The notes beneath the pieces were generated by a model. That model was not told the origin of the DNA. It searched no databases and was given only the letters and a program-made list of their open reading frames with translations. A program made the position numbers and the translations under genes. Below are positions 1 through 64,000 of a stretch of 64,000 bases of DNA, in pieces; position 1 is the first letter of the stretch, and every line of letters begins with the position of its first letter. This DNA comes from Nymphaea colorata. Taxonomy: Eukaryota > Streptophyta > Magnoliopsida > Nymphaeales > Nymphaeaceae. The DNA is taken from contig NC_045141.1 in assembly GCF_008831285.2 (NCBI RefSeq), forward strand, positions 1,304,001-1,368,000. The letters run 5' to 3'.

Positions 1-1500
1 ATATAGACCTTCTTATTGATATAATAGCTAGACATGCCATGTTCTCTTTTATGGATGCCTACTTTGGGTACAACTAAATCAAACTGGTTGGCCGTCAAAG
101 ATCAGCCAAAGACCTCCTTCACAACACCCTGGTGAATGTTTTGTTATTCAATAATGCTCTTTGGATTGAGAAATGTTGGAGCCACCTATTAGAGAGAAAT
201 GATGGCTATCTTTCACGACCAGATGCCTAAGTTTATGGACACTTATATAGATGTCATTCTGATCAAATCTAAAGCTCGAGAGGATCATATTGATGTACAA
301 AAACATATCTTTGAAAGCTTGCTATAGTACCCGTTGAGACTAAACCCCTAAAAATGTGTCTTCAAAGTTGAGTCAAGAAAACTATTGGGATATCTGGTCA
401 ACAAGAAAGGAATAGAAGTTGATCCCAAGAAAGCTAGAGCTATTATTGACATGTTGGCACTCAGGACTCTCAAGGAGTTAAGGAGTTTACAAGGTAAAAT
501 TCAGGCGATTCACCTCCAACTTGACCCTTTGTTGTGAACCGTTCAACCAACTTCCATGAGAAGGGGTAAAGTTTGAGTGGGACCCACAATGTCAACAACA
601 TATAATGGATTAAACAATACCTTCTTAATCCACTGGTTCTCCAACCCCCAGTTTTGGAATGTCTGCTGCTTTGTACATCGCAGTAAACAATGTTGCTTGT
701 GGAGGATTCTTGGCACAATATAAGAAACGTACCAAGATTGAACATGCAGTTTATTATGTAAGCAAGACATGTTTGGCACTTGTTTGGACATATCAAAAGC
801 TCTGATATTACCTATTATCTTGTGAAGTCAAAGTGGTCTCTCAAATAAATCCTCTCAAATATATTATGAAACAACCATTCCATAATGGTAGAATTGTCAA
901 ATGGCAAGTACTCCTCATAGAGTATGATTTGGAGTACATTGATAAAAAATCTATAAAAAGGCAGGTGTTAGCAAATCAATTGGCCAACTTTCCCCTAGCA
1001 AAAGAGCTAAAGGTAGATGACAATATTCTAGATGGGCAAGTCCTATGCATGAAACCAACTCTGGCATGAATGTTGTTCTTCAACGGATCTAAAAACATGG
1101 CAATGATGGGAATCGAAATCCAATTTATCATTCTAGAAAAAAAAAGATCTTGTATTACCTCAAACACGATTTTGCTTGCATGCACAATATGACAGAATAT
1201 GAGGCCTTGATTCATGGGCTAAAAGTGCTTTGAGCTTTAACATCAAAGGAGTGCATGCTTATGGAGACTCCCTACTTATAGTAAACTAGGTATGAGGAGT
1301 GGAAGGACAAAGAGCAAAAGCTTTTATCATATCAGGAGCCGCCAGGGAACTATCAAACAACTTGAAGAATTTCAGCTCTTTATGTCAGAAGAAAATTCAA
1401 CCAATTCGTAGATAGAGTATCCAATTTGGGTTCAATCATCACATTCAAGAAGATAGAACCATGTAGAGTCTTTGAAGTCAGAAGGTGACTCAACTGTCCT
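1..1500 (+). pseudogene. Ty3/gypsy pol relic (RT to RNase H)
   Basis: Conceptual translation in shifting frames follows the order of a gypsy polyprotein. Near 20-75 is a reverse-transcriptase stretch resembling ARHAMFSFMDAYFGYN. Near 200-500 are the RT thumb and connection (KLLGYLVNKKGIEVDP). From about 640 to 1020 is an RNase H-like part including KYIMKQPFHNGRIVKWQ. From about 1075 there is a second RNase H-like start (NGSKNMAMMGIE), an arrangement known from Tat/Ogre-type gypsy elements. The metal-binding YVDD box is replaced by YIDVIL, and many stops and frame changes are present, so it codes for nothing. It enters the window already truncated at its 5' side. The family call is firm; the Tat lineage is an inference. 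Confidence 0.75.
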
Positions 1501-1769
1501 ATGAATGCATAGAACAAGTCAACCAGGTAGAATCACAAGAACTCCTTTGGTAGCATAACATCAGGAACTACTTAGACAAGAGAATTTTCTCTTGAAATGT
1601 CGAAGAAAGAAACACGTGCAATACAAAGAATGTTAGCAAAATATTTTATTTTAGCATGAATATTATATAGGAGAGGCTTCACTAGCTTAGTATCAAAGAG
1701 GGCAAAATTTTCAAAATTTGGTGTGTCTTGTCTTTGCTACTAAATACAACTTTCACTGGCTTAGTAGCA

Positions 1770-2300
1770 AAGAGGGACATTTGTAGACACCTCAAAATTT
1801 CACACTAGTCAAAATGATCATTTTTCCCTTCACAATGTGATTTCAAACTAGTTTCTAAAATGTGATTTGAATAGTTTGGGCCAATTATCAAAATGAAACT
1901 CTAAAAACTTCATCCTGGAACTAGAGACCTAAACCAAATCACCTAGGTTGTTGCCTTCCTATCAAATAACTATTTTGCCCTTGAATGTTGAAAAATCTTA
2001 GAAATCCTGCTAACGATGTAGAAGGGCGATTCTTGGCTCTACAAATCTCTGTGATAGTTGAAATCAACTCACCAACTCTTTTTGACCAGCTTAAGTCAGC
2101 TCACCCAAGCTGAATTCAGTTCATTGATACCTAAAACTGTAATCTTTAGCTCAACTATATATCCTTAAGTCAAATCAAGTTTGGAATATGTTTACCTTAG
2201 TAGAAAAAAAGTATTATTTCACATACTTTGAGTTACCAACCTAAATTTCAACCCCACAATAACTCGCAGATCTGGAACTCACCCTCTCCAGTTTTCAAGA
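1770..2300 (+). repeat. Probable start of gypsy 3' LTR
   Basis: A purine-rich tract (AGCAAAGAGGGACAT) at about 1765-1780 is followed at 1782 by TGTAGACACCTC, the combination typical of a polypurine tract and LTR start in Tat-type gypsy elements. It lies downstream of the pol relic in the right orientation. I could not find the far end of the LTR or a second copy, so the end given is arbitrary. Confidence 0.4.
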
Positions 2301-2960
2301 GTTTGAGCTGAATTTTAGCTCAAGCAAATGGTGTGAGTTAAAACTGAGTTAGGATCATGTTCATCATCTACAAATTTATCTTCCCTTAGTTTGGTTTAAA
2401 TTTGTTCATCCCGGTCCTTAAAGCGTATTCTCTCTCTTTTTTTAGAGGTTTGAGCTGAATTTGGATTCAACATGATGAAGCGAACTAATACCGAGCCGGA
2501 ATCGTGTTTATCAAGTATAAATTTAACTTCCCTGAGTTTGGTTTGAGTTCATTCATCCCAGTTTGAGTTCAGTTCTGTTATAAAGGCCCAAGTGTTCACT
2601 CTCTCTCCTATTTTCATGGGTTTAAGCTGAATTTGAGACCAACCTAATGAAGTGATCTAAAACCAAGCTAGGATTATGTTTATCATTTGTAAATCTATCT
2701 TCCCTTAGTCCAATCAAAGTCTATAGATCGTAGTTTGATTTCAATTCTGTTTTGAAGTCCACCAGAGCAAATTCCTAGTACTTGCTACACTCTATAAACA
2801 ATTTTGAGCTCAATTCAGCTAAATCAAATTAAAATTTTTCATGCTATCCACATGTCCTTACTCGTAAGTAGCTGATCTAAGCACCCCAGCTCCATCAATG
2901 AAAAATTCAATGGTAACTTGATTTTTCGAACCCTCTTGTTTTCCCTTCATGGTATGAAAT
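2301..2960. repeat. Degenerate tandem repeat, about 150-180 bp unit
   Basis: A motif close to GTTTGAGCTGAATTT recurs at 2301, 2448, 2620 and 2802. After the first three copies a shared context follows (GATCATGTTTATCAT-type sequence, then CTTCCCTTAGTTTGG, then a CTCTCTC stretch before the next unit). Spacings are 147, 172 and 182 bp. The copies are strongly diverged. The array probably lies within or next to the gypsy LTR. Confidence 0.55.
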
Positions 2961-4739
2961 TTATAGCTTGGAAATTTTTAGAAAAATTGATTTTTAGAAT
3001 AGTCAGAGGAAAGCTTTTAGTGACATTTTATCAAAGGCAACATAGAAGTAGGCCCACATGCTAGTCTAGTCATATTGAGAGAACTCATTTGGAACTCCAA
3101 AATTACACAGGGAGTAAAGTAGTCATTTTCTTCTAAGCCATATTCTTCCATGTTAACATAAGATATATGCCACATATACCTTGGTTATGATTCTTTGATT
3201 CCTAGAACCTTCGCTTAAACTGTATTCCATGATTTGAACCTATTTCAGTCCAAGATCACACCCACGGGTAAAATGGTCATTTCATCTTCAAAATATCATT
3301 CCATACTTAGCTTATATGTCACATATATATCTAAGTTCCTAATATTTAGAGCACCAATCATAATCTCCTCATCCACATGTTTAGATCTATGAATTATTGT
3401 GATCCAAATCTCTTATCTGGAAATTTGATACAAATCACATATCACATCTAAGATCCATTTCTAGACTGGATTTGGATCTTCATCTAAATCTCATATCCAT
3501 GCTCATGTACAATTTCTAGAATTTTCTTTGGATTCTGATCATGATATGAATCTCAAAACAATATCTCAATCAAAATCTAAATGCATAAATGTGCATATAT
3601 GAGAAAAATGTCATGCTTGATTTCATAGATGGTGCCAATGTCAATCTGAATAGTTGCTCATGATTCATCAAGAGCCCTGAACTGAGCACTCTGGTTCAGA
3701 TTGAATCAAAATATGTGTTCGTATGTCTTTGATATGAACATTTTCCTGTTTCAAGAAAATGTATAATATAATATTTTAGATTTTTAACATAGGATTTCCT
3801 TGGAAGAAGGTGCTCACCCTCCACCCCCCCGCCAAAAGAAAAAAAAAAATTAGTCATGTATTGATGGAGGAGGAGAGAAAAAGTGGTGACCCCCTCCCTT
3901 CTATGCACTTACATCTCCTTTGAGAAATTCCACTTAAATACTGAAAGAACTCAATGAGAAAAAGAAACATTTTTAAGTCTAAGCCTTGGCTTGATTTGAG
4001 ACAACAGTGGACAATCAAAATAACTGACTAAGGCCGGAAGGAATCAATGAAGGTCATGGGTTAGCCAAGGAGCAAGCATAGGTCAGGTAAATTTATTTTT
4101 CCCAGTTCCGTTGTTGTTGCATTTTAGTTCTTTTGTTTTCTACTTTCTTAGATAGCGTGCTTTAGGTTTTCTTTTTATGTTTAGCATGTTTAGGTTAGTT
4201 TATTTTCATTTTAATGCTTGGGTTAGCTTGTTTATGATTTAATGTTAGATGATTTCAATTTTAATACCATGGTTTGTTTAACTTCTATCAAACATGATGT
4301 AGTTTAGCTATTTCCTGATTTCTAGATACATTTAATTTAAATGTCTCCTAGGTTAGTATGTGGGGGAGGTAACCTACTACTATCTCTTTCTTGTTTTTTT
4401 AATATTTCAAATTTTAATTAATACATGTCTATTTTACAATGAATGTGTGCTTTCATATAGTTTATTGTTTTGTTTAAATAATAGTATATTAGAACCATGC
4501 ATATGCATTACTTTTTAAACTACACACTTAGTGGACGACCATATAGCAAGTAGGCTTGACTGGATAGTAGTTACAGAACACATAAAAAAATGTTCCCCAG
4601 AACCAAAACAAAGTTAGTTGTTCCATGTGTGACTGTGTCTAACACCATGTTAGAGCTCTGTTCGTAGCTCTTCTCCACTATCTAACCATGATACATCCCG
4701 GCATAGCACACAATGTTAATTACGTGAGTCAATTGTTAT
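2961..4739. other. AT-rich stretch with no recognisable gene
   Basis: No open reading frame of interest, no splice-ready gene model and no clear repeat termini were seen. A poly-C/poly-A patch lies near 3822-3850. Short direct repetitions of TTAGGTTAG-like sequence occur between 4170 and 4360. It may be decayed LTR or older transposon sequence. Confidence 0.4.
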
Positions 4740-5285
4740 AACAGCCTATAGTCTACCATCTATCTGTAGTGAAAAGACTAATTCAATATTTTTATGAAAG
4801 CAATGACTATGGGAGCAGACTCATACGATATTCCCTTATTCAATTGTGTATATATTCAGATGCCAGCTGGAAGGGGTGTCCATTCACGTGGAGATCTACT
4901 ACAAGACTCATGGAGTATTATGAAGCAAAATTCGCTTGTCTGTTCCAACACCAAATAAGAATTTGGTTCAATGGCATCAAAAACAGCTGAAAACATATGG
5001 CTAACTTACATACTTAGAGATATTGAACCTCTCTTATGGCATCTATGGTATTATGTGATAAATATTTCTGCTCGTCAAGTGCCTATCATGCCAACGGTGC
5101 ATCCACATGTGAAGTATGTGGAAACAGGCTGCCATTTTCTTTGTGGAAAGTTTGCAAATGAAACCTCAGTCACTTAGTATGTTCTACATGATAAACAACT
5201 AATTAACATTCTTACTAAACACCTTCCTTGCACACAACTTGAAGACATGAAAAATAAACTTGGCCTGCGGACTACATTCACCACT
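4740..5285 (+). pseudogene. Ty1/copia RNase H relic
   Basis: Reading across frames gives VKRLIQYFYESNDYG, then YSDASWKGCPFTWRSTT (the copia YSDADWAG...RRST block), then a TAENIWLTYILRDI segment, a region corresponding to the DN...KHIE...HF box, and finally INILTKHLP, the end of a copia polyprotein. Frames shift near 4930 and 4975, and stops interrupt the tail. Everything upstream of RNase H is missing, so this is a 3' fragment. Confidence 0.75.
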
Positions 5286-5639
5286 AGTTTTAGGGGCCAC
5301 GAAATAGTAAGCAGCGTTATAGAGAAAATACATATGAGAAGAGAGGTATTGATAAGCAAGATCACACATATGAGTAGCCAAGTAACGATTTTAATACTTC
5401 CATGTGAATGAGGTGAGCGCTATTGCAGATGTAGGTGAAAAAATCGATAAACCACACTAAAACAAAGTGTGCCGTTTTCTCTTTCTCTTCATTTGTATTT
5501 CAGTGCATATTTGTTCCAATAGTTGAAGGCATATGTGTTGTCACTGAATTATATTCCTTCATGTGGGGCATCAAACTCACCATCACCTTGTTCGTGCACG
5601 CACATATACTAAAAGACTTTCCTCCTCTCCAATTGCATC

Positions 5640-6330
5640 AGGGTGAATTTCATGTCCCAAAGTCATGTCTGGCCTGTTTGTGCATGAACAAATCTAATAG
5701 AACAGTTTTCTCTACTCAAGGTATGTAAAGATGAATATCAAATGCAAAATTGTGCCCACTACTTTGTCATTTGTACATGTGGGTATCATTGGAAGACATT
5801 TATCGCACGTGTGGAACTCACGACTGGCATGTTCATGCATGAACATCGTTATTGGAATACTTTCTTCTGCTTCATGTGCATCACGATGCTTATCACATGC
5901 AAAACCATGCTTATTACTACATTATTCGTGTACACATGTATCGGTTGGAACACGTTCCTCGCATGTACAACATTCAAATATGCACACATCAACTGGAACC
6001 CTTTTCTCACACACATAAAACTTGCCGATAACTTGTTTGTACATGCATAAATCTATTGGAAGACTTTCCTCTGCTATACAAAAATAACAACAATCATAGT
6101 TATACTGTCCATGAACATGTCCATATGCGTTGAACACTTCCCTTTGCTCCATATGCATCAAGATAACTCCCACATGAAAAATCAAACTAATTATTGCAAT
6201 GTTCCTGTACGCGTGCATCCATTAGAACACTTTTCTCCTATGTGTCAAATCCACGATTAATCCATTCTTGCATTCAAATATCTATTGGAACACAAATATC
6301 TATTGGAACACTTTCATATTCTATGACAAC
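5640..6330. repeat. Degenerate minisatellite around ATTGGAACACTTTCCT
   Basis: A core close to ATTGGAACACTTTCCT recurs about ten times, near 5696, 5787, 5851, 5943, 5992, 6055, 6128, 6221, 6283 and 6301. It is usually preceded by a TGCATGCAT-like or TGTACATG-like block. Spacing is irregular, mostly 45-95 bp. The ORFs across it are by-products of the repetition. Confidence 0.6.
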
Positions 6331-6569
6331 TATGTCAGTCACATGCTTTTCAATCATTTTATCTTGCGTCATCATCATTATCATTATTGACAAAATTGAA
6401 AAGCCGGATTTTCATTTGGTGCACGAGCCACCGACTCAAAGGAATCTGTGGAATCTTCTCGTTTGAGTTTGGGGCAGCAACACCTAAGCCCGAGCATTTA
6501 TGGAATGCGTAATTATGGCATCGACGACTTTCGATTGAGCTCCATCTGCTGGCTGCCTCCACAAATTTG

Positions 6570-6870
6570 CGGTAGGGATGTTCATGAGTGGAGCTCGAGC
6601 TCCGCTGGGCCACCTCAGCTTGAGTCTCCATAACCATGGCTCAGCTCGAGCTTATGAAGCTTGACCTTGGCTTCGCTAAGCTCGAGCTTTTTGTGAAGCA
6701 CAAGAACAATAACTTAACCAAATTTTTTTTGTTGACAAACATGTGAAACATCGTTTACATATACACGAGCTTAAATGAGTTCAACCGAGTCGAGAACTCG
6801 ACTCATTTATTAGTCGAGTCGAAATTAGCCGGGCGAGTTTAATAAGTCCAGCCCGAGTAGGTTCGACCTG
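6570..6870. repeat. Dispersed GAGCTCGAGC-rich repeat
   Basis: Begins with GGTAGGGATGTTCATGAG and continues with repeated GAGCTCGAGCT, GCTTGA and ACTCGACTC words in both orientations, then AGCCCGAGTAGG. This composition is familiar from short dispersed non-coding repeats in many plant genomes. I could not define terminal repeats or a target duplication. It sits directly upstream of the CSN5 leader. Confidence 0.45.
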
Positions 6871-7284
6871 CGAACATACAGAACCGCAACTTGGTCTGGT
6901 GAAAGGCGCAGCGTCTGGAATAATTGTTATTCTTTATATTAATTTTCATTTTCTATCTTACTTTGTTCTGCTGTTTCCAACCCCGCAAAGCAGACGAGTT
7001 CTGCGAAGCCCTGGAAAGCAGGGTCTCTGCCTTTATCTGGAGTCGAACGATTGCCCGATCATCTGTCAGTTCCAACCATCCAGAAATACTTCCCCGCACC
7101 GGCTCTCCGTCGCCGTCTGCCCCTTTTCCTTTTTTCCCTAACCCGGAGTACGATTCCTCCCCGTAACAAAGCCGCCGTTTTTGTTCCTGGAGAAAATTTC
7201 ACATTTCTTGGGTTTCGCTTCTCTGCTTCTCTGTTATTACGTTTTTTAAGGTTCTTGTGGTATAGGTTTTCATCTTTCGAGCAA
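6871..7284 (+). promoter_or_regulatory. CSN5: CSN5 promoter and 5' leader
   Basis: This is the only sequence between the upstream repeat and the CSN5 start codon. A TATA-like CTTTATATTAAT lies at about 6932. CT-rich leader sequence follows, as is usual for plant housekeeping genes. An ATG at 7051 is in frame with CSN5 and no stop intervenes, but the added residues are low-complexity and unlike the conserved amino terminus of the family. The transcription start is not determined. Confidence 0.4.
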
Positions 7285-7665
7285 ATGGAGCATTCAGCAG
7301 CGATTTCTCAGCAGACTTGGGAGTTAGAGAACAGCATCGTCGGCATGGACGTGCCCGACTCGGATTCCATCTACTTCTATGACGAGGCTGGTCAGACGAA
7401 GACGCAGCAGGAGAAGCCCTGGAACAACGATCCGCATTACTTCAAGAAAGTGAAGATCTCCGCGCTTGCTCTGCTGAAGATGGTTGTCCACGCCCGTTCA
7501 GGAGGGACGATCGAGGTGATGGGGTTGATGCAGGGGAAGACTGATGGCGACACCATAATCGTTATGGACGCATTTGCGCTCCCTGTTGAAGGGACCGAAA
7601 CCCGGGTCAATGCGCAGGCTGATGCTTACGAGTACATGGTTGACTATTCTCAGACAAACAAACAA
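7285..7665 (+). CDS. CSN5: CSN5 exon 1 (residues 1-127)
   Basis: Starts at ATG 7285 (CAAATGG context) with [16 protein letters not shown], the usual plant CSN5 amino terminus. The exon covers the amino-terminal segment and first half of the MPN domain, including catalytic Glu77 in [13 protein letters not shown], and ends at YSQTNKQ. The donor is CAA|GTACGC at 7666. Reading past it gives VRPVNW, which is not CSN5. The start was preferred over the in-frame ATG at 7051 because similarity to the family begins exactly here. Confidence 0.95.
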
Positions 7666-10600
7666 GTACGCCCCGTCAACTGGAGTCGATTCTTCGTCTT
7701 CTTGTTTGAACTTGTGATATCTGTTTCTGTGTCTTGTCTACTTCAATTAGACAGACTAACAAATGCTGTATGTAATGTAGTATATACTTGACTTGACTTT
7801 CGAGAAAAAGGATAGAATACACCCTTAAGGCCAGTTTTGACTGAGGATTTTGATCAGGAAACTTCTAATGTTGGACAATCACTCTTAATCCTATTCCACC
7901 ACATATCTAAATCTAAATGAAGCACTATGAAAAGCAGCAAATAAACATACTAAATTATAATTGTGAAAATAAATCAGAACTTTGTGTCATACCTAGAGAC
8001 ATGGTTATCTTATTTCGAATGGTTGCATTTCTTCTCATCTCACCTGGAAAATTATCATATATTCATGTTACGATGGATGGCATCCTATGTTGTCAAGGCA
8101 CCTAGGCGCTGCCTAGGCAAAAAAAAGCGACCAATTTTTTCTTTTAGTCATGTTAATATGTCAAGCTATTTTGATTAACTATTACTAATATTTGAAATGT
8201 GGAGAGTAGTAGTATGCAATAAGGAGATGATGAAGCTGCCCAGTCCACCTTTAATCTATGATTCTTCAAACATGCATGTGTAACTTCTTTGTTCCAGGTT
8301 CTCTCTGCTGACCACTTTTACTTTACCTTATAAAGGCCTATCATCACCATCAACCAACCATAATCCTTTGACCAAGCATATGCTGATTTTTAATAACTTC
8401 CTGCATAAGTATCAAAATTGAGTGTGGAAAGTAATATCAACAACTGAACAAGATTTTCTGTGATTAGATGTCGATATGCAACAATTCATCACTAGATAAC
8501 ATATGTATCAAAGGATTTTCTTTGCTTTAATATACTATACACAGTCAAGATACTTGTAATGAATCTAGTTTGTGTAGGTTGGATTAGTTCGGCTAAATGC
8601 ATAAATTTCTCTTGAGACTCAATACATAAACATAGTTGTAAATGTATTTTGTAATATTTTGGCTTGTTCAACAACTGATTTCATATCATATATGTCCCAA
8701 AATTTTCAAGCACGAGTTTCATAATAGGACATGAAGTACAAAGAGTAACCCATCTTGTTCAGTCAACAACTTATTTGCAGCTTTAAAATTGGATGCATTG
8801 TCTGTGATAAGCTGCAAAATGTTCTTAGCCTCAATGTCTTTTTCAACATCATAAAATGTACATGATTAAACATCAGTAGTTTTGGGAGTATCTGACAAAT
8901 TAGTGGATTTCATGAACATAGTACCTATAGTACTATATATAAGAAACTTTGTTAGTGTTCTTGACCATGTTTCGGTCCACCGATCTACTATAATACTGCA
9001 CCCCATTTCTTTCCAGCTCAAACTTAGTTAATCGAGATATGCCTTCACTTAATTGCTGCATCAAGAACTTTGTTTCTGAGCTGATGGTAACATTTTATAT
9101 TGAAGGCCTATAGAAGCAATATGTACTCATAAAAACCATCTTCCAACTGCATTACTTGTCAGTTTTACCATATTTTTTGAAGTCATAGATGTACAAATAT
9201 AGGCTACGAACCTGAAGCACTATACGAAGGGAAATAGCTTCTCATTGTTCCAAAAGCACTCGACCTACCATTAGGTGCTTGCTCTACAACTAGACCTGCT
9301 ACTAATGCACCCGTTCTTTTCCTGCTGGAACTGGAAGTGTAGCATGCATTACCTATTTTCTTTTGCCTTCAAGCTGGCTACATCAGATCTTACACTTTGC
9401 TAACTAGAATCAGGATCCTCCTCATCGTTGTCCTCGGGTTCCCAAGGCTCAATATAGCCAATTTCTGCTTCATCTATTTCTCCTTTTTTTTTTGCTTTAA
9501 GGCATTGATCACATAAAAAATTGCTGTCCCACAAATGATGACTATTGATGTTATTTACTGGCAGTGTGTGGAGCCACATTCTCATGCATACCAAGTACGC
9601 CTGTGCTAATAATTGTTTTTTTTGACAATGCTTGCAAATGATTTTCAACTGATCATTTTCGTGCACGTCGCCATTGCTGGTGTTAACATATGTAGAAATA
9701 AAATATGCACGAGAGTAGAAGATAGCACACCAAGGTAACGTGGAAAACCCTCAACACGAGGGAAGAAAAACCACGGGTGAGGAGGTCTGGTGCCCACTAG
9801 CAGCCAGACACTCTCTCTCTTAGAAACTTCATTAACTCTTAAGATTAGGGTTTACAGAGATATAAGTAGTCCTAACCAGGACAAACTGGATCGGGTCCAG
9901 ATCCGGACCTGTACAACAAAACCCGTCAACACTCCCCCTCAAGTTGGGCATACATATCAAACATGCCCAACTTGGATACATTTCTCTCAAATGGAGTTAC
10001 ACTTAAGGCCTTGGTTAGGATATCGGCAGTTTGGTCTTCAGACTTTATGTATGGTAGCGTTAATTCCTTATCATCAATTCTTTCTCTGATGAAGTGACGG
10101 TCAATCTCCACATCCTTTGTTCGATTATGAAGAACCGGATTGTTAGCCAAGTTAATTGCAGACTTATTATCACAATACATCCTCATAGGCCCTTCAATCT
10201 GTATTCCAATATCTGTCAGTAAGATCTTCAGCCATAACAATTCTGATACCCCAGTAGCCACAACCCTATATTCAGCCTCTGCACTCGAGCGGGAACAAAC
10301 ATCTTGTCTCTTGCTTCTCCAAACGACTAAATTTCCCCCCAAGTAGACGCAGTACCCTGAAGTAGATCTTCTGGTGTCAACACAGCCTGCCCAGTCTGCA
10401 TCAGAATACTCTTCAACTTCAATAGACCTTTGTTGCACATATAGAAGTCCCTTCCCGGGATTCTTCTTCAAGTAGCACAAAATTCTATCTACAGCCTTCA
10501 AGTGCACATCTGTAGGTGCATGCATGAACTGGCTCATCATATTTACAACAAAGGTGATATCAGGTCTAGTCAGAGTGAGATAAATCAGTTTGCCAACTAG

Positions 10601-13600
10601 ACGTTGATATCTCCCTTTAGCTTCTTCACACAACAGTTCTCTATCTTTGCTACCAAGTTTTTTTCCAGCATCTATAGGAGTAGAGGCTGGTCTGCACCCC
10701 AGTTTCCTGTCTCCTTCAATAGATCCAGGGTATACTTCCTTTGACTAAGTATAAGAGTTGTACCTGATCTAGCAATTTCAATGCCAAGGAAATACTTCAG
10801 TTTACCAAGATCTTTTAGATCAAATTCAGTAGATAGTAAACCCTTTAATCTTGCTATCTCTTCCTTATCATCACCTGTAACAATCATATCATCAACATAA
10901 ACCAACAGTAGAGTAACTTTACTCTCTATTCTCTTTACAAACAGGGTATGATCTCCATTTCCTTGTTTGTAGCCATGTTTCTTCATAACAAGTCTGAGCC
11001 GTTCAAACCATGCTCGGGGAGACTGTTGTAGCCCATACAAAGCTTTCTTCAATTTACAGCATTTTGTAGGTTTCTCAAAACCTGGTGGCATGCACATGTA
11101 CACTTCCTCTTCGAGATCTCCATTGAGAAAGACATTCTTCACATCAAGTTGGCACATCTCCCAACCCTTCAGCACCGCCAATGAAATAATAACTTTAACA
11201 GTCTTCATCTTTGCGACTGGAGCAAATGTCTCTAAGTAGTCGATCCCATATTTCTGACTGAACCCCTTGGCCACCAATCGTGCTTTGTACCTCTCAATGT
11301 TCCCATCTGGTTTGTACTTAACAGTGTAGACCCACTTTGACCTAACCAAATGGGCTGCTTCAGGAATATCAACCACCTCCCATGTCTGATTTCTGTCTAA
11401 AGCTTCCATCTCTTCTTTCATTGCATAAGACCACTTAGTGTCACCCTGAGCCTCTGTAGCATTCCTGGGAATCACAACCACAACCAAGGAGGATACAAAA
11501 CATTTATAGTCAGTGCTCAATCTAGAGTAAGATACGAAGTTACCAATAGGGTGCTGGGCACATGACCTGACACCCTTTCTCAAGGCAATGGAAAGGTCCT
11601 CCTTTTCTTTTTCAGTCTGAATTTCATTTCCAACATCTTGCTTCTGAACATGACTTGGATCATCTAAGGAAGAAGTAGGATTGGGATTTGGTGTAACCTC
11701 CTCATCATTAATCACCTTGTCAGTACAAGCTCTTCTCTTGGAATACACCTGTCCAAACATATGATTACCCTCTTGTTCTGTCACCATAGGATGCTCTCCC
11801 TCCTTCTCCTGTTCATGTACCTCAGTAGACGTCCCCTCTTCATCTTTGCCAAGCACCTTGGCAGCAGGATTCTCTTCACGCCTGTAATCCATAAAGTCTG
11901 TAAACTGAATTTCCTGTGTGGGAGAATACACTTCCTTAGACATTAACTTCTCCCCCTGAAGAGAATTCTCACCAAAAAAGGAGACATGTTCCAAGAATGT
12001 GACATCTTTGGTAATGTGAACTCGACCAGTGGTGGGATCTAGACATTTATACCCTTTTTGGGTGGAAGAATACCCAAGAAAGATGCCCTTAATAGATTTG
12101 GGATCAAGTTTTTTCACATTTGGGCTGTGGTTATGTATGAAACACACACATCCAAAGACTCGAGGAGGGAGGTGAAAAAGTTGACTACTCCCTAGAAGCA
12201 TAGAGTAGGGAGCACGACCCTTTAGCACACGACTAGGCATGCGATTAATCAAGTAGACACTTGTAAGGATTGCATCTCCCCAATAGTACTTTGGGAGATT
12301 TCTTTAGAACAATATGGCTCCGGTAACATTGAGCAACTGACGATTTTTCCTCTCAGCAACCCCATTTTGAGGGGAGGTATAACTACAGGATGTCTCATGA
12401 ACAATCCCCCTCTTTCGAAAGAACAGTGAGACACATATATTCACGAGCATTATCAGACCGAAATGTCTTAACAAAATTTCCATACTGGTTTTCCACTAGG
12501 AGGATGAAAGTTTCAATAATGTGAGGCACCTCACTACGATCTTTCAACAAATACACAAAGGTACACCTTGAATAGTCATCTATAAAAGTTATAAAGTACT
12601 GAAAACCACCACGAGAATAAATGCCCGAAGGCCCCCACACATCAGAATGAACCAAGGAGAAAGCTTTATTAGAACGACTATTTGAAATTGGATATGAAGC
12701 TCTAACATGCTTCGCAAACTGACACACATCACATGATAACATGGAAATGTTTAAACTAGAACATAGTTCAGGGAACAATTGTTTCAAAATCCCAAATGGG
12801 AGATGACCAAGGCATTCATGCCAAAACAAAAATAACTGACGACACTCTTCCTTCTTTTTCTCTGTCCTGCTGACTGCTGACATAAGAGCTGTGGCAACGC
12901 GTATAAGAAGCCGATATAACCCATCAGACACCAAACCAATCCCAATCCTCTTCCCTGTCACCAAGTCCTGCAAAACACAACGTTTTTCAGAAAATATAAG
13001 TTCACACTTCAGTTCCTTGGTAATCTTACTAACAGATAACAAATTTAAGGGAAGATGGGGGACATGTAAGGCATCGTGAACTAAAAAATTATTCAACAAG
13101 GAAAGACTCCCTTTCCCTGCCACAAAAGTAAAGGAACCATCGGCAAGGGACACACGTTCCCTTCCCGAGGATAGCTTGTAGTCATGGAAAAGCTTGGGGT
13201 TGCCAGTCATGTGATGAGTGGCACCACTATCAACAATCCATTCACCCATATAAGAAGTACCTTCTGCCCCTAAAACAGCCAATGCCTGATTGATCTTCAC
13301 CTCAACTGGTGAATCTGCCTGACCAACATCAATCTGCGCGCAGCTCACGAATCTGTTCTGTAGAAATAGAACCTTTCCCATCACTAAGACTTGTTGCAGA
13401 CAATACAGGCTTCTTCCCACTAGAAGGCCTCACCCTACTATCCTTCTTCTCTGGATGCAGGTCCCAACAAAAATCTCTAGTATGACCAAGTTTTTTGCAA
13501 TGTGTACATTTCCGGGAAGAACGAGGAGTTCCCACAGGGGCACGGCTAACATAGGCAGACTGTTCTTCCCCTTTTCGTCCACTAGAGAGCAGCCTTCTCT

Positions 13601-14911
13601 GTTCTTCAGCTTCAACTCGGGAATAAACATCTTCAATACTGAATGATTCGTCAGAGTTAAGAATCCGACTCCTTATATTTTCAAAGTCATCATTCAGTCC
13701 GGATAAGAAAAGGAATACCCTGTTCTCCCATTTATCGGTCATATACTGCATCTGGTCTTGAGGACACCTCCATGTAATATCAGAATGATAGTCAAGGTCC
13801 TCCCACTTCGATTTTAATGCTGCATAAAAGTCTGCAACCGAAAGAGCACTTTGTCGCAGGGCATACACATCTTTCATAAGTTGATACACACAAACTTTCT
13901 TTTTCTTTTAACCATACATCTGCTCCAAAATAATCCACATATCCCTTGCAGTCTTCTTGCGAAGAATGAGGGGTTGGATATCCGGGGACACTGAATTAAC
14001 ATTCCAGGTTTTTACCTGGTTGTCTTCAAGAAACCATGTATCCCAAGCCAGACTATCTTCAGCAGGTTCGACCTTTCTCCCATTCACATAGGCAATGCGT
14101 CCTCGCCCAGCAATCCCCATAGTAATTGCAGTAGACCATCGTGAATAGTTCTCCTTGGTAAGTTGAATGGTGGTAACTTGAACCGGTACATGATCAGTCC
14201 GCGCAGATGCAACATCAGGTAGATTGGTATTGACTGAAGAGGAAGACGAGTCAGCCATGATCACCGGCTAGAAGCGGCTGCCCAACAACACACACAGCAG
14301 CGGCAACCCAGAGGACGGCAGTGGCAGAGGCGCAGCACAGTAGCAGCGTCGGGTGGCGCGACGCAGCCAGGGATCAACGGCGAAAGCAGAGGGCGGCGCT
14401 TGGCAGCGCGCGCGGAGAACAGGCGGCGTCGACAGAGGCGTCGGACGTCGGCCGGTCGTCGTGCGGGAGGCGTCGGTGATGAACAGTGGAAGGATTCCGT
14501 CGGGCGATGAACAGTGCCGGGGACCTCCTTCAACACAATCGAACGATTAAGCAACAGTAACGCCGAAACTTCATGGCTCTGATACCATGTAGAAATAAAA
14601 TATGCACGAGAGTAGAAGATAGCACACCAAGGTAACGTGGAAAACCCTCAACATGAGGGAAAAAAAACCACGGGTGAGGAGGTCTGGTGCCCACTAGCAG
14701 CCAGACACTCTCTCTCTTAGAAACTTCATTAACTCTTAAGGTTAGGGTTTACAGAGATATAAGTAGTCCTAACCAGGACAAACCGGATCGGGTCCAGATC
14801 CGGACCCGTACAACAAAACCCGTCAACAACATACAGTATGGTTACTCATACTCTATATACTATATATCTATTGTATATATAATTATCCTTCTATAGTGGG
14901 ATTGTGTGTGA

Positions 14912-14959
<48 letters not shown>

Positions 14960-17900
14960 ATATATCTGTATATATACTTAGTATGTAGGAATAGTTAAAT
15001 TTATTTTGTTCTATTTTTTCAGTTTGAATTTTATTTTCTATTTTTGGTGACCAAGTTTGTCTAGCTGTTGAAAGCTCTTCCACTGGCTCTTAATGGAGCT
15101 ATTGGAAGAGCCCAACTGCTAGTTCTTCTCACGTTGTATATATGTCAAGTGGGGAACCTCCCCACTCATTACAGTGTGCTCCTTTACTACTTTATAAGTG
15201 AGAAATATATATTTCCCATTCTTTGAGTGTTCTTTAGGCCTTTGTTATTGCATTTCATATATTTGACCAAGTCTTGAGCTGTGTCTTGGTGATACTACTC
15301 TTTTGAGTAGATTTTTGTGTCTCAGGCTGGGTGGTTCTTGGACGTGCTGCAAGTTGAATAAGAAGCTATTCCCTGAAGTGTGCTATCATAAGAACTTGCT
15401 TTTGCAATATTCTGAAATGGTTGATGAATGTGATGGATCTTTTTTGCCTAGAATTAAGCTCAATGGCTCCAACTACCCTGTGTTATTGGAGGCGTACACT
15501 TTGACGTGTGAAGCGTACCCCTCAAGGCATTTTCACCTCAAAACACCTCGAGGCATGGTAGCTGCTGGCTACTACTTTCAGTTCCCTGCAAGAAGAAGTT
15601 CTCCAACTCACGCACATACATTCTCCCTAATTCCTAATTTGGATGCCCTCACTCAAAGGGATTTCATTCCTCTCATATCCATCAAATTACCATGCATGAC
15701 AATTTGTATAGGGGGTTTACAAGGTCTGTATTAAAGACCCAACTTGACCATGATGGGAGCCGATTAACCCTGACCCTTAACTTGCTGCTAAGGACCAAAC
15801 GACTATTAATACTCCCTCATTGGTGAAACACCTTGTCCTCAAGGTGTGAGCATGGTAAAAATGGCTGCTGTGTGTGAGGAGATGTGAGATTGGATGCAGT
15901 TTACTGTTAGTAGCATGCATGTCATTGTGATTTCTATTTAGGAACTTTGGGTGCTTGGCAATAACACACGTCCTCATTCCATCTTGCAATCATCCAGCTT
16001 TTTGGACTGCTACATCACCTTCCAGTATTCCTCATCATAATCACAACAGGGCGAACTCTTCTCAACAATGTTGTAAAAGGCGTATCATAACGTGTATTGG
16101 TTGGGCCAACCTATACAGTGTATCATAGCGTATCGTAAATGTAGCGTAGCGTATCGTAAATTAATTTTTTAATTCATAAAAAAATCTTACAAAATAGAAA
16201 AAATAGATAAAAAATTATAAAAAAATCGTTAAAATCAAGAAAAACAAGGAAAGTTTGGAAAAAATGTGATCTATATAAAAAACTCATCACATTATTCATA
16301 AGCCATAATATATTGACAACACATTTAGAAATGAGAAATAAAAAATTCATAATAACATAATAAGTGTCTATCACAACTTTAATGTTTAAACTTTCAAGTG
16401 TTTTAGATTACATTACAAGTTCACAACATATAATATATCATGATTATCATCACTCAAGGTCTCATCATCCCCATGGGGCCCTGAGTAAACCTTCTTATCC
16501 ACCAGCAAGTTCTCCTCTAAATCAATGATTATCACATAAATGGGCGATTTTTTATAGAAAAACTAGTAAAACTTCCCCCTCTTACAACTTTTAGACATGT
16601 TTGGAAAGAAGAAGTGAGAGGCTCTTTTGTAAAAAAAAATACAAAAATTCATTTTATCCTTGTATCATACGATACGGGGGTGTATTGGACGTATCGTACG
16701 ATACGGCCCCCGTATCGCACAATATGGCCGATACGCTTACGATACGCAAGTGTATCGTGTATCGTAGGTGTATCGTATAGGTTCAAACCTATACGATACA
16801 CATAACACTGCTTGTCAATGTTCTTCAATCCCTCTAGTCTCCTTTTCATGTTGACCAATTGTTCAGCTCTTAGGCTCTTAAAGTCAACATGATTCAACAC
16901 CTTAGGTAAATGCTTGCCAGTTGCTCCATTACTAGAAATACTATGTTGTGCATTCATATTCTGTTGAATTTTGATTGTTGCTGGCCATACTTAGGAGACA
17001 TGATGAAACACGAACATGTGACAAGTGAGTTGTCCCTCAACCCTTTCCACTCGAACATCGACATGTTGAAGTCCTATCAACTCATCATAGGCACTAGTTG
17101 TTTCTATCATTGGTGAATGAAAAATTACTTGCAAAACCACTGTACCATCATGCATTTATCAGCAAGACAAACATTCATGTGAAAAAGGTCCCTGAACTGC
17201 ATAGCTATAGTCCTCTCTAAGGTGTGGTTATGGACCTTATGGCAGCACCAAACTCCAGCTTCAAGGTAGTTGCCCTTATTCCACTTAAACACTCTGTTTC
17301 CGTGAAACAATAGACTAAGAGCCGGGGGCCAGTTTGACGTCCACAACATAGATAGGGAACCTAAAAATGGAGGTTATATTGCTTGCCCGATTAGGCAATT
17401 GTAGTTTACTATTTTTTAAGTACCGATTTTTGGCATTAACCTACATTGGCAGGGAGTCCACCTTCAGAGGTATCTTCCAAATTAGTTGACTGACTGGAGC
17501 TCTAAAATACCTTATGATATCCCTCCCTTTCAAATAAGTTCCCATAGCAAAGGCTATCACAACTGAGAAATATTTTGGGAATAAGGGCTTCTGAATATGC
17601 TACTATGTGTTCCTTAGACAAGAGACCTTGTCATCAACATTTCAAAACTGCTCCCCTAGAAGTTCTATCCTTAAGAAGAACGGCAATGACTTGGAGGCTT
17701 CATGTTTGTATTTCTTAATGCTCTTTGCATATCCTCCTTAACACCCTTGAAGCAATCGGTAGTCGGTAGGAATGTTCTTGATTTGGATAAACAACTCTCA
17801 TTTAACTCACGTCTGAGAAGTTTTATAAAGAACTCCATAAGAACACAATTTTTCGGGTAGGAGCTTCATAGAACCATTAGAGAAGGCAGATTGCTCTTCT

Positions 17901-20900
17901 TCACACCGGTTGAACATATTGTGAAGGGAGTGACCTCTTGCCGAAGGACCTTGCCAATATTTCAATTTTCAACCCTCATATTGTCTGGTGTAGGAAGCTT
18001 GCGACATCTTCTACTAATCCATACTCCTAGACTTCAAGGACATAACCTCCATATACCACACACGCCTCTAAACAGAGAAAAGCTTTTATTGCAAATTTTG
18101 TTGCATAACCATCCTACGAGCAATGAGGCAGCCTTAGTCCAGTAGACAAGGCAAATACCATTATCATGGGCTTGGGACCATTCAGATTTTGCTCAAAATC
18201 ATCCATTAAATAGTTTAATAATAATCAGGACGTCTGGTACCATTTCTAGTAAGTTTTTTGACTGTCTCATTAACAAAATTAGTTTATGTTAAAGCATGAT
18301 TTTCAGTGTCCATAATGTACAAGTTGCTTCTGTTTGGGTTATAAGCTAGCACCTAAGAGCAATTGAAGGGGCACACCATCGAACGACTCATTCATGCCTT
18401 CAATTTCTAGTCCAACTTGAAGAACAAAATTCCCATTTAATTCTGATACTGTTACACGACTACAGTTACTGTCTAGAATGAACAATTGTGATGCCACCAT
18501 GTACGATAATTAGAAGTGATAAACGACACGTGGCGGTAGAGAAAAGTGGTAGCGAAAATTTTTCGCCTATGCCATGGCATATGGCTCGACCCTTCCTATG
18601 TACACATAAAGGTTGCCTGTGTTACGGCCAGAGAGAGAGAAAAGCCAAAAAGATTCTCATTAACGTGACCCTAATCTCAAAGTTAAAGAGATTAGGACTG
18701 GCGGTACATAATTTACAATATTAGTCCAAACAACATTAGATAATATTAAAAGACCTACACTCAAACTTTCTAATATTGCAGAAACACTCTAGTCGACTGT
18801 CTAAAGTATCTAACACTCCCCCTCAAGCTGGAGCATATATATCAATCATGCTCGGCTTGTTACAACATCTCAAGAAATCGCCTATGGGGAGAGCCTTGGT
18901 AAAAATATCAGCAGCCAGATCTTCTGAGGAGACATGAACAGTGCTAATAACACCTTTTTGTACTAAGTCCTAAACATAGTGACAATCCACTTCGATGTGT
19001 TTCGTTCTCTCCGGGGGTGTTTGATTGCCCGGGTGAAGGGCGTTTTTTCGGAAAAAACCGTATGGGCGGGTGGAATTTCACCCGCTCGATGGATCCCCCC
19101 GCGCTCGACTTTCCCCCTCATTTCCTCCCTCTGCCCGCAGCTCCTCCTCTCGCTCGAAGAGAACGCCCGCAGCTCCTCCTCGCTCACTGTCTTTGGCCGC
19201 TCCCACCGTCGCCGGTCCACCGTCGCCGCACTGACGGTCGCCGCTCTGCGTCTCTGTCGGTGATCTTTCCCCCTTTCTCTCTTGCTCTCTGCTGCCCTCA
19301 TCTTCTCCCAAATCAGTGCTCTAATCGGTGGCCTAATCACCGTCGCACAGCAAACGACTTCTCGCTCGCAGGTTCGGAGGCATCTCCCTTCCTCTCTTTC
19401 TCCCTTTCTCTCTTGCTCTCTGATGCCCTCCTTTTCTCCCTTTCTCTGTTGCCCTAATATATTTTTTTTTGGCATCTCACCGGCAGGGAAGACAGCGCTG
19501 CAGCCGCTAACCCCACAGTCGCTGCTCCTCCGATCCGCCATCGCTGTAGCTTTTGCGCTCGTTTTCAGAACTTCTGGTATTTCTCAAATCCCCTTTCTTG
19601 CGATTTTAGCAGAGCATAGAAGGCTGGTCTGTGCTAATTGATAGGTTATGTGCGACACTGGATGTGGCATACGCTTTTGTTGTACTGCGAATGTGGCATA
19701 CGCTTCTGGGATGATGCTATGATGGCGCTTCGCTGAACACCTGGGATGAGAGTTTGAGAAAGACCACCAGAGCTTTGAGAGTTCCCTGGACCGTCCGATC
19801 AAAAGATCAAGGGTCCGGATGGGAGTCTCCATCTCTTTCCATACCTAGAATCAAGAAGCAAGGACTATATATACTATAGGCTCCCAAGTCGATTTTGATC
19901 ATTATGGACTAGTGCCAAAGATATGTATACACGTTACGTACGCCTGTACTAGTTCTAGACATGTATAAGAGCAAAACATAATAGGTCCAGGTCTGTTTTT
20001 CATTCCCGTTTTTCATTTTAGTGGAGTGTTAAGAGCTTGAATCTTGTTGAAAGAATTTGTACCACGAACCTGAACTCATTAGAGTCCAAATTATGCTTCA
20101 GATAATTCATGTTTCAAGTAGAATATGTCCAGTTCTTTTAAACAATCTCTACATAATAGCTTGTGTAACCGTTCCTTATCCATCAATTGGTTGGCTACAT
20201 GTTTCGTGGTCACCAGATTTCTTTCTCTGTTAGGATTATCCTTGATTGTCATCATAAACTTTGGTGCTTCATCTTGAAAATGTTGAAGATTTTTTATACT
20301 ACAACTTGTTTCCTGATTTCTCATTTTGATTACACTCCTCCAATTTGAGTTGATATGAGATTATCGCAGTAAGTGTTATGCTTTGTGTTATACTTGGCAT
20401 ACGCTTCTGTTGTACTGCGATAACTTGAATTCAGTCCACCTCCTAGTATGCTTATGAATAATAATCTAACGAAAAATATGTCTTCATTCAAGTTGTTTAA
20501 TTCAGTCCACATCCTCACTTGGATGTTTTTTATTTATTGTTGCGTTGGGTTTTTCTTGAAGGCCACAATGTTGTCATACAACTTATTTCATTTCTAAAAA
20601 ACGTCTCCTAAATTATCTATCATGTGCATCAAACATGGTTAAATTTACTAGGTTAAATTCTTCATTGTGCATCAAACATGATTAAAATTAACAGGTTAAA
20701 TTCTTCCAGTACATCAAACATGACCTCAAATCGGAAGAGGGTAAAATTTCATCCTGTTTTTTTTTTCAGAAAAATTTTTCAGGAAAATTTACCACGTTAA
20801 ATTCTTCCCTGTGCATCAAACGCCCCCTCATGTAAGACAGAGTTGTTTGCGATATAGGTTGCTGCTCTGTTATCACAATACATCTTTATTGAGAGATTCA

Positions 20901-23900
20901 CCGAAATGCCCAAATCTAGAAGCACTGATATGACGCATGACATTTCAGCTGCAGTTTGAGCCATAGTCCTATATTCAGACTTAGCACTAGATCGAGCCAC
21001 CACATTCTGCTTCTTGCTCCTCTAGGAAATAAGATTGCCTTCCACAAAGACACAAAAATCAGTAGTAGATGCATGTCTTCTACAAACTTTTCATAATCAA
21101 CATCACTATAAGCTTCTATGTTAACATATTTCTCTCTTTTTGAACCATAACCTCTTGCCTAGGGCTGATTTTAAGTATCTGACAACCATTAGAGCAGCCT
21201 CCCAATGAACCTTCTGGGGTTTTTCCATGGATTGACTTAGCTTATTCACAACATAGCTAATGTCAGGGCGAGTGACAGTCAAATATAAAAGTTTCCCTAT
21301 CATAGATCCGTAAGATCTGGAGTCAAAATGCTTTGATTCATCATCATGAATATGAACACGAGGATTCATGGGAAGTGTGGCAGGTTTAGTCCTCAATAAA
21401 CTTGTTTCCGGCAGAAGATCACGAACATTTTTCTTCGAGACAATACAACTCCTTTACTATTATGGGCCACCTCAATATCAAGAAAATAATGGAGTTGTCC
21501 AAGGTCTTTTGTGACAAAGTGTTTTTGTAGAAACTCCTTTGTCTGAGCTATCTCTTGATTACTTTCCTCGGTGAGAACAATATCATCAACATATACAATC
21601 AATATCACTATACTAGATGTGCTTTGGCTTGATAGGGATCGTCGACATCCACACTTAGATACAACCTCAATTAGCCTATGGAACCATGCACGTGGACTCT
21701 GTTTAAGTCCATAAATAGCTTTTTTCAATTTGCATACTTAGAACACTCCCTTTGTCGCTCAAAATTAGGTGGTTGCTGCATATAGACAGTTTCAGAGAGA
21801 TCTCCATATAAATAGACATTTTTCACATCCAGCTGAAATAAAGGCCACTCTCGCTGGACAACAAGAGATATAATCAGTCGAATAGTGCTCAACTGAGCCA
21901 TGGGCGAAAAAATCTCAAAGAAGTCAAACTCCATAAGTCTGTTTATATCCTTTAGCGATAAGACGTACTTTGAACTGTTCAACTGAACCATCAGAATGAT
22001 ACTTGATGATGAACACTCATTTGGAGACAACCACATTACAGTGCATCGGTGGATCCACCAAGTCCCAAGTCCCATGAGAGATAAGAGCATTCATTTCCTC
22101 CTGCATGGCTTGCCTCTACCGAGAATCTAACAAGGCTTGATGGTAAGAAGACGAGATAAGGTGGCTAGACATAGCTCGATCAAACTGCACCAAACTTGTA
22201 CTTAGATAGTCAGTAGAGACCGAATTGGAAATCGGATGTAGTGTGCACTGTTGCTTGCCCTTGCGAATAGCAATAGGGAGTTCATCTACGGAATAGTCAT
22301 CATTTATACTTGAGTCAGTCTTATCGGTGGAGCTTACCTCTTGAGAAGACGCTGGTGGGCAGTTGGAAGAGGGAACGTGACGACGAATGTAGACTAATGG
22401 AGGATCAATGAAACATTCACGGGACATAGGTTGAGAAGGAGGAATAGACTCAAGCGACACTGGAGGAATAGATACATGCATCTCAAACGTAGGAGGACAC
22501 AACGAGGCAAAATAAAGACGAGACTCAAAGAATGTAACATCCACACTGATGATCTCTTACTTGGTCTGGGGATCAAAGCACTTCTATCCTTTTTGATTGG
22601 CCTAGTATCCAATGAATACACATTTGATGGCTTGGGCAACAAGTTTGTTTTTGATTGGGCCTAGGATGTGTGGCAAAACAGGTGCATCCAAATACTTTGG
22701 GAGGTATATGAAATAATGGTCGATCTGGATATAAACATTGAATGAGAATACGTTCTTGGATGGCTGACGTGAGTAATCTGTTCATGAGATAACATGCTGT
22801 AAAAATAACATCACCTCAAAAGTAGGCAGACATGTGAGAATGCAACATGAGGGTGCGAGCCACATTTAGGAGTTGCCGATGTTTGCGTTCGGCAACACCA
22901 TTTTGTTGGGACGTGTGGGACAAGTATATTGTGGTCAAATTCCATGATTGACATAGAATTGAACTAGAATGGTAGATTTGAATTCAAGAGCATTATCAGT
23001 GCTAATATTTTTGACAATGAAACTAAATTGAGTTTTTATTTTCTTAACAAATTTCTAAAGAATACATATAACTTCAGATCTTTCTCGTAACAAAAATACC
23101 CAACTGACTCTAGTAAAATCATCAACCAAAACAAGATAATACCAAAAAACGTGAGCGAAAAGAAACCCGACTAGGACCCCACACATTCACGTGAGGAAGA
23201 TCAAATGGACTTTAACTAGATGGACTCTGACTCGAAGGAAAACTGCTCCATGTATGCTTGCCTAACTGGCAAGCATCACATAAGAAGGACTCTAATGTAG
23301 ACATATCTGGAAACATACGACGAAGTTTGGACACCGATGGATGACCCAATTTGAGATGCCACTAGAAAGAAGAAGGCCTCGAGGGGAATGAAAATGCATC
23401 ATCATCAACTGGGACAGACAGGAAATAGAGGCCCTCACGTTCATGGCCGCCACCAACCATCTTCTCAGTTAGTAAGTCCTAAAAAGAACGTGACAAGATA
23501 AAAATGACTCTACACTGTAAGTCACTAGCTAATTGCTTAATATATAACAAATTAATAGGAAATCGAAGAGCATATAACACATGTGAAATAGTGGCTAAAT
23601 GTGGGAGATAGATATCACTGCTGCCCAAAACAAGGGACAACTTGCCAGCAGCCAATCTGACATGCTGTGGTGTAGAGAATTTGATTAATGACAAAAAAGT
23701 CTATGGTTGATTACAACAGTGCCTGGATGCACTAGAATCTATCATCCACGTCATACCTGGGTCATCGGTAGGAACACCAACAGAGAAGGCTGAGTCTATG
23801 ACAATAGTTGCAGATGTAGAGGTAGATGTAGAAGCAGATCTCTGAGCAAGAACAAGATCATATTCATCCTTACTAAAGTTAAGTGGATATGATGTGGATA

Positions 23901-26900
23901 TAGAAGGATCGGTAGAAGACTCAACCATAGATATTGTAGCCTTTGATGGAAGCTGCTTGGGATGAAGAAGGACCTCTGCCTGCAGTGGTTTTACCTCCAC
24001 CATGCCCAGGTGGACCAACAGAACGACGGTAAGGATGCTTATCCCAACAACGATCTCCTAAATGACCCAGTTTGCCACAAAAGGTGCAATGAAACCTGTC
24101 GCGTTTTGCACCACGGCCTGCACCACGTCCCTTAGCTCCAAGATAAGGACTATGGTCACGTCCTCCTAGTATCACAAGTGTAGAGAATGGTGTGTCATGC
24201 ATAGGTTGAGAAAGACTGACAACAACCTATTATATGTGTCTGCTAAGTTTGGAACATCAGTGCCTGTGAGGATTTGAGCCTTTTCCATAGAGTATTCTGA
24301 AGATAACCCAGATAAAAACTTTGCTACCATACCAGTTTCAATGTGTGATGCATAGTAGTGCTGGCAAGGTGGACGAAGAGCCTTTAACCGTTCATACACA
24401 ACAATCAATGTAGCAAAATATTGTGACAGGTCTTGATCACCTTGCCGTATGTTACATAACTCTACTTCCAATTGCAAGTTCTTAATAACATTGGTAGCAT
24501 GAGAATATGTCTTCCTCAAGAAAGACCACATATCTTTAGCCTTGGTATAGTATGCAATTGTTGGAGCTATACGAGACTCTATGCTATTAATAATCCATGA
24601 CATCATAATGTTATTGTCTTCATCCCATGCAACATATTTCCCTTTCCTTCTTGGTAGGTTTATTTTCTTCAAGGATATATTTCTTCCTATGACCAGCCAC
24701 AAACATCATAAACACCTTAGACTAGATATCATAATTCGAACCAGTTACCAGTCATTTTGTATTCATTAGAACCTTTGGACCTATTATTGTCAGTCATAGT
24801 AGATAAAAAAAAAAAAACTAACACACAACATGTAGGATGCAACAGTCAATCACTACAGAGACAAATATCTCTACTGTCCTTGAAGATCATACGAAGATCA
24901 CACACCAGGCAACGAGGAGAATAAAAATTCAGACGATTGTTGCTGATTTCGGCTAATTACTGCAGACTGCTGCTGCTTTGCTTTCAGTCGCCTTACATAC
25001 AATTAGTAGAGCACCATCCACGTCAAGAACAAGGTTGAAACAACCTCCACGATCGGCAGATCAACTCTGCTCCACATGCCAAACTGCATCCAAGAACAGC
25101 AAATCAAACCTGCTCCACATGATCCATGTGAAACTTAGACACGCCTTAAACACCATCCAGGAATAGCAGATCAACTTTGCTCCACACGATCTGCTGTTCC
25201 GCACGCCAAACAGCAACCACGAGATCCCCACGAGATCCACTTAAGGATCTGATCACGCCTTCCACATAAGCGTGATTAGGTCGTTCTCCACGCATTTCTC
25301 TATTCTCTTACCGCCTCCTTGTTGGTAGATAAGAAGGAATAGAGATGGGCGACGAGAAGAGGGAGGAGGAAGGAGGTCGCCGGAGGACTTACTTGGCTGT
25401 GGTCGCTGGAGATGGCTTTGATACCATGTTACGGCCAGAGAGAGAGAAGCCAAAAAGATTCTCATTAATGTGACCCTAATCTCAAAGTTAAAGAGATTAG
25501 GGCCGGCGATACATCATTTACAATATTAGTCCAAACAACATTAGATAATATTAAAAGACCTACACTCAGACTTTCTAATATTGCAGAAAGACTCTAGTAG
25601 ACTGTCTAGAGTATCTAACAGCCTGCATGATTGGCACATTATTTTTTCTCCCACTCAAGAAGAGCATGCACATCATTTTACAGAAAATTCTGAGTGGCAG
25701 GATGTTACACAAAGTCTATTATTCAGGATATCGATCTTCATTGTTTGTTCATAAATTTACAGTGGTGGCAAAAGCAATGGTGGATGATGCACTCTTTCTA
25801 GTACTAATGGAGTTTGGTGTTCATCTCAGGCCTTCTTTTCACCATGAAATAGAAGGGTTACCTTCGCGAAATTCTCAAGATCCCTTTGATGACCTTAATC
25901 AGAAATTTCTGCCAAATTCTTGCCACTAAGCCCAATAAGAACCAAGGATGGCTTGGAACTTATTCCTAGTTCTCTCTATGGATACATTGCACCGTAACTT
26001 ATGGCTGGATGCATGATCTCATAATGCAACACTGCATGACAGATGGCTTCTAGGTCTTTCTTTATCAATTTTTGCAGAACGAGCTGAAATATCAACAATT
26101 GATTTGTCTTTGTACTTCTTCTCTAAGGAGTCCAAATCTGTTAGCAGACAACTTATGCTATGATACATCAAAAAATCCAGCAAAACTACCCTTCCCCTTA
26201 GGTCTGTAAAAAAATATAAGAGGAGAATAATGCAATCAATTGACCTTAGAGGGGAAGTTTGGCACCTTGTTACCTTTGACTTCCAAATCAGATATGTCTT
26301 AAAAAATTGGTCTGTCCTTCTAGGCGCAAACTTATCATGTTCTTGTGGAAGTGAGCAGTTTGAGGGCTGCCATATCACATGTATTCCTCTGGTGTTGTTC
26401 TCATCCTTGATGATTTCAATGTGTGGGTTTAGTGAACCTGCTCGTCAATCTCATTTAGCATTTTCTCAAGCATTTCATTAAGGGTCTCTTATTCCCCCTA
26501 CAATGACGCCACTGCCATAACGAACGTACTGTCACCGTTGCTGTCGCTCTTGTCAGCACCACCATTACTGCCATAGTCACCGCCTTCTCCATTGCAAACT
26601 CTATCGCCGCGATCCCTTCCCTATTTGCAGCATCTGTTATAAGGAACTGCATCATTAGGGGTTCCATGAATTCCAACCATGTAGGCTTCCCTGGCCGCAC
26701 CACTATAATGCTGTACCACTGTGGTCTCCTGGGTCCAACAGCTTGATTGTGGTATGGGTCAGTATCTCCTTTGCTGTTGTGCTCTTGATTTCTTGGCATT
26801 GGTGATATGGAGGCGGCGTAATCCCTGGCAGATTGAACAAGCAGATTGAACAAACACAAACACAGTTGTGACATGCTTGACACTGCAGTTAGCAGCTCAA

Positions 26901-27535
26901 TTGGCAAGGGATTGGAGTGGGAGAATACGACCTAGAGGGCAATCTTCTTGATGGCGAATGTAGTGGCAAACTCAATGTTCCCAAATCGACAGAAATTACC
27001 ATCTTGGTTTGATGCAGAATGTATGGCCACAACTCCACCCACATCCCTAAAGGAATTTCCACATCTTTTTGAACAGGAAATGACGGGCTAACCACAAACG
27101 GGGTCTTCGATCCAGAACCTGAAGCCTTTTAGGTGTCCAGATTTTTAACCTTTTTATCAGACTTCTCAACCAACTGAAATGCCATCCATCCCATTTCATC
27201 CTCTTCATATTCATCACTGGTAGATTCTGAACCGTCACTCAGTTCTGTCCCCTTTGAATTATCAACAAGAATATGCTTTCTCTAGGACAACAATGTTTGC
27301 CAAGTTCTCCATATGGCACATTCCTTCAAGCAATCTCTTATTTCACTCCCTCCTCCCTTGACCTGTCTTCTTGGGTTGAGAGTGGAGAGGTGGTGAGCTG
27401 TGAGTCCAACCCCTTTTCTGAGATATATATATATATGTATGTATGTATGTATGTGTGTATATTGTAACCACTTCCAACCCTGGAAATTTGATTCTTCTAA
27501 GCCAAATTTTTGGGTTCACACACAAACACACACGT

Positions 27536-27579
<44 letters not shown>

Positions 27580-30500
27580 GTGTATATATATATGCAGGTT
27601 CACAATTTATAGTTTCATGCATGAACATAACTTATTTCCTAATTGCCTCTACAACCATACGAAATTCCATTTTTACCCTTGTTTACAAATAACAACCTTT
27701 GTTGTTAAGGTCTTGCTTAGGCATGGACTAAGTGTGAGTCCACAACCGTCGCCTAAGTCCACCACTAAGGCCACAGGATATGTGTTGGCTCCTAGGCTGG
27801 CACCCAGGTGCCAACACACCTAATCCATGGGAAAGTGAAAAGTCATATTCCCTTTAAAGTTTTTAATTGAGTATATATTGTTATGTACTTTATTTTGTAT
27901 TGATTATGTATTGTTATGTTGATTATGCTGTTATCTGTATGTTGTTATGTACTTTTATGTATATACTATTAGTCACTTAAGTCTATTATATAATAGTATG
28001 ATACTTCATACCTGTTATATGTATACATTAGTATGGTTATGTCACGTACTTATTTATATCATATAGTTATATGTATTGTTAATTTGTTATACTTGTTATA
28101 AACTTATGTGTATATACTGTTATGTTAAATTGTGTTGTAATACAATTTGTTATTCGTGTTATATGTATACGTGTTATATGTATATACTGTTACGTACAGT
28201 CTGTTATACCTGTTGCATGGTATTGCATCAACCTATTATATGTATATACTGTTAGCCTGTTATATGATATATAACATTGTGATACCTGTTATATGTATAT
28301 GTTAGTATGGTTACGTACTTATATGTATTGTTACTGTTGTGTGCTTATATGTAGACTATTATGTATTGTTATTTTTTTTTAATATTATGTCTTTCTTAAA
28401 GTACTGTGGATTAAAGCCTTCTTGCAGATTTACATTCCTTCTTCTAGAGATTAGATTTAGTTTTTTTTTGTTCTTGTATGAGATTGCATTTAATGAGTAA
28501 GTAAAACTTCTTCTATTGATTGTGCATATTCAATGAAGTCAACAATTAATTTCTGATTGTTTAAGTTAGTTTTATTTGTTATATTACTACTCTCCACATT
28601 TCAAATATTAGTAATAGTTAATCAAAATAACTTCACGTATTAGCATGCCCAAAAAAAAAAAAAAATCTGTCTCCTTTTTTGCCTATGCTCACCTATGCGG
28701 CACTTGGGCACCTTGACAACATAGATAACAAGAAAAAAAGTGCAAGTTTTTTCGTTTGGAAAATCAATGGATATTAAAATAGGAAAGACATCTTTATTAT
28801 ATGGAATTTCTTTGTATTCCCAGAAACTCATGCTATGTCCAACAAAAGGATATACATGTTTGGCACAAAATACTAGGACATCCTAGTATATCTAATTAGA
28901 GGCTCTACCCCACATTGAAACTCCTTCATACAAAAGATTTTGAATGCAAAGATCATGTTCTTGGGAAAATGAAAAGTCTATTTTTGAAAAAGAACTTTCT
29001 TTTCCCCTATGTCTTTTGAGTTGACCCGTTTTGATTACCCGTTTTGATGTTTGGGGTCTGGCACTAGTAGCGTCAAAGGGTGCTTTGCTTATTATGTTAT
29101 CCTTGTAGATGACTTGACTGGACATTCTTGGATCTACTTTCTTAAGCATAAGCATCAGGTTGTAATCTTAAAGACATTTCATAATCTTATTAAAAATCAA
29201 TTTAGCACTAGTGTTCAAGTGTCTAGATTGGATTTCAGAGGAGATACTTATCAAATGACTTCAAAAATTACCTTGACATTAATGACATCATACGTAAAAA
29301 GCCTTGTCCTAAGACCCCTCAACAGAATGACTTAGCTGAACGAAAGCATCAACATATAATTGAAACTACTAGAACTTTGCTCCCAAAAAACATACCAAAC
29401 AAACTTTTGGGCTGAAGCCCTTGCTAATTTTGGCTTTCCTCATTAAAAAATGCCAACCGAAACCCCAAGTAATACGACACCTTTTAAAAGACTTTTCAAG
29501 TATCAATCCAACTATAATCTTCTTAGAGTTTTTGGATGCAAGTTTTTATACTTAACGGAAGAGATAATAAACTTTTCCCAAAAGCTTTTCCATTCCCATG
29601 CTTAGGATATTCAGATACTCAAAAGGGATATGAGTTTTATGGCATAGAAAATGATCAATTATATGTCCCAAGGAATGCTTCTTTTATTGTAAGTGAACAT
29701 GGTTCTAACGATTGCAAACATCATGAAGATGAAATAGATTATTCATTTTTCTAATTTCTTGAATCTTCTCTCCTAAAACAATAATGATACTTAAGTGATG
29801 CCTATGATAGCAATGAAGGCATGAACCAAAATGAACATTGGATAGACCAAAAACAATACAATGAAAAAACTTGCATTGAACCAAATACTGAGAGAACTCT
29901 AAATGAACCAATTGTCTAATCAAGGAGAGATAGGGAAAACTTTCAAAGTACCATTGAAAAGTATTCTCAGAATAATCAACAAAATAAATCTAATATACAA
30001 AGATCAAGTAGGATTATTAGAATTCCTAATAGATTTGTTAAAGTTTCTCACTTAAATTTAGGGCATGCTTAATGTATGTAGTCTTGCTTTGAACCCACAA
30101 ACTACAATGATGCTAGAGACAAAATGGTACAGGAAGAAGCTATATTTAAGGAATTAGAAGCCATAAAAATGCAAACACATGGCTAATTCAAAATCTACCA
30201 CTAGGAAAGAAAACTATATCCTATAATGTGTCTCTTGAAGTAAAAAGTAAGAGCGATGAATTACTTGAAAGATGTAAAGTATGATATAGATTATGATGAA
30301 GCTTTTGCTCCTGTAGCACATATGACTATGACATAGATTATGATGAAACTTTTTCTCCTGTAGCACATATGACAACTATTAGATGCATCATTGCTATGGG
30401 TTCTATAAAAGGATGGAAGATGTTCCAACTTGATGTTAAAAATTCCTTTTAATTAGTAATCCTAATGAAGAACTTTGCATGGAAGCTATGTCTAGATTGT

Positions 30501-33500
30501 TGGTGCCTAAAGGTAAGGTCCTTCTATTGCATAAAGCTCTATGTAGGCTGAAACAAGCACCAAAGGTTTGTTTTAATAAATTTAAGCAAGTAATGGTTAA
30601 ATGTGGTTTTGAATCATGTTTATACTGACACTGCATTGTTTGTAGGAAAGTCTAATGCAGGGATTATAATTCTACTTTGTACATGGATTATAATTCTACT
30701 TTGTACACTGCATTGTTTGTAGGAAAGTCTAATGCAGGGATTATAATTCTACTTTGTACATGGATGATATGCTAACCATAGAAGTGATCATGGAGGAATC
30801 GGGGGCACTAAGAATATATTGAAAAGGAAAAATTGAGATGACTGACTTGGGTTCTTAACATATTTCTTAAGTGTTGAACAAGAAAAGTTTTATGTTTTAG
30901 GAGGTTCCTTGTAATATTAAAGAGTTATAAGATCTCTTTAATATTTTCCTTATTTCCCATTGAGTTATTTTGTAAATCCCTTTTCTACCCTAATCTCTTT
31001 TATAAGAGAGATAAGGGTTATCGTAATGAGGCTTCTTTCGGTTCAATCTCACGGCAGCTTCTCTCTCTCACTCTCTTCTTCTCCGCTGCAACATGGTATC
31101 AGAGCTACGGACGTGACTGGCGACGTGAAGCACATAGCCGGCGCGCGGACGTGACGCACACCGTCGGCGATCCTCCGTCTCCTTTCAGGCTTGATCTCTT
31201 CCACTTCCTCCGTTTCTTTCTCCTTCACCTCTCGCCTGTTCTAGTTGCTGTTTTCCAGCAACAGAACAGTGTGGAGGAGTCTATTCACGCTAGGAGAGAT
31301 GCGTGAATAGACTCCAGCCGTGGATTTTCAGAAGTGTATATAGTATCGCAGCTGTGTGGGAGTCTGCGCTGATTAATCGCCTATGATTTGATATGTTATA
31401 TGATCAACGCAGCCAAGTGGAGGACTGCTATCTATGACGTCTATGGCAAGTTTATGTTGATGGTCTTATTTGCTGTCGTTATTCATGATCTGTGAAGGAT
31501 AAACTGTGGTACAGCAGCATTAGATGCATAAATAGATAAGTCGTTGGTTAGCGCAAACAATACAAACAGTGGGGATTCGTTTTCAGTTGTGGGCTTACTG
31601 ATAGCAGCGTTTTTCTGTCTTCAGATTGCAGTCTTCTTTGTTGTGGTATTGCTGTCACCAGTTGGACAGCAGGTTGATTGTTTCTGCGCACCTAACGTTG
31701 CCGTGTGGGACGTCTGTTCTTGTTGATCAGTTTCTTTTTCAATAGAAATATATATATATATTCTCTTGCTATTGGTGGTTGATCTCTTGTGGACAGATTT
31801 ATGATGGCTGAAAGTAATAAATCTGATTTTTCTCATGAAGTTAAAAGTGGAGGAAATCCATTTTCGTATGGTTCTACTGTAAAGTTAGATGGATCTAACT
31901 ATGAGATTTGGTCTCGTGTGTTTATGATGTCTGTGATTGAACATCAAAAGGAGCATGTTATAGAAGAAAACGAACCTGTTGAAAAGAGTGGAAAATGTAG
32001 TTCATGGAAGGGAGATAATAATATTGTCATGTCATGGATCATGAATAGTGTGCAACCCCAAATTGCATCAACTATTGCATACTACACATCGGCTAAGCAA
32101 ATGTGGGATTTCTTGAAACAGACTTACTCGAATGACAGGAATATTAGCAAAATATTGCAGGTAGAGGAGGAACTACTTAATCTGCAACAGGGTGACCAAA
32201 GTCTTGCTCAGTACTTCGCTTCCCTTAAGTCCATCTCTGAGCGACTTAAAGCATTACGTCCTCCATGTCCAACATGTTATAAGACCCATGGTGAACAGTC
32301 TATGGTTGTGAAATTCCTACAGGGTCTCTCCTCTGAATATGCAGTAGCAAAGGCTCAGATGCTGACTGGAGCAGAAATCCCTGATCTAGCTGAAGCCTAC
32401 AACAGGCTCAGTCGTCTTGCTGTGACCCTCTCTTCACCTGCCAGTGATATCCATGCCTCTGCCTTAGCAGCTTCAGGAGGACGTGGACGCGGTTTATTCA
32501 GGGGAAGAGGCATGGGCCGTGGGTCAGGAGGAGGTCGGGGGAGATTTCAGTGCACTTATTGTGGGAAAATAGGTCATTTGGAAGACAGATGTTGGGATAA
32601 ACATGGTCGTCCTACTGCAGCTCCATCCTTAGGCAGAAATGTTACATCAAAGCTGGGGAATAACTCTTTACAGTCTTCTATTGGAGCGGCCCAAGCAGCG
32701 TCATCAGTAGTAGATGGGTCTTTATCTTCTTCTCAGCCTGAGACAATGACTGTGAGTATCAATAAGTCAGAGTGTGAGGACTTTTTAGCACACAGATCTA
32801 CTCAGCCATCGGCCTCCACAGTTATGATTGACAGCTGTTGACACTATCTCACATGATACAGGTACTACTTGGATCATTGATTCAGGGGCATCGAGGCACT
32901 TTTGTAGTAAGCCTTCTATGTTTACTGTGCTACACTCACTACCTCAGATACGTCATGTGAGACTTGCAGATGGTAGATTGTCACCCATTATGGGATATGG
33001 AGATATCAAGATCTCTCAATCTATGACTATTCCCAATGTGTTATATGCTCTTAAGTTTCCCACAAATTTGTTATCTGTCGGACAATTGGTTAATGATTTA
33101 CATTGTCGTGTTACGTTTGATCCTGGTTTATGTTCATTTCAGGACTTGCCAACTGGGAAGACGATTGGTGGAGGCTATGAGAAAGGGGGCATCTACTTCC
33201 TGTCGAATCTCGTGGGTATTGCAGCATCATCGATCACATCGTTGTCCTCCTCGTTCCAGTGGCATCTCAGACTTGGTCATCCATCTGTCTCCAAGCTCCG
33301 TCATCTCCTTCCACATCTCTCCTTACCAGAGTCGTTCCAGTGTGAAGCTTGTCAACTTGGCAAATACACTCGTAGTAGTTATTCATCGAGTCTTAGTACG
33401 TCTAGTTGTGGACTATTTGATCTTCTTCATGTTGATGTGTGGGGTCCTAGCAGAGTTGCTAGTAGGTCAAGATTTCGTTATTTTCTTGTCATCGTAGATG

Positions 33501-36500
33501 ATTATTCTCGAGTCACCTGGGTTTTCCTTTTGAAGGAAAGGTCTGAAGTCGTATGTACTCTCAAAAACCTTATTATTGAAATAAAGACCCAGTTTGGTAT
33601 TCTGGTTAAAAACATTCGCACTGATAATGCTTTTGAGTTTAAGGCATCTACCTTAATGAAGTTCTACTCAGATAATGGCATTTCTCCTCAGTTTACATGT
33701 CCCCATATTTCCCAGCAAAATGGAATAGTTGAGCGAAAACATCGTCAACTTTTAAATGTAGCTCGTTCCCTTATGCTTCATACTAATCTCCCTGCATATT
33801 TTTGGGGAGATGCTATTCTTACTGCTTGCTACTTAACCAATCGTTTACCCTCATCCTCCATTGATAACCAGATCCCCATTAAACTTGTGCACCCACAAAG
33901 ATCCTTGTTTCCAGTGGCTCCCAAAGTATTTGGTTGCACATGCTTTGTTCACATTCTTGGACCCACACGTGACAAATTGGGAGCCCAAGCCATTAAATGC
34001 ATTTTCATTGGCTACTCCAGAAACCATAAAGGCTACAAATGCTTTGATCCCTTGACTCAAAAAGAGTATATCAGTGCGGATGTCACATTCTTTGAGTCTC
34101 AACCTTATTATAGCCTCACTCCTATATCTGTTGAGATGCCACGATCTCTAGACCCACTACCTATTCCTCCTATTCCTTTGGAGTCATTCCCTGTTGAATC
34201 TCCTTCGTCTGTTGTGTCCAAGTTTCGTGATCCACCGCTGGTCTACACACGTCGACAGGACCCTTCTCATAATCCTTTGCCAACCGTTTCTCAGGAGGTA
34301 AGTACATCTGAAGTGCATAGCCCTACTCATTCTGATCCTTGTCAAGACTTACCTATTGCTCTTCGCAAAGGCAGACGACAATGTACTTTACATCCTATAT
34401 CTCATTTTGTGTCTACTGATGGGGTTGGTAAAAATATGCAACAATTCATTCATGCTTTGGCTGCTCATACAGTTCCTACGTGTCACCAGCAGGCCTTATT
34501 AGACACCCAATGGAGACGGGCTATGCAAGATGAGATGGATGCCTTAGTGCAGAGGGGCACTTGGGAACTTGTTGATCTTCCTTTTCGATGTGATATTGTT
34601 GGCTCAAAGTGGGTATTCACAGTTAAGTATAATTCTGATGGTTCTTTGGAACGATACAAAGCTCGATTGGTTGCTAAGGGCTACACGCAGACCTACGGTG
34701 TGGATGTCTTTGAGACCTTCTCTCCAGTTGCTCGGTTGGGAACCATTTGTCTTATTATTTCTGTGGCTGTCCACCATGACTGACACATGTATCAACTGGA
34801 TGTCAAAAACGCCTTTTTGTATGGTGATCTTGATGAGATTGTCTATATACAACAACCACCGGGATTTGAACGACAGGGGGAGTGTGGAAAAGTGTGCAAG
34901 CTGAAGAAAGCTATTTATGGACTCAAACAGAGTCCTCGTGCGTGGTTTCACAAGTTTTTCGAGGTAGTCTCACGGTGTGGCTTTGTGAGATCTCCTCTTG
35001 ATCATTCCTTGTTTATCAAGAAGGCTTCCAGAGGTATAACTGTTCTCGTGGTTTATGTTGATGATATTATCCTGACGGGTGATTTTGATCAAGAAATTTC
35101 TGATGCAAAGCTGTTTCTTCAAAAACACTTTGTGACGAAAGATCTGGGTCCTCTACGATACTTCTTGGGAATAGAAGTTGCTCGCAATAGGGAGGGTGTT
35201 GTTCTCTCTCAACGGAAGTATGTTCTTGATTTATTGCAGGACACAGGGATGCTAGGAGCTAAACCGGCAAATTTACCTATGAATCCACATATACATCTTC
35301 ATGATGACCAAACAGAATTAGTGGATTCTAGATCTTACAGATCCCTTATTGGAAAACTTCTCTATGTTACCGTGACAATACCAGACATTAGTTTTGCAGT
35401 GGGAAAACTAAGTCAATTTATGGAAAAACCAAGGAAAGTTCATTGGGATGCTGCTTTGATGGTGGTTAAATATCTGAAATCTTCTCCTGGTAAAGGCCTT
35501 TTGTTCACAAAAGGCAAGACTTTGGAAGTGGAAGCATATAGTGATGCTGATTATGCTGGCTCAGTAGAGACAGAAAATCTACCACAGGATTTTGTGTATT
35601 TGTGGGAGGCAATCTCATATCGTGGAGAAGAAAAAAACAAGGTGTGGTGTCAAGATCTAGTGCAGAATCCGAATACAGAGCTATGGCTCAAACAACAGCA
35701 GAAATGACGTGGGCTAGATCCATGCTATCCAACCTAAGTGCGTCAATCACACTTCCCATGAAGATGTATTGTGACAATCAAGCAACCACACACATTGCAA
35801 ACAATCCAGTTTTCCATGAAAGAACTAAACATATTGAAGTGGATTGTCATTACATTCGGGGATCTCGTTCAAGCAGGAACCATTGCCACTGTTCATGTTC
35901 CTTCAGAAGATCAAGCTGCAGATATCTTCACCAAAGCTCTTCCTATTGGTGATTTCTCTAGATGTTGTGACAAGCTGAGCATGTTTAATATGTATGCTCC
36001 AGCTTGAGGGGGAGTGTTGAACAAGAAAAGTTTTATGTTTTAGGAGGTTCCTTGTAATATTAAAGAGTTATAAGATCTCTTTAATATTTTCCTTATTTCC
36101 CATTGAGTTATTTTGTAAATCCCTTTTCTACCTTAATCTCTTTTATAAGAGAGATAAGGGTTATCGTGATGAGGCTTCTTTCGGTTCAATCTCACGGCAG
36201 CTTCTCTCTCTCACTCTCTTCTTCTCCGCTGCAACATTAAGTATTGGAGTGGCATTCCCTCCAAGAGGATATTTTCTATCTGTGACATCAACAGGTCTGG
36301 CATCACAGATGATTAGATTGCTGAGATACCAGAGGTAGTGGGAACAAAGATGAAACATGGCCCATTATAAAAGTTGTCTTTGCCATGTAAGAAACACAAC
36401 AGCAATTGTAGCATTTTATAACAAATTTAGGAATGACATTGAGGATACTTAGGCATGCCATTTGAGAATTATTAATAAGTAACTAATTTTGTTGAAGACC

Positions 36501-38904
36501 TCTCTACTTCTGCCTTCTGTATTTCCTATAATTGGTCCTCCTCATATTTCCTACAGAGCAGGGAGATTATGTATTTTTTGTGAATGCTTTCCCGATGTAA
36601 TTTTCTTTTTGTTCCAAACAGTTCTACCTCTCAGCTTCTTACTGCTTGTTGTTGCATTCTAATACAGATACTCTTTTTACAGAAACTTCTTGGAATGTAA
36701 TTCTGTCAGTTTGGCTGCTGCATTGATGGAAATGGAATGAGCATTACTTTTGTTCTTTGCATAACTTGCAGGCTGGTCGCTTGGAGAATGTGGTTGGTTG
36801 GTACCATTCTCATCCTGGATATGGGTGCTGGCTTTCTGGTATAGATGTGTCCACTCAAATGCTCAATCAACAATTCCAGGAACCTTTCTTGGCAGTGGTC
36901 ATAGATCCTACAAGGACTGTATCTGCTGGGAAGGTTGAGATTGGTGCATTTCGTACATACCCTCAGGGCTACAAACCTCCTGATGAGCCTGTTTCTGAAT
37001 ATCAAACAATTCCTCTGAACAAAATTGAAGATTTTGGGGTTCACTGCAAGCAGGTAATTTTGGCTTGGTTTAATGTTTTGAGCACTACACGTTACTCAAT
37101 TTTCTCCATGAACTGTCAAATTTATACCTATGCTTCTGCAGCTGTTGTTGCTTATCTCATGCCTATTTTATTTATTTATTGAAGATAAAATTTTGCTGAT
37201 ATTTACCTTGTGTTCTGCAGTATTACGCCCTGGATATAACGTACTTCAAATCCTCCCTTGATTCCCATCTCCTGGACCTCTTGTGGAACAAGTACTGGGT
37301 GAATACACTTTCTTCTTCTCCACTATTAGGTAACAGAGATTATGTTGCAGGGCAAATTTCTGATCTTGGTGAGTGCTTCAAGCCTTCATGCAATTTCCAT
37401 GGATGGTAACTTTTGGCTCATATCTTGCATGATTACCTTCCTAAGGACCTAAATAACATTGTTACACCACTTAGGTCCAAGTACCCTTGTCAATATGCTG
37501 TATAAGGCACTGGTACTTGGACATACGTGGATACATCTTGGATCAGACATGGGTTGGACCCAAATCCAATTCTCTAGGTTTAATGAAACATCAAACTTTT
37601 GAAAAAGTAATCATTTGTGAAACTTCAAAAATTTTGTTCAGTCATATATCTTCAGAATTTTGAAATATAATTCAATATCATTCTCAATTCTTATCTGTTC
37701 TGATCGGTAATTAATCATAAGGTTTGTTTTTCTCAGGGAAATCTTGAGAATTCATGTAATTAAACAAATACAAAAAATTTAAAAAATCCAAGTTTTCTAC
37801 TAAACGTCTTGCATAAACATTTATACAAATTCAAATAATTAGTAAAATGTTAAAGAAACCCCTGAAGAACTAAAGTATATTAAAAATGTTTTTTCCAAAA
37901 GAAATGACAACAAGCTTTTGTTAAAAATGTAATATTTTCAAAATATCACAAAATTTTCACTTCTGTTTCCATTTTTTCTTGTTTTTCTGCTTTTAGTAGT
38001 TAGTCCAGTATTTTGGAAACAACTGCTTGTAGCAATGATGTATCTTCACAAGTCCCTGGACTTGTATGTTTGATTGTATTCTTATATATAATTTCATGAT
38101 ACACACACACCCACACACATATATATATATATATATGTATATATGAAATTTCGTATGTATAGATATAACGTGGTGTCATACCTTCCAAACTTGCACTTGC
38201 ACCCGAGCCTATGTGACTTAGTCTTACCTTTTTATTTTTTGGATAGGGATGCAGGACCTTTTGTTGCAGAGGCTTTCCTTGTGCTATAGTGTTATCTAAA
38301 CATGCTTCTTCAAACCGGAAGTTTTCACTCAAAAAGCATAGGGTAGAAGCAATGTGGGAAATAGAAGAAAGAAGTGACACACTTAACTGTTTAAACCTGT
38401 TTAGAAAGTGGGAGCCTCTTAGGCACCTGCTTCATGAGAAATGTGAATACTCAAAATGGAGGGGAGAAGAGGGTTATGCAGCAGAAGAAAAGAGCCTCAT
38501 GAACAGTTCCATTTTCATTTGGCAGAAAAAAGGAAGATCGTGCTTGAGGCGTATGCCTCAGGTAGGCACATGAACCTTGGTGAAGCATGTGCTTCATTGA
38601 GGTGAAGTGCATGCCTAATGTCAAGTGCACCTGAATAGGATGCTTTAAGGCATTTTCTTTTGTTATACAATCTCCAAGCTGTACGCTTCATGCCTTGATG
38701 CTTACGCCTTTAATGACATTGATTCGTGGGTTTGCCAACTGTGCATTGATACTAAAATACCTATACTTCTACTAGAATTACATGATCCAAGCTTGTTTTC
38801 TATTAAAGATGTAGGTGATAACTGTAACGTTGGATGAACTAAAATGCATATGATTTATGAAAAAATAAAATTTTTAAAGGGATGGGAGCAACCGATTGTT
38901 ACTC

Positions 38905-38952
<48 letters not shown>

Positions 38953-39351
38953 GTATTTGAGAGTTCTTAAAAATCATGATAGAAAATTCGAACTGATATT
39001 ATAATATAATGATAAACCTCAACAAGTTTAAAATATAAACAATTTCCCTTAAATGCAAAAACAGGGATATTTTCATTTTTTTCAAAACATTTCTATTTTT
39101 TTCTCTCTTTTCTTTTCATTGTCAATATTTTTTGTTTTCTGATTCATTTTTTGGAAAGATACTGATATTTATGACAATTATATGTAAATATAAACACACA
39201 CATGTGCACACACATAGACCAACACATTCAGATGTTCCATTTTAACATTTTCCAGATGGTGACCAAACTTATCTGCGAAGTGTCAAGATTGATGACTATT
39301 ACATAGGGGGCTGCAGGCTGTATATTAAGTGAAACATCTCTATCTGTCTGT

Positions 39352-39404
<53 letters not shown>

Positions 39405-41286
39405 CGCAAGAAGAATTAAGATTAAGGAATCTTAATCCTGCTGCACTCACAACTAAGCTAAAACTATGTTTAAACTAACCAAAACTCAAGCAAAGATCAA
39501 ACAAACAAGAAGAACAGAAGAAAACTAACAAAACATTTCATTTCTTTCAACTTTTTTTTTTTGACTGTCTACAAAATGATCCAACGTCCCTTTATATAGA
39601 GAAAGGGATGGACTGCGGATCTGCATCCATTTACAAATACTAAAAATTCTAACTGGATCCAATTACAAAATTTGGTTATGCTTTCATCTTGCATCAGACT
39701 CCCCTAGTTGGAGAAGAGTCGTCCTTGACGAGTGTAAATCTTTCATTCTGCCAAAATGGTTCTTCACCTTAGAGAGATTGGACAAGGTTTGGCTCTGCTG
39801 AACAAAAAGGTCCCACCACTCGCCTACGTATGCTAAAGTGGTGGTCTGCTCATTATCTTCTGATGATGATCAAGGTGGCTGCTTCGGTGGTGGTTTTGGA
39901 GAAGGAACGCGAGCTTGGATATGATCTATGGTCATCCCCAAATCAGATTCAGTCTTAAATGATGGAATGAACTGGTTTGGATCCAGATTCGAACCCTTGT
40001 ACTCATGAATCAGGCGATGTGGATCCGAATCGGATCCAAAATCCGGTTCGGCTTGAACCGGCCCCCAAAGGGACTGGCTCAAACGTAGCTCGAGGCGCCG
40101 CTCGAGTTTCTCCCCTTCCGCCTCAAACAGAGGCGGAAGGGGCAAGCCAGAGGGCGGAAGGTGGGCGCCCACCGCCGCCCAACCATCCGTCTGAGGGCGG
40201 AAGGTGGCGGAAGGCCGCTACATGTCGCCTCCAGTCGGCCGCCAGCAGCGATTCCAGGGCAGGGCTGGTTTGGGGGGCGACACCTTGTGACTTTGCCCAC
40301 AAGCAACAAGCGGTGATTCCGACGTCTTTCCTGGCTGGAATTGTGCAGGCCGGTGAACGCTTCTCCTCCAGACACCTTCCCACAACAACGGCGGGACTCA
40401 TTGTCGGCAGCTCGAGAAGAGCTGCAATCACCTGCTCTCCTTCAGGTGAATTGAAGAATGGGGCTCGCGTGGGCGGCAAAGTTCCCTTGTTGCTAGTGGC
40501 TGGCCTAGGGCCTCCACCGGTGGGAGGCGGGGCGTTGGATTCTCTGGCTCCCTCAATGGTCACGACATCAACCACTCCTTGCCCACCGGTGGACAGTAGA
40601 CCCATTGGTGGGGCTGGGACTACCTCGGGCGGAGAAATCCCTTTCCTCCCTACACAAGAGGCAGACGAAACAGAGGTTGTTCCCCTGCTGCCGGATGAGC
40701 TCCCGGTTCCTTTACCAGATGACGACGTAGTGGCCAGCCTTCGCCACTCCTCGGGACGCTTATCCTCAACCATGGCTGGGTTCACCGCTGTTCGATGGTG
40801 AACTGGCGGGGTTGCTTGCTCATGGGTTGAAGAAGACGACGATCAGCCCACCGTCAAAGGAAGTCTAGGAAGATTTTGTGTGTTCTGCAAAATAGAGCAG
40901 AACATTCCTCTGATCTCATCTCTGAACTCATCAAACCTTTGATCGATGGTGAGATCTAACTTCTTGTTTATATCAGCAACATTACAAATCTAAACAGGCA
41001 CATGCCTTGCTAAGATCTGTTGTACTCGTTCCTCCATTAACGGCATAATTTTGCTCCTCTTAGAACCTTGCTCTGATACCAATTAATGCAAGAAGAATTA
41101 AGATTAAGGAATCTTAATCCTACTGCACTCACAACTAAGCTAAAACTATGCTTAAAGTAACCAAAATTGATGCAAAGATCAAACAAACAAGAAGAACAAA
41201 AGAAAACTAACAAAACATTTCATTTATTTCAACTTTTTTGACTGTCTACAAAATGATCCAATGTCCCTTTATATAGAGAAAGGGAT

Positions 41287-41337
<51 letters not shown>

Positions 41338-44300
41338 ACACTGGTGGGTATGCCTGTGGTGTGCGTTGACCATACCGGGTACGGTCAACGCATCGGAGGT
41401 GATTTTTGACCTTTTTTGGACACGGTCAACTTTGATCGAGTCCAAATGTGTCCTTTTTTAATTTTAACGATTTTTAGATTTTATCATTTAAAACCATTTT
41501 AACGTTAAAAAAAAAATGAAAGTTCGAAACCCTTAAAACATGTTTTCGTTTTAAGGGTTTCATTCTCCTCTCAAGGTGCGACGGCCGGCAGGGGTGGCCA
41601 CGACAGACGAACGGCGACAGCGGTATATTTTTGTTTTTATCATTTTTTAGTTCATTTTCATCGGCTCCGCCCCTGCCTTCACCGCCGGTGACGACAGACG
41701 GCAGGGGCGATGATCTTACAGGATTTGGGTGGTGTTTTTGTCTACAATGTTCTTGAACGTGATGATCTTGATAGGCCGACAACAAGATTGATAAAAGAAC
41801 TCTGCATATTCTGTATTGCATGTTCTATACTGATTGAGAAGAAGTCCTATTTCCGAACATTCTTTGCTGCATGTTGTCTTGTAATGATTGAGAACAAGTC
41901 CAACTATATTGCATGCTCAACAAGTCAGACAAAGAGAATTCTGCATCATGTTTTTTCTTAAAGCTAATTGAGAACGAGTCCAATTACCATGTTATCTGCA
42001 TCAGATATTGTCTTGTACTAATTAGGAACAAATCCATTTGATATTGGTGTGATATATCGTTTCATGAGAGGTTTCGCCTATTTGGAATGATCCCTGTTTC
42101 TATTGGTTCTGTGTTGCAGCTCTTTTGCTAGGTGCTTTTCATGTTGTAATGGCTGATAAAGGAAAAGAAACGATGCCTGTAAGTGGAAGTGGAAATGTAG
42201 TGAGCAGCAGTAGTAGTGTTAATACCACTGCAATAGAGAAGGATAATCCATCTCAGCCTCTTTGGCGCTATGTGAACAAACTAGGAAAAGGACCAGGTGG
42301 TGGTGGTAATGTAATTTTTTGTTGCAAATTATGTAATATGACTTACACTGGCTCTTATACATGTTGCAAAGCACATTTCTTGCATATCTCAGGCGTTGGA
42401 ATTTGACCATGCCCAAAAGTTACCAAAGAGGAGATTCGAATATTAAAAAAAGAACAGGATGCAGCTGAGGCGAAGAAATCTTCAGCCAAGTCAAGTGTAT
42501 CTGTTCCTCTTTATGCTATTGAACAAGGTGAAGATGGTTCAAAGAAAAGGAAAACATTATCACAAGCATTCAATAATATGGGAAGGGCAGAGATGGATAG
42601 AAGGATCAGAAGGTTTTTTTTTGCAAGTTCACTTCCTTTTAATGTAGCTAGAAATCCTTATTGGAAAGATGTTGTTACAGGTTTGGCTAATTGCAGTTTG
42701 AGTGGTTATGTACCCCCGAGTTCAGAGAAGTTGACCATAGTAATTCTTGCAAAAGAGAAGGCAAACATTGAAAAATTATTAGAGAAGAAGAAATTTTCAT
42801 GGATACAATATGGAGTATCCATTGTTTCTGACGGGTGGACTGATATACAAAGGCGGTCACTGATAAATTTTATTACTTATTCGCTTGATGGACCAATCTT
42901 CTTGAAATCTGTTGATGCATCTGGGGAGTATAAAGATGCTGAGTATTTAAAAGGCTATTTATAGAAGTCATCAAAGAAGTGGGTGAGGATAATGTTGTGC
43001 AAATTGTTACTGATAATGCTCCAGTTTGCCAACGAGCAGGGATGAATTTGGCAAGTGATCCTAAATATAGTAACATATTTTGGACTCCTTGTGTGGCACA
43101 CAGTATAAATTTAGCACTTAAAAGTATTTGCAACCCATCAAAAGATGATCCAAATGCAGGTTTGTTGTGTTCATGGATTGAGGAGCTTGAGCATGATGTC
43201 AGAAACATAAGAAATTTGGTTGTAAACCACAACAATGCTCTTGCTATATTTAATAGGCATTCTAATTTGAAATTGTTGAAGGTAGCAGAGACTCGTTTTG
43301 CATCTATTATTGTAATGATAAAAAGAATAAAGCAGGTGAAACATGCATTAACACTTATGGTGACTGACAATGATTGGGACTTTTATCAGAGTGATCACAT
43401 TGTGAAGGCATCAGAAATTAAAAAAAATATTTTAGATGATGAATGGTGGGATAAAGTTACATATTTTCTGCAGTTTACAGAGCCTATTTGGCAGATGCTG
43501 AGAGATAAAGAAGGGCCCATGCTTCATAAAGTTTATGATATGTGGGATAACATGATTGAAAAAATTCAAAACATCATTTTCATAGGGAGTCAAGATCTAT
43601 ACAGGCATCTTAATGGTTCCATTCTAATCCAATCCAACCACAGTTCATTCAACAAGAGATTAAGAATGAGAGAGCGGAGACAATTTCCACTTAGGAAATT
43701 CGTAATCCTCAATTTATAACATGGATGAAGCGAGATCAAAGTCTTGTTGGATATATCACATCAACGCTCTCTCAAGAAGTGTTGATTTCTCTTTTTGATG
43801 ACTATACAGTAGGATAGTTATAGGTCAGAGTTGCTGAAACCTATTCTCAGATTTCAGAGGCACGTATTATATATTTGAAGAAGGAATTTCAGAGTCTTTC
43901 CGAAGGATCAATGTCGATTATGGAATATTTGGGACGTGTTAAAGGGATAGGTGATCAGTTGGGAGTTGTTGGATATTTGTTGGATACCTTGTTTCCGACA
44001 AAGAAGAAGTCCAACAGACTCTTAGCAGTCTCAGCCCAGATTTTTATGCCTTCACTACTATTGAAGTTTTGCCTATCTTGACCACTTTCAGTGAACTTTA
44101 GGGCAAACTGCTTCAACATGAAATGAACATGAAACAACTGATAGGAGGAACAAACCAAGGTAATGCTCACAATGTTTTAGTTATTGAAGCTGCTGCAGGT
44201 CATATAAAGGGAGGCATGAATTGTAGGCATATTGGACAAAATGGCCAAGGTATTTTGCCAACACCGAGTGTTACAAGAAGATTTCAGAACAATACAAAGA

Positions 44301-47300
44301 AAATGCCAATGTGTTTCTAATGTAACAAGAATGGTCACATGAAAGCGAATTATTGGTTCAACTCACAAAACAGAGGCAATAAACCTGAAGTTGAACAAAA
44401 TGTCAAACTCCCACCAGCCGATGTGCAACAAATATTAATGGCTACTCTCTCCAAGATGACGATGAAATAAAAGGATCACGGCGACTGGTATTTGGATTCA
44501 AGTGCTGCTACTCATGTAATTGGAAATGCTGGTAAGTTACATGATCTTTTTCCTTACTTTGGTAAAAGTAATATAGTTACAGGTGACAGAAGTTTTCATC
44601 CTATCACACATGTTGGGAATGCTCAAATTTCTCTTCCAACATCATCATTTCCACTATCTTTGTCAAATGTTGCCTTTGCTCCAAATATGAAAAGAGAATA
44701 TTATTTCTATTCCTAAACTTGTAGATGATACAAACTCATCTGTTGAATTTACTTCTTCCTTTGTGTATGTCAAGGATCTTCTAACGAGGAAAATATTCGC
44801 TAGGGGAACAACAAGGAAATATGTATGTGTTCAAAGAATGTCCTTATTTCTTACATTTCTCTTCAAGTCCAGCTCAATTGACATGCTTTCCTTCCAACGC
44901 ACTTTCACAAATTTCAAGTTCTAGCTGTCTCCAATCAGATGTTTGTAAGCCAAATTTATGGCATGGTCATATGGGACATTGTAGTTGTGGGTTTTTGGAA
45001 AAACTTGCATCAAATAATCTCATTCCAAAATTTAGTCTATCTTTTGATTCCTATGACAAAAATGTTGTAGTTGCGAACTATATAAGCGCCATATATTTCC
45101 TTTTCATAATATCAATAAAAGAGCTTCTAAACCTTTTGAGATTGTCTATTCTGATTTATGGGGGCTAGCTCCCATTGATTCCTTGTCTGGCTCCCACTCC
45201 CATTGATTCCTTGTCTGGCTCCCGCTATTATGTTTTGTTCGTAGATTCTTATTCTCGATATGCTTGGATTCACTTCATGAAACAAAATAAGTAGTGTTTA
45301 GTATCTTTTGAGAATTTCATGTCATGATCCAAACACAATTTTCGTCTAAGGTTGTGCATGTCTAGTGTGGTGGTGGGGGAGAATATTCTTTACATGACTT
45401 TATTAACTTTTATGAGAAAATGGGATAACTCGACAGATTTCATACCTATACACCCTACAACAAAATGGTATAAACGGAAACATCAACACATCGTGGAAAG
45501 TAGTGTGAGCATGATGCATGATCGTAATACTCCTATTACTCTATAGACGGAGGCTTTTCACACTGCTGTACATATAATAAATCGTCTGCCCATGAGAGTT
45601 TTGGATTCGAAATCTCCTTCACTCTTTTTGGTCAAAATGCAAACTACAATGGTTTAACGGTTTTCAGATGTGTGTGCTTTGTTCACATGAACTCATCATT
45701 AAGAAATAAATTTCAAAGTAAAGCACTCCAGTGTAGGTTTGTTGGTTGTGCAGATGAATACAAGAGGCATCAAAGTATCAAGAAATGTCGTGTTTGATGA
45801 ACACAACTTTAACATTTCTATTGAGAATTCTCAACATGTGGAATCATATGATCCTTGGGTAAGTACTGAATTATTTGCAGGATGCAGTCTAGAATCTCAT
45901 ACACATGATGAGATAGGATCTCCATAGATCACACAAACAGAAGGAAACAAAAAACTTGTTCCAACTATGAAAGAAGGAGAAAATAATGCTTTATGTCGAT
46001 TTTCAGGATAGGTTTACACTCGTCAGAAAAGAGGTATGGATAGCAATCTGACGTCTTCCCATGTTGAAGTTTATGATGATCAGCTTGTTAGAAGATTTGT
46101 ACGAGTGCGACACCCCATTCATAGATGGGTAAGTTATGATAATCTTTCCTTAGATTTTCAGCTCTTTATGTCTCAAGTTATAAAACAAGATGAACCTACT
46201 TCTTTTGAAGAAGCATCCAAGTCATCACATTGGATCAGGGCAATGAATGAAGAAATAGATGCACTACATGAATGTGGGACATGGAAAGTTTTTCTTAGAC
46301 CCAAAGAAAAGAATGTAGTAGGATCAAAATGGATTTACAAAGTCAAATATAAACATGATGGCAGTGTGGAAAGATACAAGGTAAGATTGGTGGCACGAGG
46401 CTTCACACAACAATATGGAGAAGATGATGATGAGACATTCAGCCTGGTGATAAAAATGGGAACGATCCGTGTGATTATATCATTGGCAGTTAATATGGAT
46501 GGAGACCACATCAAATGAACGTGAATAATGCTTTTCTTCATGGTGATTTGAGGGAGGAAGTGTATATGGAACAACCTCCAGGATATGTGAAAGGAGACTC
46601 TCATGCATGGGTTTGTAAACTAAGAAAATCTGTTTATGGACTCAAACAGGTCTTACATTCATGGTTTAACAGTTTCTCATGCAAGATTCAAGAATGTGGT
46701 TTTCGGAGATGTCCTTTAGATCACTCTTTTTTCATTTATCGAAAGGAAAACATTTTTCTTTACTTCTTATATATGTTGATGATATTTTTATCACAGGAAA
46801 TTCTGAAAACACATAGAAGACACTAAAGCTTTGATGATGCAAAACTTCAAAATGAAAGAACTTAGTGATTTACGATTCTTTCTTGGAGTGGAGATTGATA
46901 GGCACAATGATCGCCTCACATTGACACAATAAAAATACCCGTTGGATCTACTGAAAAAGACAGGTATGTCTAATTGTAAGCCTGTTGGAACTCCTAGTGT
47001 TCTAAATCAAGGACTATGTGATCAGGACGGAGAGTTATATGAAGATCCTACACAATGTCGAAACATTGTTGGGGCACTTCAATATCTTACATGCACTAGA
47101 CCAGATATTATATATGTTGTGAATGTAAGATATTGAAGTGCCCCAACAATTTGTGGCCTCAAATGAAGCCCACATGCATGGTTTCAAGTTATTTGAAGTA
47201 ATGTCTACTTTTCGTTTTCAACAAGTCAGGATCAGACCAACTCGTTGTTTATTAAAAAGATTCTATCGGTATTGTGGTAATGGTGGTATATGTGGATGAC

Positions 47301-50300
47301 AATATACTCGTAGGAAGTATATAAAAGGTACATTAGATATCAACTCATCTTCAAAAGCACTTTGTTACAAGAGATCTTGGTCCTCTTAGGTACTTTTTGG
47401 GCATTGAGGTGGTTAGAAACATTGAAGGGTTGGTTTCTATCACAAAATATGTGCTTGATTTCTTAAGAAAAATAGAAAAGCTATGGGCCAAACCAACCAA
47501 CATCGTTGTGGATCCTAAATGTCTATGATGGACAAGCAAAACTAGTTGCCAACAGAAGTTCTAGGTTATTGGTTGGCAAACTGCTGTATATGACTGTGGC
47601 AGGGCCAGCTATTTCTTTGGCTGTAGGCAAGAGAAGCCAATTTATGGACAAGCAAGCCAAAGTTCACTTGGAAACCGCTATGATGATCTTGAGGTATTAA
47701 AATCCTCTTTTGGTAAGGGGTTGTTGTATTAACAAAGTTCGTTCCTTGAATACTTGCATACCTTGATACTGATTATGTAGGTGCCATTGATGATAGAATG
47801 TCTACCACTGATTCACAGATTCATGTATATTTGTAGGAGAGGACTTAATTACTTGAATAAGTAAAGAGCATATTGTTGTAGTCCGATTGAGTGCAGAATC
47901 CTACGACACACGGACACGGCAAAATGGCCGCATAGCAGCCTCGACACTCCGACACGTGGATCCCGACACTTGGACACGGTAGGAAACGTTTTGATCCGAA
48001 CCACTACAGGTAAGTGGCTTTTTTTTTCTTTTCGATATTAGAAGTTAGGAATCGAGAAGCAGCCTCCCTCCCATCGAGATCTTCTACGAAGAGGCGAAGG
48101 AATTGGAGCCACGGAAGTCAGGGGCGCGATGCAGAGGAACCGCTTGATGCTGCCCTGTCTGACCGGCGCCAATCTCATGTCCGGCGAGAAATTCCTGCCC
48201 GAGAAGCGACTGTCGCGGTGACCCAACTCCAGATCAGGGAACGCAGAGTTGTGGCGGCGGTGGTGATTGCCGTAGTAATTCCCTGAGGTGGGCTTCTCCG
48301 GCTGCGGTGTGGCGGTGGAGGAGAATCCTTGGTCGTGGGCGTAGTGGGACTGGTAGAGCGGGTTGTGATTGGATTGGTCACCGAAGTGCTTGGAGCCATC
48401 GGAGAGGCAGTGGTACTTCCGTCGGACGTTGTGCCTCTTGATCTTTCTGTAGATGAAAGGGACCAACCCCTCCATTTCCATCGCAGAGGAGAAGAGAGTT
48501 ATTAATTTAATTTAAAGTTATTAGATTGTAAGAGTGTATTTAATGTTTTTTTTATTTTATTATCATTTTTAATTTTTTAGAATATAAAATTTGCCGTGTC
48601 CGCGTATCCTAAAATTTTGAAAATTGCCGTGTCCGCGTACCTGTACCCATACCCGTACCCGTATCGTACCCGCACCCATGTGACATAGGCAGAATCTAAA
48701 TATGGAGCCATGACTTAAACAACTATTGAGATGATAAAGATTAATTTAATTCCAAAAGATCTACATGTAGAGGTTTCTGCTCCAATGGTAATGGGTGATA
48801 ATAGAACTGCTAGCTACATTGGTAAGAGGCCTGTTTTCCATGAGAGAATGAAGCAAGTTGGGGTTGTTTATCATTACATTAATACAATCAGGTCTTAGAG
48901 GACCACGTTTCAGATGTCTTTATCAAGCCTATTACCGGCTCAGGTTTTTCCAAGTGCTGTAATGAGCTCAGCATCATTCATATATATGCTCCCAGCTTGG
49001 AGGGGTGTGAAAAGCAATATATTATAGTTTGGGTGGTCATGCATGAGTTTGTCATGCATGACTTTAGTAAACTTACATATATTTTGCTGTTATGTTGTTT
49101 TAACTCTAACCTAATTTAACATGGGGTTTTGTCATGCATGACTTTAGTAAACTTGCATATATTTTGCTGTTATGTTGTTTTTACCCTAACCTGATTTAAC
49201 ATGGGGTTAAGTGTCTAATAAAATTAACTATTTTTTGCCTTCTCTTGCTTTCTCCCTTTCTTATCTTCTCATCATCTCTTTTAGTATAAAACTTCTAGTA
49301 AGGCTGTGTTTAATTGCATGGATAATCCTTACTTCACGATAACTCTTGCCTGATGTTTGGTCCTAGTTGGAGTAGGCAATCAAACAACCGATAAGATTAT
49401 CTAGATTTTTCCCTGCACTTTTGCCTAAAAGGAGGTAAGAAATGTCAAGCCCACAAGGAGTCTGACTTTTTCAACCCATGCATCAGAAAGTGAAGTCTTG
49501 TGGTGGTGACGAGAATGTTAAGATAGTATTAGCTCATTGTTGACCAGTTTTTGCTGTTTGCAGGCCCATCTCCATGAACAGACTAGATCCATGCGACTTA
49601 GGCTAGTCTATACTGTCAAGTGCATAATGCTGCACTGTAGCTGAAGCCACAGTCACCGATATCGATCTTGACTGCATTTAAGTGTGGAGGATCTTTTTTA
49701 GTAATGGTTTTTTAATAAATCTTGTGAAAATCTTGGAAATTAAAAAATTGTGAAGAAAAGGAATGCTATTGGTTAAGCAAATAAATGAAGTTCTACGATA
49801 ACATTGCAATAATAGTGTGAGATTATATTATCCAGATATTCTCGTGAATGATTTAATTTTCCTGTATTTTCAGCTTATTCCAGTTTTCCAATATCCACTG
49901 AGCTGTCATAGAAATTGCGTATTGTTAAAAACTTAAAATTATGGCAAAAATATTTTCCTGTGGATGGAACTCATCAGAAGGTGGCGTTTTCACAAAATTA
50001 AGCATACAAGTGCAATCTCCATGTTTAGAAACCTAGCAGTCAACAAAAAATTAGCTTTTGATTCTTGTCACTGTAAATGGGATTTTAAAGTGTGAAAAGT
50101 TAAAGATGGTCAATTGGTCTATATGTTTTGAAACTATGGTTTTCCTGTGCTCCCTAGTTCTTTGGATGTGGATTACATCAATGTTCTTAGGTTCACTAGG
50201 GGGGTTGTTTGATTACCTCAGATTTTAGATCCATGGATCTGATTTGACGTGATTTGCTGATAGCCAAAGATCCATGGTTCATCAAGCTGAGGATCTTAGG

Positions 50301-51536
50301 TCAGAATTAAGATCTATATTTAAGATCCACATTTTACTTCTTTTATTGGCAAAATAAGATCCAGGCCAGATGCAAACATGAAGTTGGGAAAAATCCCTGA
50401 GCGGTCTAATAATCAAGCATCCTTTTTACTTAGAAATTGAACGTCACTGATTTGTGGGACAGAAAAAGGTTAACCATAGTTTTATTAAATATTTGGGTTT
50501 ATAAATGTGGCATCTGACACAGTGCTCAGTTCGGCCATTAGTGTCGGGTTGAAATTAACATATCGAATCTGTCTGAGAAATGAAAGTATCAAATGCCATG
50601 CTGGACATCTCATGTAAGGTAGCTGCATCGCGTAAGGTCTATCCATGTAGGGCAAATTAATGTTTGCTAACCTACCAACTGGTAGAGGTTTCAATGAAAA
50701 CGTCTGTGTTTGTGACACGAAATACTGCTGACATTGGCTTACATGAAGCATCAATTTCCTAGTTGACACTTATACAAATCTTCTCCATAAATACCCATAT
50801 CTGCCAATATCAGTGGCTAGCTTGATCCCTGCCCTTTGATAGCAAGATTGTCTGGGTACCACTGCTGCAACTAGAGCGAGTGTAATTGAGTTGTTTCTGG
50901 GCCCAAAAAACATGCAGGTGCTTAATGTTTAGCTTTATTTGCTGTTAAGTTTCATTAACTCCAGAGAGAACAAAATTTGTTAAACTCTGATGGTAATAGG
51001 AGCTTCTTTTATTTTATTTATTTATATCATTTTTATAATATTTTAAGATTGACAGTTTATATTCAACATTTTAAGAGAAAAATCAAACAAAAAGTTCCAA
51101 GGGTCTACTTAAAGTCTCTATTCATTAAATAAAACATTTTCTTGTGCTTCAGATGATGCTTTAACATGATGAGCACATGATACTCTTGCCGTTCTTAACA
51201 TCATGCCATGTATTACATTAACATGGGGTTTTGTTTTTGTAGTTGGAATTAACAATATTCTGCTTAACAAGTATCTCATTTGGAAATCAGTGTTTTGATT
51301 CTTGACATAAGGTCACTTGAGCTGCAGTTCTGCCTTGTCAGGCAGTTTCTGTTACTAATTGAACCGTGGCCCTAGGAAGATAGCTTGTCCTTGTGTTATT
51401 TATTTTGGCTGAACTGTTTTTTGCTTCTGATGATAGTCTTTATCTTTATGTAGCGGAAAAGCTAGAACAAGCTGAAAATCAACTAGCTCATTCACGATTG
51501 GGGTCTTTCCTTGTTCCTTCTCAACGGAAGAAAGAG
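7285..51536 (+). CDS. CSN5: COP9 signalosome subunit 5 (JAMM deneddylase), gene span; 3' end beyond window
   Basis: CSN5 is the zinc metalloprotease subunit of the COP9 signalosome. It removes NEDD8/RUB from cullins and so controls cullin-RING ubiquitin ligases in nucleus and cytoplasm. Four exons (7285-7665, 36772-37053, 37221-37368, 51454-51536) join with intron phases 0, 0, 1 and then 0 into 298 in-frame residues. The JAMM site is complete: E77 in [10 protein letters not shown], and H139, H141 and D152 in [14 protein letters not shown]. Conserved plant CSN5 stretches run through every exon. Full-length plant CSN5 is about 360 residues, so roughly 65-70 carboxyl-terminal codons are missing. 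I searched 51537-64000 for them and found none. Introns of 29.1 kb and 14.1 kb are filled with transposons, yet no exon carries a stop or frameshift, so the gene is probably functional. Confidence 0.93.
7700..8084. other. Proximal intron 1, no feature
   Basis: AT-rich sequence downstream of the first donor site. No gene, terminal repeat or coding similarity was recognised. Confidence 0.4.
8085..8215 (+). repeat. Short dispersed repeat, copy 1 of an inverted pair
   Basis: The block from TATGTTGTCAAGGCACCTAG to AATGTGGAGAGTAGTAGTA is closely matched, in reverse complement, at about 28580-28735. The GTTGTCAAGG...GCCTAGGC end is a familiar word set in short plant repeats. The shared part is about 130 bp. 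No target duplication was recognised at either copy. Confidence 0.6.
8640..9690 (-). pseudogene. hAT transposase relic
   Basis: On the minus strand the order follows a plant hAT transposase. About 9670-9550 is a BED-type zinc-finger stretch ([10 protein letters not shown]). About 9430 is the acidic linker ([16 protein letters not shown]). About 9000-8740 is the catalytic-domain start, with [10 protein letters not shown], then [17 protein letters not shown], then [17 protein letters not shown]. The region between the finger and the catalytic part is out of frame and stop-ridden, and the carboxyl-terminal dimerisation part was not found. The 5' side is interrupted by the copia insertion at 9691, so the hAT relic is older than that element. 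Confidence 0.7.
9691..9931 (-). repeat. Element 1 LTR (3' LTR in element sense)
   Basis: 241 bp with TG...CA ends, differing at about five positions from the copy at 14588-14828. It carries the CGTGG-TTTTTC...GAGGGTTTTCCACG motif set that also appears in the relics at 58615 and 61600. Confidence 0.93.
9926..13420 (-). pseudogene. Element 1 pol (protease, integrase, RT, RNase H), disrupted
   Basis: Copia pol in the usual order. Protease has [13 protein letters not shown]. The GAG-pre-integrase zinc region includes HECLGH, with CDVCQFAKH following. The integrase core starts HSDVWGPSG and includes FIDDYSR. RT includes [35 protein letters not shown] and the active-site [13 protein letters not shown]. 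RNase H includes [11 protein letters not shown] and [10 protein letters not shown], followed by DILTKAL. Lesions seen: a frame change from gag near 13340, a frameshift near 12440 in integrase, an in-frame stop at 12304-12306, and a frameshift near 10700 between RT and RNase H. All catalytic motifs are still readable, which fits recent decay. Confidence 0.9.
9932..9942 (-). other. Element 1 polypurine tract
   Basis: Minus-strand TTGAGGGGGAG abuts the LTR. The pol frame runs through the tract (LEGEC) and ends on a TGA inside the LTR. Confidence 0.85.
13329..14258 (-). pseudogene. Element 1 gag, interrupted by one stop
   Basis: Starts at the minus-strand ATG at 14258 (MADSSSSS). The amino-terminal gag part has [20 protein letters not shown] and a K-TARDMW segment typical of copia gag. 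A TAA at 13910-13908 interrupts it. The same frame then continues into the central UBN2-like gag part and a CCHC zinc knuckle ([14 protein letters not shown]), ending at 13329. It overlaps the pol frame by about 90 nt in a different frame, probably through a one-base loss near 13340. Confidence 0.88.
14576..14587 (-). other. Element 1 primer-binding site
   Basis: Minus-strand TGGTATCAGAGC, complementary to the 3' end of initiator tRNA-Met and immediately adjacent to the LTR. Confidence 0.9.
14588..14828 (-). repeat. Element 1 LTR (5' LTR in element sense)
   Basis: 241 bp, the partner of 9691-9931. A polypurine/polypyrimidine AGAGAGAGTG patch and TATATCTC-like sequence in the middle may serve as promoter elements; this is inference only. 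Confidence 0.93.
14906..14966. repeat. TG/TA microsatellite
   Basis: GTGTGTGAGTGTGTGTG is followed by a long TA run and TATG units. Confidence 0.9.
15060..15540 (+). pseudogene. Copia leader and gag start relic
   Basis: Near 15417-15510 the plus strand reads [20 protein letters not shown] and then LLEAYTLT, matching the start of a copia gag ([11 protein letters not shown]). Upstream sequence from about 15060 has LTR/leader character, including an imperfect palindrome around AGCTCTTCC...GGAAGAGC at 15072-15110. Gag is cut off near 15540. The element's ends were not located. Confidence 0.5.
15541..16065 (-). other. Unassigned relic, possibly gypsy 3' end
   Basis: On the minus strand around 15800-15860 there is [10 protein letters not shown], and the plus strand has ACACCTTGTCCTCAAGGTG. 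Such words occur near the 3' end of some plant gypsy polyproteins. Nothing else supports the call. Confidence 0.25.
16073..16815. mobile_element. Non-coding GTATCG-rich DNA element
   Basis: Both ends are rich in GTATCG/CGATAC words in inverted arrangement, for example GTATCATAACGTGTATTGG at the left and CCTATACGATACACATAAC at the right, with AT-rich filler between. The sequence CAATGTT flanks it on both sides (16066-16072 and 16816-16822), a possible 7-bp target duplication. There is no coding content. It is best read as a non-autonomous DNA transposon, perhaps hAT-like. Confidence 0.5.
16823..18619. other. Unassigned intron 1 sequence
   Basis: No recognised family. A minus-strand ORF of 74 codons (17349-17125) reads like a real protein fragment (WKVFKWNKG-type composition, many W, H and C), but I cannot place it. 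The stretch is interrupted at 18619 by the copia element, and its continuation resumes at 25621. Confidence 0.35.
18620..18815 (-). repeat. Element 3 LTR (3' LTR in element sense)
   Basis: Plus-strand reading begins TGTTACGGCCAGAG and ends ATCTAACA. Partner at 25427-25620. Confidence 0.92.
18816..18826 (-). other. Element 3 polypurine tract
   Basis: Minus-strand TTGAGGGGGAG next to the LTR. The pol stop codon TGA falls within the tract (after YAPA). Confidence 0.85.
19012..20826. mobile_element. Harbinger-like DNA transposon nested in copia RNase H
   Basis: The left end reads GGGGGTGTTTGATTGCCC and the right end, on the reverse strand, GGGGCGTTTGATGCACAGG. These are matching terminal inverted repeats of the PIF/Harbinger/Tourist type. 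CTC is repeated at both junctions (19009-19011 and 20827-20829), a 3-bp target duplication, and the copia RNase H frame resumes across it. There is no transposase; the GC-rich left third (19020-19560) is low-complexity, and the right end contains repeated CATCAAACATG units. Confidence 0.75.
20625..20826. repeat. Subterminal repeats in the Harbinger-like element
   Basis: CATCAAACATGRTTAAA...GGTTAAATTCTTC-type units recur at about 43-bp spacing (near 20628, 20670 and 20711), and a final copy forms the terminal repeat CATCAAACGCCCC. The terminal sequence thus appears amplified inward. Confidence 0.65.
23760..24797 (-). pseudogene. Element 3 gag, disrupted
   Basis: Minus-strand ATG at 24797 ([11 protein letters not shown]). 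After a frame change the copia gag runs through [20 protein letters not shown], the [10 protein letters not shown] segment and a conserved RLKALRPPC motif. A zinc knuckle ([14 protein letters not shown]) follows near 24080. A frameshift lies near 24690 and another near 24175. The same domain order and motifs occur in the gag of element 2. Confidence 0.85.
25414..25426 (-). other. Element 3 primer-binding site
   Basis: Minus-strand TGGTATCAAAGCC, the initiator tRNA-Met site with one changed base, adjacent to the LTR. Confidence 0.8.
25427..25620 (-). repeat. Element 3 LTR (5' LTR in element sense)
   Basis: 194 bp, the partner of 18620-18815. Confidence 0.92.
25621..27420. other. Unassigned intron 1 sequence
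   Basis: Continuation of the sequence cut at 18619. A plus-strand 100-codon ORF (25627-25929) and a minus-strand 150-codon ORF (26907-26455) have plausible protein composition, but I recognise no domain in either. The nearby [10 protein letters not shown] reading resembles a gypsy RT segment, but that alone is weak. Confidence 0.3.
27423..27600. repeat. TA/GTAT and CA microsatellites
   Basis: TA and GTAT runs at about 27423-27465, and a CA run of about 50 bp at 27535-27586 followed by TATG/TA units. The ORFs across this stretch are repeat translations. Confidence 0.95.
27840..28380. repeat. AT-rich degenerate tandem array
   Basis: Units close to TGTTATATGTATATACTGTTA recur through the stretch with point changes and irregular spacing, including TGTTATGTAC and CCTGTTATATGTATA variants. 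No coding content. Confidence 0.75.
28580..28735 (-). repeat. Short dispersed repeat, copy 2 of an inverted pair
   Basis: The reverse complement matches 8085-8215, from TACTACTCTCCACATTTC to CACCTTGACAACATAG. A poly-A run in this copy replaces the shorter A run of the other. Confidence 0.6.
29040..30866 (+). pseudogene. Old copia pol relic (integrase and RT)
   Basis: The integrase core is readable near 29090-29160 ([18 protein letters not shown]) and the [13 protein letters not shown] segment near 29335. The integrase tail [13 protein letters not shown] lies near 29606. RT pieces include [14 protein letters not shown] near 30290 and LCRLKQAPK near 30540. Frames change constantly. Two internal tandem duplications occur, of 47 bp near 30282-30375 and 77 bp near 30628-30770. 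Element 2 inserted into its RT at 30871, and a short continuation follows at 36242. Confidence 0.75.
30872..31093 (+). repeat. Element 2 5' LTR
   Basis: Begins TGTTGAACAAGAAAAG and ends CTGCAACA. It contains a near-palindrome AATCTCTTTTATAAGAGAG around 30998-31015. Confidence 0.95.
31094..31105 (+). other. Element 2 primer-binding site
   Basis: TGGTATCAGAGC directly after the LTR, matching initiator tRNA-Met. Confidence 0.92.
31106..31800 (+). other. Element 2 untranslated leader
   Basis: About 700 bp between primer site and gag with no long frame. It includes a short inverted pair (CTATTCACGC...GCGTGAATAG near 31280-31312) that could fold into a hairpin. Confidence 0.6.
31801..32841 (+). 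pseudogene. Element 2 gag
   Basis: Starts at ATG 31801 ([10 protein letters not shown]). The copia gag domain includes [35 protein letters not shown], an acidic [16 protein letters not shown] segment and [13 protein letters not shown] glycine/arginine-rich stretch precedes the zinc knuckle [14 protein letters not shown] at about residues 258-271. The frame is open to 32841, but the pol frame begins in a different register at 32828 and a small indel near 32836 probably separated the two. Confidence 0.9.
32828..36007 (+). pseudogene. Element 2 pol, four lesions
   Basis: Protease [12 protein letters not shown] near 32870. Pre-integrase [12 protein letters not shown] with CEACQLGKY. Integrase [23 protein letters not shown] and a [12 protein letters not shown] segment. 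The integrase tail has [16 protein letters not shown] includes [30 protein letters not shown] and [14 protein letters not shown]. RNase H includes [29 protein letters not shown] and [18 protein letters not shown] at 34781-34783 interrupts RT, and single-base frame changes near 35568 and 35860 interrupt RNase H. All catalytic motifs are intact. Confidence 0.92.
36004..36014 (+). other. Element 2 polypurine tract
   Basis: TTGAGGGGGAG immediately before the 3' LTR. The pol stop TGA is inside it. Confidence 0.88.
36015..36236 (+). repeat. Element 2 3' LTR
   Basis: 222 bp, about two differences from the 5' LTR. Confidence 0.95.
36242..36771 (+). other. Distal end of intron 1
   Basis: A few dozen bases continue the old copia RT relic. 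After that the sequence is TE-free, ending in a pyrimidine-rich stretch and the acceptor at 36771. Confidence 0.6.
36772..37053 (+). CDS. CSN5: CSN5 exon 2 (residues 128-221)
   Basis: 94 codons from [16 protein letters not shown] to EDFGVHCKQ. It carries the rest of the JAMM zinc site (H139, H141, D152) and the conserved [16 protein letters not shown] and [19 protein letters not shown] stretches. Acceptor TTGCAG|GCT, donor CAG|GTAATT, both phase 0. Confidence 0.96.
37054..37220 (+). other. CSN5: CSN5 intron 2, 167 bp
   Basis: GTAATT...TTCTGCAG, with no insertion. It shows the normal intron size before transposon gain. Confidence 0.92.
37221..37368 (+). CDS. CSN5: CSN5 exon 3 (residues 222-271, phase 1 end)
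   Basis: Begins [20 protein letters not shown] and ends [13 protein letters not shown] plus one base of the next codon (G). Donor G|GTGAGT at 37369. The split codon is completed by exon 4 as GCG, giving the conserved [10 protein letters not shown] reading. Confidence 0.95.
37400..39401. other. Proximal intron 3, AT-rich with microsatellites
   Basis: No gene. AC/TA runs at 38101-38146, and TA runs at about 38908-38948 and 39356-39400. Around 38540-38720 are repeated AGGCGTATGCCTCAGG- and GCTTCATGCC-like words of the kind found in short plant dispersed repeats. Confidence 0.6.
39402..39696 (-). repeat. LTR of the pol-less element (left)
   Basis: 295 bp, direct partner of 41084-41289. Shared sequence includes AAGAATTAAGATTAAGGAAT and GACTGTCTACAAAATGATCC. 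Confidence 0.85.
40123..40785 (-). CDS. Hypothetical 220-codon ORF in the pol-less LTR element
   Basis: Open on the minus strand from an ATG at 40785 ([16 protein letters not shown]). It is rich in Gly, Ser, Pro and Ala, with no domain I recognise. The plus strand is also open over 274 codons here, so GC-rich composition alone could explain the length. It occupies the position of a gag gene, downstream of the primer site, so a degenerate gag or captured sequence is possible. An overlapping minus frame (40172-39870) contains [20 protein letters not shown]. No function is proposed. Confidence 0.3.
   Translation of the reverse strand: MNPAMVEDKRPEEWRRLATTSSSGKGTGSSSGSRGTTSVSSASCVGRKGISPPEVVPAPPMGLLSTGGQGVVDVVTIEGARESNAPPPTGGGPRPATSNKGTLPPTRAPFFNSPEGEQVIAALLELPTMSPAVVVGRCLEEKRSPACTIPARKDVGITACCLWAKSQGVAPQTSPALESLLAADWRRHVAAFRHLPPSDGWLGGGGRPPSALWLAPSASV
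41084..41289 (-). repeat. LTR of the pol-less element (right, truncated)
   Basis: 206 bp matching the first part of 39402-39696. The last ~90 bp are replaced by a TA microsatellite. Confidence 0.85.
41290..41331. repeat. TA microsatellite
   Basis: An uninterrupted TA run between the truncated LTR and the hAT 5' end. Confidence 0.95.
41332..43584 (+). mobile_element. hAT transposon, 3' truncated
   Basis: The left end (TATGTCACACTGGTGGGTATG...GGTACGGTCAACGCATC...GAGTCCAA) resembles the 5' ends of the hAT elements at 59222 and 63921 (reverse). A transposase relic follows. The 3' part is lost at about 43584, where copia gag sequence begins abruptly. This is a member of the family that probably moved the non-autonomous elements at 47901 and 59222. 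Confidence 0.75.
42149..43580 (+). pseudogene. hAT transposase, disrupted and truncated
   Basis: ATG at 42149 ([16 protein letters not shown]). The BED-type zinc finger includes [10 protein letters not shown] and [14 protein letters not shown] with HFLH. A TGA at 42404-42406 interrupts the frame just after the finger. The same frame then continues through [20 protein letters not shown] and the catalytic-domain start [18 protein letters not shown], then [18 protein letters not shown] one-base frame change near 42960 leads to [28 protein letters not shown] and [10 protein letters not shown]-like sequence. The carboxyl-terminal hAT dimerisation part is missing. Homologous to the minus-strand copy at 60399-62854. 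Confidence 0.85.
43585..47123 (+). pseudogene. Copia relic A in intron 3 (gag to RNase H)
   Basis: Gag begins abruptly with [10 protein letters not shown], then [14 protein letters not shown] and [19 protein letters not shown] degraded zinc knuckle ([11 protein letters not shown]) lies near 44327, and protease [14 protein letters not shown] near 44490. Pre-integrase [10 protein letters not shown] lies near 44960. Integrase is badly degraded. RT is better kept: [38 protein letters not shown] and SVYGLKQ. The RNase H entry has [16 protein letters not shown] and [12 protein letters not shown], ending exactly at the foldback at 47123. Its gag family differs from elements 1 to 3. Confidence 0.82.
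47065..47150. repeat. Perfect 28-bp inverted repeat at a copia-copia junction
   Basis: 47065-47092 (ATTGTTGGGGCACTTC...) is exactly reverse-complemented at 47123-47150, with a 30-bp loop. Left of it is relic A; right of it relic B begins mid-RT. Confidence 0.95.
47901..48688. mobile_element. Non-autonomous hAT element carrying a gene-like ORF
   Basis: The 8-bp duplication GCAGAATC flanks it exactly (47893-47900 and 48689-48696), inside the copia RNase H, whose frame resumes after it. Terminal inverted repeats are CTACGACACACGG (left) and CTATGTCACATGG (right, reversed). Subterminal GTGTCCGCGTA and GTACCCGTACCC words match the other hAT elements in the window. The centre (48020-48490) is GC-rich and unlike the ends. 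Confidence 0.9.
48038..48481 (-). CDS. Captured gene-like ORF inside hAT element
   Basis: 147 codons from ATG 48481, [20 protein letters not shown]... to SIPNF. The MEGLxPF start, a basic stretch, a YHCLSDGS motif and a HRRHNSAF region give the look of a small plant-specific protein family of unknown function that begins MEGLIP. That likeness is from memory and moderate. There are no transposase features. The frame is open throughout, and composition differs from the AT-rich element ends. It is probably a transduplicated host fragment. Whether it is transcribed or complete is unknown; a CACTACAG/GTAAGTGG junction at about 48001-48018 could be a splice remnant. Confidence 0.55.
   Translation of the reverse strand: MEMEGLVPFIYRKIKRHNVRRKYHCLSDGSKHFGDQSNHNPLYQSHYAHDQGFSSTATPQPEKPTSGNYYGNHHRRHNSAFPDLELGHRDSRFSGRNFSPDMRLAPVRQGSIKRFLCIAPLTSVAPIPSPLRRRSRWEGGCFSIPNF
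49006..49310 (+). repeat. LTR of copia relic B with internal 80-bp duplication
   Basis: TGTGAAAAGCAATATATTATAG follows the purine tract. GTCATGCATGACTTTAGTAA begins at 49051 and again at 49131, giving two 80-bp tandem copies with about four differences. The LTR end was not fixed. Confidence 0.6.
49303..49395. mobile_element. Possible short MITE
   Basis: GGCTGTGTTTAATTGCATGG at the left and, reversed, GGTTGTTTGATTGCCTACTCC at the right resemble Harbinger-type terminal repeats. The element would be about 90 bp. No target duplication was confirmed. Confidence 0.3.
49396..51453. other. Distal intron 3, largely single-copy in appearance
   Basis: AT-rich with no coding similarity. Near 50200-50350 is a GGGGGGTTGTTTGATTACC start followed by repeated AGATCCATGGATC words, possibly another MITE. 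The acceptor TATGTAG precedes exon 4. Confidence 0.5.
51454..51536 (+). CDS. CSN5: CSN5 exon 4 (residues 271-298)
   Basis: 83 bp. Two bases complete the split Ala codon, then [18 protein letters not shown] and LVPSQRKKE. This is the conserved helical segment after the MPN domain; the QRKKE tail matches plant CSN5. Donor GAG|GTAATT at 51537, phase 0. Confidence 0.93.
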
Positions 51537-51780
51537 GTAATTTCTTTATCTAAATCTGAGAATTTATGGGATCTCATTTAGGTTAGGTTTATTACCAGGG
51601 ATGGCTGCTTCATTTATTTTGGTTAGATTTTATTGATCAACTTGTTTTAGGTATTGTAAGTATTTTTTGTTATGGCGCTCTGCTGTCTTGTAGTAAAACT
51701 GATTTTCCTTTTACCTGAAATGAATATGTTGTTCTGTCTAACGAAAGGACTAAATTGTACTGCATGATGGACGTGTTATT
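51537..51780 (+). other. CSN5: Start of CSN5 intron 4
   Basis: Ordinary AT-rich intron sequence before the copia LTR. No acceptor followed by the expected last CSN5 exon was found between here and 64000. Confidence 0.7.
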
Positions 51781-51997
51781 TGTTGAAATTAGAAAGTTTA
51801 TATTTAAGTTTGGCAGCTTTCCAATTATTTAAAGAATTAGAGTCTTCTTTAGTCATTTTACATTTTTATGTGTCTCTCATATGTAAGGGCATCTGCCGAC
51901 CCCTAATCTCTTTAATTAGAGATTAGGGTTAGCTAATGAAGTTGAATCAGTTTCTCCTCTCTCTCTCTCTCTTCCTCTTCATCCATCTTGTTCAACA
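51781..51997 (+). repeat. Copia LTR, 217 bp
   Basis: Begins TGTTGAAATTAGAAAG and ends TTGTTCAACA, immediately before the primer site. It contains an AATCTCTTTAATTAGAGATT palindrome near 51905-51925. Confidence 0.8.
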
Positions 51998-52009
51998 TGG
52001 TATCAGAGC
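51998..52009 (+). other. Copia primer-binding site
   Basis: TGGTATCAGAGC adjacent to the 217-bp LTR. Confidence 0.88.
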
Positions 52010-52629
52010 AGTAAACGTTTGGGAACATACTCAAATCTATCCTTCTTTTCTCTCTACTCTTCTGATTTTCTAGGGCAGACTTCTGTGAGCACATCTGCTC
52101 ACGTCTTTGGGCAGACCCTTTTGCTCAACCTAGGGCTTCTTAAAACCCTAGGTCGATTCATTCTTAAAGTTGTGTGGAGGCAGCCAATGTCATGCAGGCA
52201 AGTTTGATATTCTTTTGTCGTGGAAGTCGTGGAATGAAGCGCAGCACTGTTTTCCTTTGTCGTTGAAGTCTGAGGTCATGTTGGAAGTTCTAAAGTTGCT
52301 TGCAAATAAGTTTTTTTTTTGTTGGCTGTCATTAAATCTGTGCACAGCTTATGATATTACTGCTCACGTCTGATTTTGAAAAAGTATACATATAATTAGA
52401 AGATGTTGGCATAATCATTGTTGTGACATTAGTGACGTGTGGTGTGGCAGTGGTGTTGCGTGTGATATTGTTGATTTCTGCTTTGTTGATCAGCCTTGCT
52501 GATCAGCCCCTTACATGATTGATTAATTATAAGTTGGACATTCTTTTGTGTGTTCAAACTGCTGTAAAATTGTTTTGGGGATCTCTTTTTTCTGTTATAC
52601 TACTCCCTGTTGTGTTCATTATCGCTGCG

Positions 52630-53171
52630 AACAACAAACCAGATGGTTGCAATGATTATAAAGGAACTAGCAATCCCTTTTCCTATGGATCTACAATCAA
52701 GTTCGATGAACAGAACTATGAATTATGGTTTGGGTCTTTTATGATGTCAGTCAAATGATATCGAAAGAGGCATATAATTGAAGATGATGAACCTATTGTG
52801 AAGTCAGGAAAGTACATGACCTGGGAAGAGGACAACTACATGGTTATGTCTTGGATTATGAACAACGTCCAACCACAGATTGCTCCTGCTATTGTTTACT
52901 ATACCACGACTAAGGAGATGTGGGAATTCCTTAGGCAGACATATTCACAAGACAAAAATGTAAGTAAAATTCTTCAAGTTGAAGATGAGTTGCACAATTT
53001 TTGACAGAGAAATCAGGATCTATCACAGTATTTTGCATCTGTTAAAGCCACCTATGAGAGACTGAAATTCCTGCACCCTACATGCAAATCTTGCTATAAG
53101 TCGCACTTTGAACCTACCATGGTTGCAAAGTTTCTTGCTAGTTTATCACCTGAGTACAATGTTGTAAAAAG
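52630..53171 (+). pseudogene. Copia gag, truncated
   Basis: [51 protein letters not shown] and SQYFASVKATYERLK follow the gag of element 2 closely. In-frame stops lie at 52756-52758 and 53002-53004. Sequence ends after FLASLSPEYN, before the zinc knuckle. Confidence 0.85.
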
Positions 53172-55838
53172 TGTAGCGTAACTCGTATCGGTCGGGCCGA
53201 CCTATTTTTTCGGGAGAGAGAGGTCAAGTAGGGAGCGTGTGGGCAGGGAGAGGCACTGACAGAGAGAGACGGACAGAGAGAGGGTTCAGACAGAAATGGG
53301 AAAGACGGCAAAGGGGAGGGAAATCGAGCGGGGCAAAGGGAGAGATGGTGAAGAGGAGACGGACGGGACGAGGAGGGAGCTCTAGCAGAGAGGGAGAGGG
53401 AGAAATCATGCGGCAGGGGGGGGTGCTGACGAAGTAGGGAGAGGCTGCGTGGGAGGGAGGAGAAGAAGCAGACAGAGAGGGTGAGAGAGGAAACTTACCC
53501 ACGCTGCCGCCGCCGCTGCCGTCGCCGGTCCAGCCACCGCCACCACCACACCGACCGCCACTTCTTCCTTGCTGCGGTCGTAGTAGAGCGAACAGTCGAA
53601 GAAGGAGAAGAAGAAGACGCTGAAGAAGTCGAGGGAGGAAAACTCCCTCGCGCGACGGGGCTCCCTTACACGAGTGGGGCTCGGGTCCGGGTCTGGACCC
53701 ACTCCAACCCAACCTGTCTAAAAGAAAAGAACGAGCGTTACAGCCCACACCTCCAAATGCCTCCACACGAGGGCTACACATATCATTAACATTCTTAGCT
53801 AGTCGTCATAACAATACAGGTACAACTACTCTTCAATTTCATTTAATTGCATTATTGCCCATGACAATGCATATACAACATACCACAACATTCACATTAA
53901 TCAAATACATCAATCACATCTTTCAAAACTTTGCCAAACAACAGAGAGTAGTCTCGATCTGTGATTGGCTCGTAGTTGTCCTATGTAGTTATCATTCTAT
54001 GATACTTTTTAATGCACAATCGGGGTCGAGGAGACACTCGACTCGATACCCCACCTCATCTGTCCTAAGCAGTTATCAATTCTAGCACGCACATGTAATT
54101 GCATAGTAATTTTTCAAGACCACACTTATCACATAAGAATTCAATTCCCATGTATACATTCTTTTAATTACATCACCATCATTCAATCACATCACAATCA
54201 CAACATTCAACGATTCTGGAAAACACACATTCAAAAGTTAGCCCCAGGCAGGGATTTGCCTGGAATGCCGCCATACCTGTTGGCGTCCACAAAACACCCA
54301 AAACTCCTCGAGCTTCACGTCTTATTGCTCAAGGTTTACTGGACGTGCTCGGCACCTGCAAACTCAAACAAATGATAAATTCTCTACTCGTTTTGCTTTA
54401 CAATCTATATAAGTATGAAACATAATCATTGAGGCATGTAATCGGCTCAAAAGGGTGTCGACGGGTAGTGTCGACCCACAAAACCCTCCAATAGGCTACT
54501 TCCTAACTCCTTAGAGTTGTCACCAAACGTCTAAACTCAAAGATTCGATCAATCTATCACTAACACATTTCTCACTTGCTTTCTTTGGTTGAAATGTCTT
54601 CCCAATAATTACACTCAACTTACATGCTCTTTTTCAACCAACAATGCAATACGCCCATTGACAAAAAATGCGCCAAGTTCTCACTAAACAATTCTAAATC
54701 TTCTCAACCACATCAAATCTCTACTATGTTTCTAAATAGCTTTGAAAATCAACACACCATGCTAAAGAGATAGATATACACGTGGATTCTCGTCCTTCTC
54801 AAAATAATCCTCAACTTTCCCCAAAATAGCAACGTTCGTTAGCATGCATTCTAAATCATCAAATCTTACGTCTAGCATGCTCAATCATTAATTATACGTA
54901 CGCTAAAATAAAATATTAAAAAATTTAGGTTTGATTAGGCCTTGCTCACCCCAATCTTAGAGTCCAAACTGTCGTAGTGTTCCCGATAGCCACCTCAAGA
55001 GTTCGAGCGATCCCCGAGCGGCAAAAAATCATGCAATGCTGCCACCACTAACGCCTTCTATACGCTGTTATGAAGAGAAAGATGCGCCCCCAAGCTGCAA
55101 TTCCAATCCAATAGCTACTAACTAGTGAGAAAAAGTGAAAATGAGCTCAAGAGGAGAAGTTTGGTTGAGGGATTGGTTCGGTTGGGGGAGGCAGGGGGCA
55201 ACAAGAGAGAGGGAGGTTGAAAGTGAGGGAGAACACGAGAGGGGTGAGTGGGAGGAGGCTGGCGGTAAAGAGGGGGTGCGAGCAGTGAGATGGGAGAGTA
55301 GAGAGGGGAAAGGGCGTGCGAGTGAGAGGGTGTTGACAGAGAAGGGAGACTGGTGAAGAGAGTTTGGACAGAGGGGAGAGACAAGCAGAGAGGGGAAATC
55401 GAGCTAGGGAAATGGGGGAGATGGAGAGGAGGAGACAGAAGGGACAGGGAGAGAGCTCGAGTAGAGAGGGAGAAAGTGCGCGGAAAAAAAAGGAGGGTGC
55501 TGATGGAGAGGGAGAGGATTGTGCAGGAGGTTGGAGGAGAAGAAAGAAGATAGAAAGGAGAGGAAGAGGCAGAGAGAGGTCGGGAGGGCTTACCAGAGCT
55601 CTGCCGCCGCCGCCGTCGTCCTTCCTCCGTCGGCCCAAACGTCGCCGCTGGACAGACCTCTGCCTCCTATGTTTCTTCTGTGATGCGGTTGTAGCAGAGG
55701 AGGAGACGAAGAAGAAGGCGAGGGAGAAGAAGGAATCACGAGGGAGAAGAGGGCGACGTCGGGACCCTGTTCGTGCGTGGAGCTCGGGTCCGGGCCTGGA
55801 CCCGCTCCAGCTCGACCCAAAAACATAAAGCGTTACAC
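53172..55838. other. GC-rich composite block between two copia halves
   Basis: Two diverged direct copies, about 53215-53740 and 55160-55838, are purine-rich (GGGAGAGAG runs), then have a GCCGCCGCCG patch, then a GGGTCCGGG..TGGACCC palindrome, and end in GCGTTACA. An AT-rich spacer lies between them. The left start (GTAGCGTAACTCGTATCGG, GGGCCGACC) resembles the GTATCG element at 16073. Termini of the TGTARCG...CGTTACA form suggest diverged LTRs or a DNA element. The long ORFs in both strands are low-complexity. Identity remains open. Confidence 0.45.
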
Positions 55839-56710
55839 CTTGGCTCTCTACGTTACTTCTTGGGGATAGAAGTAGCAAGAAGTAAAGAAAGTTTAGTTCT
55901 TTCCCAAAGAAAATATGTTCTTGATTTGCTACAAGAGACATGTATGACTGAAACTAAACCGGTATTTATTCCTATGAATTCTCGTATTCACTTATATGAT
56001 GATAAATCTAAACTTGTGGATAGCAAATTATATCGGTCACTGATTGGAAAACTACTATATGTAACCATTACTTGGCCTGATATATGTTTTGCTGTGGAAA
56101 AACTGAGCCAGTTTATGGACAAGCCAAGAAAAGAACATTGGGATGCAACCATGCTACTATTGAAATTTCTAAAAAGTTCTCCTAGAAAAGGTCTATTATT
56201 TAGAAGAAGTTCATTACTCCAGATAGATTCTTATTTTGATGCAGATTATGCAGGCTCTATTGATGACAGAAAGTCCACTACGGGATTTTGTATTTTTGTT
56301 GGAGGTAACTTAGTTTATTGGCGAAGTAAAAACAAGCTGTTGTGGCTCGGTCCAATGCAGAGTCAGAAGACTGAGCCATGGTTCAAACTGCCACTGAAAT
56401 CAACTGGGTGAGATCCATGCTAGAAGGTTTTGGAATTCAAGAACTGCCTATAAAAGTGCATTGTGACAATAAAGCGGCTACTTATAGAGCCAATCATCCT
56501 GTCTTCCACGAACAGACCAAACATATTGAGGTGGATTGTCACTATATTAGAGACTTAATTCAAGCAGGGATTATTTTTTCTGAATATGTTGCTTCAGAAG
56601 ATCAAGTTGTAGATATATTTACCAAAGCTTTTCCTATATCAGATTTCATGAAGTGTTGTAACAAGCTGAGCATGATAGACATCTGTGGTCCACTTGAGGG
56701 GGAGTGTTGA
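55839..56710 (+). pseudogene. Copia 3' half: end of RT and RNase H
   Basis: Starts with [18 protein letters not shown], then [18 protein letters not shown] and DSYFDADYAGSIDDRKSTTG. A frame change near 56390 leads into [34 protein letters not shown] and DIFTKAFPISDF, ending PLEGEC with the TGA inside the LTR. The [10 protein letters not shown] box is degraded. Protease, integrase and most of RT are missing. Confidence 0.85.
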
Positions 56711-56935
56711 GAAAATGTATCGGTTTGAGGCTTTCTGTATCTTGGAACTTTATTATTAGGTAGTTCTTTGAATTTTTAAATACTTATTGGGCTTTTTATG
56801 TGAGGGGTTAAACATAACCCTAATTAGTTCCTTTTTATTCAATTAGAAGTGAAGGAGGCGTAACATGTAACGAGCTCCCTTCTCTCTCTCGTGACTTCTC
56901 TCTCATTCTCTCCTCTCTACCTTCTCTCAACTATC
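56705..56935 (+). repeat. Copia 3' LTR of a different subfamily
   Basis: TGTTGAGAAAATGTATCGG follows TTGAGGGGGAG. Layout (CT-rich end) is similar to, but sequence differs from, the LTR at 51781. The right end is approximate. Confidence 0.65.
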
Positions 56936-56982
56936 TCTTTCTTCTTTGTCTTCATTCTTACTGATTTGACGTTAAAGTTCAA

Positions 56983-57632
56983 CATATGGCATGATGTCTT
57001 GGGGTACACCCTTAACATGGAGCACCGATGGATAAGAAAGACTTCGTACCCTGTCTTAGTGCTTTCGTTAGTGGTAGGAGAGGTTAAAGGGGGAGAGTGG
57101 GCTTTTTTGGATAGGACAAATATATGAGGGGCCAATGAGCAAAGCGCTCGCTGCGAGTGCTTTAGGATAGAAAGACAAAGTTAGAATAGGCTTAGGACTT
57201 TTTTGTGGGTGCACGGTCGATTGATTATCCGCTCACCTAAGGAAGAAAGGTTGGGTGGCCCGAATCTGAAGATTGATTCAAGCAATCGACCTTTTCATCC
57301 CTTTCGTGCTCGGTTCCCCACCAACAACCTATCCCCCATCTATTCGTTTGAAGTCGAGTGCGAAAAGATGACTGAGACTGATTGATGACTTCACTTTTTC
57401 CCGTTGATGGTGAAAAGAAGACAGGACCCCATCAGGGAGAGATATCGAAGAACCTTAGCCACCCGTAGGAGTATATCAATGAAGAGTAGCCAATAAAGAA
57501 TTACATCCTTTCCATTCGGAGTGAACTCAAACAAAGCAGGGAGAGGCAAAGTGAAGCGCTTTGCTTATCTATTCATTCCGTTTGAGCCTTGTCATTATAG
57601 CAAAAAGATGGTCGTGGGGTGGAAGAAAAAAA
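56983..57632. other. Possible mitochondrial DNA insertion
   Basis: Base composition and word use change sharply: AAAGCGCTCGCTGCGAGTGC, AAGCGCTTTGCTTATCTATT, GAAAGGTTGGGTGGCCCGAA and similar balanced, non-repetitive sequence of the kind seen in plant mitochondrial intergenic DNA. No gene was identified. Flanked by a copia LTR on the left and a copia gag relic on the right. The assignment rests on style only. Confidence 0.35.
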
Positions 57633-57639
57633 CCACATG

Positions 57640-58614
57640 TCCCATGCTGGGCTAGTTGCAGGTTGTTCAATCTTCTTCCCATTAACATAGGCAATTCGCC
57701 TCTGACCAGCAATTCCCATAGTGATGGCAGTTGACCACTGCAAATAATTATCCTGGTGAGTCGAATAGTAGTAACCTGAATGGGAAATTAGTTCTAAGGT
57801 TCCCGATCTCTAACTGATCTGCATAGACATGAGTTTTTTTTTAATCTTCCATCTAGTCCAGCAGTAAACCAATCGAGAGGTTACGCTTCACTGGTGGCCG
57901 ACGCTACTAAGGACGAAGTAGCAACTACTGCTTTGGTGCAATGAGAAGACAACCTGCTATGAAGGCTATGAAGAAAAAAACAAAAAGAGAAACATGCAAC
58001 TAGGGCAAGCCACGACGGCAGCTCAGGAGGGTGACGGTGCAGGATGGCGGTATCGGTAGAGGTCCTGCAGCTGCTGTTTGTTTGAACTGTGGTAAGTCAA
58101 TGAAGGCAAGGAGGGCGATGCTAACTCTAGAGTTTCACAGCAGAGGAGGGCGACGCTAGCACCAGAGGTTCATGACGGTGAGTCGATGAACTGCAGTGAG
58201 TTGATGGCAGTAGCAGAGGAGGGCAACACTAGCACTAGAGCTTCACAACAGAGGAAGGCGTCGAAACTTCACGGTAGATGAGAGGAAGGCAGTAGCAGAG
58301 GAGGGCGACGCTAGCATAGGAAGGTGCCAGAACTTCAAGGCAGAGGAGAGGAACGCGACAGAGTTTCATGCCGGGATCAGCAAAGAAAGGGAAAGAAGAG
58401 GCATTGGGCGACTGGCAAGAAAGGCAGCGGTAGAAAGGAGCGTCGATGACGACGGCGACGACGTGCAACAGAAACAGGCGATGGACAATGGAAACAGGCA
58501 GTTGTAGGAAGGACGGCTACGGCAGCAGTGACAACGACTACAATGGTGGCGACTACGACGGGTGACGACAAGAATCTCGTTCGACAAGAGCTTGTACACC
58601 AAGCTCTGATACCG
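57640..58614 (-). pseudogene. Truncated copia of the element 1 family: leader and gag start
   Basis: On the minus strand near 57780-57650 the gag start reads [20 protein letters not shown], almost the same as element 1 gag. Between gag and the LTR lies a GC-rich leader with imperfect repeats of GGCAGAGGAGGGCGACGCTA at about 58140-58340. The primer site (reverse of GCTCTGATACC, 58603-58613) adjoins the LTR. Everything downstream of early gag is missing. Confidence 0.75.
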
Positions 58615-58847
58615 TATTGAATAGTAAAATACACAAAGAACACAATAATGTGGAAAACCCTCGACACAAGGAAAAAACCACGATGTTGGAGATGATTCCA
58701 GCACTCGCTAGATGTCGGTCACTCTCTCAGTCTTAATTTTCATTAACAACAAAATTAGGGTTACATAGTTTACTTAGATAGCACACCACATGGATTGTGG
58801 GTCGGATCGAGTCCAGGCCTGGACCCAGTCTACATAACACGTCAACA
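58615..58847 (-). repeat. Copia LTR related to element 1
   Basis: 233 bp ending ACGTCAACA as read on the plus strand. It shares GTGGAAAACCCTC, AAAACCACG, CACTCTCT, TTAGGGTTACA and the GGTCCAGG...GGACCC words with the 241-bp LTRs. Confidence 0.75.
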
Positions 58848-59180
58848 ATATTTAATAAAAATAATGAAGAAAGTAACAAATATAAGTTTTGACAAGTAGT
58901 AGTGAAATGGATAAGCTCATCTAAGTAACATTGTAATAGTTTTTAGATTTTGGTGCAACTAATGTGGCACTAATATCATTGTTTTTTCCTATATGTTGGA
59001 CCATAATGCCACAATTGCGGCATTATAATATACCATTGTGCAATATCATTATAACTTGATGTAGAACTGAATTCATGAATTATAAGTTACATGTCAAAAG
59101 GAATATATGTGCTAATGTGCATGTGCCACTTAGCGTAAGTTAATGGGCACATGTGGTAGTTGCCACCAAACTGTTAGAAG
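58848..59180. other. AT-rich spacer
   Basis: No feature seen. Confidence 0.5.
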
Positions 59181-59221
59181 CTGTCTCATAGGTCCAGGTA
59201 TGAGTACCGATATGGGTACAA

Positions 59222-60224
59222 CTATGTAACACGGGTACGCCCCCAAAGGGGGGGGCGTACCCGTCCGGTACCGGTACGACACCGGTACCGGTAAGGGCCT
59301 GGGTACGGCCCCGATACGCGTTGACCGTATCGGGTACGGTCAACATACCGGGGACCGTATCCGTCCAAAATTGGACCCAGTCAACATTGACCGGGTCCAA
59401 TTTTGTCCATTTTTTTTAAACGTTTAACTGATTTTAACGTTAAAAAATATTTTGACGTTAAAAGAAAAAGGTAAAACGAAACCAAAACCTTCGACTCCTT
59501 ACCTCTCGTCTCTCTTCGGCAACATTTACCTCTCCGGCAACGAAGCAGCGGCGACGGCAGCTGCGAAGATAGGAGGTGACTGAAGTTTTTTACATTTTTT
59601 GTTTTCATTTTAATCGGCCCCTGCCTTCGCCGCTGGCAACGACCGGCGACGGGTTTTGTGTGTTGTTCGCCTGAAAGTGAAAACCCATCACCCCTCCCTC
59701 TGGCTCGCCCTTTCTCTACGGTTTCAAATCTCTCTCTTTGTGTTTCAAATCTGTGAATACGAACCAAGATGTTGAATCGTAGGCCTCGACGTCCCTAAAT
59801 CTTTGATGACCAACCACCAATCCGAGAGGGTTTCAAATCCCTTTCAAATATAATAGATGCCTCCTTTTCATTCTTCAATCTTCACTGTCTTAGAATATGA
59901 GGCCTTTTCATTCTTCACTGTCGTAGAATATTGTTGAATGTGGATTGCATTTGCCGGCAGGGTATTGTAGAATGTCGATTCTGCATTGCATTTGCCGGCA
60001 GGGCATCGAATGAGTGCTGCACTCATGCCGATGTTTGTTTTTTACCATGATTTATGTGTTTTGGACCATGATTTATGTGTTTTCAACCATGATTTATGTG
60101 TTTTTGACCATGATTTATGTTTGTGTGTTATTCTGTTTGCTTTTTTTTGATATATATGTGTGTACCCCCGTACCCAAGTTTTTTGAAAATGGTCTGTACC
60201 CGTACCCGTACCCATGTGACATAG
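59222..60224. mobile_element. Non-autonomous hAT element nested in the larger hAT
   Basis: Ends CTATGTAACACGGGTACGCC (left) and CTATGTCACATGGGTACGGG (right, reversed) are inverted repeats. The flanks GGGTACAA (59214-59221) and GGGTACAG (60225-60232) match at 7 of 8 positions, an aged 8-bp duplication. It contains GGTACC/GGTACGG palindromic subterminal repeats, a GC-rich centre and a 22-bp tandem repeat at 60041-60125. There is no transposase. It lies in the 3' terminal region of the larger hAT element. Confidence 0.85.
60041..60125. repeat. 22-bp tandem repeat, four copies
   Basis: ACCATGATTTATGTGTTTT with small changes, repeated in tandem. The ORF across it is a repeat translation. Confidence 0.9.
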
Positions 60225-60398
60225 GGGTACAGCTACATATTCAAAAAAAATTGGGTATAGGGGCAGGGCTATATATATATAACAAAAAAATAAGATGTTA
60301 AACAAACAAAACAATACATTCATGATTTAAAATTTAAAGATTCGGAAGAAAAACTAATGTACAAAGTATGAATGTAACAAACATACTAAAAATTCAAA

Positions 60399-62854
60399 TT
60401 ATATTAGCTTTTGCTGCTCCTCCTCAATATGAGGTTCAAGATAAGAAGGAATAGTAGATTTCTTAAGGTTCATATTAAGAACATGCAAATCATGTTCGCC
60501 TTCAAGATCCACACCAATGTTCTTTGGATTAACATCCCAATACTTGGATGATCCTGAATTGCAAGTTGCAACACAAACACAATATGGTATAATATCTAAC
60601 TTTAAGAAACCGATCAATAGATTTATACATATAAAAAACAATACCTATAATCATCTGAAGTGCATGAAATTGTGTAAGTGTAGGTTGGAATGGACATAAA
60701 CTAAATATTCTACTTGCTTACTAGTGAGTTCATTTCTCTTGATGTTATGACTTTGGTAATAACTGCTCTAGTTTTTTTCACAACATGATGAGGTTGTAGG
60801 TTGTGATAATAACTTCAATGCAAGCCGTTGGAGATTTGGTGTCGTTGCTTCAAAACATAACCCTGTTAATAGGATCTTCTTCTTCTCTTGCCACTGCAGC
60901 TGCCAATGAATCATTTCTTTCACTAAGAAGCTCACAAACTGATTATTTATTATCTTCAAAATATGATGATCACTAAAAAGTATTCCCAAACATATCCTAT
61001 TATTTGATATTTCTGTATTTTGATTAGGAGGAACACGGCCAATACCTCATACCAACAATGTTTGTTAATAATATTTGTGATTTAAGGAGTGTGTCATAAA
61101 ATTTTATGCATGTAATCGAAAAACTCAGAATCATCAAGTGCAACATTCTTCTTCTCGTGTTGAAAAACTATGCTTTGAATTTTCTCAATTATGTTATCCT
61201 TCATATCATAAACTTTATGAAGCACAAGCCATTCTTTATCACCTTCTCTCAGCATTTGCTAAATTGGTTTTGTAAACTGAAGAAAAGATATAACCTTACC
61301 CACTACACATTATCTAAAATGCATTTTTTAATTTCTTGGGCCTTCACATTGTTATCACTTCGATAAAATTCTCAATCTGTATCAGTCACCATCAGCATTA
61401 ATGCATGTTTCACATGCTTAATTTTTCTCATCATTACGATAGTGGATACAAAGCAAGTCTCAACAACCTTCAACAATTTCAAATTGTAATGCATGTTGAA
61501 TATAGCAAGAACATTTTGATGGTTTACAGTGAAATTTCTACTGTTTTGAACATCATGTTCACAATTTAACAACATTTACATCTTCTTTTGATGGGTTACT
61601 GTTAACATATCGTGTATAGGGAACCGGGTCTGGATATAGACCCGGTCCCATGGGCACGGGTACCGAGAGTGGCTCGGTACCCTAGGCGGGTCTCCCTCTT
61701 ATTTAATCCCACTTATGGTGTAATTGTTGATGGCGTGGAATAACATTTTCTCTCTCCTAGGGTTGCGGTTGTGCCCCTAGGTTAGAGCTTCTCCGTGGTT
61801 TTTCACCTCTCTTTGAGGTTTTCCACGTATATTGTGTGTTTCTTCTCTTTCTCTCTATCTTGGTTTGTGTTTCTACAGATCAAATACTTCTTAAGTGTTA
61901 GATTTATACTATGTGCTACACAAGGAGTCTAGAGCATGCGATTATACTTGGGATCACTTGCCATATTCATCGCTACACAATTGCAGACTGGAGCATTATT
62001 AGTAATAATTTGAACACTATCTTCACTCACTTCTTTCTTCTGTAAACAACCCCTTTAAATACTCAACGTTTTATATTGACCCAATGCATCAATACACTTC
62101 AGAAAAATTGTCCCACTAAGCAAATAAGCCATAACATTTATTAGTGGCTGCTTTGTATATCAGTCCACCCATCAGAAACTATTTAGACTTCATATTGTGT
62201 CTATGAAAATTTATTTTTCTCTAATAATTTTTGCATATTTATTTTCCCTTTTGTGAGGATTACTATTCTCAACTTCTCTGAACTTGAAGGTACAAAACCA
62301 GCTAAATTGCTATTAGCCAAACCTATAGCAACAACTTTTCAATAAAGATTTCCAGCTACATTGAAAGGAAATGAATTTGCAAAAAGAAAAAAAAAACCTT
62401 CTATCAATCTCTTCTCTTCCCATAGTCTTGATTGCTTATGCTATTGTTTCAGTAGGTCCTATTCTCAAGCTTATCTTTTTTCTTTGAAGCATCTGCACCT
62501 TCTTGAATAGCATGAAAAGGAACAGATGTTTCACTTGATTATACTGAAGTTTTTTTGGCTCAGTTATCTCATGTTCTTTTTTCAATTCCTTCATCGTTTC
62601 TTTGTTGATATCTAGCCTTTGATGTGCAATAAATGTGCTTGAACACGCGTATAGGAGTCAACTGTCTACTACAAAAATTGCAAGTAAAATTCATATTGCC
62701 ACCGCCACCACTAGCTTTTCCTACTTTAGTCACTTACCTCCAAAGTGGCTGAGATGAATGTGCTTCAGTTGCACTTGCGCCTGTGGTTTTTACATTACCA
62801 GTAAAACTTACTATATGACCACTTTCACTTGCTTGTTTTTCCTTTATCAGCCAT
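60399..62854 (-). pseudogene. hAT transposase relic
   Basis: Minus-strand ATG at 62854 (MADKGK, as in the copy at 42149). Then come AHSSQPLWR and a zinc-finger-like GGGGNMNFTCNFC. The middle is mostly unreadable. Conserved pieces return at 61575-61372 (NCEHDVQNSRNFTVNHQNV) and near 60860 (PNLQRLALKLLSQPTTSSCCE, in part), the hAT dimerisation region. The tail at 60641-60399 includes KYWDVNPKNIGVDLEG. A solo LTR interrupts it at 61600. It retains the carboxyl-terminal part that the copy at 42149 has lost. Confidence 0.8.
61600..61877 (+). mobile_element. Solo copia LTR
   Basis: Begins TGTTAACATATCG and ends GTGTTTCTACA. In the plus orientation it shares the layout of the element 1 LTR: GGGTCTGGAT..AGACCCGG, CGTGGTTTTTCACC, GAGGTTTTCCACGT and TTTCTACA. 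No internal sequence follows, and the flanking 5 bp do not match (GTTAC and GATCA). Confidence 0.65.
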
Positions 62855-63921
62855 TATAATCTGTATTTGAAAAACTATAAATGAAATTGCTGTATAGCAC
62901 AAACAAGTAAGACAACAAAGAACAATTTGGGGAAAAAAAAATAAAGAGCATAGAAATCTGACATAAATGAAGATTTAAGATAATTTAGAAAACACATGGC
63001 ACGGTTGCAATCCTCATTTTAAAATAACCAAAGTACCTAACGTATTAATTAAGAAACGTATTAATACACTAACAATGTACAATGATAACAGAACAATATA
63101 CCATTAGTTTCAAAATCACAAATATAAGAACACTATACCATGAAGTTGAACATGATCCTTTGTCATGGTATGCTATATGCACACAAATTTAAAATAAAAA
63201 CAACACAATGTATCAATATGACTTCTAAATAAATAAAAATCAAGATAAAGAAAAGAATCAGAGCACTAGCTATATACAAACAACACAGTATGCATATGAA
63301 TTAAGAAAAAACTAATATACAGCATGGTATCATACGAAAATAAGAAGAAAATACTATTAACAAGTCAACAATAGTAAAAAGAAAAATCAATGACGAAGGC
63401 ATACAAGAATGGCGGGAAGCCATACCAGTTGCCGGATAGTAGGAGAAATCATTGGACGGTAGGGCTTGTTGGAAAGTTGAAAAAAATTCAATACCCAAAG
63501 TGGTTGGAGGAAAACGATGCCCAAATCCACCACAACAGCCAACGATGCCCTAAAGAAAACAAGGAACCAAACAGATGCTGGAGATACTGCCACCAGAAAA
63601 AATCACTGGAAATAGAGTTCAGCCTCCACAGCAGCAGGCAGATGCACAAATGAACACAAAGCCTTTGACTCTATCGAAGGCTTTGTGTTTTCATCAAGTA
63701 TATATGTAGAAATAAAACGCAAGCCCTAAATTTTAGACAAAAAAGGACTCGGTCAATTTTGATTGACTCCTTTTTTGGACGAATACTGTCACAGGTATGT
63801 TGACCGTACTTGGTATGCATTGACTCATACTTGTATCTAGGGTTGTACCAGTACCCATACCGGTGTCGTATCCAACCGATACGGATATGGTGCCTGAACA
63901 AACATAACTCGTGTGACTGCA
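62855..63921 (-). other. 5' region of the large hAT element
   Basis: An untranslated part, ending in subterminal sequence (GGTCAACATACC, GACCGAGTCC and GGTACTGGTAC words) that matches the 5' ends of the hAT elements at 41332 and 59222. Confidence 0.55.
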
Positions 63922-63929
63922 GTTAGAAG

Positions 63930-64000
63930 TCATTTTAACTTTGAGGCAGTACCAGAGATCTTTATGTAAAGAAGATAAAACGGAGAGATTATCAGTGTCA
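63930..64000. other. Window end, no feature
   Basis: No coding similarity. The expected last CSN5 exon is not here. Confidence 0.5.

What the first reader, a model, noticed from the sequence alone, without database searches (positions are those of the whole stretch)
47901..48688. hAT element carrying a captured gene-like ORF
An exact 8-bp duplication (GCAGAATC) and matching terminal repeats define a 788-bp element. Its GC-rich centre has a 147-codon open frame beginning MEMEGLVPF with no transposase features. This has the form of transduplication of a host gene fragment.
Basis: partly seen in the sequence, partly recalled or inferred. Interest (0 to 1): 0.75.

Follow-up and report, generated by a model that had tools for sequence, protein, structure and literature searches.

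The report
Jumping gene carrying copied plant gene
A small plant 'cut-and-paste' transposon has swapped part of its middle for a copy of the whole coding part of what looks like an ordinary gene from elsewhere in the genome; this is a clear, well-preserved example of a process already known in this class of transposons, and it probably has no function of its own.

Summary
Window 47901-48688 is a 788-bp non-autonomous hAT element between exact 8-bp duplications. Eight of eight related sites aligned read through the join with a single, slightly diverged 8-mer. The family is large: 361 left ends within two mismatches; 22 of 25 two-ended copies have flanking 8-mers that match with at most one mismatch. 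A 3.4-kb relative with similar ends carries DUF659 and Dimer_Tnp_hAT domains.

Element positions 152-593 are a 94% identical copy of one locus on another large contig. That locus has no family ends within the 14.5 kb read and a single-copy upstream flank. The copy spans the donor's whole 121-codon frame plus about 12 nt before and 70 nt after it. The 147-codon frame is 119 donor-derived codons plus 28 new ones, because a 2-bp difference bypasses the donor stop. No second element with this payload was found: capture without amplification. Selection on the copy is not needed to explain its substitutions.

Capture by gap repair with template switching is inferred, not shown. Gene capture by hAT elements is published, so this is a new member of a known kind.

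The parts
47893..47900 (.). left 8-bp target-site duplication GCAGAATC
   Evidence: single diverged copy at related empty sites
47901..48688 (.). 788-bp non-autonomous hAT element
47901..48049 (+). transposon-derived left part (end, subterminal CGGACACGG-type repeats, and a 44-nt block matching other copies), with two internal deletions relative to longer relatives
   Evidence: the deletion junction occurs once in the genome within 3 mismatches
48052..48493 (-). captured segment, 94% identical to C13:6855359-6855804; found in no other element
48125..48481 (-). donor-derived codons 1-119 of the open frame (dN 0.031, dS 0.104 to the donor)
48038..48481 (-). 147-codon open frame; the last 28 codons are new, read in another frame after a 2-bp difference that bypasses the donor stop
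48052..48116 (-). captured sequence from beyond the donor stop codon (58 of 65 aligned positions identical)
48494..48688 (+). short A+T-rich junction sequence of uncertain origin followed by the transposon-derived right end
48689..48696 (.). right 8-bp target-site duplication GCAGAATC

Best explanation
This is a Pack-hAT: a non-autonomous hAT transposon in which about 445 bp between its two ends is a copy of a host locus on another large contig (presumably another chromosome). Shown here: the family, the target duplication, the donor, the boundaries, and that no other element with this payload is found. Inferred: the copying was at the DNA level and happened during repair of a break or gap inside the element (after excision, at a fragile site, or at a stalled fork). 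The repair polymerase switched to the donor locus and back, which could also have left the two private internal deletions and the A+T-rich junction sequence. The element, inserted into a copia-like retrotransposon remnant, may still have been movable by a transposase supplied elsewhere. The captured frame is most probably a passenger drifting without function.
For: One donor, 94% identity (420 of 446 columns) over element positions 152-593. The donor encodes a 121-aa frame with GC3 0.84, a single-copy upstream flank and no family ends in the 14.5 kb read, so the direction is host to element. Of 34 family members compared, only two have an uncovered internal stretch of 30 nt or more: this one (150-594) and the 3386-bp relative L079, whose uncovered stretches include its transposase region. 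L079 shares both ends (76% over 94 nt left, 84% over 133 nt right) and has DUF659 (1.7e-44) and Dimer_Tnp_hAT (5.7e-14) in two of three pieces scanned. Family-wide 8-bp duplications and empty sites. The T-tract beside the payload belongs to the transposon, so there is no poly-A sign of a retrocopy. The internal-deletion junction is private. The substitution pattern (9 nonsynonymous, 6 synonymous over 354 nt) is ordinary for a neutral copy against a constrained donor: P(N<=9) 0.28-0.66 over the nine settings tried.
Against: The mechanism is not shown directly. Microhomology is at best 3 nt on the left and ambiguous on both sides. The donor is on another contig, whereas the animal single-copy Pack-TIRs explained by gap filling show a bias to nearby donors (PMC8277862, passages). 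The donor frame has no Pfam hit, only a meaningless NCBIfam hit (E 0.21), no PDB match at E<=1, no paralogue in the genome at E<=0.001, and no expression evidence here, so 'gene' rests on frame, GC3 and substitution pattern; the 15 substitutions are too few to prove constraint. No outgroup was available, so no change is polarised. The outer TIRs of this copy are imperfect, and not every relative shows a clean 8-bp duplication.
Confidence: 0.93

Rival explanations
1. The captured frame is a young functional gene: it is expressed from the element as a 147-aa protein or as antisense RNA that tunes the donor.
For: The frame is open over 147 codons and its first 119 codons keep the donor frame without a stop. 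Differences per site are fewer in the coding part (15 of 355) than in the part beyond the stop (7 of 65).
Against: A neutral copy gives as few nonsynonymous changes with no stop in 20-51% of simulations. The donor promoter was not captured (only about 12 nt upstream of the ATG match), the donor stop is bypassed, and the C-terminus is new. No transcript data were available.
Confidence: 0.05
2. The similarity arose the other way: the C13 locus derives from the transposon payload.
For: Both copies are single, so numbers alone do not set the direction, and no outgroup was available.
Against: The C13 locus has no family ends in the 14.5 kb read, and its upstream flank is single-copy. The match stops where the element's sequence becomes that of other family members. 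The C13 frame ends in a stop that the element's frame bypasses.
Confidence: 0.02
3. The captured copy is a retrocopy of mRNA rather than a DNA-level copy.
For: The donor frame is uninterrupted, so intron loss cannot be used as a test.
Against: There is no poly-A tract at the 3' side of the payload. The T-tract nearby lies outside the payload and is shared with other copies of the transposon.
Confidence: 0.04

Closest known systems
Gene-bearing Ds2 and Ds-l4 elements of maize (Ds2-22, Ds2-18, Ds-l4-354; PMC3260210, abstract and passages read)
   Same: Non-autonomous hAT elements with filler DNA, in a few cases copied from genes on other chromosomes (2 Ds2 and 9 Ds-l4 elements with gene fragments in that paper); the sequence in Ds2-18 is annotated as a complete gene. 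The paper calls such capture a rare feature in hAT elements.
   Different: Ac/Ds family of maize; its ends were not compared here. The cases in its Figure 4 include introns; here the payload is one uninterrupted frame.
Pack-hAT elements, most numerous in maize (PMC8903248, passages read)
   Same: Non-autonomous hAT elements with 8-nt TSDs carrying coding DNA.
   Different: That paper reports its largest clusters of maize elements in hAT and PIF; this payload was found in one element only.
Hatvine-6 of grapevine (PMC2528002, passages read)
   Same: hAT family in which regions between shared ends often match genic sequence from elsewhere in the genome.
   Different: Hatvine-6 elements share a transposase coding sequence; this copy has none.
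Single-copy Pack-TIRs of animals (PMC8277862, passages read)
   Same: A single-copy payload inside a TIR element, explained there mostly by gap filling with template switching.
   Different: Animals, with a bias to nearby donors; here the donor is on another contig and microhomology is weak.

Membership tests
hAT superfamily | 8-bp target-site duplication | tested here: met
   exact in this copy; 22 of 25 two-ended relatives with at most one mismatch, 3 of 25 worse; empty sites in 8 of 8 loci aligned
hAT superfamily | short terminal inverted repeats | tested here: met
   CTATGTCACACGG on both sides in common copies, imperfect in this copy; they do not begin with the motif I recall for Ac-type elements
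hAT superfamily | transposase with hAT dimerisation domain in a member with the same ends | tested here: met
   L079, 3386 bp: DUF659 and Dimer_Tnp_hAT, similar ends, flanks 7 of 8 alike. Its frame lies in pieces; no intact source element was identified. None of 30 other hAT-domain loci examined had these ends
Pack-TYPE / Pack-hAT element | non-autonomous: no transposase | tested here: met
   longest frame is the 147-codon one, no Pfam match; the remaining parts match short family members
Pack-TYPE / Pack-hAT element | internal segment copied from host coding DNA outside the transposon | tested here: met
Pack-TYPE / Pack-hAT element | donor is a bona fide expressed or conserved gene | tested here: inconclusive
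   121-aa frame, GC3 0.84, dN/dS about 0.3; no useful profile hit or paralogue; no plant proteome or transcriptome available
Transduplicated and amplified payload | several elements share the payload | tested here: not met
   one element copy found in the genome

The most novel reading that the evidence does not exclude
The element has turned a whole host coding sequence into a new chimeric gene, running antisense to the transposase direction of a hAT family, with a new 28-residue tail, expressed either as protein or as an antisense regulator of its donor.
Probability: 0.05. Interest if true: 0.5.

Novelty: new member of a known kind. Interest (0 to 1): 0.33.

Why it matters
Gene capture by hAT elements has been called rare (PMC3260210). 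An example with a single identifiable donor, related empty sites and clear boundaries helps in asking how cut-and-paste transposons pick up host DNA. The payload and the internal-deletion junction are private to one copy, which fits repair at one place rather than spread of a pre-made composite. It also warns that a gene finder could annotate the 147-codon frame as a paralogue of the donor.

Tried and rejected
Pfam on the 147-codon frame, and Pfam, NCBIfam and PDB on the donor frame, gave nothing useful (one NCBIfam hit at E 0.21, far below its cut-off). A full-text search for seven N-terminal letters of the donor gave 0 papers. A paper search aimed at the species and one at the species plus gene capture were not informative (listings only). 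A first look for an autonomous partner took 30 of the 150 scored Dimer_Tnp_hAT matches, with about 1.5 kb on each side; none had this family's ends, and the BLAST matches (best E 0.012) look like chance. The partner came instead from one left-end hit (L079). Of the two other places read further, L077 had no right end in 4 kb and L078 is a 790-bp copy with an exact 8-bp duplication of its own. Timing insertion against capture by private substitutions (5 of 218 at the ends; payload 22 of 420, to be split between two branches) did not separate the two events. Selection on the captured copy was tested and is not needed. The dN/dS covers 357 nt and includes one difference that is only an effect of the 2-bp gap; one search leaves it out. 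A MULE was considered because of the gene capture, and rejected for the 8-bp duplications and the hAT domains. A search of the paper on Pack-TYPE elements for whole-gene capture terms gave no passage.

Full report
OBSERVATION. The window lies in an unnamed assembly of 407,766,735 bases in 783 contigs. At 47901-48688 there is a 788-bp element between exact copies of GCAGAATC. Read inward, its ends are CTACGACACACGG and CTATGTCACATGG. In common related copies both ends read CTATGTCACACGG. The left end occurs 361 times within two mismatches (186 forward, 175 reverse; reversed-pattern control 0 and 0). Of the 30 such loci fetched, 25 have a recognisable right end within about 1.5 kb. Their flanking 8-mers are identical in 16, differ by one base in 6, by two in 2, and do not match in 1. 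Of the other five, L072 gives an exact 8-mer with a relaxed end pattern, L076 has ends but no matching 8-mer at them, and L055, L058 and L067 show no right end. An 8-bp target duplication is thus a family trait.

EMPTY SITE. The two flanks joined with one GCAGAATC (258 nt) were searched against the genome. Besides the window's own two flanks there were 19 matches; the 8 fetched were aligned. In 8 of 8 the alignment runs through the join without a gap there, with one 8-mer: GCAGAGTC in six, GTAGAGTC and GCAGGGTC in one each. These are related sites (70-75% identical), not the same site in another plant. The flank looks like the RNase H end of a copia-type retrotransposon (recalled motif); a nearby frame at 46036-46515 matches RVT_2.

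SUPERFAMILY. L079 (C1, 3386 bp between ends, flanks GTTAGAAG and GTTAGAAA) matches the window element at its left end (76% over 94 nt), at the 44-nt block 106-149 (84%), and at the right end (84% over 133 nt), in that order. Between these lie pieces of a transposase frame. Three pieces were scanned: one has DUF659 (1.7e-44), one Dimer_Tnp_hAT (5.7e-14), one nothing. This places the family in hAT. None of 30 other hAT-domain loci examined had these ends, so an intact source of transposase was not identified.

PAYLOAD. Element positions 152-593 match one other place in the genome, C13:6855359-6855804, at 94% (420 of 446 columns). A search with the donor protein finds only these two places at E<=0.001. 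In an all-against-all comparison of 34 family members, the window element has an uncovered internal stretch at 150-594. The only other member with an uncovered stretch of 30 nt or more is L079, where they include the transposase region. The payload is thus foreign to the family as sampled, and single-copy in the assembly.

DONOR. The C13 locus has a 121-codon frame, [17 protein letters not shown]..., ending in TGA. It has 61% GC, 84% at third positions, with flanks at 38%. Its upstream 495 bp are single-copy apart from a 40-nt self match; the downstream side was not searched. No end of this transposon family occurs within two mismatches in the 14.5 kb read around it. No known domain was found. 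The direction is therefore host to transposon. That the donor is a real gene is likely, but rests on frame, composition and substitution pattern.

WHAT WAS COPIED. The copy runs from about 12 nt upstream of the ATG to about 70 nt beyond the stop. It contains the whole coding frame and not the promoter. A 2-bp gap relative to the donor just before the stop shifts the frame, so the 147-codon frame is 119 donor codons plus 28 new ones. The coding part has 15 differences in 355 sites and the stretch beyond the stop 7 in 65. dN is 0.031 and dS 0.104. With the copy neutral and the donor constrained, 9 or fewer nonsynonymous changes among 15 occur in 28-66% of simulations, and together with no stop in 20-51%. 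Selection on the copy is not needed, and not excluded.

MECHANISM (inferred). The T-tract beside the payload is shared with other copies, so it is not a poly-A tail; a DNA-level copy is likely. Compared with longer relatives, this copy lacks two stretches on the left. The junction sequence occurs once in the genome within three mismatches. A short A+T-rich stretch of uncertain origin sits right of the payload. Several private rearrangements in one element fit repair of a gap inside the element with template switching to the donor and back. This model is proposed for most single-copy Pack-TIRs of animals in PMC8277862 (passages read). Against it, microhomology is weak here (3 nt at most on the left), and the donor is on another contig whereas that paper finds a bias to nearby donors. 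Whether the gap arose by excision, breakage or fork stalling is open, and the private-substitution count could not order insertion and capture.

RELATION TO KNOWN WORK. Gene capture by hAT elements is published: maize Ds2 and Ds-l4 elements (PMC3260210, abstract and passages, which calls it rare in hAT), Pack-hATs (PMC8903248, passages), and Hatvine-6 in grapevine (PMC2528002, passages). The window element is a new member of that kind.

VERDICT. A real, well-delimited, ordinary Pack-hAT with a single donor. Interest 0.33; most novel reading (a functional new gene or antisense regulator) about 5%.

Noticed in passing
window 59222-60224: A second element of about 1 kb with related ends (CTATGTAACACGGG and CCCATGTGACATAG) and flanking 8-mers GGGTACAA and GGGTACAG; it appears to be another hAT of related type.
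   Followed up: partly
window 42979-43716 (+): Open frame with a DUF659 match (6.9e-15), probably a hAT transposase remnant about 4 kb before the element; its own ends were not looked for.
   Followed up: partly
L079 and relatives; element block 106-149: In 9 of 34 family members the block that borders the payload on the left carries CAGACAGGTAAGTG within two mismatches, which looks like a splice donor of a 5' intron of the transposase gene (by eye); the payload would lie in that intron, antisense.
   Followed up: no
window 9926-13889 (-) and 31789-35707 (+): Two copia-type retrotransposons with long open frames (assignment by eye).
   Followed up: no
assembly G000: Size (408 Mb) and large-contig pattern recall the water lily Nymphaea colorata; this is from memory and was not tested.
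   Followed up: no
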